Assembly: GCF_000293885.2 (NCBI RefSeq)
Contig: NZ_CP010945.1
Span: forward strand, 1,384,001-1,448,000
Origin: Pseudomonas fluorescens NCIMB 11764
GTDB lineage: Bacteria; Pseudomonadota; Gammaproteobacteria; Pseudomonadales; Pseudomonadaceae
DNA: 64,000 nucleotides
Direction of reading: 5' to 3'
Shown here: piece after piece, positions 1 to 64,000 of the stretch
Numbering within the stretch: position 1 is the stretch's first letter
Layout of the letters: each line of letters starts with the position of its first letter
Translations under genes and position numbers: made by a program
Notes under the pieces: model-generated
Seen by the model: the letters and a program-made list of their open reading frames with translations, nothing else
Database searches by the model: none
Told to the model about the DNA's origin: nothing

Positions 1-193
1 TGCTGGAACAGGCCAGCCCCATGGCAATGTCCACCAGGCTGAACAGGGCCCCGCCGTGCAGCTTGCCGCCGCGATTGCGCAGTTCTGGTTCCAGCGCCAG
101 GGCGACTTGCGCCACCCCGGCCTCCAGACTGTGCAAGCGACATCCCAGCAACTTGAAAAAAGCGCTTTCGGTCAGTCCGGCCGGAATGTCCAT
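1..193 (-). CDS. PaaI-type hotdog thioesterase, N-terminal part (cut by window edge)
   Basis: The minus strand from 193 reads [20 protein letters not shown] and continues open to base 1, so the gene leaves the window on the left. About 64 residues are visible. They include RNRGGKLHGGALFSLVDIAM, the helix and HGG region typical of PaaI/YdiI-type acyl-CoA thioesterases of the hotdog fold. The ATG overlaps the tex stop codon (ATGA), so the two genes are very likely translated together. The substrate cannot be told from this fragment. Confidence 0.75.
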   Translation of the reverse strand, partial: MDIPAGLTESAFFKLLGCRLHSLEAGVAQVALALEPELRNRGGKLHGGALFSLVDIAMGLACSS

Positions 194-2517
194 CAGCGTT
201 TCTTCAATTGCTTGGCGTTGGCGAACAGCGAAGCCATGGCGTTGTTGGCCGGGGCCGCCGCCGTGGTTTCCTTGCGTGGTGCAGTGTTCTGGGACTGGCG
301 CGGTGCCGACCCCGGACGCGCACCACGGGCGCCGTCGATTTTCTCGCCCGGAGTGTCGCTCATGCGCATCGACAGGCCTACGCGTTTGCGCGGGATATCG
401 ACTTCCATGACCTTCACTTTCACCACGTCACCGGCCTTCACCGCTTCGCGCGGATCCTTGATGAACTTCTCCGAAAGCGCGGAGATGTGCACCAAACCGT
501 CCTGATGCACGCCGATGTCGACGAACGCGCCGAAGTTGGTCACGTTGGTCACGACGCCTTCGAGGATCATGCCCAGCTGCAGGTCCTTGAGGTCTTCGAC
601 GCCTTCCTGGAACTCGGCGGTCTTGAACTCGGGACGCGGGTCACGGCCCGGTTTTTCCAGCTCTTGCAGAATGTCGGTGACCGTTGGCAGACCAAAGGTT
701 TCGTCGGTGTATTTCTTCGGGTCGAGACGCTTGAGGAAACTCGCATCGCCGATCAACGAGCGAATGTCGCGGTCGGTTTCAGCGGCGATGCGTTGCACCA
801 GCGGATAGGCTTCCGGGTGAACCGCCGACGAATCCAGCGGGTTGTCGCCGTTCATCACGCGTAGGAAGCCGGCTGCCTGCTCGAACGTTTTCTCGCCCAG
901 ACGCGCGACTTTCTTCAACGCTGCACGGGTTTTGAACGCGCCGTGCTCGTCGCGGTGGCTGACGATGTTCTGCGCCAAAGTGGCGTTGAGGCCGGAAATA
1001 CGGGCCAGCAGCGCCACGGAAGCGGTGTTCACGTCCACGCCCACGGCGTTCACGCAGTCTTCGACTACCGCGTCCAGGCCGCGCGCCAGTTTCAGCTGCG
1101 ACACGTCGTGCTGGTACTGGCCGACGCCGATGGATTTCGGATCGATCTTCACCAGCTCGGCCAGTGGATCCTGCAAGCGACGAGCGATGGATACCGCGCC
1201 ACGGATCGACACGTCGAGGTCCGGGAATTCCTTGGAGGCCAGTTCCGACGCCGAGTAAACCGATGCGCCGGCCTCGGACACCATGACTTTGGTCATCTTC
1301 ATGGCCGGGTATTTTTTGATCAGTTCAGCGGCCAGCTTGTCGGTCTCGCGGCTGGCGGTGCCATTGCCGATGGCAATCAGGTCCACCGAGTGCTTGGCGC
1401 ACAGGGCTGCAAGTATCGCGAGGGTCTGGTCCCATTTGTTGTGTGGCACGTGCGGGTAAACCGTGGCGTGATCCAGCAGCTTGCCGGTGGCGTCGACCAC
1501 AGCGACCTTGCAACCGGTGCGCAGGCCCGGGTCGAGGCCCAGCGTGGCGCGTGGGCCGGCCGGGGCCGACAGCAGCAGGTCGTGCAGGTTGTGCGCGAAC
1601 ACGTTGATCGCTTCGGTTTCCGCACCGTCGCGCAGTTCGCCCAACAGGTCGGTTTCCAAGTGGGTGTAGAGCTTGACCTTCCAGGTCCAGCGCACCACTT
1701 CGCCCAGCCATTTGTCGGCGGCGCGGTTCTGGTTCTGGATGCCGAACTGCTGGCCGATCATGCCTTCGCACGGGTGCATGGTGCCCGGCAGTTCGTCGCC
1801 GACTTTCAGCGCGGAGCTGAGAATGCCTTCGTTGCGGCCACGGAAAATCGCCAGCGCGCGGTGCGACGGCATGCTTTTCAGCGGTTCATCATGTTCGAAA
1901 TAATCGCGGAACTTGGCACCTTCCTCTTCCTTGCCGGCAATCACGCGGGCACTGAGGGTGGCTTCCTGCTTGAGGTAGCTGCGCAGCTTGTCCAGCAAAC
2001 CGGCGTCTTCGGCGAAGCGTTCCATCAGGATGTATTTGGCGCCTTCGAGGGCAGCCTTCACATCGGCGACGCCTTTTTCGGCATCAACGAAGCGCGCAGC
2101 TTCGGTGTCTGGCGTCAGGGTCGGGTCGTTGAACAGGCCGTCGGCCAGCTCGCCGAGGCCGGCTTCCAGGGCGATCTGGCCCTTGGTGCGGCGCTTCTGC
2201 TTGTACGGCAGGTACAAGTCTTCGAGGCGGGTCTTGGTGTCGGCGAGCTTGATGTCGCGTTCAAGTTGCGGGGTCAGCTTGCCTTGCTCCTGGATGCTGG
2301 CAAGGATGCTGATGCGCCGTTCGTCGAGTTCTCGCAGGTAGCGCAGACGCTCTTCCAGATGACGCAACTGGATGTCATCGAGGCTGCCGGTCACTTCTTT
2401 CCGGTAACGGGCGATGAAGGGAACGGTAGAGCCTTCATCGAGTAGCGCGACGGCCGCTTCGACCTGTTGTGGGCGTACGCCGAGTTCCTCGGCGATGCGG
2501 CTGTTGATGCTGTCCAT
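193..2517 (-). CDS. tex: Tex, RNA-binding transcriptional accessory protein
   Basis: A 774-residue Tex protein, a cytoplasmic nucleic-acid-binding factor acting in transcription. An N-terminal helical Tex domain starts with [15 protein letters not shown] YqgF/RNase H-like domain begins near residue 320 ([18 protein letters not shown]), a helix-hairpin-helix region lies around 489-515, and an S1 RNA-binding domain around 640-715 ([20 protein letters not shown]). The tail is basic and low in complexity. The open frame continues 14 codons upstream, but the ATG at 2517 has an AGGTGG ribosome binding site and gives the usual start. The downstream thioesterase gene overlaps the stop codon. Length and domain order are normal for the family. 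Confidence 0.96.
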
Positions 2518-2877
2518 AAAACCACCTGACAAATTGTGAAAGCAGGCTCGCGGGCGCATGAATAAAGGCTCGGCGAGTCTGGTTGAGCGGCCTGGCCTGC
2601 GCCGCTACCTGAATCAACAGGCATCCCGTTGACCCGTGAAATCGAACAAATACTGCCAGCGCCTTGAAAATAAAAAGCGGCTGCCGCAGTAATGATCAGA
2701 CGTTGCCTGACACAAAAGGCCGCGCATTATAACCAGCGTTCTGTCATTCGGGGGCATCACAGGCTGTAGGCACAATGCCCGGATTCCTGGCGGTGAAGGA
2801 AAAATCTGCTAACAATGCACACGGTGCGTATAACGGCAGCTACGCCATAATGCGCGCCGAGATCAAAGGAGCATCCA
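2518..2877. promoter_or_regulatory. Divergent intergenic region between tex and ompR
   Basis: No gene is seen in these 360 bases. On the minus strand a TATAAT box (plus bases 2726-2731) could be the -10 of tex, but I see no good -35 at the right distance. On the plus strand a CATAAT box at 2846-2851, followed by AAAGGAG just before the ompR start, could serve ompR. Both promoter calls are by eye. Confidence 0.4.
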
Positions 2878-3618
2878 ATGAGCAGCACTGCAAACATTGC
2901 TGAAGGCGAAAAAATTCTTATCGTTGACGACGATCCGGGGCTCAGCAGCCTGCTGGAACGCTTTTTCGTCAGCAAGGGCTATCGCGCCCGCGCCGTACCG
3001 AACACTGAGCAAATGGACCGCCTGCTGGCGCGTGAAGTGTTCAACCTGGTCGTCCTCGACCTGATGCTGCCCGGCGAAGACGGTCTGACCGCCTGCCGCC
3101 GCCTGCGCACGGCGAACAATCAGATTCCGATCATCATGCTCACCGCCAAGGGCGACGAGCTGAGCCGCATCAAGGGCCTGGAGCTGGGCGCCGACGATTA
3201 CCTGGCCAAGCCGTTCAACCCGGACGAGCTGATGGCGCGCGTCAAAGCCGTCCTGCGTCGTCAGTCCGCTCCGGTGCCGGGCGCGCCGGGCAGCGAAGAC
3301 GAAAGCGTGACCTTCGGTGACTATGAACTGTCGCTGGCCACTCGCGAACTGAAACGCGGTGACGAAGTGCACATGCTCACCACCGGTGAGTTTGCGGTGC
3401 TCAAGGCGTTGGTCATGAACGCGCGTCAGCCTCTGACTCGCGACAAACTGATGAACCTGGCCCGAGGCCGCGAGTGGGATGCCCTGGAGCGTTCCATCGA
3501 CGTGCAGATTTCCCGTCTGCGCCGGATGATCGAACCCGATCCATCCAAGCCGCGTTACATCCAGACCGTCTGGGGCGTGGGCTACGTGTTCGTTCCGGAT
3601 GGCGCCGCCACCAAGTGA
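2878..3618 (+). CDS. ompR: OmpR response regulator
   Basis: A 246-residue response regulator of the OmpR/PhoB class, acting in the cytoplasm on promoters of envelope and osmotic-stress genes. The receiver domain fills residues 1-125 with acidic residues DDD near the start, the phospho-acceptor Asp61 in VVLDLMLPGEDG and the conserved Lys in LAKPFNPDE. A winged-helix DNA-binding domain follows (LTTGEFAVLKALV to VWGVGYVFVPDG). Its kinase partner envZ starts 103 bases downstream on the same strand, so they form the usual pair. The ATG has a strong AAAGGAG site. Confidence 0.96.
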   Translation: MSSTANIAEGEKILIVDDDPGLSSLLERFFVSKGYRARAVPNTEQMDRLLAREVFNLVVLDLMLPGEDGLTACRRLRTANNQIPIIMLTAKGDELSRIKGLELGADDYLAKPFNPDELMARVKAVLRRQSAPVPGAPGSEDESVTFGDYELSLATRELKRGDEVHMLTTGEFAVLKALVMNARQPLTRDKLMNLARGREWDALERSIDVQISRLRRMIEPDPSKPRYIQTVWGVGYVFVPDGAATK

Positions 3619-3627
3619 TCGGCGATT

Positions 3628-3702
3628 TGTAGGAGCGGGTCGTGCGGATGATGTTGTCCGCAGACTCGCGATCCGCAATATGCGAGCATCGCTCGCTCCT
3701 GC
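3628..3702. repeat. REP-like inverted repeat between ompR and envZ
   Basis: The arms TGTAGGAGCG and CGCTCCTGCA lie at the two ends of this 75-base segment and pair with each other. The GTAGGAGC type is common between Pseudomonas genes. It sits inside the ompR-envZ transcription unit, where it could make a stem in the mRNA. Confidence 0.65.
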
Positions 3703-3721
3703 AAGTGTGTAGCGGTTATCC

Positions 3722-5035
3722 ATGAAAACCCCCGTGTGGTTCCCCCAGAGTTTCTTCTCCCGCACCCTGTGGCTGGTGCTGATCGTCGTCCTGTTCTCCA
3801 AGGCGCTGACCCTGGTTTATCTGTTGATGAACGAAGACGTGCTGGTGGATCGCCAATACAGCCACGGCGTCGCCCTGACGCTGCGCGCCTATTGGGCGGC
3901 GGATGAAAACAACCGTGAAAAGATTGCCGAAGCCGCGACCCTGATCCGGGTGGTGGGTGCCGGCGTGCCGGAAGGCGAGCAACACTGGCCTTACAGCGAG
4001 ATCTACCAGCGGCAGATGCAGGCAGAGCTTGGCGCCGACACCGAGGTGCGATTGCGCATGCACTCGCCACCGGCCCTGTGGGTTCGGGCGCCCAGTCTCG
4101 GTGATGGCTGGCTGAAAGTGCCGCTGTACCCGCATCCTTTGCGCGGCCAGAAAATCTGGAACGTGCTCGGCTGGTTCCTGGCCATCGGCTTGCTGTCCAC
4201 CGCCTCGGCGTGGATCTTCGTCAGTCAGCTCAATCAACCTTTGAAACGCCTGGTCTATGCCGCGAGGCAACTTGGCCAGGGCCGTAGTGTGCGTCTGCCG
4301 ATCAGCGATACGCCAAGCGAGATGACCGAGGTGTATCGCGCCTTCAACCAGATGGCTGAAGACGTCGAACAGGCCGGCCGCGAGCGCGAGCTGATGCTGG
4401 CCGGCGTGTCCCATGACTTGCGTACGCCACTGACACGGTTGCGGCTGTCCCTGGAACTGATGGGCGACCACAGCGACCTGACGGACGACATGGTGCGCGA
4501 CATCGAAGACATGGACGCGATTCTCGACCAGTTCCTCGCGTTCATTCGCGATGGTCGCGATGAATCGGTGGAAGAGGTGGACTTGACCGACCTGGTGCGT
4601 GAAGTCGCCGCGCCTTACAACCAGAACGAAGAGAAAGTACGCCTGCGCCTGGAGCCGATTCAGCCGTTCCCGTTGCGTCGGGTGTCAATGAAGCGCCTGC
4701 TGAACAACCTGATCGGCAACGCGCTGCATCATGCTGGCAGTGGGGTCGAAGTGGCGGCTTATGTTTCCGGGGATGTGAGCGCTCCTTACGTGGTGCTGAG
4801 CGTCATGGACCGTGGTGCGGGCATTGATCCGTCGGAGCTGGAGGCGATCTTCAATCCGTTCACTCGTGGGGATCGCGCTCGCGGTGGTAAAGGGACCGGG
4901 TTGGGCCTGGCGATCGTGAAGCGGATTGCTTCGATGCATGGTGGGAATGTTGAGTTGCGCAACCGGTCGGGTGGCGGACTGGAAGCGCGGGTGCGGTTAC
5001 CGCTTGGGTTGATGTTGCCGCGGGATGCGGTTTAA
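3722..5035 (+). CDS. envZ: EnvZ sensor histidine kinase
   Basis: A 437-residue inner-membrane kinase that phosphorylates OmpR. The first membrane segment is near residues 13-35 and the second near 143-165 (VLGWFLAIGLLSTASAWIFV), with a periplasmic loop between them. A HAMP domain follows. The phospho-acceptor is His231 in AGVSHDLRTPLTRLR. The ATP-binding domain has the N box (NNLIGNALHHA), the G1 box (DRGAGID) and the G2 box (GKGTGLGLAIV). Length fits Pseudomonas EnvZ. It follows ompR on the same strand, separated by a REP-like stem. Confidence 0.95.
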   Translation: MKTPVWFPQSFFSRTLWLVLIVVLFSKALTLVYLLMNEDVLVDRQYSHGVALTLRAYWAADENNREKIAEAATLIRVVGAGVPEGEQHWPYSEIYQRQMQAELGADTEVRLRMHSPPALWVRAPSLGDGWLKVPLYPHPLRGQKIWNVLGWFLAIGLLSTASAWIFVSQLNQPLKRLVYAARQLGQGRSVRLPISDTPSEMTEVYRAFNQMAEDVEQAGRERELMLAGVSHDLRTPLTRLRLSLELMGDHSDLTDDMVRDIEDMDAILDQFLAFIRDGRDESVEEVDLTDLVREVAAPYNQNEEKVRLRLEPIQPFPLRRVSMKRLLNNLIGNALHHAGSGVEVAAYVSGDVSAPYVVLSVMDRGAGIDPSELEAIFNPFTRGDRARGGKGTGLGLAIVKRIASMHGGNVELRNRSGGGLEARVRLPLGLMLPRDAV

Positions 5036-5069
5036 AGACCAGCATTGTCAGTGGGGCTTAAGGCCTCAT

Positions 5070-5130
5070 CGCGAGCAGGCTCGCTCTCACATTGAAATAC
5101 GTTTCCCTTGTGGGAGCGAGCCTGCTCGCG
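5070..5130. repeat. REPIN: paired REP sequences
   Basis: CGCGAGCAGGCTCGCTC at 5070-5086 is followed by its exact reverse complement at 5114-5130. This is a typical Pseudomonas REP doublet placed between the convergent ends of envZ and rimK. Confidence 0.85.
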
Positions 5131-5164
5131 AAGGCGGTCTTCCGACCGCCATAAATCTCAGGGT

Positions 5165-6070
5165 TTAACCTTTCCCTTTGGTCCGCGTCATATTCGGCCC
5201 ACCATTTTTCTCAAGATGCTCAATGATGATCCCCGCCACATTCTTCCCGGTGGTGGTTTCAATCCCTTCCAGACCCGGCGAAGAATTCACTTCCATCACC
5301 AGCGGCCCGTGATTGGAACGCAGGATATCCACGCCCGCCACCGCCAAACCCATCACTTTCGCTGCACGCAACGCAGTCATGCGTTCTTCCGGCGTGATCT
5401 TGATCAGGCTGGCGCTGCCACCGCGATGCAGGTTGGAGCGAAACTCCCCGGGCTTGGCCTGACGCTTCATCGCCGCAATCACCTTGTCGCCCACCACGAA
5501 GCAACGAATGTCCGCACCGCCGGCTTCCTTGATGTACTCCTGAACCATGATGTTCTGCTTGAGGCCCATGAACGCCTCGATCACCGATTCCGCCGCCGTC
5601 GCGGTTTCACACAGCACTACGCCAATCCCCTGGGTGCCTTCCAGCACCTTGATCACCAGCGGTGCGCCGTTGACCATGTCGATCAGGTCGGGAATGTCAT
5701 CCGGGGAATGCGCAAATCCGGTGACCGGCAAACCGATTCCACGGCGAGACAGCAATTGCAGCGAACGCAGTTTGTCCCGCGAGCGGGCAATGGCCACCGA
5801 TTCGTTGAGCGGAAACACCCCCATCATTTCGAACTGGCGCAACACCGCGCAGCCATAGAACGTTACCGATGCACCGATCCGCGGGATCACCGCGTCGAAA
5901 CCTTCCAGCGGTTTGCCGCGGTAGTGGATCTGCGGCTTGTGACTGGCAATGTTCATGTAGGCGCGCAGGGTGTCGATCACCACCATTTCATGGCCACGCT
6001 CGGTACCGGCTTCGACCAGACGACGAGTGGAATACAGACGCGGGTTCCGCGACAGCACAGCGATCTTCAT
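5165..6070 (-). CDS. rimK: RimK, ribosomal protein S6 glutamate ligase
   Basis: A 301-residue ATP-grasp ligase that adds glutamate residues to the C-terminus of ribosomal protein S6. The N-terminal domain starts [20 protein letters not shown]. The ATP-grasp core carries [19 protein letters not shown], the arginine-rich [17 protein letters not shown] and the metal-binding [13 protein letters not shown]. Its ATG overlaps the rimB stop (ATGA), so it is the last gene of rimA-rimB-rimK. In P. fluorescens this operon is known to alter the ribosome and the proteome, with RimK activity responding to cyclic di-GMP. Confidence 0.95.
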
Positions 6071-6546
6071 GCAACACCTGTGGAAGAGGTAGATACCGGG
6101 AACACCGGCTTGTCTTGTACATATTTAATGCCCGGATTGACCACCAACTGGCCGTCGATCAGGGCTTTGGAACCGAGTAACAGGCGATAACGCATGGACT
6201 TGCGACAGGCGAGGGTGAACTCGACCCGCCAGACCCGATCACCGAGGGCCAGGGTGGTGCTGACCACGTAACGCTTCTGCGCATGGCCGTTGGAGCTTTT
6301 GATGGTTTTCATCGTCACCAGTGGTGCTTCGCAGCGGCGGTGACGCAGTTGCACGACCGTGCCCAGGTGCGCGGTGAAGCGCACCCAGCTCTCGCCCTCG
6401 CGCTCGAACGGCTCGATGTCGGTGGCGTGCAGGCTGGAGGTGCTGGCGCCAGTGTCGATTTTTGCCCGCAGGCCCGCGACTCCCAAATCCGGGAGCGCCA
6501 CCCACTCGCGCAGACCGATAACGGTCAAATGGTCAAATGTCTTCAA
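6067..6546 (-). CDS. rimB: RimB, ATP-dependent zinc protease-like protein
   Basis: A 159-residue protein of the retropepsin-like zinc protease family paired with RimK in pseudomonads. Visible features are the aspartic-protease-like [13 protein letters not shown] near residue 31 and the second half [20 protein letters not shown]. The operon link comes from a 4-base overlap with rimK and a 16-base gap after rimA. The start is uncertain: the longest frame begins with TTG at 6546 and has no clear ribosome binding site, so translation may depend on coupling to rimA. Known work in P. fluorescens places RimB with RimK in S6 modification. Confidence 0.88.
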
Positions 6547-6562
6547 TAGGAAAAACCGGCGA

Positions 6563-7342
6563 TTATCGCGTCCAGGCTTCAGGCGGTACCTGAGCCAACG
6601 CTTTGAATGCAGGTTTGGCGAACCAGTAACCCTGCATCAGAAAAATTCCACAGTCCGCCAGGAAATCCCGTTCTCCGGCGCTTTCAATGCCTTCGGCGAT
6701 GACTGTAACGTCCAACTCCGCACAGATTGTGACAATCCCCCGAACGATAGCCTGACGAACACGATCGCGGTCGACATCGCGGATCAGCGCCATGTCGAGT
6801 TTGATCAGGTCCGGTTGGAAATCAGCCAGCAGATTGAGCCCCGAGTAGCCCGCGCCGAAATCGTCGATGGCGGTCTTGAAGCCGAATTCGCGGTATTCAC
6901 GCAGAATATTAGTCAAATGGCGATAGTTATCTACGTGCTCGCTTTCCAGGGTTTCGAAAATCAGACGGTCGATGGGGAAGCTGTGTGTTTTCGCGGCCTC
7001 TAGCGTGCTGCGGATACAGAGTTCGGGGCGGTAGACAGCGTTGGGCATGAAGTTGATCGATAAGTGTGTCTGCATGTTTAGACGAGCCGCGCCTGCAATG
7101 GCTCGAGTCCGGCAGAGCTGGTCAAAGCGGTAGCGATTCGCTTCTGTAATCTGCTCAAGCACAGACAGAGCGCCTTCCCCCGCGATGCCGCGTACCAAGG
7201 CTTCATGGGCGAAAACCGACTGATCCCGCAAGTCGACGATCGGTTGGTAGGCAAAGGCAAAGTCGAAGCCCAGCGGCTCGCTTTGCTGACAGCCCTGGCA
7301 ACCATTTTGAGGCGAGGTCAATGAAGCCGGAAATATAGTCAC
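6563..7342 (-). CDS. rimA: RimA, EAL-domain cyclic di-GMP phosphodiesterase
   Basis: A 259-residue stand-alone EAL protein. The catalytic signature appears as HEALVRG near residue 46, followed by NFMP, ETLES, the loop-6 segment DDFGAGYSGL, LIKLD and AEGIES, so metal- and substrate-binding residues look present. A Cys-rich stretch (CQGCQQ) lies near the N-terminus. It heads the rim operon, 16 bases before rimB. In P. fluorescens the gene in this position is RimA, which lowers cyclic di-GMP and so adjusts RimK. The start used is GTG at 7342; another start is possible. Confidence 0.88.
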   Translation of the reverse strand: MTIFPASLTSPQNGCQGCQQSEPLGFDFAFAYQPIVDLRDQSVFAHEALVRGIAGEGALSVLEQITEANRYRFDQLCRTRAIAGAARLNMQTHLSINFMPNAVYRPELCIRSTLEAAKTHSFPIDRLIFETLESEHVDNYRHLTNILREYREFGFKTAIDDFGAGYSGLNLLADFQPDLIKLDMALIRDVDRDRVRQAIVRGIVTICAELDVTVIAEGIESAGERDFLADCGIFLMQGYWFAKPAFKALAQVPPEAWTR

Positions 7343-7450
7343 TCCATGCCGGGGATCCGGCCTTGGTCACAGTCTATCTGGAGAGCCGGGTTGTTGCGCC
7401 CGACAGAAACGGTAGTACAGTTCCGACTATTGGCGGAAAGAGGAATTCAA

Positions 7451-7858
7451 GTGGCACAAAAACAGGAAGAAGACGACAAGGTCCGTCTCGATAAATGGTT
7501 GTGGGCCGCGCGTTTTTATAAAACACGTGCCTTGGCCAAGGCCGCGATTGAAAGCGGCAAGGTGCATTGCCGGGGCGAGCGCTGCAAGCCGGGCAAGGAG
7601 CCCAGGATTGGCGACGAGTTTCAGATTCGTACCGGGTTCGAGGAGCGCACGGTGGTGGTCCAGGCGTTGTCGATCGTGCGCCGTGGCGCGCCGGAGGCTC
7701 AGGCGTTGTACGCCGAAACCGAAGCCAGCATCGCCAAGCGCGAAGCGGCTGCAGCCATGCGCAAGGCCGGTTCGTTGGGCGTGAGCACCGATGGCAAGCC
7801 GAGCAAGAAACAGCGGCGGGATCTGTTTAAGTTTCGTGGGAGCAGTAACGACGAGTAG
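7451..7858 (+). CDS. hslR: Hsp15, ribosome-associated heat-shock protein (S4 domain)
   Basis: A 135-residue RNA-binding protein that binds 50S subunits carrying stalled nascent chains. The S4 domain covers roughly residues 12-70 (VRLDKWLWAARFYKTRALAK, then GKVHCRGERCKPG). The C-terminal third is basic and ends near KPSKKQRRDLFKFRG. The open frame runs further upstream, but the GTG at 7451 preceded by AAGAGGA gives the normal family start. It lies near hslO and pckA, as in many gammaproteobacteria. Confidence 0.92.
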   Translation: MAQKQEEDDKVRLDKWLWAARFYKTRALAKAAIESGKVHCRGERCKPGKEPRIGDEFQIRTGFEERTVVVQALSIVRRGAPEAQALYAETEASIAKREAAAAMRKAGSLGVSTDGKPSKKQRRDLFKFRGSSNDE

Positions 7859-7884
7859 GGCTGGCAGATGTGTGTTGCCTGCAA

Positions 7885-7958
7885 AAAGATCGCAGCCTTC
7901 GGCAGCTCCTACGGGTGTACGCATTCCCATGTAGGCGCTGCCGAAGGCTGCGGTCTTT
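7885..7958. repeat. Inverted repeat pair (GATCGCAGCCTTCGGCAGC type)
   Basis: A left arm around GATCGCAGCCTTCGGCAGCT and a right arm around GCGCTGCCGAAGGCTGCGGT are near-perfect reverse complements, each with a CTAC or GTAG edge at the centre. This is another Pseudomonas REPIN type, here downstream of hslR. Confidence 0.8.
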
Positions 7959-7987
7959 CAGGATCACCGCGTTACCCAGGCGAAGCG

Positions 7988-8307
7988 CTACACCACACAC
8001 ATCCGCGAAACCATCGGCATTTTTCCCAGCAGTCCGAACAACGCCAGCCCCCGGATCACCAGTGAAGCTAGATCATCCCGACCACCGCATCGAACGGGCG
8101 CAGACTTGCAATTGCCCAGCTGTGCAGCCATATCGGGTGAGTCGCCAGCGGCGAATTGAGTGGGTGAAACAGCCACTCGTCGAAAATCACACACAGCCTT
8201 TGACCCGTAGGCCATAACCAGAAGGCCAGCAGTGCCAGAGGCACAACATTGCAGAACGCCAACCGGCGGGTGTTCCACCTTGCTTGGAACAAACCCGGAT
8301 TGTTCAT
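7988..8307 (-). pseudogene. Decayed N-terminal fragment of a membrane protein
   Basis: The minus strand from 8307 encodes 79 residues (MNNPGLFQARWNTRRLAFCN, a hydrophobic segment VVPLALLAFWLW, then FDEWLFHPLNSPLA) and stops at 8068. The next frame continues in the same style (LASLVIRGLALFGLLGKMPM) to 7988. The simplest reading is a membrane enzyme gene that has lost its frame near 8070 and the rest of its length. The pattern recalls the start of PAP2-type phosphatases, but that is a guess. Confidence 0.45.
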
Positions 8308-8408
8308 AAAATGCCTCCCTTGGCTGAACGTCGCGCACCAAAACGGTGCCGTGTGGGCGCAATTTCACGTTCTGCAATTATTTGTCATTACTTCAGATAC
8401 CCAGACCT

Positions 8409-9311
8409 ATGACCGAGCTACCGGATACCGACTACACCCAACGCTTCATCTTCGATGACAGCGACACCCGCGGCGAGCTGGTGTCGTTGGAGCGCAGCTA
8501 CGCCGAAGTCCTCGCCAAACACGCGTACCCGGAGCCGGTAAAACAACTGCTCGGCGAACTGATGGCCGCGGCTTCGTTGCTGGTCGGCACCTTGAAGTTC
8601 GATGGGTTGCTGATTCTCCAGGCCCGCTCCGATGGCCCGGTGCCGTTGCTGATGATCGAATGTTCCAGCGAGCGCGAAATCCGTGGCCTGGCCCGTTACG
8701 AGGCCGACCAGATCGCCCCCGACGCAACCCTCGCCGACCTGATGCCCAACGGCGTATTGGCACTGACCGTCGACCCGACCCAAGGCCAGCGCTACCAGGG
8801 CATCGTCGACCTGGATGGCGAAACCCTGTCGGAGTGCTTCACCAATTATTTCGTCATGTCCCAACAGGTGGGTACGCGTTTCTGGCTGTACGCCGATGGC
8901 CGTCGCGCCCGGGGCCTGCTGCTGCAGCAACTGCCCGCCGACCGTCTGAAAGACGAAGAAGAACGCGCCGCCAGTTGGCAGCATGTCACTGCATTGGCCG
9001 GCACCCTGACCGCCGATGAATTGCTCAGCCTGGACAACGAAACCGTGCTCCATCGCCTCTACCACGAAGAGCAGGTTCGGCTGTTTGATGTGCAGAAGCT
9101 ACGCTTCCGTTGCAGCTGCTCGCGCGAACGTTCTGCCAATGCACTGGTCAGTTTGGGTCAGGAAGATGCCCAGGCACTGGTCATCGAACACGGTGGCCAC
9201 ATCGAGATCGATTGCCAGTTCTGTAACCAGCGCTACCTGTTCGACGCCGCCGATATCAGTCAATTGTTCGCTGGCGCAGGTGTCGAGACGCCGTCAGATA
9301 CCCGTCACTAA
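8409..9311 (+). CDS. hslO: Hsp33, redox-regulated chaperone
   Basis: A 300-residue cytoplasmic holdase chaperone switched on by oxidation. The N-terminal domain begins with [20 protein letters not shown]. The C-terminal zinc centre has CSC at residues 236-238 and CQFC at 268-271, the four cysteines that bind zinc when reduced and form disulfides under oxidative stress. The longest frame starts 21 codons earlier, but the ATG at 8409 fits the usual N-terminus. It lies between hslR and pckA. Confidence 0.95.
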
Positions 9312-9395
9312 AACGGTTCAGCGCAGGTAAATTCACTGGATAGTGCCGGAATAACGCCGTTACGACGGGAGGGCCCTACTTTTTTTGGGCTTTTC

Positions 9396-9404
9396 TGGCA
9401 TAAT
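9396..9404 (+). promoter_or_regulatory. Extended -10 promoter candidate for pckA
   Basis: TGGCATAAT combines a TG extension with a CATAAT hexamer, 87 bases before the pckA start. No strong -35 is needed for such a promoter. The call is by eye only. Confidence 0.4.
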
Positions 9405-9430
9405 CCGGCCCACTTTTTTCGCGGTAGTAG

Positions 9431-11032
<1,602 letters not shown>

Positions 11033-11053
11033 GAGCTGGTTTGATGGAATGAG

Positions 11054-11080
11054 AAAGCCGCCCTTTGGGGCGGCTTTTTT
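11054..11080 (+). terminator. Rho-independent terminator of pckA
   Basis: AAAGCCGCC and GGCGGCTTTTTT pair around the loop CTTTGGG, followed by a T run. It lies just after the pckA stop codon. Confidence 0.92.
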
Positions 11081-11110
11081 GTATGTGCAATTCAGGCTGT
11101 CAGGCACACC

Positions 11111-11167
11111 GTAACTGCCATTATTCCAACCGAAAAGGCACTAAACGACCAGAATAATGGCACTTAC
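11111..11167. repeat. Inverted repeat before the DUF1493 gene end
   Basis: GTAACTGCCATTATTC at 11111-11126 is mirrored by GAATAATGGCACTTAC at 11152-11167, with a 25-base centre. It lies between pckA and the convergent DUF1493 gene. It could be a terminator stem for the latter or a protein-binding site; there is no T run to decide. Confidence 0.5.
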
Positions 11168-11175
11168 GCGTTCGG

Positions 11176-11529
11176 CTAGATGCCTTCCAATTCCTGTGTC
11201 TCCCACCGTTGCACTTTGATCGCTTGGTAAAGCATTCCGATGGTTAGCGGGACTTTGTCACCGCGCCCCTTCGCCCGGCGCTTTTGAAACACATCAAACC
11301 CTTCCGGTTGGAAGTAGCGATAAGCGTCGTAGTCGATGAAGTCGATTCCAAACTGTTCTTCCAGGGCTTCCATCAGGTTTCGCGCATCGGCGCCGTCACA
11401 GCCCAGGTCGAAGTTGATCGAGGTGTTGAGGCTGATAGTTTTGCGTTCGGGCAGGCCGAGTTCTTCGTGCAGCAACTGCATGAGCAGGTGCATGGCGTGA
11501 TCGTCGGGGAAGTTGGAAGCGAGGTTCAT
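11176..11529 (-). CDS. DUF1493 family, acyl-carrier-like protein
   Basis: A 117-residue protein with the DUF1493 pattern: LLMQLLHEELGLPE, then NTSINFDLGCDGADARNLME, then EEQFGIDFIDYDAYRYFQPE. The family resembles acyl carrier proteins, and the GCDGADA segment occupies the place of the carrier serine site, although the usual DSL is absent. The longer frame begins at 11634, but the ATG at 11529 gives the usual family start. A toxin gene lies upstream on the same strand. No function is established for the family as far as I know. Confidence 0.7.
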   Translation of the reverse strand: MNLASNFPDDHAMHLLMQLLHEELGLPERKTISLNTSINFDLGCDGADARNLMEALEEQFGIDFIDYDAYRYFQPEGFDVFQKRRAKGRGDKVPLTIGMLYQAIKVQRWETQELEGI

Positions 11530-11630
11530 GATTGAGTCCAGTTGAAGGCAAGGCTGGCGCCGATGCTTATCAGCGCCTCCTGACACGCGCTGTTGAGTAG
11601 GTCCTTCAGAGCTCTTGAAGCCCTCAGGAC

Positions 11631-11930
11631 TCAAGATGACCCTGCGGTTGACTCAGTCCACGGCCACTTCTGTCTAGCATGCAGTATCCGCACTACTTCT
11701 ACCGTTTCATCCAGGACCATGTAGACCATGATGTAATTCGATGTGGCGACGATTTCATGAGTACCAAAAACTCTACCCCTCCTATACAGCTTTGGTCGCT
11801 GACGTGCTTGGTCTGCTTTGAGCTCAAAGATTTCGTCTAAAACAAGGGCCGCGTCAGGGTTGTCCTGACAAATATGATTCATGATGTTATCCCGGTCAGT
11901 CAGCGCCGAGGGGCGCCAAACTACCCGCAT
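11631..11930 (-). CDS. RelE/ParE family toxin
   Basis: A 99-residue toxin of the RelE/ParE fold, expected to act on ribosome-bound mRNA or gyrase depending on the branch. Diagnostic segments are VVWRPSALTDRDNIMNHI at the start, RRGRVFGTHEIVAT in the middle and VVRILHARQKWP near the end. It follows its likely antitoxin with a one-base TGATG overlap, which couples their translation. The fold is clear, but the target cannot be told from the sequence. Confidence 0.88.
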   Translation of the reverse strand: MRVVWRPSALTDRDNIMNHICQDNPDAALVLDEIFELKADQARQRPKLYRRGRVFGTHEIVATSNYIMVYMVLDETVEVVRILHARQKWPWTESTAGSS

Positions 11931-12373
11931 CAGCGCGCCCGTTGACGTATGGCATCACGTTTGGCAGCAAAGATTCGGCGCGCCTCTTCGTCGCTAACAC
12001 TTGGCCGAGGATCATCAATGCTGGCCTGAACCTGTTTCCTGAACCACTCCTCGTAAGCAGCCGCTTCGTGAACTTGCTTCATTGCGTCGGAGCGGTCAGG
12101 GCGAGAATAGGTTTTTACTTGAAGGGGGTCATAGCTCGAAGCGTCGACATCGAAATGATTGATGCCTATTCCTTGCAAATAGATCACTAGGGTTTCGAGT
12201 CGTTTGAATAGGCGTATTTGCTGGCTGCGTTGCGCTGCCAGAGAATGCTTTTTTGATCCATGTTGGACCTGAATCGCCCAACCACCTTGCTTGGCTACGA
12301 TGTGAATGGCGCTAACAGCGTCGCTTTCAACCAGTTTGACGAGTGCGCTGTGATCAATCGTTTCGGTTGTCAT
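11930..12373 (-). CDS. Long antitoxin-like partner (ParC-type partition-associated)
   Basis: A 147-residue protein directly upstream of the toxin, with the stop overlapping the toxin start. The N-terminal 95 residues (SAIHIVAKQGGWAIQVQHG, then ETLVIYLQGIGINHFDVDAS) resemble proteins annotated as ParC-type partition-associated. The last 50 residues (ASIDDPRPSVSDEEARRIFA, then AKRDAIRQRAR) look like the toxin-wrapping tail of RelB/ParD-class antitoxins. So it seems to be a fused or enlarged antitoxin. The ATG at 12373 is chosen because the longer frame lacks family-like sequence. No clear Shine-Dalgarno is seen. Confidence 0.65.
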   Translation of the reverse strand: MTTETIDHSALVKLVESDAVSAIHIVAKQGGWAIQVQHGSKKHSLAAQRSQQIRLFKRLETLVIYLQGIGINHFDVDASSYDPLQVKTYSRPDRSDAMKQVHEAAAYEEWFRKQVQASIDDPRPSVSDEEARRIFAAKRDAIRQRAR

Positions 12374-12526
12374 AAGAAGGAGCCTATGGCTGATCAGTGG
12401 CTCACATGCTACGCAATCAATAATAGTTTGCAATCTTCTGTCTCCATTAAGGATGTAGGAATTAGTATCCTTTTTCGTGGGCAGCCAGCTCACAGTGAGG
12501 CTGGCATACCCTGTGAACACGGTGTG

Positions 12527-12823
12527 TCAGGCCGGTGCTTTCCAGCCCATCATGCGTTGTTGGGCGACTTTCAGTAGGTCGCAGCCGTCCTGAGTCAACA
12601 GGTAGAGGGCGTGGGTGATATGCGGGATGTCTTCGACGTCACCGTTTTTGAAGCATTGGCAATGTAGGGTTTTGAGTAGGTCGCTGGAAGCGCGGATGCG
12701 CTGGAGGGCGGCTTCGAGGATGTCTTGCGGATTGGCCTCTGTGTCGATGATCAGGGGCGGGGAATCGGTGAGGTTTGTTTCGAGTGGGCGGTAGCGGTTT
12801 GGAAACGGATTTAATATGGTCAC
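12527..12823 (-). CDS. Small Pseudomonas protein of unknown function (paralogue 1)
   Basis: A 98-residue protein with no function I recognise. The core ASSDLLKTLHCQCFKNGDVE, then DIPHITHALYLLTQDGCDLL, is closely matched by the gene at 13104-13379, so the two are paralogues. The layout resembles the small DUF3077/DUF6124-type proteins of Pseudomonas. It starts with GTG behind a good GAGGTG site. Confidence 0.6.
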   Translation of the reverse strand: MTILNPFPNRYRPLETNLTDSPPLIIDTEANPQDILEAALQRIRASSDLLKTLHCQCFKNGDVEDIPHITHALYLLTQDGCDLLKVAQQRMMGWKAPA

Positions 12824-12883
12824 TGAAGAACACCTCTAATTAATTGGGAATATGCGTTCTCTTTGTCGAGTGACCAAGCCCGA

Positions 12884-12945
12884 GTCGCTGATTTGGCAGC
12901 GACGGTCTGACTATAGGTGTGAGTCGCCGGTTGGCGATAGGCGAC
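12884..12945. repeat. Two adjacent stem-loops upstream of paralogue 1
   Basis: GTCGCTGATTTGGCAGCGAC (12884-12903) and the stem GTCGCC/GGCGAC (12923-12945) form two short hairpins. The first recurs almost exactly at 49191-49208, upstream of the DUF3077 gene. Confidence 0.6.
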
Positions 12946-13103
12946 AAGGTGCCTTCTGTTGTAGGACCGGGATGAAGCTTTGATAGGGCGTTGCCTACGT
13001 ACTTATCCCCCGTCGAATTTCTCTCGTTTATTGATATGCAGGCACACCGCGTTATCGTTCTTCGCGGGCAAGCCTCGCTCCTCCAGGGGGGTGTGGGTGG
13101 GCA

Positions 13104-13379
13104 TTAACCAGCGGTGAGTTTTGGGAGGCGTTGGCGGGCGATGTCGAGGAGTTCGTTGCCGTCCTGGGTCAGCAGGTAAAGCGCGTTGACGATGTTGGGA
13201 ATGTCGCTCGCGTCCGCCTGTTTGAAGCATAGGCAGTACAGCGTTTCGAGCAGGTCGCTGGCGGCGCGGATGCGTTGTCGGGCGGCGTCGAGGATTTCGT
13301 GCGGGTCGGCCTCGGTGTCAATCACCAGGACCGGGGTGTCGCTGTAGCGGCTTTTGAGTGGGCAATAGCGGTCTTGCAT
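13104..13379 (-). CDS. Small Pseudomonas protein of unknown function (paralogue 2)
   Basis: A 91-residue protein, paralogous over most of its length to the one at 12527-12823: VIDTEADPHEILDAARQRI, ASDLLETLYCLCFK, and NALYLLTQDGNELLDIARQR. The predicted structure is mostly helical with no signal peptide, so it is probably cytoplasmic. The ATG at 13379 follows AGGACGGA. The pair points to a recent local duplication. I do not assign a function. Confidence 0.6.
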   Translation of the reverse strand: MQDRYCPLKSRYSDTPVLVIDTEADPHEILDAARQRIRAASDLLETLYCLCFKQADASDIPNIVNALYLLTQDGNELLDIARQRLPKLTAG

Positions 13380-13674
13380 CTGGGTCCGTCCTGTAGGAAG
13401 TCTGGCAGGCCGACACTGTTTCAGCCGCGCCGAAAACTATGAAGCGGACGACGCGTTGCGGCAATACGGCTGCAATCGACACAGTTTGTAGGGGATTTAC
13501 TGGCCCTCGGGCATTCGCCCTACGCGTTTCCCGAGGTTTTTTTAATCGAAACCCTTACAGGTGAATTTTCCTACGTGTTTCTCAGGCGCAGCGCAGCAAA
13601 CCTCTGTATCGTGCGCGCCAGAATCTGTAGGGCATTTCGAAAATGCCTGGTTAAGCACTTAAAGGGAATTAGGT
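13380..13674. repeat. Gene-free region with several stems
   Basis: No gene is seen. CCTCGGG (13505-13511) pairs with CCCGAGG (13530-13536) and is followed by a run of eight T bases, which makes a terminator-like signal on the plus strand. A short stem AGGGCATTTCGAAAATGCCT lies at 13631-13650. CCCTACGCGTTTCCC and TCCTACGTGTTTCTC are imperfect copies of one unit. Confidence 0.45.
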
Positions 13675-14178
13675 ATGCAATGGCTACGTATGGCCTCGGT
13701 TTTGTTGTTGTGGGCGGGGGCGTGTCGTTTGACCGGCGCGGCTGACGCGGGTAACTCGATGGTGCTGGCCAACATGGACCGCACGGGCTGGCCGGACGCG
13801 CTCACCACTCAGGCGAACATGGACACCGCGTCTCGCGCTGAGGTGTTGATGTTCGGCAAGGCGCTGCTGGCCAGCGAAGCGCTGGACGAACAGGGTCTGA
13901 AACAACGCCTGGGCGTGCAGGCGGTGAAGCTCAAGTCTGTACGCCAGGTGCGTGATGGCTTGTGGGATCGATTGCTGACCACCTACCGCAATGCCAGCCA
14001 AGACTGCGACGGCGAACCGTTCTGCCCCCGTGTGCGAAGCGTCGCTGATTTGCGTCAGTTGGCCGCGGCGTTCACCGGCGAAATCAGCCCGGCCCACGCG
14101 GCGTGGGCGAGCAAGAGCCAGGTGTTTCATGAGCAGGCGTTGAATGAGCAACTTCGGGTGGCGGTGTTGGTGCCCTAG
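13675..14178 (+). CDS. Exported protein of unknown function
   Basis: A 167-residue protein with a clear signal peptide (MQWLRMASVLLLWAGACRL, cleavage likely after TGAADA). The mature part has two cysteines in DCDGEPFCPRVRS that could form a disulfide in the periplasm. No enzymatic motif is visible. A ribosome binding site (AAGGGAAT) precedes the ATG. It converges with the S8 peptidase gene 46 bases downstream. Confidence 0.65.
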   Translation: MQWLRMASVLLLWAGACRLTGAADAGNSMVLANMDRTGWPDALTTQANMDTASRAEVLMFGKALLASEALDEQGLKQRLGVQAVKLKSVRQVRDGLWDRLLTTYRNASQDCDGEPFCPRVRSVADLRQLAAAFTGEISPAHAAWASKSQVFHEQALNEQLRVAVLVP

Positions 14179-14224
14179 TGCTGTCTAGGGCAAGTCCCGG
14201 TGACGCTGTCCTCCCCGTTTCGGC

Positions 14225-15289
14225 TTAGTTGATCGTGGATTTCGGAGCCTGGCGCGAAGCCGCTTCAAGATCCATCAAACCTCGACCGTACGCCTCACTG
14301 TTGGCATAGATACCTGTTCGGTTCGCTGTTGCCAGCAGGCGTTCGCGTACTTGTTGCGCGGTAAGTTCGGGGTATCGGCTTTGCAATGCTGCCAGGGCTC
14401 CGCTGACCATGGCGGCAGCCGGCGAGGTGCCGGCGGTCTGCACGTACTTTCCGTCCTTGCTGGTGGTCAGCAGTCCTTGCCCAGCGCCGGAATCGCCGCC
14501 CGGTACCGCGATGCACCAGGCAGCCGCCACGCCGCAATAGTTGGACTTGGCATTGATGGCGCTGCCGTCGTTTTTCAGTGCAACCACGGCGATCCAGCCC
14601 TTTTCCAGTTCGGGTATGGCGATCGGCAAGCCGGGTTCAGCCAACGGTTCCCGTTTCAGTTCGTTACCCGTCGGGAACACAAAAACAGCGCCTTCCTGAA
14701 CCAGTTTCCGGGCAGTCACCAACGACTCCGGCATGACCTGCTTGTAACGCGCCTCATTGATCTCTGTCGCCGGAATGGCATTGGCCCACGAGTTGTTGAG
14801 AATGCGCGCACCTTTGTCGAAGCCGGCCTGCCAGGATTGTGCAATCTCGGTGTCGAAGAAAAATGGCTCGTTGTCGTCGCCGAAACGAAAGGGGATCAGT
14901 TGTGCGTTGAAGGCGACACCGTGCATGCCCTGGTCATCTTTGTTGGCGGCGAGAATGCCGGCCATCTGGGTACCGTGACCCACCCGGTCGAAGGTGCCGG
15001 CACGGTTCTCGACATAGTCAAAACCCGGGTCAGCGATTCTTCCCTGAAATTCCGGCAAGTTGCTGTTCAGGCCTGAGTCGACAAGCGCTACGGCCACCCC
15101 CTGGCCAGTGCCGCCTCGGGCGTAGAGGGCTGACGCGTTAATCACCGCCAGGCCTTGCTGGCCCTGATATTCCAGTGTCTCGAACGGGGTCGGGTCGATG
15201 GACGGCTGCGTGGGGTTCGTCAGGCAGCCGCTTAACAAAAAGGTCAATGCGAGCACGGGGGGGAGTAAAAAAATGGGTCGTTGAGGCAT
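14225..15289 (-). CDS. S8 family (subtilisin-like) lipoprotein peptidase
   Basis: A 354-residue serine peptidase anchored as a lipoprotein: the signal ends in LTFLLSGC, a lipobox with Cys22. The subtilase triad is intact: Asp in VALVDSGLNSN, His in GHGTQMAGILAA and Ser in TAGTSPAAAMVSGALA. The oxyanion Asn lies in ILNNSWAN. There is no long propeptide, which is unusual for secreted subtilases. The ATG at 15289 starts the signal peptide; the longer frame from 15319 adds an unlikely prefix. It stands alone, convergent with the exported-protein gene. Confidence 0.9.
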   Translation of the reverse strand: MPQRPIFLLPPVLALTFLLSGCLTNPTQPSIDPTPFETLEYQGQQGLAVINASALYARGGTGQGVAVALVDSGLNSNLPEFQGRIADPGFDYVENRAGTFDRVGHGTQMAGILAANKDDQGMHGVAFNAQLIPFRFGDDNEPFFFDTEIAQSWQAGFDKGARILNNSWANAIPATEINEARYKQVMPESLVTARKLVQEGAVFVFPTGNELKREPLAEPGLPIAIPELEKGWIAVVALKNDGSAINAKSNYCGVAAAWCIAVPGGDSGAGQGLLTTSKDGKYVQTAGTSPAAAMVSGALAALQSRYPELTAQQVRERLLATANRTGIYANSEAYGRGLMDLEAASRQAPKSTIN

Positions 15290-15563
15290 GGTCGTTCCTT
15301 CGTAAATCTCCGCGCACATCAGGCTTTCCTGCCGTGTTGAACATTGCGCGAAGAGGGCAATTTTTTTTGAAGGTGAACCTTACCGGTGAAAAGGGGTGAA
15401 GCGTCAGGGAGGCAAAGTGCCCCGTTTGTTTCAACCTGTGGCGAAGGTTTGGCCTGATGGACGCTGTATCATCCCGTATCGTTTTTGCCCCCGACCTTTT
15501 CTCGACTCGCTGCGATCACCGGCTAGGCTTTGGGCTTCGCAGCGGTCAACGGAGTGACAGCTT

Positions 15564-17498
15564 ATGCACAACACCCTGGAACAGGTTTTCGGTTATCCAC
15601 AGTTTCGGCCCGGCCAGGAGGCGACGATCAGCGCTGTACTGGCCGGGCGTTCGGCGGCGGCGATTTTCCCCACGGGTTCAGGCAAGTCCCTGTGTTACCA
15701 GATGTCGGCGGTATTGCTGCCGCACCTGACGCTGGTGGTCTCGCCGTTGTTGGCATTGATGCAGGACCAGTTGGCGTTTCTTCAGCGACACGGGATCGCA
15801 GCGGGCAGTATCGATTCGGCCCAGAGCCGCGACGACGCCAGCGATGTGATGGCTCGCGCCAAGTCCGGCGAGCTGAAGATTCTGATGATTTCCGTGGAGC
15901 GCCTGAAGAACGAGCGCTTTCGCCATTTCTTGCAGCAGGTGCCGATCTCGCTGCTGGTGGTGGACGAGGCGCATTGCATCTCGGAGTGGGGTCATAACTT
16001 CCGCCCCGACTATCTCAAGCTCCCGGACTACCAGCGCCAGTTCAACATCCCTCAGGCGTTGCTGCTGACCGCCACCGCGACCCCGAAAGTGGTCGCGGAT
16101 ATGGAAGCGAAATTTTCCATCGCTCCTGAAGACGTGGTCACCACCGGTTTCTATCGGCCGAACCTCAACTTGCTGGTGGAGCCGGTGCGCGGCCAGGACA
16201 AACGTCGACGCCTGGTCGAATGGATGAGGGAGCGTCCCGACCAGCCGAGCATCGTCTACGTCACCTTGCAGAAAACCGCCGAGCACATCGCCGAACACCT
16301 GGGGCGCAACGGCGTGCAGGCCGAGGCCTATCACGCCGGTTTGCCCCATGAACAACGGGAAGCGATTCAAAAGCGCTTCATGGGCGGTCAGTCCAATTGC
16401 ATCGTCGCTACCATCGCTTTTGGCATGGGCATCGACAAGAGCGACATTCGCAACGTGGTGCATTTCGACTTGCCCAAATCCATCGAAAACTACAGTCAGG
16501 AAATCGGTCGCGCCGGGCGTGACGGGCAACCGTCGGACTGCCTGGTACTGGCCAACCGCGACAGCCTCAACGTGCTGGAAAACTTCGTCTACGGCGACAC
16601 GCCGGAATTGGACGGCATCCGTCACGTACTCGACGAATTGCAAGCCGCTGCACCCGAGGGGCAATGGGAGTTTCTGCTGGGACCGTTGGCCGATCAGAGC
16701 AATATCCGCCAGTTACCGCTCAAGACCTTGCTGGTGCAATTGGAGCTACGCAGGATCATCGCCCCGCGTTACGCCTATTACGCCGAATACCGCTTCAAGT
16801 ATTTGCAGGAGCCGGAAGACTTGCTGGCCCGCTTCGAGGGTGAGCGCAAGGACTTCGTAGCGGCAATCATCCAGACTTCCACCCGCGCGCGGACCTGGGC
16901 CACGGTGAATTTCGATGCGTTGTACGAGCAGCATCGGGCCGAGCGCGATCGGGTGGTCAAGGCACTGGATTATTTCCAGGAAAAGGGCTGGGTCGAGCTG
17001 GAAAGCAAACAGATGACCGAGGTCTACAGCCTGCTGCAAACGGACTTCGACAGTCAGGCACTGAGTGCCGAACTGCATGCTTGTTTCACCCAGCATGAAC
17101 GCACCGAGATCGCGCGAATCCACGCCATGCTGGATCTGTTCGCCACCGAGCATTGCCTGGGTTATCGCCTCGCCGAGTATTTCGGCGACGAAAATGCGCC
17201 GCAGCAGTGCGGGCACTGTTCGGTGTGTCACGGGCATGTGGCGCGGCTGCCCGCACCGCCAGAGTTGCCGGCGCTTGTGGATAAAAACTTCGAGGCGCTG
17301 TGCGGTGATTTTATCCACAGGCATGAACAGCACGTCGGCAGCGTTCCCTCAGCGGAGCGCGTGACGCGGTTTTTGTGCGGGATCAGCGTGCCGCTGTTTA
17401 CCAAGCTCAAGGCCCGGTCGATTCCAGGGTTTGCAGCGCTGGAGGATTATCCGTATGGCGATGTGCGGAGTTGGGCCGAGGCGCATTTGCCGGGTTAG
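15564..17498 (+). CDS. RecQ-family ATP-dependent DNA helicase
   Basis: A 644-residue superfamily 2 helicase of the RecQ family. Motif 0 is YPQFRPGQEATI, Walker A PTGSGKSLCYQ lies near residue 36, the DEAH box is VVDEAHCISEWGHNFRPDY, motif III is LLTATATP and motif VI is QEIGRAGRDGQPS. The zinc-binding module is visible as CGHCSVCHG near residue 550. It is shorter than the canonical RecQ and I see no HRDC domain, so it is probably the second RecQ-type helicase of pseudomonads rather than the main one. It acts in DNA repair and recombination. Confidence 0.9.
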   Translation: MHNTLEQVFGYPQFRPGQEATISAVLAGRSAAAIFPTGSGKSLCYQMSAVLLPHLTLVVSPLLALMQDQLAFLQRHGIAAGSIDSAQSRDDASDVMARAKSGELKILMISVERLKNERFRHFLQQVPISLLVVDEAHCISEWGHNFRPDYLKLPDYQRQFNIPQALLLTATATPKVVADMEAKFSIAPEDVVTTGFYRPNLNLLVEPVRGQDKRRRLVEWMRERPDQPSIVYVTLQKTAEHIAEHLGRNGVQAEAYHAGLPHEQREAIQKRFMGGQSNCIVATIAFGMGIDKSDIRNVVHFDLPKSIENYSQEIGRAGRDGQPSDCLVLANRDSLNVLENFVYGDTPELDGIRHVLDELQAAAPEGQWEFLLGPLADQSNIRQLPLKTLLVQLELRRIIAPRYAYYAEYRFKYLQEPEDLLARFEGERKDFVAAIIQTSTRARTWATVNFDALYEQHRAERDRVVKALDYFQEKGWVELESKQMTEVYSLLQTDFDSQALSAELHACFTQHERTEIARIHAMLDLFATEHCLGYRLAEYFGDENAPQQCGHCSVCHGHVARLPAPPELPALVDKNFEALCGDFIHRHEQHVGSVPSAERVTRFLCGISVPLFTKLKARSIPGFAALEDYPYGDVRSWAEAHLPG

Positions 17499-17600
17499 AT
17501 CCATCCGCTGAATGTCCCCCATCACAGGAATAAATTTCAAAAATGCCCGGTGGCTGACTATGGTGGGGACTGTCTTTGGATCGCCAACAAGAGAACAATC

Positions 17601-18827
17601 ATGAGCCAGACACCGTTCAACATTCAGCGCGCCGCCGTCATCGGTGCGGGCACCATGGGCCGTGGCATTGTCATGTGCCTGGCCAACGCCGGGGTGCCGG
17701 TGCAATGGGTGGATAACAATCCGCAGATGCTTGAGCAAGCGCTGGCCAGCGTGGCCGAGACCTGCGCGCACAACGTGCGTCAGGGGCGGATCGATCAGGC
17801 CGAGGCGGACGCTCGTATTGCGCGGATCTCGGCGGCTGCCGATTACGCAGCGATCCGCGATGTCGATCTGGTGATTGAGGCGGTGTACGAAAACCTTGAG
17901 CTCAAGCAGAAAATTTTCCGTGAGCTCGATGGCCTGCTCAAACCCGAAGCCATTCTGGCGAGCAACACGTCAGCGCTGGATATCGACGCGATCGCTGCGG
18001 CCACTCGCCGTCCGCAACAAGTGCTGGGCCTGCACTTCTTCAGCCCGGCGCACATCATGAAACTGCTGGAAATCGTTCGTGGCGCACAGACTGCGCCGGC
18101 GGTGCTGGATGCCGCGCTGGAGCTGGGCAAGCGCATGGGCAAGGTCAGCGTGGTGTCGGGCAACTGCGAGGGGTTCATCGGCAACCGCATGCTCAATACC
18201 TACGTGCTCGAAGCGCGCAAGATGCTGCTCGAGGGCGCTTATCCCTATCAGGTGGATGCGGCGTTGCAGGGCTTCGGTTTCGCCATGGGGCCGTTTCGCA
18301 TGTTCGATGTGGTCGGCATCGACCTGCAATGGCGCGCTCGGGAACTGGCCGGTGTCGGGCAGGATGCGCCGCAGGTCCAGGTGGACAACCGCCTGTGCGA
18401 ACTGGGGCGTTTCGGCCAGAAGAGTGGCAACGGTTATTACCACTACGAAGCCGGCAGTCGCCAGGCTGAGCACGATGTGGAAGTGGATGCGCTGGTGCTG
18501 CAAGTCAGCGAGGGATTAGGCTTCCAGCGTCGTGAAATCGGCCCTGAGGAGATTCTGGAGCGCTGCTTGCTGGCGCTGGTCAACGAGGGCGCGAAAATCC
18601 TTCAGGAAGGGGTTGCTGCAACGGCGCACGACATCGATCTGGTGTACCTCAACGGCTATGGGTTCCCGGCGGACAAGGGCGGGCCGATGGCCTGGGCGGG
18701 TCAGCAAGGGTTGGCGGACATTCATCAGCGGTTGTTGGCGCTGGAGACCCGGCAGGGTGATCACTGGCAGCCGGCGCGGTTGATTGGGGAGTTGGCGGCG
18801 GTGGGTAAGGGGTTTGCTGATTTGTAG
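17601..18827 (+). CDS. 3-hydroxyacyl-CoA dehydrogenase
   Basis: A 408-residue NAD-dependent dehydrogenase of fatty-acid beta-oxidation. The Rossmann motif AVIGAGTMGRGI is at residues 11-22. SNTSALDIDAIAAATRRPQQ and GLHFFSPAHIMKLLEIV carry the substrate and catalytic His regions. Two C-terminal 3HCDH domains follow, seen as NCEGFIGNRML and as NGYGFPADKGGPMAWA. It resembles the second half of FadB without the enoyl-CoA hydratase domain. A thioesterase gene follows on the same strand after 92 bases. The start at 17601 is chosen for the family N-terminus. Confidence 0.9.
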   Translation: MSQTPFNIQRAAVIGAGTMGRGIVMCLANAGVPVQWVDNNPQMLEQALASVAETCAHNVRQGRIDQAEADARIARISAAADYAAIRDVDLVIEAVYENLELKQKIFRELDGLLKPEAILASNTSALDIDAIAAATRRPQQVLGLHFFSPAHIMKLLEIVRGAQTAPAVLDAALELGKRMGKVSVVSGNCEGFIGNRMLNTYVLEARKMLLEGAYPYQVDAALQGFGFAMGPFRMFDVVGIDLQWRARELAGVGQDAPQVQVDNRLCELGRFGQKSGNGYYHYEAGSRQAEHDVEVDALVLQVSEGLGFQRREIGPEEILERCLLALVNEGAKILQEGVAATAHDIDLVYLNGYGFPADKGGPMAWAGQQGLADIHQRLLALETRQGDHWQPARLIGELAAVGKGFADL

Positions 18828-18919
18828 TGTCTTTAATGACGCAATCGCGAGCAGGCTTGCGATGAGTACGACGCGGTTTCCGCCTTAAACTCGCCATCCA
18901 ACTCAAGGAATCGAACCTG

Positions 18920-19351
18920 ATGTCCAACCCGATGCCTCAACGCACCGACTACCCGCACTTCCAGCCCATCACCACTCGCTGGCACGACAACGATGCGTAC
19001 GGTCACGTCAACAACGTCACCTACTACAGCTTTTTCGACACGGCGGTGAACACGTATCTGATCGAAGTCGGCGGCCTGGATATTCATGACGGCGAAGTCG
19101 TGGGTTTTGTCGTGAGTTCGGCGTGCGATTACTTTGCCTCCATCGCTTTCCCCGACCGGATCGAGATCGGTTTGCGGGTGGGCAAGCTGGGCAACAGCTC
19201 TGTGCAATACGAACTGGCGGTGTTCAAGGCGGGTGAAGACGACGCCTGTGCGGCGGGGCGCTTCGTACATGTGTTCGTGGATCGGACATCGAATCAGCCG
19301 GTGGCGATTCCTGGCGGATTGCGCGGTGCGCTGGAGCGGTTGGTGGTTTGA
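18920..19351 (+). CDS. Acyl-CoA thioesterase, 4HBT/YbgC-like
   Basis: A 143-residue hotdog-fold thioesterase. The signature TTRWHDNDAYGHVNNVTYYS carries the catalytic Asp and the HVNN helix. It follows the hydroxyacyl-CoA dehydrogenase on the same strand, which suggests a shared role in acyl-CoA turnover, but a promoter could lie in the 92-base gap. A bidirectional terminator closes the unit. Confidence 0.87.
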   Translation: MSNPMPQRTDYPHFQPITTRWHDNDAYGHVNNVTYYSFFDTAVNTYLIEVGGLDIHDGEVVGFVVSSACDYFASIAFPDRIEIGLRVGKLGNSSVQYELAVFKAGEDDACAAGRFVHVFVDRTSNQPVAIPGGLRGALERLVV

Positions 19352-19356
19352 CCGGC

Positions 19357-19390
19357 AAAAAAAAATCGCAGCCCGAAGGCTGCGATTTCT
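19357..19390. terminator. Bidirectional terminator
   Basis: ATCGCAGCC and GGCTGCGAT pair around CGAA. A run of A bases lies on the left and T bases on the right, so the stem can end transcription of the thioesterase gene and of the convergent glycine-zipper gene. Confidence 0.88.
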
Positions 19391-19421
19391 TGATCTACCG
19401 GTAAACGAGGCGATTCAAGCC

Positions 19422-19907
19422 TCAGTCGCGATAGCGATGGTGATGCTTGCGGTGGCCATAGGCGTGACCGCGACCGGGATGACCATCACGGTAGTAGCGA
19501 CGGTCGTCACCACGGCCGCGATAGGAGCGACGATCATCGTCCTCATCGCTCTTGTTGCCCATGTAGTTACCCAGCGCGCCACCGGCGCCGCCGCCTGCCG
19601 CGGAGCCGATCAGGCTGCCGGTGGTGCCGCCCATGCTGCGACCGACCACGTTACCGCCCGCTGCGCCCAACGCACCGCCAATGGCCGCTTCGCCACGGCT
19701 GCGTTTGTCTGCGCCGACTGCGCTACCACCCGCGCCGCCCAGGGCTGCGCCGATGGTGGAACCTGTGTTGCCGCCTAACGATTGACCGACGACCGAGCCC
19801 AAAACCCCACCCAATGCGCCGCCCACACCTGCTTCGGTGGTGCCTCCGGCAGAAGCTAAGCCACTGACCAGGCCAAGGGACAACAAGAGAATCGAGGAGA
19901 ACTTCAT
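19422..19907 (-). CDS. Exported glycine-zipper protein
   Basis: A 161-residue protein with a signal peptide (MKFSSILLLSLGLVSGLASA). The middle has repeated glycine-zipper units such as GGALGGVLGSVVGQSLGG and GGAGGALGNYMGN, which favour packing of helices in membranes. The C-terminus is rich in Arg, His and Tyr (RRYYRDGHPGRGHAYGHRKH), suggesting metal or polyanion binding. Function is unknown; related proteins are found in the envelope. A good AGAGG-type site precedes the ATG. Confidence 0.8.
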   Translation of the reverse strand: MKFSSILLLSLGLVSGLASAGGTTEAGVGGALGGVLGSVVGQSLGGNTGSTIGAALGGAGGSAVGADKRSRGEAAIGGALGAAGGNVVGRSMGGTTGSLIGSAAGGGAGGALGNYMGNKSDEDDDRRSYRGRGDDRRYYRDGHPGRGHAYGHRKHHHRYRD

Positions 19908-20065
19908 AGAGGAACCTCAAGGGGATGACGGCGCGATCCTGAGGCTGAGGCAGGGTGCTTACAATCGAAATCCGACGAATGACACGACTTCAGCAGATAT
20001 ACCTAAGTTACTGTTTTTTGGGCGGAACTTAAGTGTTTTTCGCCGGTCTTTAGCTACTTCGGACA

Positions 20066-20097
20066 GGCCGTTTTTGTGAAAAAACGGCCTTTTTTGT
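20066..20097 (+). terminator. Terminator without an obvious gene
   Basis: GGCCGTTTTT and AAAAACGGCC pair around GTGAA, followed by TTTTTT on the plus strand. No plus-strand gene ends here; both neighbouring genes are on the minus strand. A small RNA in 19908-20060 is one explanation. Confidence 0.7.
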
Positions 20098-20146
20098 GGG
20101 CGTTGGGAAAGTTGGCTTGCCGCTGAAAATCAGGCGCGTACATCGT

Positions 20147-20236
20147 CTTGTGGCGAGGGAGCTTGCTCCCGCTGGGTCGCGAAGCGGCCCCAAAAAAAGC
20201 AGCGGTGCGGCGTTCCGACAAGCTCCCTCGCCACAG
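20147..20236. repeat. REPIN (TGGCGAGGGAGCTTGCTCCC type)
   Basis: CTTGTGGCGAGGGAGCTTGC at the left and AAGCTCCCTCGCCACAG at the right are inverted copies. The centre carries GTCGCGAAGCGGCCCCAAAA, which is also found in other copies of the window. Confidence 0.88.
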
Positions 20237-20246
20237 GGTGTGCGCG

Positions 20247-22595
20247 TTAAGCTGACTTGGCCATGATCAACCCGGTCTCACTCGCCGCTTCCAACCGGAT
20301 CGCCACAAACTTCGACGTCGGCGTATGGCTGCCATCCCCGGTGCTCTCCAGAGGCACCAGCGGGTTCACTTCCGGGTAATACGCAGCCGCTTGCCCCGCA
20401 GGAATATCAAACGCCAGCAGCGTGAAGCCCTTCACCCGACGCTCTACGCCATCGTCCCAGATCGACACGATGTCGGCCTTCTGCCCAGGCTTGAAGCCCA
20501 GGCGAATAATGTCGGCTTCGTTGACGAACAACACGTCGCGCTGACCTTTCACGCCGCGATAACGGTCATTCAAGCCATAGATCGTCGTGTTGTATTGATC
20601 GTGGGAACGCATTGACTGCAGGATCAGGTCCGGCAATACGCCAGTGGCGCGGGTGCGTTCGTGCACCAGGTCCTTGGGCAATACGTTCGGGCGGAAATTG
20701 GCCCGGCCTGATGCAGTGTTCCATTTGCGCGCACCGGCACTGTTGCCGAGGTAAAAACCACCAGGGTTCTTGATCCTCTCGTTGAAGTCCTTGAAGTTGG
20801 GAATGGTGTCGGCAATCAAGTCGCGGATGCGATTGTAGTCCGCTACCAGCCAATTCCAGTCCACGGGGTGGCTGCCCAGCGTGGCGGCCGCGATACCGGC
20901 AAGAATCGCTGGCTCCGAGCGCATCTGGTTCGACAGCGGCTCCAACTGGCCATTGGAGGCGTGGACCATGCTGAACGAGTCTTCGACGGTCACTGCTTGA
21001 GGGCCTTCGGTTTGCCGGTCGATGTCGGTCCGGCCCAGGCACGGCAGGATCAGCGCGTCTTTACCGTGGGCCAGGTGGCTGCGGTTGAGCTTGGTGCTGA
21101 TCTGCACGGTCAGGTCACAATTGCTCAGCGCCTGGAAGGTCCGCGGACTGTCAGGGGTGGCTTGGGCGAAGTTGCCACCCAGGGCGATGAACACTTTTGC
21201 CCGACCTTCGGCCATGGCGTGAATCGCTTCAACCACGTTGTGGCCGTTTTCACGCGGCACCTTGAACTGGAAACGACGTTCCAGGGCGTCGAGGAACGCC
21301 ACCGGCGGACGCTCGTTGATACCCATGGTCCGGTCGCCCTGCACATTACTGTGGCCACGCACCGGGCACAGGCCCGCGCCCGGCCGCCCGATGTTGCCGC
21401 GCAAGAGCATCAGGTTGGCGATTTCCTGGATGGTCGCCACCGAATGACGATGCTGGGTGATACCCATGGCCCAGCACATGATGACGTTCTTGCCTTTGGC
21501 GTACATGCGCGCGGCTTTTTCGATTTCGACTAGGGGCAGGCCTGATTGCTCGACGATCTGCTCCCACGAGGTGTCGTCGACGACGCCCAGGTAGTCCAGC
21601 ACGTTGACGCTGTGTTCATTGAGGAAGTCGTGGTCGAACACGGCAGGCTCACCCGCCTTCTGCGCATCGCGCTCCCATTGCAGCAGGAACTTGGCCATGC
21701 CGCGCATGATCGCCATGTCGCCGCCCAGTGCCGGACGGAAGTACGCGGTGTTGGTCGGCTTGTCGCCGTTGGTGAGCATTTCGAGCGGGTGTTGCGGGTG
21801 CTGGAAACGTTCCAGTCCCCGTTCTTTCAGCGGGTTGATACACACCACTTGAGCGCCACGTTTGACCGCTTCGCGCAACGGTTCGAGCATCCGTGGGTGG
21901 TTGGTGCCGGGGTTCTGGCCCCAGACGAAAATCGCATCGGCGTGCTCGAAGTCATCGAAGGTCACGGTGCCTTTGCCGACGCCAACGCTCTGCGACAACG
22001 CAACACCGCTGGCCTCGTGGCACATGTTCGAGCAGTCGGGGAAGTTGTTGGTGCCGTAGGCGCGCACGAACAATTGATAGAGGTACGCCGCTTCGTTGCT
22101 GGCACGTCCCGAGGTGTAGAACTCGGCCTGGTCCGGGCTCGACAAACCGCGCAGATGCTTGGCGATCAGGGCAAACGCATCGTCCCAGCTGATCGGTTGG
22201 TAGCGATCGGTTTCGGCGTTGTAGCTCAATGGCTCGGTCAGGCGGCCCTGATATTCAAGCCAGTAGTCGCTCTGCTCCAGCAGCTGGGTGACGCTGTGTT
22301 TGGCGAAGAACTTGCCGTCGACACGGCGTTTGGTCGCTTCCCAGTTCACCGCTTTGGCGCCGTTCTCGCAGAACGCCACCATGCCGGCTTCATTGGAATC
22401 GCCCCAGGCGCAACCGGGGCAGTCGAAGCCGCCGTTCTTGTTGGTCTTGAGCATCATGCGCAGGTTTTTCAGCGCGTTGTCGCTGGTCAACCAGGCCTGG
22501 GCAACGCTGATCAGCGCGCCCCAACCACCGGCCGGGCCTTTGTAGGGCTTGTAGCGGGGGACGGGTGTCTGGTCGGCTTGACGATGTTGACTCAC
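20247..22595 (-). CDS. YdeP/FdhF-family molybdopterin oxidoreductase
   Basis: A 782-residue formate-dehydrogenase-alpha-like enzyme of the YdeP family. CPGCAWGDSNEAGM lies near residue 59, the molybdopterin-binding core runs through YTSGRASNEAAYLYQLF and FVWGQNPGTNHPRML, and the C-terminal molydopterin-dinucleotide domain ends the protein. It overlaps fdhD by a GTGA junction, which fits because FdhD delivers sulfur to the molybdenum cofactor of such enzymes. The substrate is not established for this branch; E. coli YdeP has been linked to acid resistance. The GTG start at 22595 is forced by the overlap. Confidence 0.88.
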   Translation of the reverse strand: MSQHRQADQTPVPRYKPYKGPAGGWGALISVAQAWLTSDNALKNLRMMLKTNKNGGFDCPGCAWGDSNEAGMVAFCENGAKAVNWEATKRRVDGKFFAKHSVTQLLEQSDYWLEYQGRLTEPLSYNAETDRYQPISWDDAFALIAKHLRGLSSPDQAEFYTSGRASNEAAYLYQLFVRAYGTNNFPDCSNMCHEASGVALSQSVGVGKGTVTFDDFEHADAIFVWGQNPGTNHPRMLEPLREAVKRGAQVVCINPLKERGLERFQHPQHPLEMLTNGDKPTNTAYFRPALGGDMAIMRGMAKFLLQWERDAQKAGEPAVFDHDFLNEHSVNVLDYLGVVDDTSWEQIVEQSGLPLVEIEKAARMYAKGKNVIMCWAMGITQHRHSVATIQEIANLMLLRGNIGRPGAGLCPVRGHSNVQGDRTMGINERPPVAFLDALERRFQFKVPRENGHNVVEAIHAMAEGRAKVFIALGGNFAQATPDSPRTFQALSNCDLTVQISTKLNRSHLAHGKDALILPCLGRTDIDRQTEGPQAVTVEDSFSMVHASNGQLEPLSNQMRSEPAILAGIAAATLGSHPVDWNWLVADYNRIRDLIADTIPNFKDFNERIKNPGGFYLGNSAGARKWNTASGRANFRPNVLPKDLVHERTRATGVLPDLILQSMRSHDQYNTTIYGLNDRYRGVKGQRDVLFVNEADIIRLGFKPGQKADIVSIWDDGVERRVKGFTLLAFDIPAGQAAAYYPEVNPLVPLESTGDGSHTPTSKFVAIRLEAASETGLIMAKSA

Positions 22596-23431
22596 GCTTG
22601 ATTCTCCAACGCAGGGCTATATACCCGCGGCGCACTTTTCTGCGGCAGGTGGATGAGATTGAGGTTATGGCGGCGGGCCCATTGCACGGCTAGGCCCGTG
22701 GGCGAGGACAGGCTGACGAGGGTCTGGATGCCTGCGCGCAACACTTTCTGGATCAATTCGAGGCTGCAACGGCTGGTGACAATCGCCAGGCCGCCGGTGG
22801 TCGGGATTTTTTGCCGGATCAGCCCGCCGATCAGTTTGTCGAGGGCGTTGTGCCGGCCAATGTCTTCGCGACCCAGCAGCAATTCGCCTTCGGCGTTCAT
22901 GAACACCGCCGCATGCACCGCGCCGCAATGCTGACCCAGAGGCTGAAACGCGCTGATGCGCTGGCGCAAGCCGTCAAGCCATTCGGCGGGTGGCAGGGGG
23001 GCGCCGGGCAACACCTTGAGGTCCGGCAAGGCCTGCTCCACCGCTTCCACGCCACACAGTCCGCAACCGCTGGTGCCGGCCAATTGCCGACGCTGCTGCT
23101 TGAGGTTCCAGAAGGCGCGGTTGGCGATGGTCACTTGCGCGTATTGCGCCGAACCCGAGCCGCTGAGTTGCAGGTCATAAATGTCGGAGGCGTCTTCGAT
23201 GATGCCGCTGCCGAGGCTGAAACCGACAATGAAGTCTTCCAGATCCGTTGGCGTCACCAGCATCACCGCCTGGCTGATGCCGTTGAAGGCAATCGCCAGC
23301 GCGACTTCTTCGGCCAGCGCGGTGCTGGCCGATTCGGTGTATTGAAGATCGCTGTAACTGTAGGTTTGGCTGGCGGCGGGCGCGGGCGCTTCGAGGGCTG
23401 GCGCCGCGCAAACAGGGCGCTTGGCTTTCAT
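22592..23431 (-). CDS. fdhD: FdhD, sulfur carrier for formate-dehydrogenase-type cofactors
   Basis: A 279-residue cytoplasmic sulfurtransferase. The conserved cysteine pair is in TSGCGLCGVEAVEQAL near residue 123, and the NTP-like fold motifs HAAVFMNAEG, LLGREDIGRHNALDKLIG and IVTSRCSLELIQKVLRAG follow. It comes directly before the YdeP-type enzyme with a 4-base overlap, so the pair is an operon. A LysR gene lies 94 bases upstream on the same strand. Confidence 0.93.
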   Translation of the reverse strand: MKAKRPVCAAPALEAPAPAASQTYSYSDLQYTESASTALAEEVALAIAFNGISQAVMLVTPTDLEDFIVGFSLGSGIIEDASDIYDLQLSGSGSAQYAQVTIANRAFWNLKQQRRQLAGTSGCGLCGVEAVEQALPDLKVLPGAPLPPAEWLDGLRQRISAFQPLGQHCGAVHAAVFMNAEGELLLGREDIGRHNALDKLIGGLIRQKIPTTGGLAIVTSRCSLELIQKVLRAGIQTLVSLSSPTGLAVQWARRHNLNLIHLPQKSAPRVYSPALENQA

Positions 23432-23525
23432 CAGGCATCACCGACGGTTTGGTCAGGTTTAAGCCTATGCGCGTCAAAGTGTCGCGTCTAATCGCTATTA
23501 CTGATCTGCCGATAGATGACATCGA

Positions 23526-24413
23526 TCAAGAGATGGTTGGCGATTTCTGATAGATCGCAAAACAGGCTTCCGCCAGCGCTGACCGCGGCGCGCTGCGACG
23601 CATGATCAGCCCCAGTTGGCCGAGGGTCTGCGCGTTTTCGATCGGTTGCAAACGCAGATGATCGGTCAGGTTTTCCAGCCCACCGTCCAGCGGCATCACG
23701 GCGCAACACAAACCACCGTGCACAGCTTGTAACAGTTGATGCACGGCATCGGTCTGCAACAGCGGCTGGGGGGTGAGGCCGCGGCTGTGGAAATTGTGAT
23801 CGATGGACTGGCGGAAATGCATGCCGCTGGTGAGCATGCCCAGCGGCAGTTCAATCAACGACTCCCAGCTCAGCGGTGCCTCGCCGAACGTGAAAAAGCG
23901 CTGATCGTAGAGCAGGCCCATGCGGGTTTCGCTGAAGGTCAGGGAGTCGAATCGTTCGGCGTCCAGGCGTTCCAGGTACGACACACCGAGGTCCAGGCGA
24001 TTGTTCGCCAGTTGTTCGAGGATCTGCTCGGAGCTCAGCGCAGAGAGTTCGAAACGCAGGTTCGGGTGTTCGGTGTGCAGGCGTTGTAGCAGGGGCAGCG
24101 GATCGAAACTCGACAAGGGCACCACGCCCAGACGCAGCGTACCGACCAGGTTGCCGCGACAGGCGGCGGCCTCGGCCTGCAAACCGTCACAGGCCGCCAG
24201 CACGGTGCGCGCCCAGGCCAGCACCCGCTCGCCAGGCGCGGTAAAGCCTTCGAAGCGTTGGCCGCGGTTGACCAATGGCAGCTCCAGCTCTTCTTCGAGG
24301 CTGCGCAGACGCATGGACAAGGTCGGCTGGGTGATGTGACAACGTGCGGCGGCCTGGCCGAAGTGACGGGTTTCGTCGAGGGCGATGAGGAATTTCAGTT
24401 GCTTGATGTCCAT
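23526..24413 (-). CDS. LysR-family transcriptional regulator
   Basis: A 295-residue regulator. The N-terminal helix-turn-helix is clear (LKFLIALDETRHFGQAAARC then HITQPTLSMRLRSLEEELEL). The substrate domain covers residues 90-290 (GTLRLGVVPLSSFDPLPLL). It precedes fdhD on the same strand and may control fdhD-ydeP, but LysR proteins often act divergently and nothing here proves the target. The longer frame begins at 24461; the ATG at 24413 gives the usual start of the DNA-binding domain. Confidence 0.9.
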   Translation of the reverse strand: MDIKQLKFLIALDETRHFGQAAARCHITQPTLSMRLRSLEEELELPLVNRGQRFEGFTAPGERVLAWARTVLAACDGLQAEAAACRGNLVGTLRLGVVPLSSFDPLPLLQRLHTEHPNLRFELSALSSEQILEQLANNRLDLGVSYLERLDAERFDSLTFSETRMGLLYDQRFFTFGEAPLSWESLIELPLGMLTSGMHFRQSIDHNFHSRGLTPQPLLQTDAVHQLLQAVHGGLCCAVMPLDGGLENLTDHLRLQPIENAQTLGQLGLIMRRSAPRSALAEACFAIYQKSPTIS

Positions 24414-24549
24414 CTTCGCTCCAGGGCGCGGGAAGGTCGGGATTCTAGCGCCTGGGGGCAAGCGGCGTCATTGGTCGGGTGAGAACCGAGGGTTGCAACC
24501 TTGGTCTAGGCTTTTGCGTCTGGAACCCAAAACCCAAGGAGCGTGCACC

Positions 24550-24990
24550 ATGAGTATTTTTAGCTTTGTGAAAGAAGCAGGCGAAAAACTTATCGATCTG
24601 CTGACACCCGGCAATGCCAATGCCAGCGAGCAGTTGAAGGAACACATCAGCAAGGTCGGCCTGGGTAACCCGAATGTGCAGGCGACAGTGGATGGCGACA
24701 AGGTCACGGTGACAGGTGAAGTCGGCAGTCAGGAAGAGAAGGAGAAGATTCTGTTGGCGGTGGGCAATATCGCCGGCGTCGGGAGCGTGGATGACCAGAT
24801 TACGGTGACCGGGCCGGTGGTGAAGGCTGCGACCTTTGTCACGGTTGTGAAGGGCGACACCCTGAGTGCGATTTCCTTGCGCGTGTATGGCGATGCCAAC
24901 AAGTATCAAAAGATCTTCGAGGCCAACAAGCCGATGCTCAAGGATGTGAACAAGATTTATCCGGGGCAGTCGTTGCGGATTCCGGAGTAA
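24550..24990 (+). CDS. lysM: BON/LysM protein Kbp (YgaU-like)
   Basis: A 146-residue protein with a BON domain (residues 35-85, NPNVQATVDGDKVTVTGEVG) and a C-terminal LysM domain (FVTVVKGDTLSAISLRVYGD, ending IYPGQSLRIPE). The E. coli homologue Kbp binds potassium in the cytoplasm and is induced by osmotic stress. No signal peptide is seen, which fits that. The ATG at 24550 gives the family N-terminus MSIFSFVKEAGEKL. It is followed by a REPIN. Confidence 0.9.
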   Translation: MSIFSFVKEAGEKLIDLLTPGNANASEQLKEHISKVGLGNPNVQATVDGDKVTVTGEVGSQEEKEKILLAVGNIAGVGSVDDQITVTGPVVKAATFVTVVKGDTLSAISLRVYGDANKYQKIFEANKPMLKDVNKIYPGQSLRIPE

Positions 24991-24998
24991 CACATAAA

Positions 24999-25132
24999 CC
25001 TGTGGCGAGGGAGCTTGTCGGAACGCCGCACCGTCCCGCTCGGCTGCGCAGCAGCCGCAATTCTCTGAAGGAAACTTCAGCCAGATTGGGAGCGCTTTGC
25101 ACTCCAGCGGGAGCAAGCTCCCTCGCCACAAG
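24999..25132. repeat. REPIN, long form
   Basis: Outer arms CTGTGGCGAGGGAGCTTG and CAAGCTCCCTCGCCACAAG are inverted. The left part, from TGGCGAGGG to CCGCAATTC (about 61 bases), appears to be identical to the left part of the REPIN at 27292-27441. Confidence 0.88.
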
Positions 25133-25134
25133 TC

Positions 25135-25797
25135 TCAAAGCCCGGCAATCAGCTCCCGATAATCGATCACCGCCACAAACTCCGCCGTGTCTTTCGGCCC
25201 TTTGCGGCTGTCCGGTTCCCGCACTGCCAACAAATGCGCAACACCGAAATCCCGCGCACTGCGCAGGATCGGCAACGTATCGTCGATAAACAGGCTGCGC
25301 GCCGGATCGAAGCCGATGTCCGCCTGCAAGGCCTCCCAAAACTGCGGATTCTCCTTGGGGAAGCCGTAATCGTGAGAGCTGATCAATCGCTCGAAGTAGG
25401 GCGCCAGTTCAATTCGTTCCAGCTTCAGTGACAACGAGTCCCGGTGCGCATTGGTGATCATCACCACCCGTTTGCCCGCCTTCCTGATCGCCTCCAGAAA
25501 TGTATCCGCATCGGGGCGCAAAGCGATCAGGTGCGCGGTTTCCAGTTTCAGTTCGCGCACCGGCAGCTTCAGCTCGGCGCTCCAGAAATCCAGGCAATAC
25601 CACTGCAACTGGCCGGCGTTGCGTTCGAACAGCGGCTGCAATTCCATCTCGGCCATGGCCCGGCTCACCCCGTGCAACTCGGCGTAACGCTGGGGCAAAT
25701 GCTCCAGCCAGAAATGATTGTCGAAATGCAGGTCCAGCAGCGTGCCGTCCATGTCCAGCAGAACGGTGTCGATGTCGCGCCACGGCAGCAGTGACAT
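25135..25797 (-). CDS. yrfG: YrfG-like HAD nucleotidase (GMP/IMP)
   Basis: A 220-residue HAD-superfamily hydrolase. The nucleophile motif is VLLDMDGTLLDLHFDN, motif II is VVMITNAHRDS, and motifs III/IV are GFPKENPQFW and SLFIDDTLPILRSAR. In E. coli YrfG dephosphorylates GMP and IMP and lies beside nudE, as here, where nudE is divergent 90 bases away. The first ATG in the frame (25812) adds MEKFF; the second at 25797 matches the family. Confidence 0.88.
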   Translation of the reverse strand: MSLLPWRDIDTVLLDMDGTLLDLHFDNHFWLEHLPQRYAELHGVSRAMAEMELQPLFERNAGQLQWYCLDFWSAELKLPVRELKLETAHLIALRPDADTFLEAIRKAGKRVVMITNAHRDSLSLKLERIELAPYFERLISSHDYGFPKENPQFWEALQADIGFDPARSLFIDDTLPILRSARDFGVAHLLAVREPDSRKGPKDTAEFVAVIDYRELIAGL

Positions 25798-25887
25798 AAA
25801 AAACTTCTCCAACGGTAAAAAAGATATCCGAGGTCAACAATCAGGATAGGCCGGGTATAGTAACGCGTTCACGCCAAGGAGCTTTTC

Positions 25888-26454
25888 ATGCGCCAGAAAC
25901 CCACCGTCCTCGCCCGCGAGATTGTCGCCACCAGCCGTTTATTCTGCGTCGAAGAGCTGAAACTGCGCTTTTCCAATGGCGTGGAGCGCACATATGAACG
26001 ACTGGTCGGCAAGGGCGCCGGGTATGGCGCGGTGATGATCGTGGCGATGATCGATGCAGACCACGCGGTGCTGGTCGAGGAATATTGCGGCGGCACCGAT
26101 GAATACGAGCTGTCTTTGCCCAAGGGCTTGATCGAACCGGGTGAAGACGTGTTGGCGGCGGCGGAGCGCGAGCTCAAGGAAGAAGCCGGTTATGGCGCAC
26201 GACAGCTGGAGCATCTGACCGAGTTGTCCTTGTCGCCGGGTTACATGAGCCAGAAAATTCAGGTGGTCCTGGCCACCGACTTGTACGAAGAACGGCTAGA
26301 GGGTGACGAGCCCGAACCTATGGGCGTGGACAAGATCAATCTGCGTGAACTGTCCGGCCTGGCACAGAACCCGCGATTCACCGAGGGCCGTGCCTTGGCG
26401 GCGCTGTACCTGGCCCGCGATCTGCTGACTCAGCGCGGGGTATTCCTGCCATGA
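25888..26454 (+). CDS. nudE: NudE, ADP-compound hydrolase
   Basis: A 188-residue Nudix hydrolase that splits ADP-ribose, NADH and related compounds. The Nudix box is complete: GLIEPGEDVLAAAERELKEE followed by AGY. The N-terminal strand region includes SNGVERTYERL. Its stop overlaps the cysQ start (ATGA), so the two are co-transcribed. This coupling fits a role in cleaning up adenine nucleotides. A good AAGGAG site precedes the ATG. Confidence 0.93.
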   Translation: MRQKPTVLAREIVATSRLFCVEELKLRFSNGVERTYERLVGKGAGYGAVMIVAMIDADHAVLVEEYCGGTDEYELSLPKGLIEPGEDVLAAAERELKEEAGYGARQLEHLTELSLSPGYMSQKIQVVLATDLYEERLEGDEPEPMGVDKINLRELSGLAQNPRFTEGRALAALYLARDLLTQRGVFLP

Positions 26455-27278
26455 ATTTTCCGCATCCCTTGATGGCGCCGGTGGTTGAACTGGCACTGAA
26501 GGCTGGCGACGCCATCCTGCCGTTTTGGCGTACCGGCACTGCGGTGACCGCCAAGGCTGACGATTCACCGGTCACCGCGGCCGACCTTGCCGCTCATCAC
26601 CTGATTCTGGCCGGGCTGACCGCGCTGGACCCAAGCATTCCGGTGTTGTCCGAAGAGGACGCCAACATCCCGCAGAGCGTGCGTGCCGGCTGGCAGCGCT
26701 GGTGGCTGGTCGATCCGCTGGACGGGACCAAGGAGTTCATCTCGGGCAGCGAAGAGTTCACCGTCAACATCGCGCTGATCGAGCAAGGTCGCGTGGTGTT
26801 TGGTGTGGTGTCGATGCCGACCAACGGGCGTTTCTATGTTGGCGGTGCGGGTCTTGGCGCGTGGCGTGGTGATCGAGAAGCCGAGCCATCGCCGATTCAG
26901 GTTCGCAATGCTCTGGCTCCTGGAGAGGCGTTCACGGTCGTTGCCAGTCGTCGGCATTCAAGCCCTGAACAAGAACGCTTGCTGGCCGGACTGAGCGACA
27001 GCCTCGGTGAGTTGCAACTGGCCAATATCGGCAGTTCGCTGAAATTTTGCCTGCTGGCGGAAGGCGCGGCCGATTGTTATCCGCGCCTGGCACCGACTTC
27101 GCAGTGGGATACGGCGGCGGCCCAAGGTGTGCTGGAAGGAGCCGGCGGTGAAGTGCTGGAGTTGAGCGGCGTGCCGTTCAGTTATCCGGCGCGGGAGTCT
27201 TTGCTGAACGAGTTTTTCCTGGCGCTGCCGGCGAAGGCTGCCTGGCGGGAAAAACTGCTGGAACTCGCCCGTTCCTGA
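26451..27278 (+). CDS. cysQ: CysQ, 3'(2'),5'-bisphosphate nucleotidase
   Basis: A 275-residue magnesium-dependent phosphatase of the inositol monophosphatase fold that removes 3'-phosphoadenosine 5'-phosphate, a by-product of sulfate assimilation. The metal-binding residues are seen in VLSEED and in LVDPLDGTKEFISGSEEF, and the C-terminal motif is SQWDTAAAQGVLEGAGG. It follows nudE with a 4-base overlap and ends before a REPIN. Confidence 0.94.
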   Translation: MNFPHPLMAPVVELALKAGDAILPFWRTGTAVTAKADDSPVTAADLAAHHLILAGLTALDPSIPVLSEEDANIPQSVRAGWQRWWLVDPLDGTKEFISGSEEFTVNIALIEQGRVVFGVVSMPTNGRFYVGGAGLGAWRGDREAEPSPIQVRNALAPGEAFTVVASRRHSSPEQERLLAGLSDSLGELQLANIGSSLKFCLLAEGAADCYPRLAPTSQWDTAAAQGVLEGAGGEVLELSGVPFSYPARESLLNEFFLALPAKAAWREKLLELARS

Positions 27279-27291
27279 TCTGCGCACACGC

Positions 27292-27441
27292 CTTGTGGCG
27301 AGGGAGCTTGTCGGAACGCCGCACCGTCCCGCTCGGCTGCGCAGCAGCCGCAATTCAGGCACCGGGATTTAAATGATATCGCGCGGTGGCTGGCCTTGGG
27401 GCCGCTCCGCGACCCGGCGGGAGCAAGCTCCCTCGCCACAG
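27292..27441. repeat. REPIN, long form
   Basis: Arms CTTGTGGCGAGGGAGCTTG and GAGCAAGCTCCCTCGCCACA are inverted around a centre with CTTGGGGCCGCTCCGCGACC. About 61 bases of the left side repeat those at 25001. Confidence 0.88.
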
Positions 27442-27452
27442 GTGTTGTGTCG

Positions 27453-27908
27453 TTATCGGTGAAGGACGTACTGCCCGGTGAACGTTACTGCATCGTCATC
27501 GCTATCGGCATTCACAATCCGTGAGTGCAACGTCAACCGCGCCCGCCCATAGCGTCCATACATCGCCAAGAACTTCTTCCATACCGCCGCACTCGGCGCC
27601 TGGCAAATCGCCGTCGCGTCCATGGTCACCGGCAGCGGATAGCTGATCTGCCCTTCCTGGATCACGATGTGCCCGTCCTCAATCCCTTCCTCGCGCAGAC
27701 GCAAGTGCAGCCAGCCCCAGCCCGCCAGCACCGCGCCGCAATACAGGCTGCCGCCGAACATGGTGCTCTTGTGATTGACGTTGGCTTCCAGCGGCAAGTA
27801 CAGGCGCAATTGCTGGTCATGCCAGTCGAGCACTTTGACGCCCATGGCCTGCGTCAGGGGAATGTCGCGGTGCAGGACTGATTCCAGATGACGACTGTCG
27901 CGGTTCAT
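27453..27908 (-). CDS. Thioesterase of the YiiD C-terminal type
   Basis: A 151-residue hotdog protein resembling the C-terminal domain of YiiD: LPLEANVNHKSTMFGGSLYC followed by AVLAGWGWLHLRL. The N-terminal acetyltransferase half of YiiD is absent, which is usual in Pseudomonas. The start at 27908 is used because the longer frame adds 25 unlikely residues. It follows dctD on the same strand after 40 bases, but a functional link is not evident. Confidence 0.82.
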   Translation of the reverse strand: MNRDSRHLESVLHRDIPLTQAMGVKVLDWHDQQLRLYLPLEANVNHKSTMFGGSLYCGAVLAGWGWLHLRLREEGIEDGHIVIQEGQISYPLPVTMDATAICQAPSAAVWKKFLAMYGRYGRARLTLHSRIVNADSDDDAVTFTGQYVLHR

Positions 27909-27948
27909 GAATAGGCCTTTTGCTTGAGGAGTAAGGATTGCCGGTCGC

Positions 27949-29334
27949 TCAATCGAGTTCGTCGGTCGGGTGATGGTCGGCAAAGTTCAGCCCGTGCTTG
28001 CGCAGTTTGTCGTGCAAGGTCTTGCGTGGAATGCCGAGGGCTTCGGCGAGGCTGCGGACCGAGCTGTGAGAGCGCGCCAGTTCGGCGGCAATCAGCGATT
28101 TCTCGAAGTTTTCCACCTGTTCGCTCAATCCGCCGCTGAACGCTTCAACCGTTGTGCTCGCTCCAGCCTCCGGCGCGCTGTTGTCCAGTGCCAGTTCCAG
28201 GCCCAGGGCGAAGCGTTCGGCGGCGTTCTGCAATTCCCGCACGTTACCCGGCCAGGTGTGACGCAGCAGCAGCGCCCGTTGCCCCGGTTGCAGTTCATGG
28301 GGCGGCAAGCCATGGCGAGCGCTGGCTTCATCGGCAAAATGCTGGAACAGCATCAGCGCGTCTTCACCGCGTTCGCGCAGCGGCGGAATCCGCAGCGGTG
28401 CGACGTTGAGACGGTAATACAAGTCGGCGCGGAAGCGTCCCTGATCGGCGGACTGGCGCAGGTCTTCCTTGGTCGCGGCGATGATGCGGATGTCCAGCGG
28501 GATCAGCTGATTGCCCCCCAGACGCTCGACCACCCGCTCTTGCAGCAAGCGCAGCAGCTTCACCTGCACGTCCAGGCTCATGCTTTCGATTTCATCGAGG
28601 AAGACTGTGCCGCCGCTGGCGAATTCGAACTTGCCGATACGGCGCTTCTGCGCCCCGGTAAACGCGCCCGGTTCATGACCGAACAACTCGCTTTCCACCA
28701 CTGATTCGGCGAGGGCCCCGGCATTAATGGCCACGAACGGGCCGTTACGCCGGTTCGACAAATCGTGCAGGGCCCTGGCCACGACTTCTTTGCCGGCACC
28801 GGTTTCGCCGAGGATCAGCACGTCGGCCTTGGTCGCGGCCAGTGCACCGATCTGTTCGCGCAAACGCAGCATCGGCGCCGATTGCCCGACCAGTCTTGCG
28901 CTCAGTTCATTGCGGTCGCTCAGGGCCAGACGCAGACTGCGGTTGTCCAGCACCAGCCGGCGCAAGGCCAATGCACGGCGCACGCTGTCGAGCAGGGCGT
29001 CGCTGGCGAAGGGTTTTTCCAGAAAGTCATAAGCACCGGTGCGCATCGCTTGCACGGCCAGCGGCACGTCGCCGTGACCGGTGATCAGCAGCACGGGCAG
29101 CTCCGGGTCTTGCGCGTGCAGTTCGGTCAGTAACTCAAGACCGTCCATGCCCGGCATGCGAATGTCGCTGACCACTACCCCCGGCCAGTCACGCTCCAGT
29201 TGCCCGGCCACGCCCTTGGCTTCGGCGAGTGGCAGGATTTTCAGGCCCGCCAGGTCCAGCGTCTGGCTCAAGGCTTGGCGCAGATGCGGATCGTCGTCGA
29301 TCAACACGACCTGGATGCGGTTGTCGATGGTCAT
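27949..29334 (-). CDS. dctD: DctD-like sigma-54 response regulator
   Basis: A 461-residue activator of sigma-54 promoters, expected to control C4-dicarboxylate uptake. The receiver domain has VVVSDIRMPGMDGL with the phospho-acceptor Asp near residue 57. The AAA+ domain has Walker A GETGAGKE near 174 and the sigma-54-contacting GAFTGA near 221, and GTVFLDEIESM as Walker B. A Fis-type helix-turn-helix ends the protein (SLAEALGIPRKTLHDKLRKH). It overlaps the kinase gene upstream by ATGA. No transporter gene is nearby in this window, so the substrate link is by homology. Confidence 0.9.
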   Translation of the reverse strand: MTIDNRIQVVLIDDDPHLRQALSQTLDLAGLKILPLAEAKGVAGQLERDWPGVVVSDIRMPGMDGLELLTELHAQDPELPVLLITGHGDVPLAVQAMRTGAYDFLEKPFASDALLDSVRRALALRRLVLDNRSLRLALSDRNELSARLVGQSAPMLRLREQIGALAATKADVLILGETGAGKEVVARALHDLSNRRNGPFVAINAGALAESVVESELFGHEPGAFTGAQKRRIGKFEFASGGTVFLDEIESMSLDVQVKLLRLLQERVVERLGGNQLIPLDIRIIAATKEDLRQSADQGRFRADLYYRLNVAPLRIPPLRERGEDALMLFQHFADEASARHGLPPHELQPGQRALLLRHTWPGNVRELQNAAERFALGLELALDNSAPEAGASTTVEAFSGGLSEQVENFEKSLIAAELARSHSSVRSLAEALGIPRKTLHDKLRKHGLNFADHHPTDELD

Positions 29335-31145
29335 GCACTTCGGTCCTCGGACGGTTGCAGGCTCACGCCCGGTGCGCCTGCGCGCAGTTTCAGGGTAATC
29401 AAGGCACCGCCTTCCTTGTGGTTGGCGAACGACAGTTCACCCCCGAAGGCGCGCATCAGGGTCTCGCAAATCGCCAGCCCCAGGCCCAGGCCCTGCGTGC
29501 GGGTCTTGGTGGTGTAGAAAGGCTCGCTGGCGCGGCCGAGGGCTTCCATGCAAAAGCCAGGGCCGTTGTCGCGAATGTACAGAATGACGCCATCGGCGGT
29601 GGATTGGGCACTCAACCAGAGTTTACGCGGCGGGCCTTTTTCCGTCAGCGCGTCCAGCGCGTTGGCCAGCAGGTTGCCGAGCACCTGACGCAAACGGGTT
29701 TCCCCGGCTTCGACCCACAGCGTGGCGGCCGGCAAATCTCGGATCAACTCGACCTCCATGCTCCGCCGGCGCTTGGCCAACAGCGCCAGCGCGTCATCCA
29801 GCGCCGGTTGCAGCGCAACGCTTTCCGGGGCGTGGCGATCACGCCGGGCAAAGGCACGCAGGTGCGCGATGATCGAGGCCATGCGCCCGGTCAGTTCGCT
29901 GATCAGCTTGAGGTTGCCGCGCGCATCGTCGGTGCGCTCGTGATCAAGCAGCACTTCGGCGTTTTCCGCGTAGCTGCGAATCGCCGCCAGCGGTTGATTG
30001 AGTTCGTGGCTGATGCTCGCCGACATGGTCCCGAGCGCCGACAGCTTGCCCGCCTGCACCAGATCATCCTGGGCACGCACCAATTCCTGCTGGGCATTTT
30101 CACGCTCCAGCACTTCCTGTTTCAGCCGACGGTTGAGGCCTTCGAGGTCGCTGGTGCGTTCGGCGACGCGGCCCTCCAGTTCCCGACGGGCCTTGGCTTC
30201 GAAGGCGATTCGATCGAGGTAGTGGCGGCGGCGTTGCATCATCAGGCCGAGCAGCAGCATCAACACCAGCAGCGTCGCGCCGCCAATGGCGACCACCGTG
30301 CGCACCGGGCGGTCGATCAGGGTGCGCGGCGCAAGGATGCTGACGCTCCAGCCGGTTTCGTCGATCTGCCGGGTCTGGGTCAGCCACGCGTCCGGATCAA
30401 GGTTCAACGGCTTGGGTTCTCGGGTCGGGTAGGGCTGAATCGCGGTGATTGCCTCGCGCTCCGCGTCGCTCAACGGACGGGTCGCGCGAAAACGCCATTC
30501 CGGCCGCGAAGTGAGAATGACCACGCCGTTGTGGTCAGTCACCAGCAGTTGTTCCGGGGTTTTGCCCCAGAGGCTTTCGGTGTGGTCCAGGTCAACCTTG
30601 ACCACCAGCACGCCGATGATTTTTTCGCGATCCCGGACCGCGGCGGCGAAGAAGTAGCCACGTTTGGCCGACGTGGTGCCCAGGCCGAAGAAGCGCCCCA
30701 GACGCCCGGCCATGGCTTCACTGAAATACGGCCGAAAGGCGAAATTGCGCCCGACGAAACTGTCGTGTTTGTCCCAGTTGGAGGCGGCGAGCGTCTTGCC
30801 CGTGGTGTCCATCAGGTACATGACTTCGGCGCCGGTCTGGGCGCTGATGTTTTTCAGCAGCCGGTTGGCGTTGCCTTGGATGACGCCATCATCCGGTGCA
30901 GACAGGTCAGCACGCAGGGCCGGCAGGTCGCCAAGAATCTGCGGCAGCACTTCATAGCGATGCAGTGTGCCCAGCAGGTTGGCGACGTACAGGTCGAGGG
31001 TCTGACGGTTCTGCCCGGCCAGTTCGCTGCGGTAATAACGCTCGGCCAGATGCTCCAGCGGCCACAGCAATGGCGCGAGGCACAGCGCAAGCAGAGCCAG
31101 GCTGCGCCAGCGGGGTCGGCGTGGAAGGGTCGAGTTCATGAGCAT
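29331..31145 (-). CDS. dctB: DctB-like sensor histidine kinase
   Basis: A 604-residue inner-membrane kinase. Two membrane segments (ALLALCLAPLLWPLEHLAER near residue 15; TVVAIGGATLLVLMLLLGLM near 280) flank a periplasmic sensor domain of the tandem-PAS (dCache) type. The H box is ASISHELNQPLAAIRSYAEN near residue 378, and ATP-binding motifs NLLANALDAL, DNGPGF and GLGLGLAIC follow. It is translated with dctD through a 4-base overlap. An in-frame ATG six bases downstream (31139) is an alternative start. Confidence 0.9.
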   Translation of the reverse strand: MLMNSTLPRRPRWRSLALLALCLAPLLWPLEHLAERYYRSELAGQNRQTLDLYVANLLGTLHRYEVLPQILGDLPALRADLSAPDDGVIQGNANRLLKNISAQTGAEVMYLMDTTGKTLAASNWDKHDSFVGRNFAFRPYFSEAMAGRLGRFFGLGTTSAKRGYFFAAAVRDREKIIGVLVVKVDLDHTESLWGKTPEQLLVTDHNGVVILTSRPEWRFRATRPLSDAEREAITAIQPYPTREPKPLNLDPDAWLTQTRQIDETGWSVSILAPRTLIDRPVRTVVAIGGATLLVLMLLLGLMMQRRRHYLDRIAFEAKARRELEGRVAERTSDLEGLNRRLKQEVLERENAQQELVRAQDDLVQAGKLSALGTMSASISHELNQPLAAIRSYAENAEVLLDHERTDDARGNLKLISELTGRMASIIAHLRAFARRDRHAPESVALQPALDDALALLAKRRRSMEVELIRDLPAATLWVEAGETRLRQVLGNLLANALDALTEKGPPRKLWLSAQSTADGVILYIRDNGPGFCMEALGRASEPFYTTKTRTQGLGLGLAICETLMRAFGGELSFANHKEGGALITLKLRAGAPGVSLQPSEDRSA

Positions 31146-31175
31146 CAGGCGCCTGTGGGTACAGGCGCATTATGC

Positions 31176-32045
31176 CTAGGCTTGTCCGGCAAGACACTCG
31201 CGCAGCGCGGTTTGCCAGTCAGGTTGACTGACGCCCCATTCGCGCTGCAGGCGACTGCAATCCAGGCGCGAGTTCAGCGGGCGGCTGGCGGGTGTCGGGT
31301 AGTCGCTGGTGGTAATCGGCAGCAGGTTTGCGCAAGGCTTTCCCTGTTCCCGCAGCGCTTCGCCGATGGCCTGGGCGAAACCGAACCACGAGGTCTCACC
31401 CTGCGCGGTCAGGTGATAAGTGCCCCAGGCGCCAGTCTCGCCGGCCTGCCAGCGTTCGATCAGAGCGAGGGTGCTGTTGGCGATCGTGCCGGCCCAGGTG
31501 GGTGCTCCGATCTGGTCGGCGACGATGCGCAGCTCCGGTTTTTCCTGCAGAAGACGTTGCATGGTCAGCAGGAAGTTGCGGCCGTGGGTCGAATAGACCC
31601 AACTGGTGCGCAAGATCAGGTGCTTGCCTTTTACCGCCGTAATCGCCTGTTCGCCGGCGAGTTTGCTCTTGCCGTAAACGCCCAATGGGTGAGGTTCGTC
31701 AGCTTCGTTGTAAGGCGCAGTCTTGCTGCCGTCGAACACGTAATCGGTGGAGTAGTGGATCAGCGGGATGCCCAGCGCCGCCGCTTCTTCCGCCAGAATG
31801 CCTGGGGCCTCAGCGTTGACGGAGAACGCCGCTGCTTTCTCGCTTTCAGCCTTGTCGACCGCCGTATAAGCCGCGGCGTTGATGATCAGGTCGGGACGAA
31901 CACGCCGCACCTGCTGGCGGATCTGTTCCGGTTGCGCCAGGTCAAGCTGATCGCGTCCCGGAACGATCAACTCGCTCAGAGCGCCCAGACGATGCTGTAA
32001 CTCACGTGAAACCTGGCCCTGCTGGCCACAGATGAGTATTTTCAT
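31176..32045 (-). CDS. rfbD: RmlD, dTDP-4-dehydrorhamnose reductase
   Basis: A 289-residue NAD(P)H-dependent reductase making the last step of dTDP-L-rhamnose synthesis, for lipopolysaccharide and other glycans. It has the Rossmann start [34 protein letters not shown], and the catalytic YSTDYVFDG with VYGKSKLAGEQ. It is the last gene of rmlB-A-C-D, with every junction a 4-base overlap. dctB starts 30 bases after it on the same strand. Confidence 0.95.
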   Translation of the reverse strand: MKILICGQQGQVSRELQHRLGALSELIVPGRDQLDLAQPEQIRQQVRRVRPDLIINAAAYTAVDKAESEKAAAFSVNAEAPGILAEEAAALGIPLIHYSTDYVFDGSKTAPYNEADEPHPLGVYGKSKLAGEQAITAVKGKHLILRTSWVYSTHGRNFLLTMQRLLQEKPELRIVADQIGAPTWAGTIANSTLALIERWQAGETGAWGTYHLTAQGETSWFGFAQAIGEALREQGKPCANLLPITTSDYPTPASRPLNSRLDCSRLQREWGVSQPDWQTALRECLAGQA

Positions 32046-32587
32046 GGAAACAGATCAACTTCTTGCAAGGTTTTGCCGTGCTGATCCCTGGCCGAAAGCT
32101 TGGGTGCCTCCTCCAGTTGCCAGTCGATGGCAAGTGTTGGATCGTCCCAACGGATGCAACATTCGGCGGACGGATTGTAATAGTCGGTGGTCTTGTAGAG
32201 GAACTCGGCGAAGTCACTCAGCACCACGAACCCATGGGCAAAACCTTCCGGCACCCAGAGTTGGCGACTGTTTTCTGCGGACAAACGCACAGCAGCCCAC
32301 TGGCCGAAATTCGGTGAGCTGCGACGTACATCTACCGCTACATCGAGCACTTCACCGGCCGTAACGCGCACCAGTTTTCCCTGGGTGTTTTCCAGTTGGT
32401 AGTGCAAGCCGCGCAGGACGCCCTTCTGTGAGCGGGAATGGTTGTCCTGAACGAACTGTCTCTTCAGGCCGGTCGCCTCTTCGAAGGCCCTGGCATTGAA
32501 GCTTTCGTAGAAAAAGCCGCGCTCATCCCCGAAGACCTTGGGTTCAAGGATCAACACACCGGGCAACGCGGTTTCAATCACATTCAT
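32042..32587 (-). CDS. rfbC: RmlC, dTDP-4-dehydrorhamnose 3,5-epimerase
   Basis: A 181-residue cupin-fold epimerase. Key segments are [19 protein letters not shown], the catalytic-His region VLRGLHYQ, the Asp-containing [13 protein letters not shown], and [15 protein letters not shown]. It sits between rmlA and rmlD with 4-base overlaps on both sides, so all four genes are translated from one message. Confidence 0.95.
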
Positions 32588-33459
32588 TGTCCACCCTCAG
32601 CCAGTTTGTAAAGGTACTGACCATAACCGGTCTTGCCAAAATACTTGGCGCGCTCGAGCAAATGCTCGCGGTCGATCCAGTCTTTTTCGTAAGCGATTTC
32701 TTCGAGGCAGGCGACTTTCAACCCTTGGCGATGCTCGATGGTCTGCACATACTGGGACGCTTCGAGCAAGCTGTCGTGAGTGCCGGTGTCCAGCCAGGCG
32801 AATCCGCGGCCGAAGCGCTCGACCTGCAGATCGCCACGCTTGAGGTAGGCATTGTTGACGTCGGTGATCTCCAGTTCGCCGCGAGGCGAGGGCTTCACGG
32901 CCTTGGCGATCTCGATCACATCGTTGTCGTAGAAATACAGGCCGGTCACGGCATAGCTGGATTTCGGGGCTTTCGGCTTTTCTTCGATCGACAGGGCACG
33001 GCCTTCGTCGTCGAAATCGATCACGCCGAAGCGCTCCGGGTCTTTGACCCAGTAGCCGAACACGGTGGCGCCAGAAGGACGATTGACAGCGTTAATCAAT
33101 TGCTCGCTAAAGCGTTGACCATGGAAGATGTTGTCGCCGAGGATCAGGCACACCGGATCCTTGCCAATGAATTCCTCACCAATCAGAAAGGCCTGGGCCA
33201 GGCCATCGGGCGAAGGCTGTTCGGCATAGCTGAAATGCACGCCGAACTGACTGCCGTCCCCCAACAGGCCGCGATATTGCGGCAGGTCCTGCGGTGTGGA
33301 GATCACCAGGATTTCCTTGATGCCGGCCAGCATCAGGACCGAGATCGGGTAGTAGATCATCGGTTTGTCGTAGATCGGCAGCAGCTGTTTGGACACGCCC
33401 AGCGTAATCGGGTGCAGACGCGTGCCCGAGCCCCCGGCCAACACAATTCCTTTCATCAT
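32584..33459 (-). CDS. rfbA: RmlA, glucose-1-phosphate thymidylyltransferase
   Basis: A 291-residue nucleotidyltransferase making dTDP-glucose. The signature is [20 protein letters not shown] at the N-terminus, followed by [15 protein letters not shown] and LGDNIFHG. The first two codons are both ATG and both overlap the rmlB stop (ATGATGA), so either 33459 or 33456 could be used. It is the second gene of the rml operon. Confidence 0.96.
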
Positions 33460-34538
33460 GCGATCAACTCCTTGGTATTGATGGCGCCCAGTCGTTCACC
33501 CTGATAGCTGCCGTCCTGAACTCGGCGGCACCACTCCAGGTTTTCCAGATACCACTGGACGGTTTTGCGCAGGCCGGTCTCGAAGGTCTCTTCGGGCGTC
33601 CAGCCGAGTTCGCGCTCAATCTTGCTGGCATCGATCGCGTAGCGCAGGTCATGGCCAGGACGGTCCTGGACGAAAGTGATCAGGTCGGCGAAATGCGCGA
33701 CGCCTTCAGGTTTGTTCGGCGCCAGCTCTTCGAGCAGGGCGCAGATGCCACGCACTACATCAATGTTCTTCTGCTCGTTGTGACCGCCGATGTTGTAGGT
33801 CTCGCCGACCACGCCTTCGGTGACCACTTTGAACAGTGCGCGGGCGTGATCCTCGACAAACAGCCAGTCGCGAACCTGCAGGCCGTTACCGTAGACAGGC
33901 AGCGGCTTGCCGGCGAGGGCGTTGAGAATCACCAGCGGGATCAGTTTTTCGGGGAAGTGGAACGGCCCGTAGTTGTTCGAGCAGTTGGTCAGCAACACCG
34001 GCAGGCCGTAGGTGCGTTGCCAGGCGCGGACCAGATGGTCGGAGGCCGCCTTGCTGGCGGAATACGGTGAACTTGGCGCGTACGGGGTTGTTTCCGTGAA
34101 CAGGTCATCGACGCCATGCAGGTCGCCGTACACCTCGTCCGTGGAAATGTGGTGAAAACGGAAAGCGCTTTTTTCGGGCTCGGCCAGGGTCTGCCAGTAG
34201 GCGCGGGTTGCTTCGAGCAGGCTGTACGTGCCGACGATATTGGTTTGAATGAAATCCGACGGACCGTCGATGGAACGGTCGACATGGGACTCGGCCGCCA
34301 GATGCATGATCGCATGCGGCTGGAAACGGGCCAGTACGGCGCTGACGGTGGCCTGATCCACGATATCGGCCTGCACGAATTCGTAGCGTGTGTCGTTGGC
34401 AATGCTGGTCAGCGATTCCAGATTGCCGGCGTAGGTCAGTTTGTCCAGGTTGAGCACTTCATGCTCAGTATGCCGGATCAAGTGACGAACCAGGGCAGAG
34501 CCAATGAAACCGGCACCGCCGGTGATGAGAATACGCAT
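33456..34538 (-). CDS. rfbB: RmlB, dTDP-glucose 4,6-dehydratase
   Basis: A 360-residue extended short-chain dehydrogenase. The NAD motif is [20 protein letters not shown], the active-site residues are in [13 protein letters not shown] and the YxxxK motif is [12 protein letters not shown]. Dehydratase features [18 protein letters not shown] and [11 protein letters not shown] are present. It starts the rml operon; about 175 bases without a gene lie upstream before the divergent fusion gene and probably hold the promoter. Confidence 0.96.
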
Positions 34539-34714
34539 GTTGGCCAGCCTTTATCTGTAAGACGATTGAAGCAAATGAGCATAGCTTGTCGGCAGGAGAG
34601 GGGTGGTGCAATAGGGTTGTGACAGCTATTTGGGTTTTGTTGGGCGCGCGGGGGTTGATTATCGACCGACGTGGTGGCGATATAAGCGACTAATAAAATT
34701 TCAGGGGTCGTTGT

Positions 34715-37627
34715 ATGCCGCTCGCCACGTTGATTCATCGCGCCAGTTTGCCCAGCCCGCAGGTCTCTGCGGCGCAAGCGCTCGAGCTGCTCGAAGGGCA
34801 TTACGGGCTGAGCGGAAAGCTGCAGGCGCTCGGCAGCCAGCAGGACCTCAACTACCGCGTTGACAGCCAGCATGGACGTTTCGTCCTGAAAATCTGCCGG
34901 GGCGACTATTCGGCGCTGGAGCTGCAAGCCCAGCATGCGGGGCTCAAGCATCTGGCCGAGCACTCGAAGGTGCCGGTGCCGCAAGTGATTTCCGCCCAGA
35001 ACGGCGCTGACCTGCTGTCACTTGAAGTCGGCGGACAACCGGTGCATGTGCGCCTGCTCGAATACATCGAGGGCCAGTCGCTCACACACCTGGATCATTT
35101 GCCTGGGGCCGTGGTGGCCGGTTTCGGCCGGCTCTGCGGTGAAATGGACCAGGCGCTGGCCGATTTCAACCATGCGGGTCTTGAACGCACCCTTCAGTGG
35201 GACGCGCGCCATGCCAAGGCGTTGATCGCGCATTTGCTACCGGTCATCGAGGATGACGCGCAGCGAGCGTTGATCGCGCAAGTGGCCGAAGAGGCCGAGC
35301 GGCATTTGCAGCCGCTGGTGGACAAGTTGCCGGTGCAGGCCATCCACATGGACATCACCGATGACAACGTGGTCTGGCAGCGCGATTCGCAACGCCAGTG
35401 GCAACTGCAAGGCGTGATCGATTTCGGCGACCTGGTCCGCACCTGGCGCATCACCGACCTGTCGGTGACTTGCGCGGCGTTGCTGCACCATGCCGGTGGC
35501 GATCCGTTCTACATCTTGCCGGCGGTTCAGGCCTATCACGCGGTCAACCCGTTGCAACACGAAGAACTGCAGGCCCTGTGGCCATTGATCGTCGCGCGGG
35601 CGGCGGTGCTGGTGCTCAGCGGCGAACAGCAGGTCAGCATCGACCCGGGTAACCAATACAGTCGCGACAACCTGACCCACGAGTGGGAGATTTTCCGCGT
35701 GGCGACCTCAGTGCCGCTGGCGTTGATGGAAGCGGCGATCCTCACCGCTGTCGGCCAGAGCCTGCCAGCCATCGGCAGTGAAGGCTTTGCGCCACTGCTG
35801 CCGAGCCTGGTCGGACGTGAATTTGCCTTGATCGACCTGGGTGTACTCAGCCCGCATTTCGAGGCCGGTAACTGGGAGCAGGAAGGGATCGATCAACGCC
35901 TGTTGAGCGAAGCGGCGGCGGCTCACGGTCTGGCCGCAAGCCGTTACGGACAATACCGTTTGTCCCGTACCCGCCCCGACAGTGCCAGCGAACCGGACAC
36001 GTGCCCGCTGCATGTCGAGTTGCGGGTGCCCGATGGCACCGCGGTCGAATCGCCATTTGCCGGCGTGGTCCACCAACCGGCGCCGGGTGTGTTGCAACTC
36101 GACGGCCCACAGCTGAGCGTGCGGCTGTGGGGCGTGACGCCGTCGCTGCACACCGGCGCGGCGCTGGTCAAAGGCCAGGTGTTGGGCGCGGTCAGCGGTC
36201 CGTTGCGGGTGCAGTTGTGCCGAGGCGCTTCGTTCGATGCGCCGTTGTTCTGCACGCCGTCTCGTGCGGCGGCCTGGCAAGCGTTGTGTCCATCGCCGGC
36301 GGTGTTGCTGGGGTTGGCTTGCGATGCGGAGGTTGAGCTTGATTCGCAGACTTTGCTGGCGCGCCGCGACGCCAGTTTCGCCCGGACGCAGAAACACTAT
36401 TACGTCGACCCGCCACGCATCGAACGCGGCTGGCGCAACCACCTGATCGACATGCAGGGCCGCTCCTACCTCGACATGCTCAACAACGTCGCGGTGCTCG
36501 GTCATGGCCATCCGCGCATGGCCGCAGTGGCCAGCCGCCAGTGGTCGCTGCTCAATACCAACTCGCGCTTCAATTACGCGGCGGTTGCCGAATTTTCCGA
36601 GCGTTTGCTGAGGTTGTCTCCGGATGGCATGGACCGGGTGTTCCTGGTCAACAGCGGCAGCGAGGCCAATGACCTGGCGATCCGTCTGGCATGGGCCTAC
36701 AGCGGCGGTCGCGACATTGTCAGCGTGCTGGAGGCTTATCACGGCTGGACAGTGGGCGCCGACGCGGTCTCGACGTCGATTGCCGACAACCCCAAGGCCT
36801 TGAGCAGCCGTCCGGACTGGGTGCACCCGGTGACGGCACCGAACACCTATCGCGGTGAATTCCGGGGCCCGGACAGTGCGCCGGATTATGTGCGCAGCGT
36901 CGAGCACAACCTGGCGAAAATCGCCGGGCAAGGACGCCAGCTGGCCGGTTTCATTTGCGAGCCGGTGTACGGCAATGCCGGCGGCATCTCGCTGCCGCCG
37001 GGGTATTTGAAACAGGTCTACGGGATGGTTCGCGCCCAGGGCGGCGTGTGCATCGCCGACGAAGTGCAGGTCGGTTACGGGCGCATGGGTCACTTCTTCT
37101 GGGGCTTCGAAGAACAGGGCGTGGTGCCGGACATCATCACCATGGCCAAGGGCATGGGCAACGGCCAACCGCTGGGCGCTGTGATTACCCGTCGGGAAAT
37201 CGCCGAGGCGCTGGAAGCCGAAGGTTATTTCTTCTCATCGGCGGGTGGCAGCCCGGTCAGTTGCCAGATCGGCATGGCCGTTCTGGATGTGATGGAAGAG
37301 GAAAAACTTTGGGATAACGCCCAGGTCGTGGGCGGGTATTTCAAAGAGCGTCTGGAAGCGCTGATCGATATTCATCCGCTGGTGGGCGCGGTGCACGGGT
37401 CCGGTTTTTATCTGGGCGTTGAATTGATCCGCGACCGCGAGACCCTGGAACCGGCGACCGAAGAAACCACGGCGTTGTGTGATCGCCTGCGGGAATTGGG
37501 GATCTTCATGCAGCCGACGGGGGATTATCTGAACGTCCTCAAGATCAAACCGCCGATGGTGACCTCGCGCCGCAGTGTGGATTTCTTTGTCGATATGTTG
37601 GCGAAGGTGCTCGCGGAGGGGCTGTAA
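34715..37627 (+). CDS. Kinase / M23-like / class III aminotransferase fusion
   Basis: A 970-residue three-part protein. Residues 30-350 are an aminoglycoside-phosphotransferase-like kinase with AIHMDITDDNVVW and GVIDFGDLVRT. Residues about 420-500 resemble an M23 peptidase-like barrel. Residues 560-960 are a PLP-dependent class III aminotransferase, with the cofactor lysine in IITMAKGMGNGQPLGAV near residue 812. In animals the separate proteins of this type are hydroxylysine kinase and the phospho-lyases of phosphoethanolamine and phosphohydroxylysine, so a kinase followed by a phospho-lyase is a reasonable guess. It lies upstream of aguB-aguA. The true substrate is unknown. Confidence 0.85.
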   Translation: MPLATLIHRASLPSPQVSAAQALELLEGHYGLSGKLQALGSQQDLNYRVDSQHGRFVLKICRGDYSALELQAQHAGLKHLAEHSKVPVPQVISAQNGADLLSLEVGGQPVHVRLLEYIEGQSLTHLDHLPGAVVAGFGRLCGEMDQALADFNHAGLERTLQWDARHAKALIAHLLPVIEDDAQRALIAQVAEEAERHLQPLVDKLPVQAIHMDITDDNVVWQRDSQRQWQLQGVIDFGDLVRTWRITDLSVTCAALLHHAGGDPFYILPAVQAYHAVNPLQHEELQALWPLIVARAAVLVLSGEQQVSIDPGNQYSRDNLTHEWEIFRVATSVPLALMEAAILTAVGQSLPAIGSEGFAPLLPSLVGREFALIDLGVLSPHFEAGNWEQEGIDQRLLSEAAAAHGLAASRYGQYRLSRTRPDSASEPDTCPLHVELRVPDGTAVESPFAGVVHQPAPGVLQLDGPQLSVRLWGVTPSLHTGAALVKGQVLGAVSGPLRVQLCRGASFDAPLFCTPSRAAAWQALCPSPAVLLGLACDAEVELDSQTLLARRDASFARTQKHYYVDPPRIERGWRNHLIDMQGRSYLDMLNNVAVLGHGHPRMAAVASRQWSLLNTNSRFNYAAVAEFSERLLRLSPDGMDRVFLVNSGSEANDLAIRLAWAYSGGRDIVSVLEAYHGWTVGADAVSTSIADNPKALSSRPDWVHPVTAPNTYRGEFRGPDSAPDYVRSVEHNLAKIAGQGRQLAGFICEPVYGNAGGISLPPGYLKQVYGMVRAQGGVCIADEVQVGYGRMGHFFWGFEEQGVVPDIITMAKGMGNGQPLGAVITRREIAEALEAEGYFFSSAGGSPVSCQIGMAVLDVMEEEKLWDNAQVVGGYFKERLEALIDIHPLVGAVHGSGFYLGVELIRDRETLEPATEETTALCDRLRELGIFMQPTGDYLNVLKIKPPMVTSRRSVDFFVDMLAKVLAEGL

Positions 37628-37838
37628 ATACATCTCCCCTGTGGGAGTGCTTAATTCGATTATTATCTGGTTTAAGTGCTGTTGTTTTCGACGGAAGGAA
37701 GATTAATCGCTTTTAAAGCCGATTTTTATCGGCTATAAAGTCGCCATTGCCGCGGCGTGCCTCATCACGCCCGCCACTTCCCTTTCTGTCATCGGTCGAT
37801 GGGAAACTCGACCCACAGCACTTGCCCGGAGATGATTC

Positions 37839-38717
37839 ATGAGCCGTATCGTTACCGTCGCCGCCACCCAGATGGCCTGTTCCTGGGACCTTGAAGCCAA
37901 CCTCGAAACCGCTGAAAGGCTGGTCCGTGAGGCTGCGGCCAAAGGCGCGCAGATCATCCTGATCCAGGAACTGTTCGAGGCGCCGTACTTTTGCCAGAAG
38001 CCCAATCCGGATTACCTGCAACTGGCCACAACGGTGGAAGAGAACGTCGCCATCAAGCATTTCCAGAAAATCGCCAGGGAACTGCAAGTGGTGCTGCCGA
38101 TCAGCTTCTACGAACGGGCCGGCCGTGCGCGTTTCAACAGCATCGCGATCATTGATGCCGACGGCAGCAACCTCGGGATTTATCGTAAAAGCCACATCCC
38201 GGACGGCCCTGGCTACCACGAGAAGTACTACTTCAACCCGGGCGACACCGGTTTCAAAGTGTGGAACACCCGTTACGCGAAAATCGGCGTGGGCATCTGC
38301 TGGGATCAGTGGTTCCCCGAGTGCGCCCGCAGCATGGCGTTGCTGGGTGCGGAGATCCTGTTCTACCCGACCGCCATCGGCAGCGAGCCGCACGACAAGA
38401 CCATCTCGTCCCGCGATCACTGGCAGCGTGTGCAGCAGGGCCATGCCGGCGCCAACCTGATGCCGTTGATCGCCAGCAACCGTATCGGCAACGAGGAGCA
38501 GGACGGGTACGACATTACCTTCTACGGCTCGTCGTTTATCGCCAACCAGTTCGGCGAGAAGGTCCAGGAACTCGATAAAACCGAAGAAGGCGTGCTGGTT
38601 CACAGCTTCGACCTCGACGAGCTGGAGCACATTCGCAGCGCGTGGGGCTCGTTCCGTGATCGTCGCCCGAACCTATACAATGCGCTCAAAACCCTCGACG
38701 GTTCCCTGGAGTCCTGA
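37839..38717 (+). CDS. aguB: AguB, N-carbamoylputrescine amidase
   Basis: A 292-residue nitrilase-superfamily enzyme that releases putrescine from N-carbamoylputrescine. The catalytic triad is Glu44 ([10 protein letters not shown]), Lys117 ([18 protein letters not shown]) and Cys154 ([10 protein letters not shown]). It is followed after 4 bases by aguA, which makes its substrate. Length and motifs are typical. Confidence 0.95.
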
Positions 38718-38721
38718 CTGC

Positions 38722-39828
38722 ATGACCACTTTAAACAGCACCCCGCGCGCCGACGGCTTCTACATGCCCGCCGAGTGGGCGCCACAAACCCAGACCTGGA
38801 TGATCTGGCCCGAGCGTCCGGACAACTGGCGCCTGGGCGGCAAACCGGCGCAAGCCGCGCATGTGGCGGTGGCCAAGGCCATCGCGCGTTTCGAACCGGT
38901 CACCGTGGCGGTGTCCGCCGGTCAATACGAAAACGCTCGGGCGCGTCTGGACGTGCCGAATATTCGTGTGGTCGAGATGTCCAGCGACGACGCCTGGGTC
39001 CGCGACACCGGCCCGACATTCGTCATCAATAACCGCGGTGAAGTCCGTGGCGTGAACTGGGACTTCAACGCATGGGGCGGTTTTGACGGTGGGCTGTATT
39101 CGCCGTGGAACCGTGATTCGCAGGTCGGCGGGAAGATCCTCGAGATTGAACGCAGCCCGCGTTATCGCACCGAGGGCTTTGTGCTCGAAGGCGGTTCGAT
39201 CCACGTTGATGGTGAAGGCACGCTGATCACTACTGAAGAATGCCTGCTTAACCGCAATCGCAACCCGCACTTGAACCGTGCAGAAATCGAAGCGGTGCTC
39301 AGCGCGAACCTGGCTGTGGATAAAATCATCTGGCTGCCGGACGGTTTGTTCAACGATGAAACCGACGGCCATGTGGATAACTTCTGCTGCTACGTGCGTC
39401 CGGGCGAAGTGTTGCTGGCCTGGACCGACGACCCGCAAGACCCGAACTACCCGCGCTGCCAGGCGGCGATGAAAGTGCTCGAAAGCAGCACCGACGCCAA
39501 GGGTCGCCCATTCACGGTGCACAAGATGCCGATTCCTGGGCCGCTGTATGCGACCGAAGAAGAATGCGCCGGTGTGGACCCGGTAGACGGAACCCAGGAA
39601 CGCAATCCGACCGTTCGTCTGGCCGGTTCCTATGTGAACTTCCTCATCGTCAACGGCGGCATCATCGCGCCGAGCTTCGACGATCCGCTGGACGGCCCGG
39701 CCAAAGAGATTTTGCAGAGCCTGTTCCCGCAGCATGAAGTGGTCATGGTCCCGGGCCGCGAACTGTTACTGGGCGGCGGTAATATCCACTGCCTTACCCA
39801 ACAGCAGCCTGCGCCGCACAAGGAGTGA
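38722..39828 (+). CDS. aguA: AguA, agmatine deiminase
   Basis: A 368-residue guanidino-group hydrolase turning agmatine into N-carbamoylputrescine. Family segments are [18 protein letters not shown], the acidic site [36 protein letters not shown], and the nucleophile Cys357 in [11 protein letters not shown]. The ATG at 38722 gives the usual start; the frame is open further upstream inside aguB. A terminator follows at 39900. Confidence 0.96.
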
Positions 39829-39899
39829 GTGCCGTTGTAACAGCCTGAGTTGATTGAGAAATCACTCAGGCAACGGTTTTACTTCGGCACCTTGCAAGA

Positions 39900-39932
39900 A
39901 GCCCGCAGCCCGTCAGGACTGCGGGCTTTTTT
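39900..39932 (+). terminator. Terminator of the aguBA unit
   Basis: AGCCCGCAG and CTGCGGGCT pair around CCCGTCAGGA and are followed by TTTTT. It lies about 70 bases after the aguA stop codon. Confidence 0.9.
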
Positions 39933-39959
39933 GTATCCGCTGGTCGACTGTCCTGACAC

Positions 39960-39977
39960 ATTGGCACAGCTCTTGTA
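39960..39977 (+). promoter_or_regulatory. Sigma-54-like -24/-12 element
   Basis: TTGGCACAGCTCTTGTAT has GG and GT separated by ten bases, close to the sigma-54 consensus TGGCAC-N5-TTGC. The -12 G-T instead of G-C weakens the match. It lies about 95 bases before the small gene at 40073. Confidence 0.3.
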
Positions 39978-40072
39978 TCTCTCCTGACGAGAAACAGGGA
40001 GGGGAGAACTTCGATGTTCTGTCATAAACCTTGGATAAGTTAGCCGCTCACAAACCAGGAGAGAGCGCGGAA

Positions 40073-40285
40073 ATGAACGCCGAAATGAACGTAGTGAGCG
40101 AGCGGACACTGCATCCCCTGGCAGTAAACAGCGAATCGCTCCAGATCCTGGCGCACTGGTTGAAGTCCAATGGAACGCGTCAGATCAGGGAACCTGATCC
40201 GCGCCGGATGATGATCGAGCGCTACCCCGCTGGTTTATTCAGCGAAGCGGAGCTGGATGCGTTGTGGGATGTGATGGAAGGATAA
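40073..40285 (+). CDS. Small protein of unknown function
   Basis: A 70-residue protein with no recognised domain: MNAEMNVVSERTLHPLAVNS, then SLQILAHWLKSNGTRQIREP and AELDALWDVMEG. The ATG at 40073 has a GGAGAG site upstream; a second ATG at 40085 is possible. It is flanked by terminators, so it is an isolated unit. The acidic, helical make-up gives no function. Confidence 0.6.
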   Translation: MNAEMNVVSERTLHPLAVNSESLQILAHWLKSNGTRQIREPDPRRMMIERYPAGLFSEAELDALWDVMEG

Positions 40286-40308
40286 AAAAGAACAACAACG
40301 GATTGATA

Positions 40309-40340
40309 AAAGCGCTGCCGGGAAGGTGGCGCTTTTTTTA
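40309..40340 (+). terminator. Terminator of the small gene
   Basis: AAGCGC and GGCGCTT pair around TGCCGGGAAGGT and a run of T follows. It lies 24 bases after the stop at 40285. Confidence 0.8.
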
Positions 40341-40599
40341 TGGGCGATGGTTTTGTGATCACTACAGTGCGACTCGCACACGATAGCTGCGGCTCACACC
40401 AGGCCCGCAGTGTTTAGACGCGGTATGAGCGGGTCACCGGGTTTGCCCGGTCTCCAATTCGTGTCTTGGTAGTGACAGAACGAGGGCGGTATTCGACCGA
40501 TTCCTGAAACAGTTTGAAAGCTATTCCGGCGTTTTTCAGGAATAGAAGGAGGACTAATCTGCCGGCATCGAATTTCCTACCCTTTCGCCGGAGCCTCCC
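40341..40599. other. Intergenic region before the DsbA-like gene
   Basis: No gene is seen. TTCCTGAAA (40501-40509) and TTTCAGGAA (40534-40542) form an inverted repeat about 60 bases before the DsbA-like start and could be an operator or leader stem. A short stem CCGGGTTTGCCCGG lies near 40437. Confidence 0.4.
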
Positions 40600-41268
40600 A
40601 TGATCCTTCATTACATTTACGACCCATTGTGCGGCTGGTGCTACGGTGCAAAACCACTGGTGCAAACAGCCCGGGCAATTCTTCCGGTGATTGCCCATGG
40701 CGGCGGCATGATGACCGGCGCCCACCGCAAGAACGTCTCGCCACAGTTGCGCAACTACGTGATGCCCCACGATCGGCGAATCGCCGAGTACACCGCGCAG
40801 CCATTCGGCGAGGCCTACTTCGAAGGTTTGCTGCGCGATGAGACGGCGGTGTTCGATTCTGCGCCGCCGATTGCCGCCGTACTGGCGGCTGATCAGGTCG
40901 CTGACCGTGGACTGGCGTTGCTGGGCCGTTTGCAGAGCGCGCATTACGCGGAAGGCCGGCGCATTGCCGATGAAGCGGTGTTGTTTGAACTCGCCCACGA
41001 GATCGGCCTGGAACCTGAAGCCTTTCAGACCGCATTCAAAAACGCCGACACCGATCGCCACATCAAGGCCAGTCGCGACCTGTTGGCCAGCATCGGTGGT
41101 CATGGTTTCCCGACCTTCGCACTGGAGCAGGATGGCCAGTTCACGCTGGTCGACATCGGGCCGTGGTTCGGCAAGCCGCAAGCCTTTGCGGCCTGGCTGA
41201 GGCAGTCGCTTCCCGCACACGCCGCTTCATCCGGGTTTCAAACCTGTGGGCTCAACGGCTGCAATTAG
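40600..41268 (+). CDS. DsbA-family (FrnE-like) thioredoxin-fold protein
   Basis: A 222-residue cytoplasmic thioredoxin-fold protein, with no signal peptide. The redox motif is CGWC in YDPLCGWCYGAKPLVQ at residues 11-14, and the cis-Pro loop is GGHGFPTFAL. A helical insert lies between them, as in FrnE/HCCA-type proteins. Two further cysteines (TCGLNGC) at the extreme C-terminus are unusual. It is likely a thiol oxidoreductase or isomerase; substrates are unknown. Confidence 0.85.
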   Translation: MILHYIYDPLCGWCYGAKPLVQTARAILPVIAHGGGMMTGAHRKNVSPQLRNYVMPHDRRIAEYTAQPFGEAYFEGLLRDETAVFDSAPPIAAVLAADQVADRGLALLGRLQSAHYAEGRRIADEAVLFELAHEIGLEPEAFQTAFKNADTDRHIKASRDLLASIGGHGFPTFALEQDGQFTLVDIGPWFGKPQAFAAWLRQSLPAHAASSGFQTCGLNGCN

Positions 41269-41386
41269 AAAATTCTTAGACGATTTTCGCCTATTCACAG
41301 ACGATTCATGAAATTGACACAGGGTTCAGGGCGGGACTAGGATTCGCCTCAACGCCTGTGGCCAACCGCCATGACTCAAAAATAAT

Positions 41387-41426
41387 AAAAAGGCCCGCCG
41401 CGATTTTTCGTGGGCGGGCCTTTTTG
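41387..41426 (+). terminator. Strong terminator before oprD-type gene
   Basis: AAAAAGGCCCGCC and GGCGGGCCTTTTT pair around a 14-base loop. Both sides have A or T runs, so the stem may work in both directions. It separates the DsbA-like gene from the porin gene. Confidence 0.9.
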
Positions 41427-41510
41427 TTTCGGGGTGAAAAAAGAGTGCGATAGCGCCGTTTCAGCCGTTCGACACAGCGCGTATCAACCCGTAATAAGGA
41501 AAAGAACAAA

Positions 41511-42797
41511 ATGTTGAACAAGCGAATCAGCCTGATCGCTCTGGGGATGTTGAGCGCGACACAGGCCATGGCAAACGACCAGGCCGAATCCAAGGGTTTT
41601 GTTGAAGACAGCAGCCTCAAAGTGCTGCTGCGCAATGCCTACATGAACCGTGATTACAAAGACGGCCGACCGGACAAAGCCGAGTGGGGCCAAGCGGCCA
41701 TCGGCACGTTCTCGTCCGGTTTCACCCAAGGCACCGTCGGTGTGGGTGTGGACGCGTTCGGTCTGTACGCATTGCGTCTGGATGGCGGCAAGGGCCGCAC
41801 CGGCGCACAAGGTATCGACTTCTTCAAAAAAGGCGACAGCGGCAACGCGGCAGATGACCTGTCCAAAGGTGGCGCAGCGGTCAAATTCCGCCTCTCCAGC
41901 ACCACGCTGACTTACGGCGACCAGATGCCGGCCCTGCCGGTGTTGAGCTACGACAACTCGCGCCTGCTGCCGGAAAGCTACACCGGCACCTTGATCACCT
42001 CCAAGGAGATCAAAGGCCTGGAGCTGAACGCCGGTCGCTTCACTGCCGAATCGCGCAAGAGCGCTGAAGGCCGTGACAGCGGTGGCTTGAAGTCGATCAA
42101 CGTATTGGGCGGCAGCTACCAGTTCACCGAACAGTTCAAGGCGGCGGTGTACGCGTCTGACGTTGAAGACGTATTGAAGAAACAATACGTGAACGCCAAC
42201 TACGTGTTCCCGATCGACAAGGATCAGTCCCTGACCCTGGACTTCAACGGCTACCGCACCAAGCTGGAAGATTCCTACGTCCGCGAAAGCGGTGCGACCG
42301 GTGACGACAACAAGATCTGGAGCCTGGCAGCGACCTTCGCCACCGGCCCGCACTCGTTCACCGTCGCGCACCAGCGCAGCACCGGCGACAGCAACCTGGG
42401 CTACGCCTACGGCGGCTATCAGAAGGATCAAGGTCGCGTCGGTGATGGCGGCAACACCATCTACCTGGCGAACTCCTACTGGTCCGACTTCAACGCCGAA
42501 GACGAACGCAGCTGGCAGCTGGGCTACGGTCTGGATTTCAGCACGTTCGGCGTTCCTGGTCTGAGCTACAACGTGGCTTACGTGCGCGGCGACAACATCA
42601 CCACTTCCACCAGCGAAGGCGGTACCGAGCGCGAAATCTTCAACCAGTTCAAGTACGTCGTGCAAAGCGGCCCGGCCAAAGACCTGAGCATCAAACTGCG
42701 TAGCTCGATCCTGCGCGTGGCGCAGAAATCCAGCGAATACAACGTCAGCGGCAACGAAGTACGTGTGTTCGTGGACTACCCGATCAACATTTTCTGA
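41511..42797 (+). CDS. OprD-family outer membrane porin
   Basis: A 428-residue outer-membrane barrel of the OprD (Occ) family for uptake of small carboxylates or amino acids. A signal peptide (MLNKRISLIALGMLSATQAM, cut after ANA-like AMA) is followed by GFVEDSSLKVLLRNAYMNRD, typical for the family, and by VGVGVDAFGLYALRLDGGKG. The last residue is Phe (DYPINIF), as required for outer-membrane assembly. The neighbours do not name its substrate. A terminator follows. Confidence 0.93.
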   Translation: MLNKRISLIALGMLSATQAMANDQAESKGFVEDSSLKVLLRNAYMNRDYKDGRPDKAEWGQAAIGTFSSGFTQGTVGVGVDAFGLYALRLDGGKGRTGAQGIDFFKKGDSGNAADDLSKGGAAVKFRLSSTTLTYGDQMPALPVLSYDNSRLLPESYTGTLITSKEIKGLELNAGRFTAESRKSAEGRDSGGLKSINVLGGSYQFTEQFKAAVYASDVEDVLKKQYVNANYVFPIDKDQSLTLDFNGYRTKLEDSYVRESGATGDDNKIWSLAATFATGPHSFTVAHQRSTGDSNLGYAYGGYQKDQGRVGDGGNTIYLANSYWSDFNAEDERSWQLGYGLDFSTFGVPGLSYNVAYVRGDNITTSTSEGGTEREIFNQFKYVVQSGPAKDLSIKLRSSILRVAQKSSEYNVSGNEVRVFVDYPINIF

Positions 42798-42841
42798 TGA
42801 TCGGTTGCAGTATCGACGCCTGATTCAAGGCTGAGAAAGAT

Positions 42842-42868
42842 GAGCCCCGACATGTTCGGGGCTTTTTT
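42842..42868 (+). terminator. Terminator of the porin gene
   Basis: AGCCCCGA and TCGGGGCT pair around CATGT and a T run follows. The same sequence recurs at 43713-43738 after the toxin gene. Confidence 0.9.
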
Positions 42869-43127
42869 TCGCCTACCAATAAGCGTTCAGGCGCTTAGGT
42901 TATTTCCTGCATCGGATCAGGACAGTTCCCAGTACCGAAGGGGAACAAGCCGATATTCATCACTGGATTAATCGATTGAAATACCGGACGAGAAATTCAG
43001 TTGATTGTCAGCGCTCCTCAAACGGTGGAGCCGTCCATCACGCTGAAGTTGACCCCCAATAGCCTGCTCAACCAAAATGCTTGAGGTAGCGCCAATGTAG
43101 CTACAAATTAGAAATGAGGTCATTACC
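42869..43127. other. Intergenic region before dinJ-like gene
   Basis: I see no gene in this 259-base stretch. It presumably holds the toxin-antitoxin promoter, but I can point to no clear -35/-10 pair. GATCAGGACAGTTCCCAGTA lies near 42917 without an obvious palindrome. Confidence 0.4.
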
Positions 43128-43418
43128 ATGGGTGTATTGCTGAAAACCACCGACGTGCGTTGCCGCATTGATGAGGAATTGAAAGCGCGTGCTACTGAAG
43201 TCCTGAACGCTTGCGGCCTGAGCATCAGTGACGCCATGCGGCTTTTTCTTCGTCAGGTCGTAGCGACCCAGGGCCTCCCGTTTGAGGTACGCGTGCCTTC
43301 GGAAAAAACGGCCCGCGCCATGAGAGAAGCACGTGAGATTCGCCAGCGGTTCGACTCGATAGACGACATGCTGAGGGACGCTGATGGCGAAACCGGAGAA
43401 AAAGCAAAAGCGCGCTGA
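43128..43418 (+). CDS. RelB/DinJ-family antitoxin
   Basis: A 96-residue antitoxin. The N-terminal ribbon-helix-helix region is KTTDVRCRIDEELKARATEV followed by LNACGLSISDAMRLFLRQVV, close to DinJ. The C-terminal half (EKTARAMREAREIRQRFDSI) should wrap the toxin. Its 3' end overlaps the toxin gene by 35 bases, so both are translated from one message. An ATGAGGT-type site precedes the start. Confidence 0.92.
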   Translation: MGVLLKTTDVRCRIDEELKARATEVLNACGLSISDAMRLFLRQVVATQGLPFEVRVPSEKTARAMREAREIRQRFDSIDDMLRDADGETGEKAKAR

Positions 43419-43698
43419 GCTGCCCAGGCAATGTGCACAAACGTCAGAATTCAAGAAGTCGTGGGACCGTTACAAGCGTGCCGGGCGCCGTGACATGAAT
43501 GAAGTTCGCCAAGTGATGGTCATGCTGTTTCTGGGTGAACCGTTGCCACCGGAATACCTGGACCATGCCTTGATGGGTGATTGGGCTGGTTTTCGAGAGT
43601 GTCATATAGGCGGTGATTTCTTGATGATTTACGAGCACACACGCTCCGATTTCATCACATTTGTTGATCTAGGAAGTCATTCAGAGTTGTTCAAGTAG
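43384..43698 (+). CDS. YafQ-family mRNA interferase toxin
   Basis: A 104-residue toxin of the YafQ branch of RelE, an endoribonuclease acting on mRNA in the ribosome. QTSEFKKSWDRYKRAGRRDM starts the fold. The catalytic region has PPEYLDHALMGDWAGFRECH followed by FLMIYEHTRSD, with the conserved His, Asp and His/Phe positions at FVDLGSHSELF. Cognate antitoxin overlaps it. A terminator follows. Confidence 0.92.
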   Translation: MAKPEKKQKRAELPRQCAQTSEFKKSWDRYKRAGRRDMNEVRQVMVMLFLGEPLPPEYLDHALMGDWAGFRECHIGGDFLMIYEHTRSDFITFVDLGSHSELFK

Positions 43699-43712
43699 CG
43701 TCTGTAAAGAAA

Positions 43713-43738
43713 AGCCCCGACATGTTCGGGGCTTTTTT
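43713..43738 (+). terminator. Terminator of the toxin-antitoxin pair
   Basis: AGCCCCGA-CATGT-TCGGGGCT plus a T run, the same stem as that at 42842-42868. The pair therefore sits between two copies of one terminator. Confidence 0.9.
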
Positions 43739-43810
43739 GTGAGCGCTGCAAGGCTCTGGACCGCTTCACAGGACGACTCGATTGACCTTTCCCAGCCAGG
43801 TTTTCCTATT

Positions 43811-43833
43811 CAAATGATCAAAACGATCATTTG
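43811..43833. promoter_or_regulatory. Palindromic operator candidate 1
   Basis: CAAATGATC and GATCATTTG are exact inverted copies around AAAAC. It lies about 130 bases before the permease start and is a likely binding site for the DeoR-type regulator encoded at the end of the operon. Confidence 0.6.
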
Positions 43834-43877
43834 AATGATTGGTTTGCGCATTCTATAGCGAGAGCTTAAGATAAATT

Positions 43878-43912
43878 TGACTGAATCAATCATTGCTTGA
43901 TTGTTTCAGTCA
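43878..43912. promoter_or_regulatory. Palindromic operator candidate 2
   Basis: TGACTGAATCAATCA and TGATTGTTTCAGTCA are inverted copies of 15 bases with one mismatch around TTGCT. It lies 50 bases before the permease start, where binding would block transcription. Confidence 0.65.
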
Positions 43913-43961
43913 GTTTCGAGGTGAAACACGTCTTACCCCACAATTATAAAAGGAGACCCTC

Positions 43962-44975
43962 GTGGCCCAATTCCCTATCAAGCGCACCATTGAACGCATC
44001 CCGGGCGGCATGATGATCGTGCCCCTGCTGATCGGTTCGCTGGTCGCCACCTTCATGCCTGACACACCCAAGTTTTTCGGCTCATTCACCAATGCACTGT
44101 TCACCGGGGCGCTGCCTATCCTCGCGGTGTTCTATGTCTGCATGGGCGCGAGCATCAACATCAAAGCCACGCCTTACTTGCTCAAGAAGGGCGGCACGCT
44201 GCTCATCACCAAAGTCGGCATCGCCGTGCTCATCGGCATTGTGCTCGGGCACTTTCTCGGCGAGCAGCCGATTTCGTCCGGCCTGTTCGCCGGCATCTCG
44301 ACGCTGGCAGTGGTCGCCGCGATGAACGACACCAACGGTGGCTTGTACATGGCGCTGATGGGGCAGTACGGTCGGTCCGAAGACGTCGGTGCCTACTCGG
44401 TGATGTCCCTGGAGTCCGGGCCTTTTCTGACCATGGTCACCCTGGGCATCGCCGGTCTGTCGGCATTCCCGTGGCCGACGTTGGTGGGCAGCATTCTGCC
44501 GCTGGCGCTGGGCATGTTGTTGGGCAATCTCGACCGTGACATGCGCGACTTCCTGGCCAAGGCTGTCCCAGTAATGATCCCGTTCTTCGCGTTGGCGCTG
44601 GGGGCCAGCCTGGACCTGCACAACGTCTGGCAGGCCGGTTTGCTGGGTCTGGGCATGGGGGTTGCGGTGGTTGTGCTGACCGGTATTCCGCTGTTCTTCG
44701 CTGATCGTTTGACCGGTGGCACAGGCGTCGCCGGTGTTGCTGCGGCCACCACCGCCGGGAACGCTGCAGCCGTTCCTGCGCTGATCGCAGCGGCGAATCC
44801 CGTTTACGCCGAAGCCGCCAAGAGCGCGACCATATTGGTAGCGGCCTGCGTGGTGGTCACCGCGATCCTTGCGCCGATACTCACCGCCGCTGTTGCCAAG
44901 CGCGTGCAACAACGCAACGCCGTCGTCATCCCTGAGCAGGAGATCGAACCTCAAAAGCAGGAGGCCCTGCGATGA
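43962..44975 (+). CDS. 2-keto-3-deoxygluconate permease family transporter
   Basis: A 337-residue inner-membrane transporter of the KdgT family, with about ten hydrophobic segments and no signal peptide. Family segments are [24 protein letters not shown]-like [20 protein letters not shown] and [20 protein letters not shown]. Because it is translated with a DUF1537 kinase and pdxA2, its likely substrate is a four-carbon sugar acid such as threonate rather than ketodeoxygluconate. It starts with GTG behind AGGAG. Two palindromes lie upstream. Confidence 0.88.
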
Positions 44976-46252
44976 GGATTCTGATCATCGCGGATGATCT
45001 GTCCGGTGCGGCGGATTGCGCCATCGGTTTTGCGAGCGTCGGGCTGCAAACGGTGGTTACGCTCGATCCCTTGAACGACAAGGCCGATGCTCAGGTGATT
45101 GCCGCCGACACAGACACTCGGCGCCTGTCACCGGATCGAGCCGCCGAGCGCACCGTTGCGGCATTCAAGGCACTGCATCAGCCTGGGCAGCGGCTGTACA
45201 AGAAAATCGATTCGACCCTGCGCGGCAACTGGGCGGCGGAGGTCGCCGCCCTGCAACCCTTGGCCGGACTGGCCATCGTCGCCCCGGCGTTCCCCGCTAC
45301 AGGTCGCACGTTGCGCGGCGGGCGGGTGTTCGTGAACGGCCAGCCGCTGGAAACCACCGACACCTGGAAACTCGAAAACGCCGATCGCCCGGCTGACGTC
45401 GAAGCCATGCTCATCGCCGCCGGCCTGAGCACCGCGAAGCTGGACCTCGACACCTTGCGCGGCAACGAAAAGGCGCTCGCGCACCACATCGCCGAAGTCG
45501 CCCGCAGCGGCACCCAGGCGCTGATCGTCGATGCGCAAACCGAAGACGATCTGCTGACCCTCGCTCGCCTGACCGCGTCGATGGATCAGCCGTTGTTCTG
45601 GATCGGCTCGGGCGGCCTGGCGCGGGAAATCGCCAGCCTTTCTGACTTCTCCGAAGCGCGGTTCACAACCCTGGAACCGACCGCGCAGGAAAAAAGCCAG
45701 GCATCCATTCTGATCCTCGTCGGCAGCCTGTCCGGCGTTTGCGAGCGGCAATGCGCGTTGCTCAAGGAGCGTGGGGGCGTCAGCGAACTGGTCGTCCCGC
45801 CCGAGGTCCTTCGCCAAGGCACAACCCATGGCGACTGGGCGATGTGGCAAGCGCGGATCGGCGAGCAACTGGACGGCTGGAGCGACCTGCTGCTGCGCAT
45901 CGGCCGCGATGAAGCGTTCGATCCGCAGGAAGGCGCGCAACTCTCGAACATGCTGGCCGTATTGGTAGAACCACACTTCGCCAAGGTCGGCGGCCTGATC
46001 GCCACGGGCGGCGAGACCGCACGGGCCATACTGACCACCGTCGGCATCGACAGCCTGCAACTACTCACCGAAATCGAAGCCGGCGTCGCCTTTGCCCGCC
46101 CGACCGTTTCCCGGCAGGGCCATCGCCCCGGCATTGTGACCAAGGCCGGCGCATTCGGCACCGATAACGCCTTGTATGCGGCATGGCAACACCTGAGCGA
46201 CAGCGCCGATCGCTCCCCGCCCCAACGCACACGAATCCAAGGACTCGAATGA
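44972..46252 (+). CDS. dtnK: DUF1537 four-carbon acid sugar kinase
   Basis: A 426-residue kinase with the two DUF1537 domains: [20 protein letters not shown] with [12 protein letters not shown] at the front, and [20 protein letters not shown] with GAFGTDNAL at the end. Family members such as DtnK phosphorylate D-threonate at O4. Its ATG overlaps the permease stop and its stop overlaps the pdxA2 start (ATGA each), so the three form one operon. Substrate choice (D-threonate or another C4 acid) is inferred from pdxA2. Confidence 0.88.
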
Positions 46253-47259
46253 ACACTATGAGCAATTACCTCCCCGTCATCGGCATCACCATGGGCGACG
46301 CCTCGGGTGTCGGTCCGGAAATCATCGTCAAGAGCCTGACTCACGACATCGTCTATCAACAATGCCGGCCGCTGGTGATCGGCGATGCGCGACGTCTCGA
46401 ACAAGCCAATGTCATCGTCGGTGGCAGCGCCAAAGTGCGCCGTATCAAGGACGCCTCTGAGGCGCGTTACGAGGCCGGCGTCATCGACTGCATCGACCTC
46501 GACCTGATCCCCGACGACCTGCCGTTCGGCGAACTGTCGGCCATCGCCGGTGACGCTGCCTATCAATACATTGCCCGTGCCGTGCAACTGGCCGAAGCCA
46601 GCCAGATTGATGCCATTTGTACCGCACCATTGAACAAGGAAGCGCTGCACGCCGGCGGCCATAAATACCCTGGCCACACCGAAATGCTCGCGCACCTGAC
46701 CAACGTCGACGAAGTGTCGATGATGCTGGTGGCGCCGCAGTTGCGGGTGATCCACGTCACGACCCACATCGGCATCATCGACGCGATCCGCAAGATCGAG
46801 CCGGGCCTGGTCCAGCGCACCATCGAGCGCGGCAACGCGACACTGATCAAGGCCGGCATTGCCCGTCCACGAATCGGCGTGTGCGGGATCAACCCGCATG
46901 CCGGTGAAAATGGCCTGTTCGGTTACGGCGAAGAGGAAGAAAAAATCATCCCGGCGGTGAAGCTGTTGCAGGAACGCGGCCTCGACGTCACCGGTCCGCT
47001 GCCGGCCGACACGCTGTTCTTCCGCGCTGGCCGCGGCGACTTCGATCTGGTGGTCGCGATGTATCACGACCAGGGTCACGGCCCGGTCAAAGTGCTCGGT
47101 CTTGAAGCTGGCGTGAACGTCACCGTCGGCCTGGACGTGATCCGCACCTCGGTCGACCACGGCACCGCATTCGACATCGCCGGCAAAGGCATCGCCGATG
47201 AACGCAGCCTGCTCGAAGCGCTGCGCCAGGGTGCAGAGCTGGCCACGCGACGGGGATGA
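46249..47259 (+). CDS. pdxA2: PdxA2-type 4-phospho-threonate dehydrogenase
   Basis: A 336-residue PdxA-family dehydrogenase. Signatures are GITMGDASGVGPEIIVKSLT, the metal-binding YPGHTEMLAHLT and GINPHAGENGLFG, and MYHDQGHGPVKVLG near the end. Its place behind a DUF1537 kinase marks it as PdxA2, which oxidises and decarboxylates 4-phospho-D-threonate to dihydroxyacetone phosphate, rather than the vitamin B6 enzyme PdxA. The ATG at 46249 overlaps the kinase stop. Confidence 0.9.
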   Translation: MNTMSNYLPVIGITMGDASGVGPEIIVKSLTHDIVYQQCRPLVIGDARRLEQANVIVGGSAKVRRIKDASEARYEAGVIDCIDLDLIPDDLPFGELSAIAGDAAYQYIARAVQLAEASQIDAICTAPLNKEALHAGGHKYPGHTEMLAHLTNVDEVSMMLVAPQLRVIHVTTHIGIIDAIRKIEPGLVQRTIERGNATLIKAGIARPRIGVCGINPHAGENGLFGYGEEEEKIIPAVKLLQERGLDVTGPLPADTLFFRAGRGDFDLVVAMYHDQGHGPVKVLGLEAGVNVTVGLDVIRTSVDHGTAFDIAGKGIADERSLLEALRQGAELATRRG

Positions 47260-47314
47260 GCCGCACGGGCGCTGTCGTGTAAGATCGACCACCGTCCACC
47301 ACGCGAGACCCGCC

Positions 47315-48088
47315 ATGAAAGCCTCCGAACGCCACCGCGCCATCCTCGACCTCGTACGCATTGGCGATGCCAACGTCGAGCAATTGAGCGCGGCGCTCGG
47401 GGTTTCGGAAGCCACGGTGCGACGCGACCTCACCATGCTCGCCAAACAGCGACACCTGGTGCGCACCTATGGCGGCGCCACCTCCGTGGTCGGCGTTCAT
47501 GAGCCGGAAGCTTCCCTCGAAGAACGCAAAACCAGCCAGTGGGAACAGAAGGACGCCATCGCCCAAGCGGCTGCGGCCCACGTCCAGGACGGCGATACCG
47601 TGCTGCTCGACGGCGGCACCACCTGCGCCGCGCTGGCCCATCATTTGTGCTCGCGACAAGACGTGCACGTGGTCACCAATAACCTGCTGGCCGTGATGAC
47701 CCTCGCCAACGCGCCGGGTATTCGCCTGACCTTGATCGGCGGCGATTTGCGCGGTTCGAGCATGAGCACGCTGGGGCCGTTGGCCGAGCTGACGTTGAGC
47801 CGATTGAGTGTCGACAAAGCCTTCCTCGGTGCGGACGGCGTGGTCGCGGAATTTGGATTGTGCGAGGCGAGTGCGCAGCAGGCGTATCTCAAGGAATGCA
47901 TCATCAAACGGGCTGCGCAGATTGTGGTGTTAGCGGATACCGACAAACTCGGCCGCGCCCGCCAACAGCATTGGACGCCGATTGAGCGAGAGTGGCGATT
48001 GATCACCGGTGCCACCGCCGATGAAGCGGCACTCGCACCGTTTCATGCCCTCAAGCAAATCACCGTGGAAACCGTAACCATCGAATAA
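47315..48088 (+). CDS. DeoR-family regulator of the C4 acid operon
   Basis: A 257-residue repressor of the DeoR/GlpR type. The helix-turn-helix is VEQLSAALGVSEATVRRDLT with RHLVRTYGGA following. The C-terminal sugar-phosphate isomerase-like sensor has VLLDGGTTCAALAHHL and KAFLGADGVV. It closes the permease-kinase-pdxA2 operon after a 55-base gap, and a phosphorylated intermediate of the pathway is its likely inducer. The palindromes at 43811 and 43878 are likely targets. Confidence 0.9.
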   Translation: MKASERHRAILDLVRIGDANVEQLSAALGVSEATVRRDLTMLAKQRHLVRTYGGATSVVGVHEPEASLEERKTSQWEQKDAIAQAAAAHVQDGDTVLLDGGTTCAALAHHLCSRQDVHVVTNNLLAVMTLANAPGIRLTLIGGDLRGSSMSTLGPLAELTLSRLSVDKAFLGADGVVAEFGLCEASAQQAYLKECIIKRAAQIVVLADTDKLGRARQQHWTPIEREWRLITGATADEAALAPFHALKQITVETVTIE

Positions 48089-48097
48089 TTGCACCCC

Positions 48098-48145
48098 CTG
48101 TGGCGAGCGAGCTTGCTCGCGCTGGGTCGCGTAGCGGCCCCAAAA
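48098..48145. repeat. REP sequence, single copy
   Basis: CTGTGGCGAGCGAGCTTGCT followed by CGCGCTGGGTCGCGTAGCGG is one half of the REPIN seen elsewhere in the window. The mate is not adjacent. Confidence 0.8.
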
Positions 48146-48210
48146 AATCTCACAAGCAACGCCGTTTTTTGCACTCAAGGCGGCAGCAACCTCCCTCTCT
48201 ACAAGGCTCA

Positions 48211-48307
48211 TGTCGCAGAAATCCAATTTCGGCGACACGTTCCTCCAACATGTCGTTCGCAGCGACACGTTCTCAAGACGTGTCGCAAAAAGTGAAAAAT
48301 TGCGACA
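48211..48307. repeat. Cluster of TGTCGC/GCGACA palindromes
   Basis: TGTCGC or TGTCGT occurs at 48211, 48251 and 48281, each followed by GCGACA at 48232, 48262 and 48302. The outer two have 15-base spacers and the middle one 5. The middle form resembles binding sites of AcoR-like sigma-54 activators. No promoter or gene start is near. Confidence 0.6.
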
Positions 48308-48346
48308 CGTTATGGCCTCATGCGCTGCGAAGCGGACGCATTGAAT

Positions 48347-48590
48347 GCAAAAAGCCCCGATTGATTTGTAATGCTGTTCACTTAAGAGTGTCTTGAATCA
48401 AAGGAAACTTGTGGCGAGGGAGCTTGCTCCCGCTTGAGTGCGTAGCACTCACAAAACTCGGCAATAGTTGTCAGATTTTTGGGGCCGCTACGCAGCCCAG
48501 CGCGAGCAAGCTCGCTCGCCACAAAGGTATGCACGATCCAAGAGCGCGCTTAAGTGAACAGCATTACGATTGATTCGGGGCTTTTTATGC
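48347..48590. repeat. Long inverted repeat enclosing a REPIN
   Basis: About 40 bases at 48347-48386 (AAAAAGCCCCGATTGATTTG, then TAATGCTGTTCACTTAAG) return inverted at 48549-48590 with a few differences. The right arm ends in a terminator-like T run. A complete REPIN sits between the arms. Confidence 0.75.
48409..48525. repeat. REPIN inside the long inverted repeat
   Basis: CTTGTGGCGAGGGAGCTTGC and GCAAGCTCGCTCGCCACAA form the outer arms, with GGGGCCGCTACGCAGCCCAG in the right part. Confidence 0.85.
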
Positions 48591-48609
48591 GTGCGATTTA
48601 GAGACAACG

Positions 48610-48891
48610 TCACTGGCTGCAGTTGCTACCCGGCGCATCAAGCACCTTCGCCACATCATCAATGATTGCCTTGCTCATATCCTGTAAAAAATGCGACGCC
48701 CAGGCATGCCGGTCGGAATCGCGAATCATGGCTGCGTCTGATGCCAGCAATTTGGAGATGTGGAGCAGATCTGATGCGTGGTGAAGCGCTCGGATGATCG
48801 GGACATCCCGATTGATTCGGAATAGAGGTTGGTTGTCGTGATAGGAGAAGGGAGTCAGGCCAATGGTTTTTAGATCTTGAGGGTTGGTCAT
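48610..48891 (-). CDS. DUF3077 family protein
   Basis: A 93-residue protein with the DUF3077 layout: LFRINRDVPIIRALHHASDL, then LHISKLLASDAAMIRD and AWASHFLQDMSKAIIDDVAK. The family is restricted to pseudomonads and has no known role that I can name. The ATG follows a strong GGAGGTG site. The upstream 430 bases are rich in stems. Confidence 0.75.
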   Translation of the reverse strand: MTNPQDLKTIGLTPFSYHDNQPLFRINRDVPIIRALHHASDLLHISKLLASDAAMIRDSDRHAWASHFLQDMSKAIIDDVAKVLDAPGSNCSQ

Positions 48892-49328
48892 TGGGCACCT
48901 CCGTTTTTTGGGCGATGGTGGGTGGTGACCAGTGAAGCAGAAATAAATTTGAACGGATTGATACCGGGCATTAGCAATCTCCTACATTAAGTGAGCGCTA
49001 CCACGTTCGTTCTCAGGCGAATGGGTGACAGCTGTGCGCAGGCTGAGAACCGGAAATGTAGGAAACCGGCAGACCCGAAGGTCTCCCACGCACAGCCGCC
49101 ATAACACGGAAATGCAGGCACAAAAAAACGCCGACAATCGTGATTTGGGGCGCTCGTGCGCCTACATATTACCCGGGTTCTCAGGCCCGGTCGCTGAATT
49201 GGCAGCGACGGGTTGAAGGTAGCTTGAGGGCTGCGGATGCGCAATCGTGGCTAGGTGGTGGCGTGGGTGGAAAATTTCAGGGTAGAGATCAGACGATCGA
49301 GCATTGCTCAGCTGTACGGCAAAGCCGT
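48892..49328. repeat. Stem-rich region upstream of the DUF3077 gene
   Basis: No gene is seen. TCGCTGAATTGGCAGCGA at 49191-49208 is a hairpin that nearly matches that at 12885-12902. CAGCTGTGCGC near 49027 and GCGCACAGC-like CACGCACAGCC near 49087 may pair over 50 bases, and TCTCAGGCGAATGG with GGCTGAGAACC makes a further stem. The region resembles others next to DUF3077-like genes. Confidence 0.5.
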
Positions 49329-49659
49329 ATGGTCGGGCTCATTTTCACGATTATCGAAACCGAAATTTTCAAGCGTTACGCTGAATCCATCTGGGGACGA
49401 TGGCGAACGCCATGAATTCATTACCTGGCTGGCGGCTAACCCGTTGGCCGGCGATGTGGTTCCTGGCAGCGTTGGTATGCGCAAGGTTCGTTGGTCCCGT
49501 AGCGGGATGGGCAAACGAGGTGGTACACGTGTTAGTTACTACAACACGCTTTCAGAAGGCTCTATCTGGTTGCTTATCGCCTATACCAAGGCGAAATTCG
49601 ACAATTTACCCGCAGCCTTCCTTAAGCAACTGAAGGAGGAAATCAGCAATGGTCAATGA
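49329..49659 (+). pseudogene. HigB/RelE-type toxin with a frameshift
   Basis: The gene reads MVGLIFTIIETEIFKRYAES then IWG in one frame and continues as DDGERHEFITWLAANPLAGD in the next. The rest (VRWSRSGMGKRGGTRVSYYN, SIWLLIAYTKAKFDNLPAAF) is a normal HigB-type toxin end. Four G bases at 49393-49396 where three would keep the frame explain the break, so one G has been gained or the read is wrong. The antitoxin downstream is intact. Confidence 0.82.
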
Positions 49660-49933
49660 ACTGGAGCAATTCCAGCAGGACTTGCTGGACTCTGTACGTC
49701 AAATGAAAGCCGGCAAAGCGGCTCGCGTGACAGAGGTGCCGCTGTCAGCAGCTGCTGAAGCGCGTGCCAAAGTGGGTATTTCTCAAAGTGCGTTCGCTAA
49801 ACTGATTGGAGTCAGTTTGCGAACGTTGCAGGATTGGGAGCAAGGGCGTCGGCAACCGACGGGTGCGGCGCAAACGCTGCTGCGTGTTGCGAGTCAGCAT
49901 CCTGAGGCTTTGCGTGACCTGCAAGCAGTCTAG
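49649..49933 (+). CDS. HigA-type antitoxin, Xre helix-turn-helix
   Basis: A 94-residue antitoxin. The helix-turn-helix is AAEARAKVGISQSAFAKLIG followed by VSLRTLQDWEQGRRQPTGAA. The N-terminal 35 residues are helical and probably contact the toxin. Its ATG lies 11 bases inside the toxin end with AAGGAGGAAATC as a strong ribosome binding site, so it can be made even though the toxin frame is broken. Confidence 0.9.
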   Translation: MVNELEQFQQDLLDSVRQMKAGKAARVTEVPLSAAAEARAKVGISQSAFAKLIGVSLRTLQDWEQGRRQPTGAAQTLLRVASQHPEALRDLQAV

Positions 49934-49940
49934 GACTAGG

Positions 49941-49979
49941 GAAAGGCCAGATTTGTTTCACGTAACCAATCTGGCCATT
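49941..49979 (+). terminator. Stem after the HigA-type gene
   Basis: GGCCAGATTTG and CAATCTGGCC pair around a 17-base loop that includes TTTCACGTAAC. Only a short ATTT follows, so it is a weak terminator. Confidence 0.55.
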
Positions 49980-50144
49980 TAAAGATCACTGTTCCATTTT
50001 TTCAGCGCATATCTCGAGCTAGTCATTACACCACGTAACGAATGATGTTCCCGCCCCCACCTTTATCCCCACCCCCCAAACTCCTACATTGAGCTCCAAC
50101 ACCTACCCATCATCCCGATGAGCAGGTCACTGGAGATCTTCCTC

Positions 50145-50366
50145 ATGCCTTTCGTAAGCGTACGCATTACCCGCGATGGCGTTACCTCTGAGCAGAAAGC
50201 TCAGGTGATCGCTGAAATCACTGAAACACTGCAACGCGTCCTCAAGAAGGACCCGCACCTGACCCACATCGTGATCGAAGAAGTCGACACCGATAACTGG
50301 GGTTACGCCGGCATCACCACCACCCAGTACCGCAAGCAACTGGCTGAGAAGGAGGGCAAGTCGTGA
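50145..50366 (+). CDS. 4-oxalocrotonate tautomerase-like protein
   Basis: A 73-residue tautomerase. After removal of Met the catalytic Pro1 is exposed (MPFVSVRITRDGVTSEQKAQ), and HIVIEEVDTDNWGYAG closes the fold. It probably acts as an oligomer on a small keto-enol substrate. The ATG at 50145 is chosen because Pro1 must follow directly; GGAG lies upstream. Its stop overlaps the next start (GTGA), the beginning of a small operon. Confidence 0.9.
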   Translation: MPFVSVRITRDGVTSEQKAQVIAEITETLQRVLKKDPHLTHIVIEEVDTDNWGYAGITTTQYRKQLAEKEGKS

Positions 50367-51019
50367 CTGCATCCGTCTCCATCGATTTCATTTCCGACGT
50401 GGTGTGCCCTTGGTGTGCATTGGGCGCGACGGCGTTAGAGCAGGCAATTGCGAACGTGGCCGGTGAAGTCTCGGTAGAGCTGACCTACAAGCCCTTCGAG
50501 TTGAACCCCAACATGCCGCCGGAAGGCGAGAAAGCCGTCGAGCACTTGATGCGCAAATACGGCCGCACCGCCCAAGACGTCGCCGCCGGTAAAGCCATGC
50601 AGATCGAACGCGGCAAGGCCATCGGTTTCACCTTCGATCTGGAGAAGCGCAGCCACTTCTACAACACGTTTGATGCGCATCGGTTGCTGTTGTGGGCGTT
50701 GCAGGAAGGGCGGCAGGTTGCACTGAAAAAGATCCTGCTACGCGCTTACTTCACTGACGGCCAGAACCCGAGCGATCGCGAGACGCTGGTTCGTTTGGCA
50801 GCAGAAGCGGGACTGGATGCGGCAGCGGCTCAAGACGTGTTGGCGTCCGGCGCGTTCGCCAAAGAAGTGCGTGAACTTGAAGCGTTTTACCAGCAACACG
50901 GCATCAATTCGGTTCCGGCCATGGTGCTTAACGGTCGTCACCTGGTGTCGGGTTCACAGTCGGTCGAGTACTACGAGCAGATGTTGAGACAAATGGCGAA
51001 GGAACCCGCCGAAGCCTGA
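50363..51019 (+). CDS. FrnE-like DsbA family oxidoreductase
   Basis: A 218-residue cytoplasmic thioredoxin-fold protein. IDFISDVVCPWCALGATALE has the CPWC redox motif at residues 15-18, and GINSVPAMVLNGRHLVSGSQ is the cis-Pro region. The family includes FrnE and 2-hydroxychromene-2-carboxylate isomerase-like proteins. It starts with GTG overlapping the tautomerase stop and is followed 42 bases later by an SDR gene. Confidence 0.9.
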   Translation: MTASVSIDFISDVVCPWCALGATALEQAIANVAGEVSVELTYKPFELNPNMPPEGEKAVEHLMRKYGRTAQDVAAGKAMQIERGKAIGFTFDLEKRSHFYNTFDAHRLLLWALQEGRQVALKKILLRAYFTDGQNPSDRETLVRLAAEAGLDAAAAQDVLASGAFAKEVRELEAFYQQHGINSVPAMVLNGRHLVSGSQSVEYYEQMLRQMAKEPAEA

Positions 51020-51061
51020 TTCATTACTTTTTAAACCATTATTTATCAGTAGAGGTTCATC

Positions 51062-51772
51062 ATGAGCAATTCGAAAAAAGTCATCGTTATCACTGGCGCC
51101 TCCCAAGGTCTCGGCGCAGGCATGGTCAAGGCATTCCGTGATCTGGATTACAAAGTTGTCGCCACTTCGCGTTCGATCAAGCCATCCACCGATCCGGACA
51201 TCCTCACTGTGGCCGGCGACATCGGTAACCCGGAAGTCGCTCAAAAAGTCATCCGTGAAGCCATCGCACGTTTCGGCCGCGTCGACACCCTGATCAACAA
51301 CGCCGGTATCTTCGTCGCCAAACCGTTCACCCAGTACACCGCTGAAGACTACGCCAATGTGCTGTCGGTGAACCTGAACGGCTTCTTCTACATCACCCAA
51401 CTCGCCATCAACGAGATGGAAAAACAAGGCAGCGGCCACGTCGTCAACATCACCACCAGCCTGGTCGATCACGCCATCGACGGCGTGCCATCGGTACTGG
51501 CTTCGCTGACCAAAGGTGGCCTGAACGCGGCAACCAAATCCCTGGCCATCGAATACGCCAAGCGCGGCATTCGGGTGAACGCGGTTTCCCCAGGCATCAT
51601 CAAAACCCCGATGCACGGCGAAGAAACCCACGCAGCACTGGGCGCTCTGCACCCGGTCGGCCACATGGGCGAAATCAGCGACATCGCGCAGGCCGTTGTG
51701 TACCTGGACAGCGCCAACTTTGTGACTGGCGAAATCCTGCACGTGGATGGTGGGCAGAGCGCGGGTCACTAA
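51062..51772 (+). CDS. SDR family protein without the catalytic tyrosine
   Basis: A 236-residue short-chain dehydrogenase fold. NAD(P) motif TGASQGLGAG is at residues 11-20 and NNAG near 80. In the active-site segment SVLASLTKGGLNAATKS the lysine (Lys151) is kept but the position of the usual tyrosine (147) is alanine. NAVSPGIIKTPMH and GEILHVDGGQSAGH are normal. So it may use another residue or be non-catalytic. It ends with a stem at 51795-51823 and lies in one unit with the tautomerase and FrnE-like genes. Confidence 0.9.
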   Translation: MSNSKKVIVITGASQGLGAGMVKAFRDLDYKVVATSRSIKPSTDPDILTVAGDIGNPEVAQKVIREAIARFGRVDTLINNAGIFVAKPFTQYTAEDYANVLSVNLNGFFYITQLAINEMEKQGSGHVVNITTSLVDHAIDGVPSVLASLTKGGLNAATKSLAIEYAKRGIRVNAVSPGIIKTPMHGEETHAALGALHPVGHMGEISDIAQAVVYLDSANFVTGEILHVDGGQSAGH

Positions 51773-51794
51773 GACCTGACCTGACTGTCCGCAG

Positions 51795-51823
51795 CGCCGT
51801 CGATCACGATCGACGGCGTTTTC
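51795..51823 (+). terminator. Stem-loop between the two SDR genes
   Basis: CGCCGTCGATC and GATCGACGGCG pair around AC... with TTTTC after it. It could end the tautomerase operon or reduce read-through into the second SDR gene, which has its own GGAG site. Confidence 0.75.
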
Positions 51824-51839
51824 ATTTGGAGAACGCACC

Positions 51840-52682
51840 ATGAACACCCACGTCCACAAGGTTTTCCTGATTACCGGGGTCAGCTCAGGCTTCGGCCTGG
51901 CCTTTTCGCAAGCAGCGCTGGCGGCGGGGCATACGGTGGTCGGCACGGTGCGGCGCGAATCCGAACGTGCAGCGTTCGAGGCGCTGGACGCCCATCGCGC
52001 CAGGGCATTCGTGCTCGACGTCACCGATTACCCGGCAATTGATCCGTTGGTGGCCGAAATCCTGCGCGAAGTAGGCCGGATCGACGTGCTGGTGAACAAC
52101 GCCGGTTATGGCCATGAGGGGATTCTCGAAGAGTCGCCGTTGGCGGAAATGCAGCGCCAGTTCGACGTTAACGTGTTTGGCGCGGTCGCGATGATCAAGG
52201 CGGTTCTACCCGGCATGCGTGAGCAACGCAGCGGGCACATCGTCAACATCACCTCCATGGCCGGCTACATCACCTTGCCGGGCATCGCCTACTACAGCGG
52301 CAGCAAATTCGCCCTTGAAGGCGTCAGTGAAGCACTGGCCAAAGAAGTGGAAAGCCTGGGTATCCACGTGACGGCCATGGCTCCGGGCTCGTTTCGTACC
52401 GAATGGGCAGGGCGCTCGATGATTCGATCGGGCCGCGCTTTTAGTGAGTACGACGCGGTGTTCGATCCGGTCCGCAAGGCGCGTGAAGAGAAGAGTGGTA
52501 AGCAGGCGGGAGATCCGCACAAGGCAGCGCAGGCATTGTTGACCCTGGTGGCGGCAGAGAAACCGCCGGTTCATTTGTTATTGGGTAAGGATGCGGTGAG
52601 GTTGGTGCGGGAGAAGATTGCGCGGCTTGAGGCGGAGATTGATGCTTGGGAGGGGCTTTCTGAGTCGACGGAGTTTGACTGA
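51840..52682 (+). CDS. Short-chain dehydrogenase/reductase
   Basis: A 280-residue classical SDR with an intact active site: TGVSSGFGLAFSQAALAAGH for the cofactor, VNNAGYGHEG, the catalytic Ser in NITSMAGYI, and YYSGSKFALEG with Tyr and Lys. It belongs to the group with a longer C-terminal helix (EKIARLEAEIDAWEGLSEST). The substrate is unknown. It is the last backbone gene before the tRNA-Thr-linked islands. Confidence 0.92.
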   Translation: MNTHVHKVFLITGVSSGFGLAFSQAALAAGHTVVGTVRRESERAAFEALDAHRARAFVLDVTDYPAIDPLVAEILREVGRIDVLVNNAGYGHEGILEESPLAEMQRQFDVNVFGAVAMIKAVLPGMREQRSGHIVNITSMAGYITLPGIAYYSGSKFALEGVSEALAKEVESLGIHVTAMAPGSFRTEWAGRSMIRSGRAFSEYDAVFDPVRKAREEKSGKQAGDPHKAAQALLTLVAAEKPPVHLLLGKDAVRLVREKIARLEAEIDAWEGLSESTEFD

Positions 52683-53044
52683 CCGAACACTCTTGTCGCA
52701 TAAAAGATCAAACGGCAGAAACAACAAAGCCCTCGTATTTCTACGAGGGCTTCGTTTTGTATGGTGCGGCACCAGGAGTCGAACTGCAATTTAAGCTACT
52801 GTTTCAAAAACGATTTATCTGATGTGTAGTCTTTCAATATCTCTAAAATTATCCTTTTGCAAATTCCCCTCCGCTTTGTACGTTTTCGGTTAAATTTGAT
52901 CAGGTGCTAACATGTTATCGTAATGAGTGGCGACGCTTTTAGTTGCTGACAAGTCATTAGGGAGGGTTGATCATGCCGTAATCAACCCGGTTCTAACTCG
53001 ATAGCTGGAGGTGGCCGGATAAATCTCACGGATAGGAGTCAGCG
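52683..53044. other. Left island border region
   Basis: Apart from the direct repeat at 52716-52784 there is no gene in these 362 bases. From about 52790 the base composition becomes AT-rich, in contrast to the backbone, marking the entry into the island. Confidence 0.6.
52716..52784 (-). repeat. Left direct repeat: tRNA-Thr 3' end and its terminator
   Basis: These 69 bases match 59787-59856 with one base missing. They hold the stem AAGCCCTCG-TATTT-CTACGAGGGCTT and 23 bases of the tRNA T-arm/acceptor end with CCA (52762-52784). One base is lost in the acceptor (GTGCGGCACC for GTGCCGGCACC). It is an att-type border. Confidence 0.85.
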
Positions 53045-55216
53045 TTAAAGATATTGAATTGCTCGGTTCAGGAGAGTTTTTTCAAAATCATCAAATTTCG
53101 ATATGTAGAGACCCGGGTGCGATCTTACCTGCTCTAGGATTAAATCTACGGTGGCGTCCTCGCCGACGTTGCTAATTTGGTATATTTTTTGTGCTACACG
53201 AGTTGGTATTCCAAACTCTTCAAGAGCCACAATTGAAGGTGGTAAAAACATTGCTTCTAGAGAGTGGGCAAAAGCTGCGTAGTCGCCACAACGGTAATTG
53301 AATCGAGAAAATATTAAGCGCTGTACGTCGTTTATCGCCAAAATAATCTTAGGGAGGTTGTAGCCAATTAAGTTTCTTTTGAAATCGAAAACGCTTTGCA
53401 CTGCGTCATCAATCTCATATTCCGCGTTTCGTGGGGACCAAAAATCATATTCGCTTTGAATTAGATCTTTGTCTTCTTTTCTATTTACAATGTTGAGCAC
53501 TCTATAAAACAGCTGCTTTTTTGATTTGACGCATCCTCCGCCCATTCGTGATATTGCGAAGTGATCGAACATGATGTTGCATAGGTGTCTTAGTTGCTCG
53601 CTAGTTGGGAATTTTCCCGTCCATGCCATAATTGAGTTCCAGGCGCCACATTTCTCCATTAAGGCTTCTGCGAATTTTATTATCCTTTCCGGAGGAACAC
53701 CGAGATGCTTATTAAGTAAAGTGATAGGTACATATTGTTGAGTTGTATATCTCGATAAACTAGCCCTTTGTTCGGTGCTTAGCTCGTCGATTATGCTTAG
53801 CAGCATGGGTCTAGAGGCGGAGTCATCTTGAGTCACTATTGGGACGTCGATCCAAGGAAGCTCTGCTGATGGTTTTCGTCCAATAACATGTATATCTCCA
53901 ACAAAGTGTTCAAACATACGCCCACTACGTCCAGAGATATTGTTAAAAGTGAACGAATCCAGTTGGGTGGTCCCTCGAATACAGTCATCGTAAATTATGA
54001 CGCTTCTAGCATTTGTGTTAACACCCTCAATCAAAGTTGAGGTGCAAACCAAAATATTTATGAGCTTTTCATTGAACGCTTCCACCACATACCCGGAGAC
54101 GACACGAGGAAGTCTGCCATGGTGACAGGCAATCCCGCGTTCCACTGCGTCTGCCATCGACCAGTCATCGTGATATGTCTCTCTCAGCCAGTCAGAAAAC
54201 TCTCCTTTTCTTATCTCTTGGTTCTCTCTGAGTTTCATGATCTTTTTTACTAGCGAGGCTGCTCGTTTTGGAGTCTTGCAGTAAATTAAAGTCTGTTCGT
54301 TTTGACCGATTTTTTGCAAAATATTGACTAAGTGCGCGTCGCGATCAATGTCTTTTTCTTTATCATTCCCATCTTCACGGATAATGTAGCGATATTCGTT
54401 AGCTACTACAGTTTTGTAATTGTCATATTTTACAAAATTGCAATTTAGTTTGTCTTCTATGCCTTCGGCCAGGCCATTAATGTTGGGGCCGAGCATGTAA
54501 AAGCGACTGCACATTTTAAAAAGTTTGTGAAATGCCAGATTTAGTCTGTCGCTTCGATAGTCAGATGTATTGAGAGGTGCTAATTTGTAAAACTCATCGA
54601 TAATAAAGAAGTCTACTCGTTCAAGGTTCTTGCATTCCAAGACCCTTTCTTGAGTATAGATATATAGATTTTTTGTCGCTGGCTCTTGAGAGGACTGAGT
54701 GATTATCTTGTAGTTTTCTTTATATTTGCTAAATTTCTTTCGTAACTCATCCATCAAAGCTATGGTTGGGACTACTACCACAATGTTGTCGTATTCTTCA
54801 GAGCTGATGAGAGCATCTATAACTAAGCTTTTTCCGAAGCTTGTAGGTGCACTGAGTACGATGTTATCTCCATTTACAATCCTGTAATAAATCTCAGCCT
54901 GTTTTAGGTGGAATGTTATATCGCCAGCTATAGGCGACTTAAAAATATTCATCCTTATGCTGTCTTTCGACGTCATCAGATCTGGATCTAAGTACGGGAA
55001 CAAACCTAGCTCGGAAATCAATATGTTCAACAGACCATGAAGCTGTTTGAATTCCCCACGCCTCTCTAGGCATCTCAGCGTCAGGTCCTGAATCAAGAAT
55101 TGATTGTCATCATGTAAGTTGTATAGATTTATAAGTTCAACGAATAACCTTTGCCATCCGGTGAAAGCAGAGTTGTCGATTTGCTTACGAAGGTTGTTAT
55201 AAATTTCCGTATTCAA
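53045..55216 (-). CDS. Superfamily 2 helicase of the candidate system
   Basis: A 723-residue helicase, last gene of the operon. Walker A is SAPTSFGKS at residues 122-130, the motif II box is IIDEFYK at 205-211, an ATPase/RNA-strand motif CTSTLIEGVN lies near 395, and motif VI is NNISGRSGRMFEHFVG near 426. The SAPTSFGKS and SGRSGR forms resemble Ski2-like helicases and HamB of the Hachiman defence system. The N-terminal 100 residues and the last 280 match nothing I know. It starts with TTG overlapping the protease stop (TTGA), 9 bases after AAGGAG. Confidence 0.88.
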   Translation of the reverse strand: MNTEIYNNLRKQIDNSAFTGWQRLFVELINLYNLHDDNQFLIQDLTLRCLERRGEFKQLHGLLNILISELGLFPYLDPDLMTSKDSIRMNIFKSPIAGDITFHLKQAEIYYRIVNGDNIVLSAPTSFGKSLVIDALISSEEYDNIVVVVPTIALMDELRKKFSKYKENYKIITQSSQEPATKNLYIYTQERVLECKNLERVDFFIIDEFYKLAPLNTSDYRSDRLNLAFHKLFKMCSRFYMLGPNINGLAEGIEDKLNCNFVKYDNYKTVVANEYRYIIREDGNDKEKDIDRDAHLVNILQKIGQNEQTLIYCKTPKRAASLVKKIMKLRENQEIRKGEFSDWLRETYHDDWSMADAVERGIACHHGRLPRVVSGYVVEAFNEKLINILVCTSTLIEGVNTNARSVIIYDDCIRGTTQLDSFTFNNISGRSGRMFEHFVGDIHVIGRKPSAELPWIDVPIVTQDDSASRPMLLSIIDELSTEQRASLSRYTTQQYVPITLLNKHLGVPPERIIKFAEALMEKCGAWNSIMAWTGKFPTSEQLRHLCNIMFDHFAISRMGGGCVKSKKQLFYRVLNIVNRKEDKDLIQSEYDFWSPRNAEYEIDDAVQSVFDFKRNLIGYNLPKIILAINDVQRLIFSRFNYRCGDYAAFAHSLEAMFLPPSIVALEEFGIPTRVAQKIYQISNVGEDATVDLILEQVRSHPGLYISKFDDFEKTLLNRAIQYL

Positions 55217-56667
55217 AATTCGAACTCCTTAACAAATTTCGTATGTAACTCGTGTATGTTGTCGACCGGAAATAGAAAGATGCGGAGGTTGATCAAGGGA
55301 ACGATTCGAGCATTGTAGGCGCCAGCAACCCTTTCCCTGCACTCATCTATATCTTTTTGAAATGAGTTTGAAAAATTGCTTGGGTCATAATTATTTATCA
55401 AGTCTGCATTGCTTGATAAAAACATAGGTATAATTATCTTATCAATTTTGTCAGTTAATTTGAGGTTGGAGTTTGATAATTTTTCCAGCTTTTTTATATA
55501 CGGCCAAGTAGGGTCTAGTTCTGATAATATAACAACCAACCGGTCTTGGATTCCTCCGGAACGTATGATGGAGTCAACTCTGTGAATAGCCTCCTTTACT
55601 GTTTGCTCCATGGAAACCTCCATAGCAGAGATTCCAAGCCATAGCTCAACTTTGCCTCTATAAATAACGATATGCGAGCAGGAAAACACAGACTCGCCAT
55701 CTACCGTTATTACATTTGAAATAATAGGGATGGTTTTATAATTTTGGCGAATCGCGATGTGTAAGAATAAATCGGCCATTGCTGCTGGGTTGCCAATCTG
55801 GAAGTTTCTTTTTGCACTTTGAATTCTTTTGAAGTTGTGTTGCCCCAAAGCTTTTTTTTGCTTCGGGGTCAGCGCGTAGTCTTCGATCCAGTTGAGCGTT
55901 TGATCAATCAGGTTCTGACTGCGCCATTCGCCAAGATCAAATCCTATATCTAGTCCCTTTATGTTTGGATCCGAAGCGGCACAGTCTATTGAGACAACAA
56001 ATGGGCTTTCAGGATGGTCTGGCCTATCATAGGATATTTCGTCACCACCGGTTATAACCAACCCTTGGCTTTCAATGGCTTCAAGAGCGGATGGCCGTTC
56101 AAATATTGTATGGAAAGATACTGCTTGCAATGCCGATCCCACAGTTTGCAGTGCAAGCAAGCCAATAGCGTAGCCTTTAAAGAATACTGGCCCCCCGGAT
56201 AAGCCATTTGCTTTGTCTAGCTCAGCCGGCTTTCCAAACTCAAAGTCATATTTATATGTTGTAGAGAAATCAAAGACGTTTGATATTTTACTAGTTATAG
56301 GGAAATGCAATCTGCTTTTTTCGGCCGCGTACCCTATAGCTTTTACCTCATCATTCAGCTCAGCTTTGTATATTCCTATTTCAATTTTTGATTTGATCGT
56401 AAGGCTGTCTGATGACAGTATTGCGAAGTCAGTTTCTTTATCGTAAAAAACACATTTAGCGGCATGGAACTCTTGACGAAAATAATCATCTCTACTTTGG
56501 AAAATCCGAAGCGTGTAGGCATTTTTGACGACGTGCCAAGATGTAAAAAAAATAGACGCACCCACCGAAAAGCAACTGCCTGTTGAAATGGGTTCACCTA
56601 GGTCGTCATAGGCTTCTAGGATAAAGACGTTATCGAGTTTGTACTCGTCAGTCAGTGCATTACTCAA
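55213..56667 (-). CDS. Trypsin-like serine protease with extra C-terminal domain
   Basis: A 484-residue protein. The first 200 residues are a trypsin-like protease with a complete triad: His45 in FTSWHVVKN, Asp80 in TDFAIL and Ser157 in NGLSGGPVF. No signal peptide is seen, so it acts in the cytoplasm. Residues 220-484 form a second domain of unknown type, with KVELWLGISAMEVSMEQTVK at 339-358, which weakly recalls the nuclease core of HamA (DUF1837), but without its usual acid and lysine. The TTG start overlaps the hydrolase stop. It ends KEFEF. Confidence 0.85.
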   Translation of the reverse strand: MSNALTDEYKLDNVFILEAYDDLGEPISTGSCFSVGASIFFTSWHVVKNAYTLRIFQSRDDYFRQEFHAAKCVFYDKETDFAILSSDSLTIKSKIEIGIYKAELNDEVKAIGYAAEKSRLHFPITSKISNVFDFSTTYKYDFEFGKPAELDKANGLSGGPVFFKGYAIGLLALQTVGSALQAVSFHTIFERPSALEAIESQGLVITGGDEISYDRPDHPESPFVVSIDCAASDPNIKGLDIGFDLGEWRSQNLIDQTLNWIEDYALTPKQKKALGQHNFKRIQSAKRNFQIGNPAAMADLFLHIAIRQNYKTIPIISNVITVDGESVFSCSHIVIYRGKVELWLGISAMEVSMEQTVKEAIHRVDSIIRSGGIQDRLVVILSELDPTWPYIKKLEKLSNSNLKLTDKIDKIIIPMFLSSNADLINNYDPSNFSNSFQKDIDECRERVAGAYNARIVPLINLRIFLFPVDNIHELHTKFVKEFEF

Positions 56668-57788
56668 AGCTCAAATTCCTTTATGCCCTGGTGGATGCTG
56701 ATATTTCCTTCATAACTGTTGGCGTTGCTCAGGAAGGAGTTTGTGAGGTGGGGGATTTCGTGGTTTAGTAGTATTTTTGCCTCGCGGTCAGGAGAAAACT
56801 TAATGATTCTAGCTAAGGTCTCAATGTTAGGGTGTGAAAATTTATCGCCATTAGTAGAAATTAAATAGTTCGCAGTGCGTATTCTGCGTACTAAGTTAGC
56901 ACTAAAGTTATTTCGGCTTCCGTGATGGGGTAGCTTTACCGCATCAACTGTGATGCTATCTGCAGACTTCGAGTTCAACCATGCCTCTATAGTCTCTGCG
57001 TCGGAATCTCCGAGCATTAAAATGCTTTTGTTTTCAGTTTTTAGAAGGAAAGAGATGCTGCTTTTGTTTGGGGGTGATGTGTCATTAGTAAATGGTTGAT
57101 TTGCCAAATGCTCTATGTTTTCACTTAGACTTGAAATTTCCTCATCATGCTTTACTGAGGTATCAATCGAGCTGATAAAGCTTTCGAATGCAACGCTATA
57201 TCTTGGGCTGATAAGGCGTCTTTTGATTTCTTTACTTTCTAATAGTTCAAGCCATTTTTGTTGGATTTTTAACAAGCTCTTTCTGCTTGGGCCTATCAGT
57301 TCAATTTCAAATTCTCCTATTATTATGTTTTTATTAAGGCTCGTTCTGTGGATTTGCCTGCCTTCGGTTGCTTTATTTAAGGGGATATTTTGCTGCTGTA
57401 ATATTAAGGATAACGATGTGCCTTCAGAATACCCTATCAACTGGTCTTCGTCTCTAGACGTGGTGTTTGCTATGATTGCGGATAATTCTAGATCGTCACT
57501 ACGATCACCAATATCACAATCCTCCACATCTAGGATTTGGTTAATGCCATTGAAATAAACTTCTTTTACTTTAGTTGCGTGCTTTGATGTGAGCAGCTTG
57601 ATTGCTCCGCCAATATGGTCGTTATCAATATGAGTAACTATCAGGGCATCTAGCGTATCGACACCCTCTAACGAAGGCGACCAGTCAGCGAAGGACTTCG
57701 CAGTTCCACCATCCACTAAAATTTTGGTCGAGGCGCCGCTGATGAGAATTGAATCACCGTATGCGGCATCGTGCATGGAAATTTTCAA
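56664..57788 (-). CDS. ComEC-like metallo-beta-lactamase fold hydrolase
   Basis: A 374-residue soluble hydrolase, first gene of the operon. Metal ligands are seen in VTHIDNDHIGGA (His53, Asp55, Asp57, His58), LMLGDSDAETI near 256, KLPHHGSRNNFS near 284 and STNGDKFSHPN near 312, the pattern of the ComEC/Rec2 metallo-beta-lactamase domain, which degrades nucleic acid. No membrane segments are present. The start is a TTG at 57788 behind GGAAAG; an ATG four codons later is an alternative. It ends KEFEL, with the stop overlapping the protease start. Confidence 0.87.
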   Translation of the reverse strand: MKISMHDAAYGDSILISGASTKILVDGGTAKSFADWSPSLEGVDTLDALIVTHIDNDHIGGAIKLLTSKHATKVKEVYFNGINQILDVEDCDIGDRSDDLELSAIIANTTSRDEDQLIGYSEGTSLSLILQQQNIPLNKATEGRQIHRTSLNKNIIIGEFEIELIGPSRKSLLKIQQKWLELLESKEIKRRLISPRYSVAFESFISSIDTSVKHDEEISSLSENIEHLANQPFTNDTSPPNKSSISFLLKTENKSILMLGDSDAETIEAWLNSKSADSITVDAVKLPHHGSRNNFSANLVRRIRTANYLISTNGDKFSHPNIETLARIIKFSPDREAKILLNHEIPHLTNSFLSNANSYEGNISIHQGIKEFEL

Positions 57789-57997
57789 TGTCAGCTTTCC
57801 TTAGCGTGGATGCTCGGGAGCATGCCAAATTGCCACTAAAATTGATATCTAAACACGCGGCTGACATGCCGTCCGTTGATGGCGTCCTGAGCTAGGCACG
57901 GCCCATGCGTAGCAAGCTCGCTAGGAACTGATATTGTTGGATGAGCAGATCCCGTTGGTCGCTGGACTCTAATGGTGTTTATAAGGGCTGGTACTGA

Positions 57998-58279
57998 TCA
58001 GGCAATTGGTTTCCCGAACCATGATTTCCCCATACGTAGAGCAATCAGGTTAATTGTCAATTGATAGTAGTAGCGAGTCGCAGGGGCAGTATCTTTGATC
58101 TCATGTGCCAAAAACCAAACAACATGCTTTCGCTGCCACGTCCACGGATTGTCTAGCCTCCAGCGGTTAAAGATGGCTGCCTGAACGGTCTTCGCTTGAC
58201 TGATGTGGCGCTCACGCGTGGCGTGCGCGCCCGTCAGCATTCCGGTCAGAAATACTCCCATATCCAATGGCTTGGTCAT
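57998..58279 (-). CDS. Small integrase-associated protein of unknown function
   Basis: A 93-residue protein whose ATG overlaps the end of the integrase gene (ATGA). Segments are MGVFLTGMLTGAHATRERHI, AAIFNRWRLDNPWTWQRKHV and YYYQLTINLIALRMGKSWFG. It is probably a partner of the recombinase. I know no function for it. GC content is like that of the integrase, not of the operon to the left. Confidence 0.65.
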   Translation of the reverse strand: MTKPLDMGVFLTGMLTGAHATRERHISQAKTVQAAIFNRWRLDNPWTWQRKHVVWFLAHEIKDTAPATRYYYQLTINLIALRMGKSWFGKPIA

Positions 58280-59251
58280 GCTCGGCCTCCAATATAGGAG
58301 CCCAGCACGTCGACTCGCCCGTGTCCTAGCTCATAGCTGATTTGCATCCGAGCCTCTCGGTCAAGCTGTGGGTCAAGCCAGTTGCACCTCCCACCGTTAA
58401 CTGGCGCAGGATGACTGGTGATTTGTTCGTAGCGCTCACAGGCGTACGCCGCACGCAACTCATGAAATCCCCTAAGGTCGTGACGATGAAGGGGCGCGCG
58501 CCGGCCGCACCACGCTCCGGTGAAAATCAACGTAGCTCTCATTCTGCCCGAGCAGATTCCGGCTACCTGAGGGCGACACACCTGCTGCTTGGCTGAGCGC
58601 CTGACGAACATACTCATCCACATTGATCCAACGCGGCGCGGTGGCCCCACTGCGGCCGCCTTTGGTGCCGTCCTGGATATTGATCTTGCCGAGGGATTTG
58701 GCTTCACGCGTGAGACGCGGAAGGTCGGCCAGAATAGCTTCGCGCAATCGCATGCCGGTCGACCGTGCTAAATGGACGATGGCGGCTGCACGAGGATGCT
58801 GGTCTTGAAGCGCCTCGACGATTTGGGCCACTTGATCTCTATCCTGGCCCTGTGGCGCCAACACTCGAACGCTGGTCCGTTGCATCCCTAACGCCTTGCT
58901 CGGACTCTGCACTTTCACATACTGATCACCGCGAAGCGCAATCATGGTCCGGTTCACGCTGGACAATCTGTTCTGCGCCGTGGCGATGGCCAGGTCACCG
59001 CGCTCGACCAAACCACGAAGATGCATTGCATAGTCCGTCAACGTCTGCCGATCAATTTGCCGCGCGTCGTTAAACCCTGGTCCATCCTCCGACCTACACC
59101 ACCGAACAAACGCCTGCCACCGGTCACTATGCGCCTTGACTGTGCCGTAATGCCCACCGCCAAACAGATCACGTAGTGCCTGCGGCCCGGCATAGCTCAG
59201 TTGCCGTCCATAGCCAAAATTGCGCCTATCTCGCCTACCCACCAATCCCAT
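58276..59251 (-). pseudogene. Tyrosine recombinase (integrase), frameshifted
   Basis: The first part, from the ATG at 59251 (good AGGAG site), encodes DLFGGGHYGTVKAHSDRWQA, an N-terminal core-binding region, and STGMRLREAILADLPRLT with the first catalytic Arg. That frame ends at 58472. The end of the enzyme continues in another frame: RHDLRGFHELRAAYACERYE and ISYELGHGRVDVLGSYIGG, with the remaining catalytic His, Arg and Tyr. The break lies in a GCGCGCGCC run near 58490-58505. If real, the element cannot excise by itself. Confidence 0.82.
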
Positions 59252-59748
59252 GATCAAACTCCTCTCGAACCCAAAACCTTTGAAACTTTCCCCACGTCAT
59301 CCCGCCAAGAATGCTGAGTGTTATCAGGGATCAAGGCCCCTGCGACCTGTGAGGGTTGTCCACTAACGCGGGACTGGCGGCTCTTTACGACCGGGAGCTT
59401 GGGCATTTCATGATCTGGCCTCCTGAGCACTTCCGAGGAAGTGGGCGGGTGGAGGCTGCACTGGCTGACGAGACCAATGCCGCGAGAACCTGAGTCGGGT
59501 GAAGGCAGTGAGGCGATGACCGGGGCATGCCTGACTGTCAGTCAGGTGCAGTCCATTCCCTGGGCTGCGGCACCATCATCTGCATCGCTGTTGCTGGTGA
59601 CTTCGGTGTTTGTCACGCCGATTGTCGCGAGGGGAAATGCCGCAAAACCTTGTACGAGTTGGGCTGCAGCAGCGGTAGGAGCGCCCGTCTCTTTCCGGAA
59701 GAAACGGACGGGCGCAGGTTGGCGCAATGAAATGGCCAAGCGCGGGGT

Positions 59749-59772
59749 GGCAGAGCGCGGGTCACTAAGACC
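59749..59772 (+). repeat. Duplicate of the 3' end of the SDR gene
   Basis: This 24-base segment equals 51753-51776, the end of the SDR gene at 51062 including its stop codon. Such a piece inside the island border points to an earlier rearrangement. Confidence 0.8.
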
Positions 59773-59786
59773 GGTTCTCTAAACCC

Positions 59787-59856
59787 CAGAAACAACAAAG
59801 CCCTCGTATTTCTACGAGGGCTTCGTTTTGTATGGTGCCGGCACCAGGAGTCGAAC
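59787..59856 (-). repeat. Right direct repeat: tRNA-Thr 3' end and terminator
   Basis: The 70-base copy of the repeat at 52716-52784, with the full acceptor sequence. The stem at 59796-59830 has the form of a tRNA-gene terminator on the minus strand. Confidence 0.88.
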
Positions 59857-59877
59857 CCGGGACCTACTGATTACAAG
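59833..59877 (-). pseudogene. tRNA-Thr(TGT) 3' fragment (attachment site)
   Basis: Read on the minus strand, 45 bases match the end of tRNA-Thr from the anticodon loop (CTTGTAAT, anticodon TGT), through GGTCCCGGGTTCGACTCC to GGTGCCGGCACCA. The 5' half (GCCGGC..., D-arm) is absent. So this is an att copy; an intact tRNA gene is expected beyond the window on the right. Confidence 0.85.
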
Positions 59878-60049
59878 GGACTTGCTTAAAGGTTCCGTAT
59901 GGTTTCATAGAGCTCCCCCTGCACACGGTAGCCCTTGATTTATAGGCGGTTCGTGGTTTTTGTTGTATCAGATAGTTCCATTGAGTACCGTTGAACACAT
60001 CAAGAAACGGTGACCAAAGCGGTGACCAGTGAGCTCGGGGTAGGTAGAA

Positions 60050-61396
60050 ATGGCATCGGTTATCAACGACCAGAAGCTTAAGGGGATGCAGCCTGAGGGC
60101 GCTCCCCTTACCGAAAGCTTACCTGGTCGAGGCATGGGGGCAATTCTCTTCAAACGTCCTGGCGAGGCACCGCCGTCAGCATACTTTCGCTACCGTCGAG
60201 ATGGTAAGAGCTATCTGGTGAAAATCGGGAGCTGCAAAACTGGAGCTCGGGGTGCCGGCCTTACATTACCTAAGATCCGTGAGCGCGCCTGGGAGCTTGC
60301 GAAAGTTGCCTACGAGCATGGCGATGTGAAAGCGCACTTAGCCTTCCTAGAAAAACAGGCTGAGGCAGAGAGGCATGCCAGCGAACTGGCTCTGGCTGAG
60401 CAGGTACGTCTGAGAGCTATCGAGGCCGCGCGCGGATCTTTAGCGGAGCTTTTTAATGATTACATCGACAGCCGGCGTGGAACAGTGCGCGAGTCGCAAG
60501 TCGCTGAGCTAGAGAGAGTTCTGCGAGTCGAGCTGGAAGAAGCAAACCCAGACGTTGCAGAAATGAAGGCTCGCGACGTTCGGCCGGGCCACATCAGACA
60601 GATCCTGCTACCGATCTGGGACCGCGGGTCGAAAGGGATGGCGGATAAGGTTCGTGCATACCTCCATGCCGCATATCAATACGGGCTGACGGCAGAGCAC
60701 TCGTTGTCTCGCACGAGCAGGAAGTCGTTTGCGCTTGAGCTCAACCCAGTAGCTCTACTGCCAAAGGAGCATAAAGCAACTGCACAGACCCGAGTGCTTA
60801 GCGACGCTGAGCTCAAGCATTTCTGGCAGACGATTACGCAAACTGACGAGGTGGGCCCTGTAATGGCCAGGCTTCTCAAGTTTGTGATCGCGACCGGGGG
60901 ACAGCGGATCGATCAGGTTTCCCGCGAGCCCTGGACGAGTTACGACAGCGAGAAGAGGACGCTCCGTCTGATCGACGCCAAGGGGCGTGGGGGCGTTCGC
61001 CGGGTCCACCTTATTCCGTTATCAAAACGCGCTATTGAACTGCTTGAAGAAGTAGAGCCGCTTACAGGCCGTCACGACTTTATTTGGACGACGACCGGAA
61101 AGAAACCTATTGCGACGACAAGCCCGTCGCATGCAGTGCGTGACTGGCTTGCCTCAAAGCACGGGAAGATCAATGGCGAACAGATCCCACACTTCACGCC
61201 GCGTGATTTACGCCGTACGTGCGCACAGCTGATGCAGCGCTACGGAGTTGAGAACCAGATTAGCGACTTGCTGCAATCACATGGCCAGACTGGTGTGGTT
61301 GGACAGCACTATCGCAATAATCCGGAGGCCTACTTACCCGAGAAGCTAAAGGCAATGGCTGGATTCGAAGCGGCTCTTAGTAAAGTGCTCGGCTAG
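60050..61396 (+). CDS. Tyrosine recombinase, phage/ICE integrase
   Basis: A 448-residue integrase of the P4/DUF4102 style. The N-terminal arm-binding domain has YFRYRRDGKSYLVKIGSCKT, a core-binding helical domain follows (GSLAELFNDYIDSRRGTVRE), and the catalytic domain has Arg in ATGGQRIDQVSREP, HFTPRDLRRTCAQLMQ and LLQSHGQTGVVGQHYRNN with the Tyr nucleophile. It lies next to the tRNA-Thr fragment as expected. Its stop overlaps that of the convergent replication gene through the palindrome CTAG. Confidence 0.94.
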   Translation: MASVINDQKLKGMQPEGAPLTESLPGRGMGAILFKRPGEAPPSAYFRYRRDGKSYLVKIGSCKTGARGAGLTLPKIRERAWELAKVAYEHGDVKAHLAFLEKQAEAERHASELALAEQVRLRAIEAARGSLAELFNDYIDSRRGTVRESQVAELERVLRVELEEANPDVAEMKARDVRPGHIRQILLPIWDRGSKGMADKVRAYLHAAYQYGLTAEHSLSRTSRKSFALELNPVALLPKEHKATAQTRVLSDAELKHFWQTITQTDEVGPVMARLLKFVIATGGQRIDQVSREPWTSYDSEKRTLRLIDAKGRGGVRRVHLIPLSKRAIELLEEVEPLTGRHDFIWTTTGKKPIATTSPSHAVRDWLASKHGKINGEQIPHFTPRDLRRTCAQLMQRYGVENQISDLLQSHGQTGVVGQHYRNNPEAYLPEKLKAMAGFEAALSKVLG

Positions 61397-62343
61397 TAAG
61401 CGCTTGTGTGGCGCTTGGAGTTTTGGTGAGCACTGCGGTTCCATCTGACAATATACTCGCCGTTCTTGTTTTTATGAATGGCGTAGCTGAGAAGGAATCC
61501 AGCTGCTTTCAATTCATCCAGAGCCTTAGTGAGACCTCTTCCCTTTCCGAGGAAATCTTTAAGCTGGCTAGTAGTGCCACTTAATCTCATCAAGTTATCG
61601 ACTTTTACCTCGCGCTCACCTGGCAGCCCGGCCGACATGTAATTCTGTAGGTACTTCGACAAAGGGGTTGTGAGGTTCTGGCGAATATCAAGGTCAATAT
61701 AAGAAAGCTCGGTACTGAGCATGTCAATAACAATATCGCCTATCGAGAACCGCCAGCAACCAATTTCCTCGTCCCAGGATAATTGGTCGATTAGACTGAA
61801 TGCATCGTAGCCAGTCTTAAATTTTGTTATTTTGATAGTGTTTCCCTTGAGCTTTTGCAGAGACTTATGCAGGGCCTCGTAGTTCTTCTTCCCTCCAGAT
61901 ATTCCTAGGGCGCGTAAAAGGGAGTGTCTGTTGAATAGTATTTTTTCGCCCGGTGCACGACCTTGAGCTAGACGTATAATTTCAATATATACGTCATTGT
62001 CAAACATATTAAGCTGCTCACCAGTATATTCGATTCTGATAGTGTCGTAGCTTTCTAGAACTTGATTTATCAGAAATTTTGCTTTTGTTTGTGGCTGATT
62101 AACAAATAGCGACGTACGCACCCAGGCCGTGGGCATCGCTGAAGCTCGTTGGGGTAAAGAGGGTATTGTGATGATCTCTGTAAGCGGCGGTAATAGCCCA
62201 GTCTCAAGCTCTCTGAGCAAGCCCCTACAAAGCTCACTGTTCGAAGCCAGTCTATCAGTATGGCTTTGAAGTATTTTGAAGGTCGAATTAGCGGACTTGC
62301 TCGACTTCAACTCTTTAGCGTGTGCGCCACTTAGATGATTCAT
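61393..62343 (-). CDS. TrfA-like replication initiator
   Basis: A 316-residue plasmid-type replication protein. NDVYIEIIRLAQGRAPGEKI, LFNRHSLLRALGISGGKKNY and LHKSLQKLKGNTIKITKF match the TrfA family, which binds iterons and loads the helicase. The C-terminus (DFLGKGRGLTKALDELKAAG) fits the second winged-helix domain. Iterons lie about 440-640 bases upstream of its start, beyond the AlpA-type gene. It implies that the element replicates after excision. Confidence 0.82.
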   Translation of the reverse strand: MNHLSGAHAKELKSSKSANSTFKILQSHTDRLASNSELCRGLLRELETGLLPPLTEIITIPSLPQRASAMPTAWVRTSLFVNQPQTKAKFLINQVLESYDTIRIEYTGEQLNMFDNDVYIEIIRLAQGRAPGEKILFNRHSLLRALGISGGKKNYEALHKSLQKLKGNTIKITKFKTGYDAFSLIDQLSWDEEIGCWRFSIGDIVIDMLSTELSYIDLDIRQNLTTPLSKYLQNYMSAGLPGEREVKVDNLMRLSGTTSQLKDFLGKGRGLTKALDELKAAGFLLSYAIHKNKNGEYIVRWNRSAHQNSKRHTSAY

Positions 62344-62362
62344 GAAAAATAGTGCCGAGAAC

Positions 62363-62563
62363 TTAAGCCGATTCTTTAAGAGGTTCGGACTTGATAAAGT
62401 CGATCACCTTTACAAGGTCGTAGCGAACTATGCGCTGATTGAAACGAATAGCCTCAGGAAAACCAGGGGTCGCGGATAGGCGGTAAAAAGTTGTCTTTCC
62501 GATATGCAGGTACTCGCAGATTTCTGCGATCGTAGAGAGTGGTTGGCGCTTTAAATTTTTCAT
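62363..62563 (-). CDS. AlpA-family / MerR-like small regulator
   Basis: A 66-residue DNA-binding protein: LSTIAEICEYLHIGKTTFYR followed by GFPEAIRFNQRIVRYDLVKV is the AlpA helix-turn-helix-wing. Such proteins activate excision or replication genes of integrative elements. It lies 20 bases before the replication gene on the same strand. The ATG at 62563 follows GAGGAATATCC; the ORF from 62584 adds seven residues. Confidence 0.88.
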   Translation of the reverse strand: MKNLKRQPLSTIAEICEYLHIGKTTFYRLSATPGFPEAIRFNQRIVRYDLVKVIDFIKSEPLKESA

Positions 62564-62770
62564 GGATATTCCTCGGAACTGCATGGGGCTAAGTCAATTT
62601 TGCTAATCCGAGATGCGCAGTCAATGAGTGCACATTTTTGAAAACTGTTAATGTTTTATTATTGAAATTGCTTGAGTAAAACTTTAGTGAGAGCCTATTT
62701 TCGTAAGGTATTGATTTATCTAGACCGCAACCGTTCGTCGGGTTTTGATAAAAAAGATACGCATGGCGAC

Positions 62771-62980
62771 TTATTCACAGGGTTCGTACTAACTGCGAAA
62801 GCGCTTTGCCTTGTGCTAAGCCACAAATTCAATCCAGGTAGTTCCGGAAACCTTGGGCTCAAAGGGCAGAACTGACTTATCCACAAGGTTCGTACTAACT
62901 GCGCCAGGCCGCTTGAACGGTTCGTACCAGCTGCCCCGATATTCGTACTAGCTGCGCAAAAGTTCGTACTAGCTGCGCCG
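62771..62980. other. Iteron-type replication origin
   Basis: The unit TTCGTACTARCTGCG occurs five times, starting near 62783, 62889, 62921 (variant TACCAGCTGCC), 62942 and 62963; the last three are spaced by 21 bases. DnaA-box-like TTATTCACA (62771) and exact TTATCCACA (62877) directly precede the first two iterons. Such a layout is typical of TrfA/RepA-driven plasmid origins. Confidence 0.82.
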
Positions 62981-63172
62981 AGGAATTTTTGGATGCCTTG
63001 CGGCACTAGAGCTGCAGAGCAGTTTCGCTTCACTTACATGTATTACATGTATTTACATAAGAAGCAGGTAGACAGCGCAGAGGCTATGCCTCCGCTTGAA
63101 TGCGCCTACGGCGCGAGAAGCCCCCAGAAGGGAAGGGGACGGGTTGAGAACCGGTGTGGCGGCTTCGCCGTA
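62981..63172. other. Region between origin and traX
   Basis: No gene is seen. A direct repeat of TACATGTAT (near 63036 and 63046) lies in an AT-rich spot, and a GC-rich stretch with GCGCCTACGGCGC follows near 63100. It may belong to the origin. Confidence 0.4.
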
Positions 63173-63904
63173 TCAGATCCTGGCGAGTGATAACGAGCTG
63201 AGTAGCAGCATATGAATCGGATAAAGAGGGTACATCCAGCTGCCGACCGGCCTGATCGACTGCACGCGGACTTGCAGTAGCGCCAGTCCGAGCAGCGGCG
63301 CCAGTGCAGCGGCGCAGATACCGGCCTGGGCCTTGGTCGGCAAATCTGAAATGATCAGGATCCCGCTGCCTGCGTTTGCAATAGCTGTGATCAGAGCTGC
63401 AAGCGACCACGTGGCAATTCGGATTTCAAGCTCGCGCGCCTGGAGAGCTGCCAATAGAATGACCGGCAGCAGTACGCCGGCAAGGCCGTAGCTCACGATC
63501 GGTCGATAAGCCACTGTGATTGCCAGTGCGACGGTGCCCGCGGCGATAAGAGTTGCAGTCCTGTGATGTACTGCTTGAGCAATTACAAGTCCTAAGCCTA
63601 ATGTGAATAAGATGTTTAAATAATTCCCTTCGAAAAATTTCGAATAAGGTTGCTGACTGATAAGTGCAAATAAAATCATGCCGCCGAGATATTTCCATCC
63701 ACCAGGGTACTCAGTAGGTTGTCGATACACGTTCGCTGCGATCGAGAGACAAAACAAGGGGAATGCAAGCCGCCCGACGATACGCATCCATCGAAAAGGC
63801 TCTTGTGATTCAGCGGGGAGGACATACCAGGCATGGTCAATTATCATGGATAGCAATGCAATCCACTTAACAAGATCAAGGGAATTATTTCGATTTAATT
63901 TCAT
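63173..63904 (-). CDS. traX: TraX family protein
   Basis: A 243-residue membrane protein with about eight hydrophobic segments. The TraX signature is LDLVKWIALLSMIIDHAWYV at the start, followed by GRLAFPLFCLSIAANVYRQP. TraX acetylates F pilin, and homologues are common on conjugative plasmids and integrative elements. The ORF may begin at a GTG (63925), but the ATG at 63904 gives the usual start. Its presence supports a conjugative origin of the element. Confidence 0.9.
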   Translation of the reverse strand: MKLNRNNSLDLVKWIALLSMIIDHAWYVLPAESQEPFRWMRIVGRLAFPLFCLSIAANVYRQPTEYPGGWKYLGGMILFALISQQPYSKFFEGNYLNILFTLGLGLVIAQAVHHRTATLIAAGTVALAITVAYRPIVSYGLAGVLLPVILLAALQARELEIRIATWSLAALITAIANAGSGILIISDLPTKAQAGICAAALAPLLGLALLQVRVQSIRPVGSWMYPLYPIHMLLLSSLSLARI

Positions 63905-64000
63905 AATGGTGCGGCCGATAGACACCCTTTGCTTGAATTATATATCAGTGGCTTTAATTTGATATATATTTATCATGGCTTTGTTGTTGTTTTTACTTGT

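Follow-up and report, generated by a model that had tools for sequence, protein, structure and literature searches.

The three genes at positions 53045-57788 of the window, by which we mean the whole stretch of 64,000 nucleotides that was analyzed, almost certainly constitute HamMAB, a form of Hachiman equipped with a nuclease and a protease. They are most likely the very PflHamMAB locus of Pseudomonas fluorescens NCIMB 11764 (CP010945.1). HamMAB was published as nuclease-protease Hachiman by Tuck et al. (Science 2025; PMC12799240). The available part of that article states that the PflHamMAB test operon was taken from P. fluorescens CP010945.1, and CP010945 is the record of strain NCIMB 11764, a single contig of 6,998,154 bp (PMC4591305). 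The operon, which a preliminary description of this DNA had presented as a candidate new defence system, is real and was correctly spotted, but it is already named, tested, and explained, and is not new.

Gene layout and composition

The operon consists of three open reading frames on the minus strand, each overlapping the next by four bases. The gene hamM (56664-57788, minus strand) encodes a 374-aa ComEC-like MBL-fold pro-nuclease, as indicated by PADLOC, NCBIfam, and motif residues. The gene hamA (55213-56667, minus strand) encodes a 484-aa protein in which a trypsin-like protease domain is fused to HamA/DUF1837 (Pfam and PADLOC), and hamB (53045-55216, minus strand) encodes a 723-aa SF2 helicase (PADLOC and PDB). 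An MBL-fold nuclease gene placed directly upstream of protease-HamA and followed by HamB is the gene order of HamMAB. The G+C content of the trio was 0.408, compared with 0.601 in positions 1-48000 of the window. The coordinates, the gene order, the four-base overlaps, and the contrast between an AT-rich trio and a GC-rich host, all of which had been noted earlier, were reproduced.

Between positions 52500 and 58400, promoter-like sites showed no excess (9 versus 11.8 in shuffled sequences), and terminator-like sites were barely above the shuffled level (6 versus 4.8). All three genes start with TTG. The idea that these starts act as a conserved brake on all three genes was rejected, because the 12 positions compared in four relatives comprised one TTG, four ATG, and seven without a usual start codon; the hamB positions of three loci were counted off manually from the first aligned base. 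At those seven positions, the true start therefore lies elsewhere.

A protease-HamA fusion and a HamB helicase

The hamA product yielded two Pfam matches above the cut-off, Trypsin_2 at residues 30-169 and HamA (PF08878) at residues 252-466, and the PADLOC HamA model PDLC00169 covered residues 1-483 of 484 along nearly the whole profile (E = 7.1e-206). HamB matched the Pfam families DEAD and Helicase_C and carries the helicase GKS; it also matched the PADLOC models PDLC00193 (residues 155-723, E = 2.6e-259) and PDLC00180 (residues 7-721, E = 1.1e-225), and its nearest solved relative was chain B of PDB 8zue, "Anti-bacteriophage protein B" (E = 8.8e-90). On the basis of the Pfam and PADLOC matches, the second domain of the protease, which the preliminary description had listed as unknown, was identified as HamA and the helicase as HamB, as the suspected resemblance of the latter to the Hachiman helicase had implied.

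These matches bear directly on the reading of the trio as a new, unnamed MBL-protease-helicase defence system. The layout is indeed rare, given that trypsin-fused HamA occurred in only one or two genomes per sample of 369-398. However, the PADLOC models for HamA and HamB match over nearly the full length of both proteins, and the whole trio has been published with its mechanism. The view that this was no named system therefore fails with respect to novelty, and we consider a new system exceedingly improbable.

The protease triad is intact (His45, Asp80, and Ser157), as had been claimed from the DNA, and its His, Asp, and Ser were present in all 13 trypsin-fused HamA rows. The nuclease motif D-GEXK, by contrast, is gone from the HamA domain, where S replaces D and GISA replaces GEXK, so that the motif is not catalytically competent in sequence. 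Among 32 HamA rows, D-GEXK was kept in all 17 standalone proteins but in none of the 13 trypsin-fused and neither of the two Cap4-fused proteins. According to the available text of PMC12799240, about 5% of Hachiman systems have a HamA with a fused protease, and virtually all of these fusions lack D-GEXK.

hamM accompanies the protease fusion

We compared the neighbours of hamA in 18 loci besides the window by tblastn (E 1e-4, stretches of 3.9 to 13.4 kb). The results revealed that hamB adjoined hamA in all 18 loci, whereas hamM adjoined all four trypsin-fused hamA genes and none of the 14 others.

This pattern and the lost nuclease motif decide against a canonical Hachiman system with HamA as its effector nuclease and the MBL gene as a bystander. 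Such a system would agree with the HamA domain and the helicase, both of which match Hachiman families, and canonical HamAB of E. coli ECOR31 (Tuck et al. 2024; PMC12278908, available part) shares these two components with the window. In that system, however, HamA is itself the nuclease, and E138A,K140A ablates defence, whereas in the window the motif is lost, as it is in 13 of 13 trypsin-fused rows, and a protease and a separate nuclease are found instead. The MBL gene is a poor bystander, since it accompanies the protease fusion in 4/4 loci and other hamA genes in 0/14, and since mutation of the HamM active site abolishes defence in the experiments reported in the accessible portion of PMC12799240. 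The canonical reading thus has a vanishingly small probability, and HamMAB remains the preferred assignment.

Two genomes from the genus of the source strain encoded HamA fusions of another kind. In these proteins (L034:4980-6653 and L035:4191-5951), an N-terminal Cap4 nuclease is fused to HamA and the HamA motif is lost, which makes them AbpA-like Hachiman variants. AbpAB, called a Hachiman variant in the available part of PMC12278908, resembles the window operon in combining a helicase with a protein in which an N-terminal effector precedes an inactive HamA domain. It differs in that a Cap4-like nuclease takes the place of the protease, and no hamM was found beside the Cap4-HamA fusions L034 and L035.

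Genomes with trypsin-fused HamA were few in samples drawn from larger groups, each of which included the genome under study: the genus sample (398 genomes) contained two, the order sample (390) two, the class sample (369) one, and the phylum sample (398) two. The source genome contained one HamA match in all. Among 72,556 plasmid records, one (Plesiomonas) carried trypsin-fused HamA and one other gave a partial match; the phage collection yielded one partial HamA match. A pattern scan of the genome contigs with protease-HamA returned 22 pattern matches and no relative.

HamM and its expected cleavage sites

HamM carries HxDxDH at residues 53-58 and HHGS at residues 288-291 and matches Lactamase_B in Pfam, in agreement with the earlier claim of a ComEC-type MBL hydrolase. 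Its calculated mass is 41.5 kDa; the published HamM is given as 42 kDa in the available text of PMC12799240. In the window protein, Ile occupies residues 118 and 218, the sites after which cleavage would be expected. Among the 120 HamM matches listed (of 603), residue 118 was Ile in 112 and Val in eight, and residue 218 was Ile in 112, Val in seven, and Asn in one. The HxDxDH and HHG residues were kept in every listed row reaching them, with three rows gapped at HxDxDH. One entry (P0015) is the HamM of the window itself, with an identical sequence, and was left out as independent evidence.

The profile matches of HamM raise the question of whether the locus belongs to AVAST type 1 or to Lamassu. 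HamM matched the PADLOC models LmuA (1.4e-70) and Avs1a (1.6e-48), and the protease domain weakly matched the LmuA and Avs1b models. AVAST type 1 (Avs1a/Avs1b) also shares with the window the pairing of an MBL nuclease with a trypsin-like protease and cutting at a conserved Ile, as far as the available part of PMC12799240 describes it. Nevertheless, the match to NCBIfam Avs1a (8.9e-70) reached 235 bits, below the curated cut-off of 420 bits, as expected of a HamM that is no Avs1a. AVAST type 1 differs in the protein to which the protease is fused, which in the window is HamA, and in having an AVAST sensor in place of HamA-HamB; the third gene of the window trio encodes HamB, neither a STAND NTPase nor LmuB. 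An AVAST or Lamassu identity is therefore hardly credible, and the domain matches are better read as those of HamMAB.

Correspondence with PflHamMAB and proposed mechanism

Ser157 of HamA and Ile118 and Ile218 of HamM in the window are the residues numbered in published PflHamMAB. As described in the accessible text of PMC12799240, PflHamMAB has in common with the window its gene order, domain fusion, dead HamA, S157, I118, I218, and HamM mass, and no difference was found in the features compared (gene layout, motifs, and residue numbering). This agreement in numbering suggests that the trio is most likely the deposited CP010945.1 operon used in the published experiments.

The available part of the same paper reports that E. 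coli is no longer defended from phage EdH4 once the active site of any one of HamM, HamA, and HamB is altered, that S157A is protease-inactive, that protease-HamA cleaves HamM after I118 and I218, and that DNA is degraded by HamM with HamAB. It further describes insertions that gate the HamM active site and shows in vitro that DNA and ATP hydrolysis promote HamM cutting. In the authors' model, HamB would sense DNA, whereupon protease-HamA would oligomerise. As published for PflHamMAB, the trypsin-like domain on the dead HamA cuts HamM after Ile118 and Ile218; the cuts remove a pair of loops gating the HamM active site, and the freed HamM degrades DNA. The infected cell would die or arrest, again in the authors' model. 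The guess in the preliminary description that the genes form a coherent immune unit, with a protease that activates by cleavage and a hydrolase that cuts nucleic acid, is borne out in print for HamMAB, judging from the available text.

Chromosomal setting of the operon

The operon lies within a 7-kb segment bounded by tRNA-Thr 3'-end repeats at 52764 and 59835. The direct repeat measures 58 nt at 97% identity, with copies 7071 bases apart, and runs into the tRNA-Thr 3' end. The left copy (52710-52785) combines a terminator-like hairpin with a degenerate tRNA-Thr 3' end, and the right copy (59781-59877) combines the same hairpin with 43 nt of the tRNA-Thr 3' half. These 43 nt match the intact tRNA-Thr site (genome position 1489066) with zero mismatches. 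ARAGORN found no tRNA gene within the window; an intact tRNA-Thr(TGT) lies at genome positions 1489064-1489139, about 41 kb beyond the right end of the window. The earlier proposal of a tRNA-Thr island was thus right in essence, but the window itself contains just the two 3'-end repeats, the intact gene lying outside it.

Exact copies of the repeat hairpin in the genome numbered only two. In a relative lacking a HamA match (G005), the tRNA-Thr gene follows the same dehydrogenase gene at a distance of about 660 bp with a different sequence between them, and no clean empty site was found there. The same hairpin follows the dehydrogenase gene of G005, which suggests that the repeat hairpin may be of host origin.

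Between the repeats, a probably interrupted integrase gene occupies 58276-59257 on the minus strand, comprising an ORF (58472-59257) that matches PF12835 Integrase_1 (29.1 bits, cut-off 23) and an overlapping ORF (58276-58707) without a Pfam match. The ORFs of at least 80 aa that are clear of the trio comprise these shortened integrase and overlapping ORFs, a 93-aa ORF, small ones that overlap those just named, and one of 113 aa at 59441-59782. A second integrase gene (60050-61396, plus strand; PF00589 above the cut-off) heads an adjoining segment that extends from 59.8 kb to the intact tRNA-Thr. On the basis of the three repeats, the island seemingly consists of two segments in tandem. A scan that took in 12 of the larger ORFs of the second segment identified a Tn3 transposase and a TrwC relaxase, as well as Gabija GajA and GajB, Shedu SduA, and AbiD. 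The genes for these defence proteins lie at genome positions 1482243-1488615 (L015 and L016), about 34 to 41 kb to the right of the window end, and they mark the adjoining segment at tRNA-Thr as a defence island. HamMAB is consequently not the sole defence cargo of the whole island, and the statement that the trio was the only cargo does not hold, given both these genes and the other ORFs between the repeats.

Two further features were observed elsewhere in the window. On the minus strand at 49021-49222, an Rfam C4 antisense RNA (76.2 bits, gathering 45) lies beside its a1/b1 target family (56.4 bits, gathering 46.7); we take this pair to be perhaps a remnant of a P4-like satellite. At 49255-49933 are two overlapping small genes, of which the first has no sound match and the second encodes an HTH protein that comes near the NadS/MqsA families but scores under their cut-offs; to judge from their arrangement, the two genes may be a toxin-antitoxin pair.

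Integrity and significance of HamMAB

The gene hamB was split in three of the four other HamMAB loci (L026, L027, and L029), two of which are in draft assemblies, so the unit is not intact everywhere it occurs. In one case, on the Plesiomonas plasmid, the break was caused by an ISVsa5 (IS4-like) transposase gene, and in two cases it fell between two frames; hamM and hamA were each open in all three loci. That HamMAB is costly enough for hamB to be repeatedly lost while the nuclease-protease pair stays appears unlikely to us. If the loss of hamB is true and no assembly error, the remaining hamM-hamA pair would be either silenced remains or a pair with another trigger.

A reader of the raw sequence singled out a genuine defence operon and anticipated a good deal of how it works without recognizing that it was known, and the case can serve as a positive control. 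The present copy has the sequence features tested for the HamMAB mechanism, namely intact motifs, a lost HamA nuclease motif, isoleucines at the predicted cut sites, and the pairing of hamM with a protease-fused hamA. HamMAB, whose mechanism was published in 2025, is an example of a bacterial immune system that activates a pro-nuclease by proteolysis.
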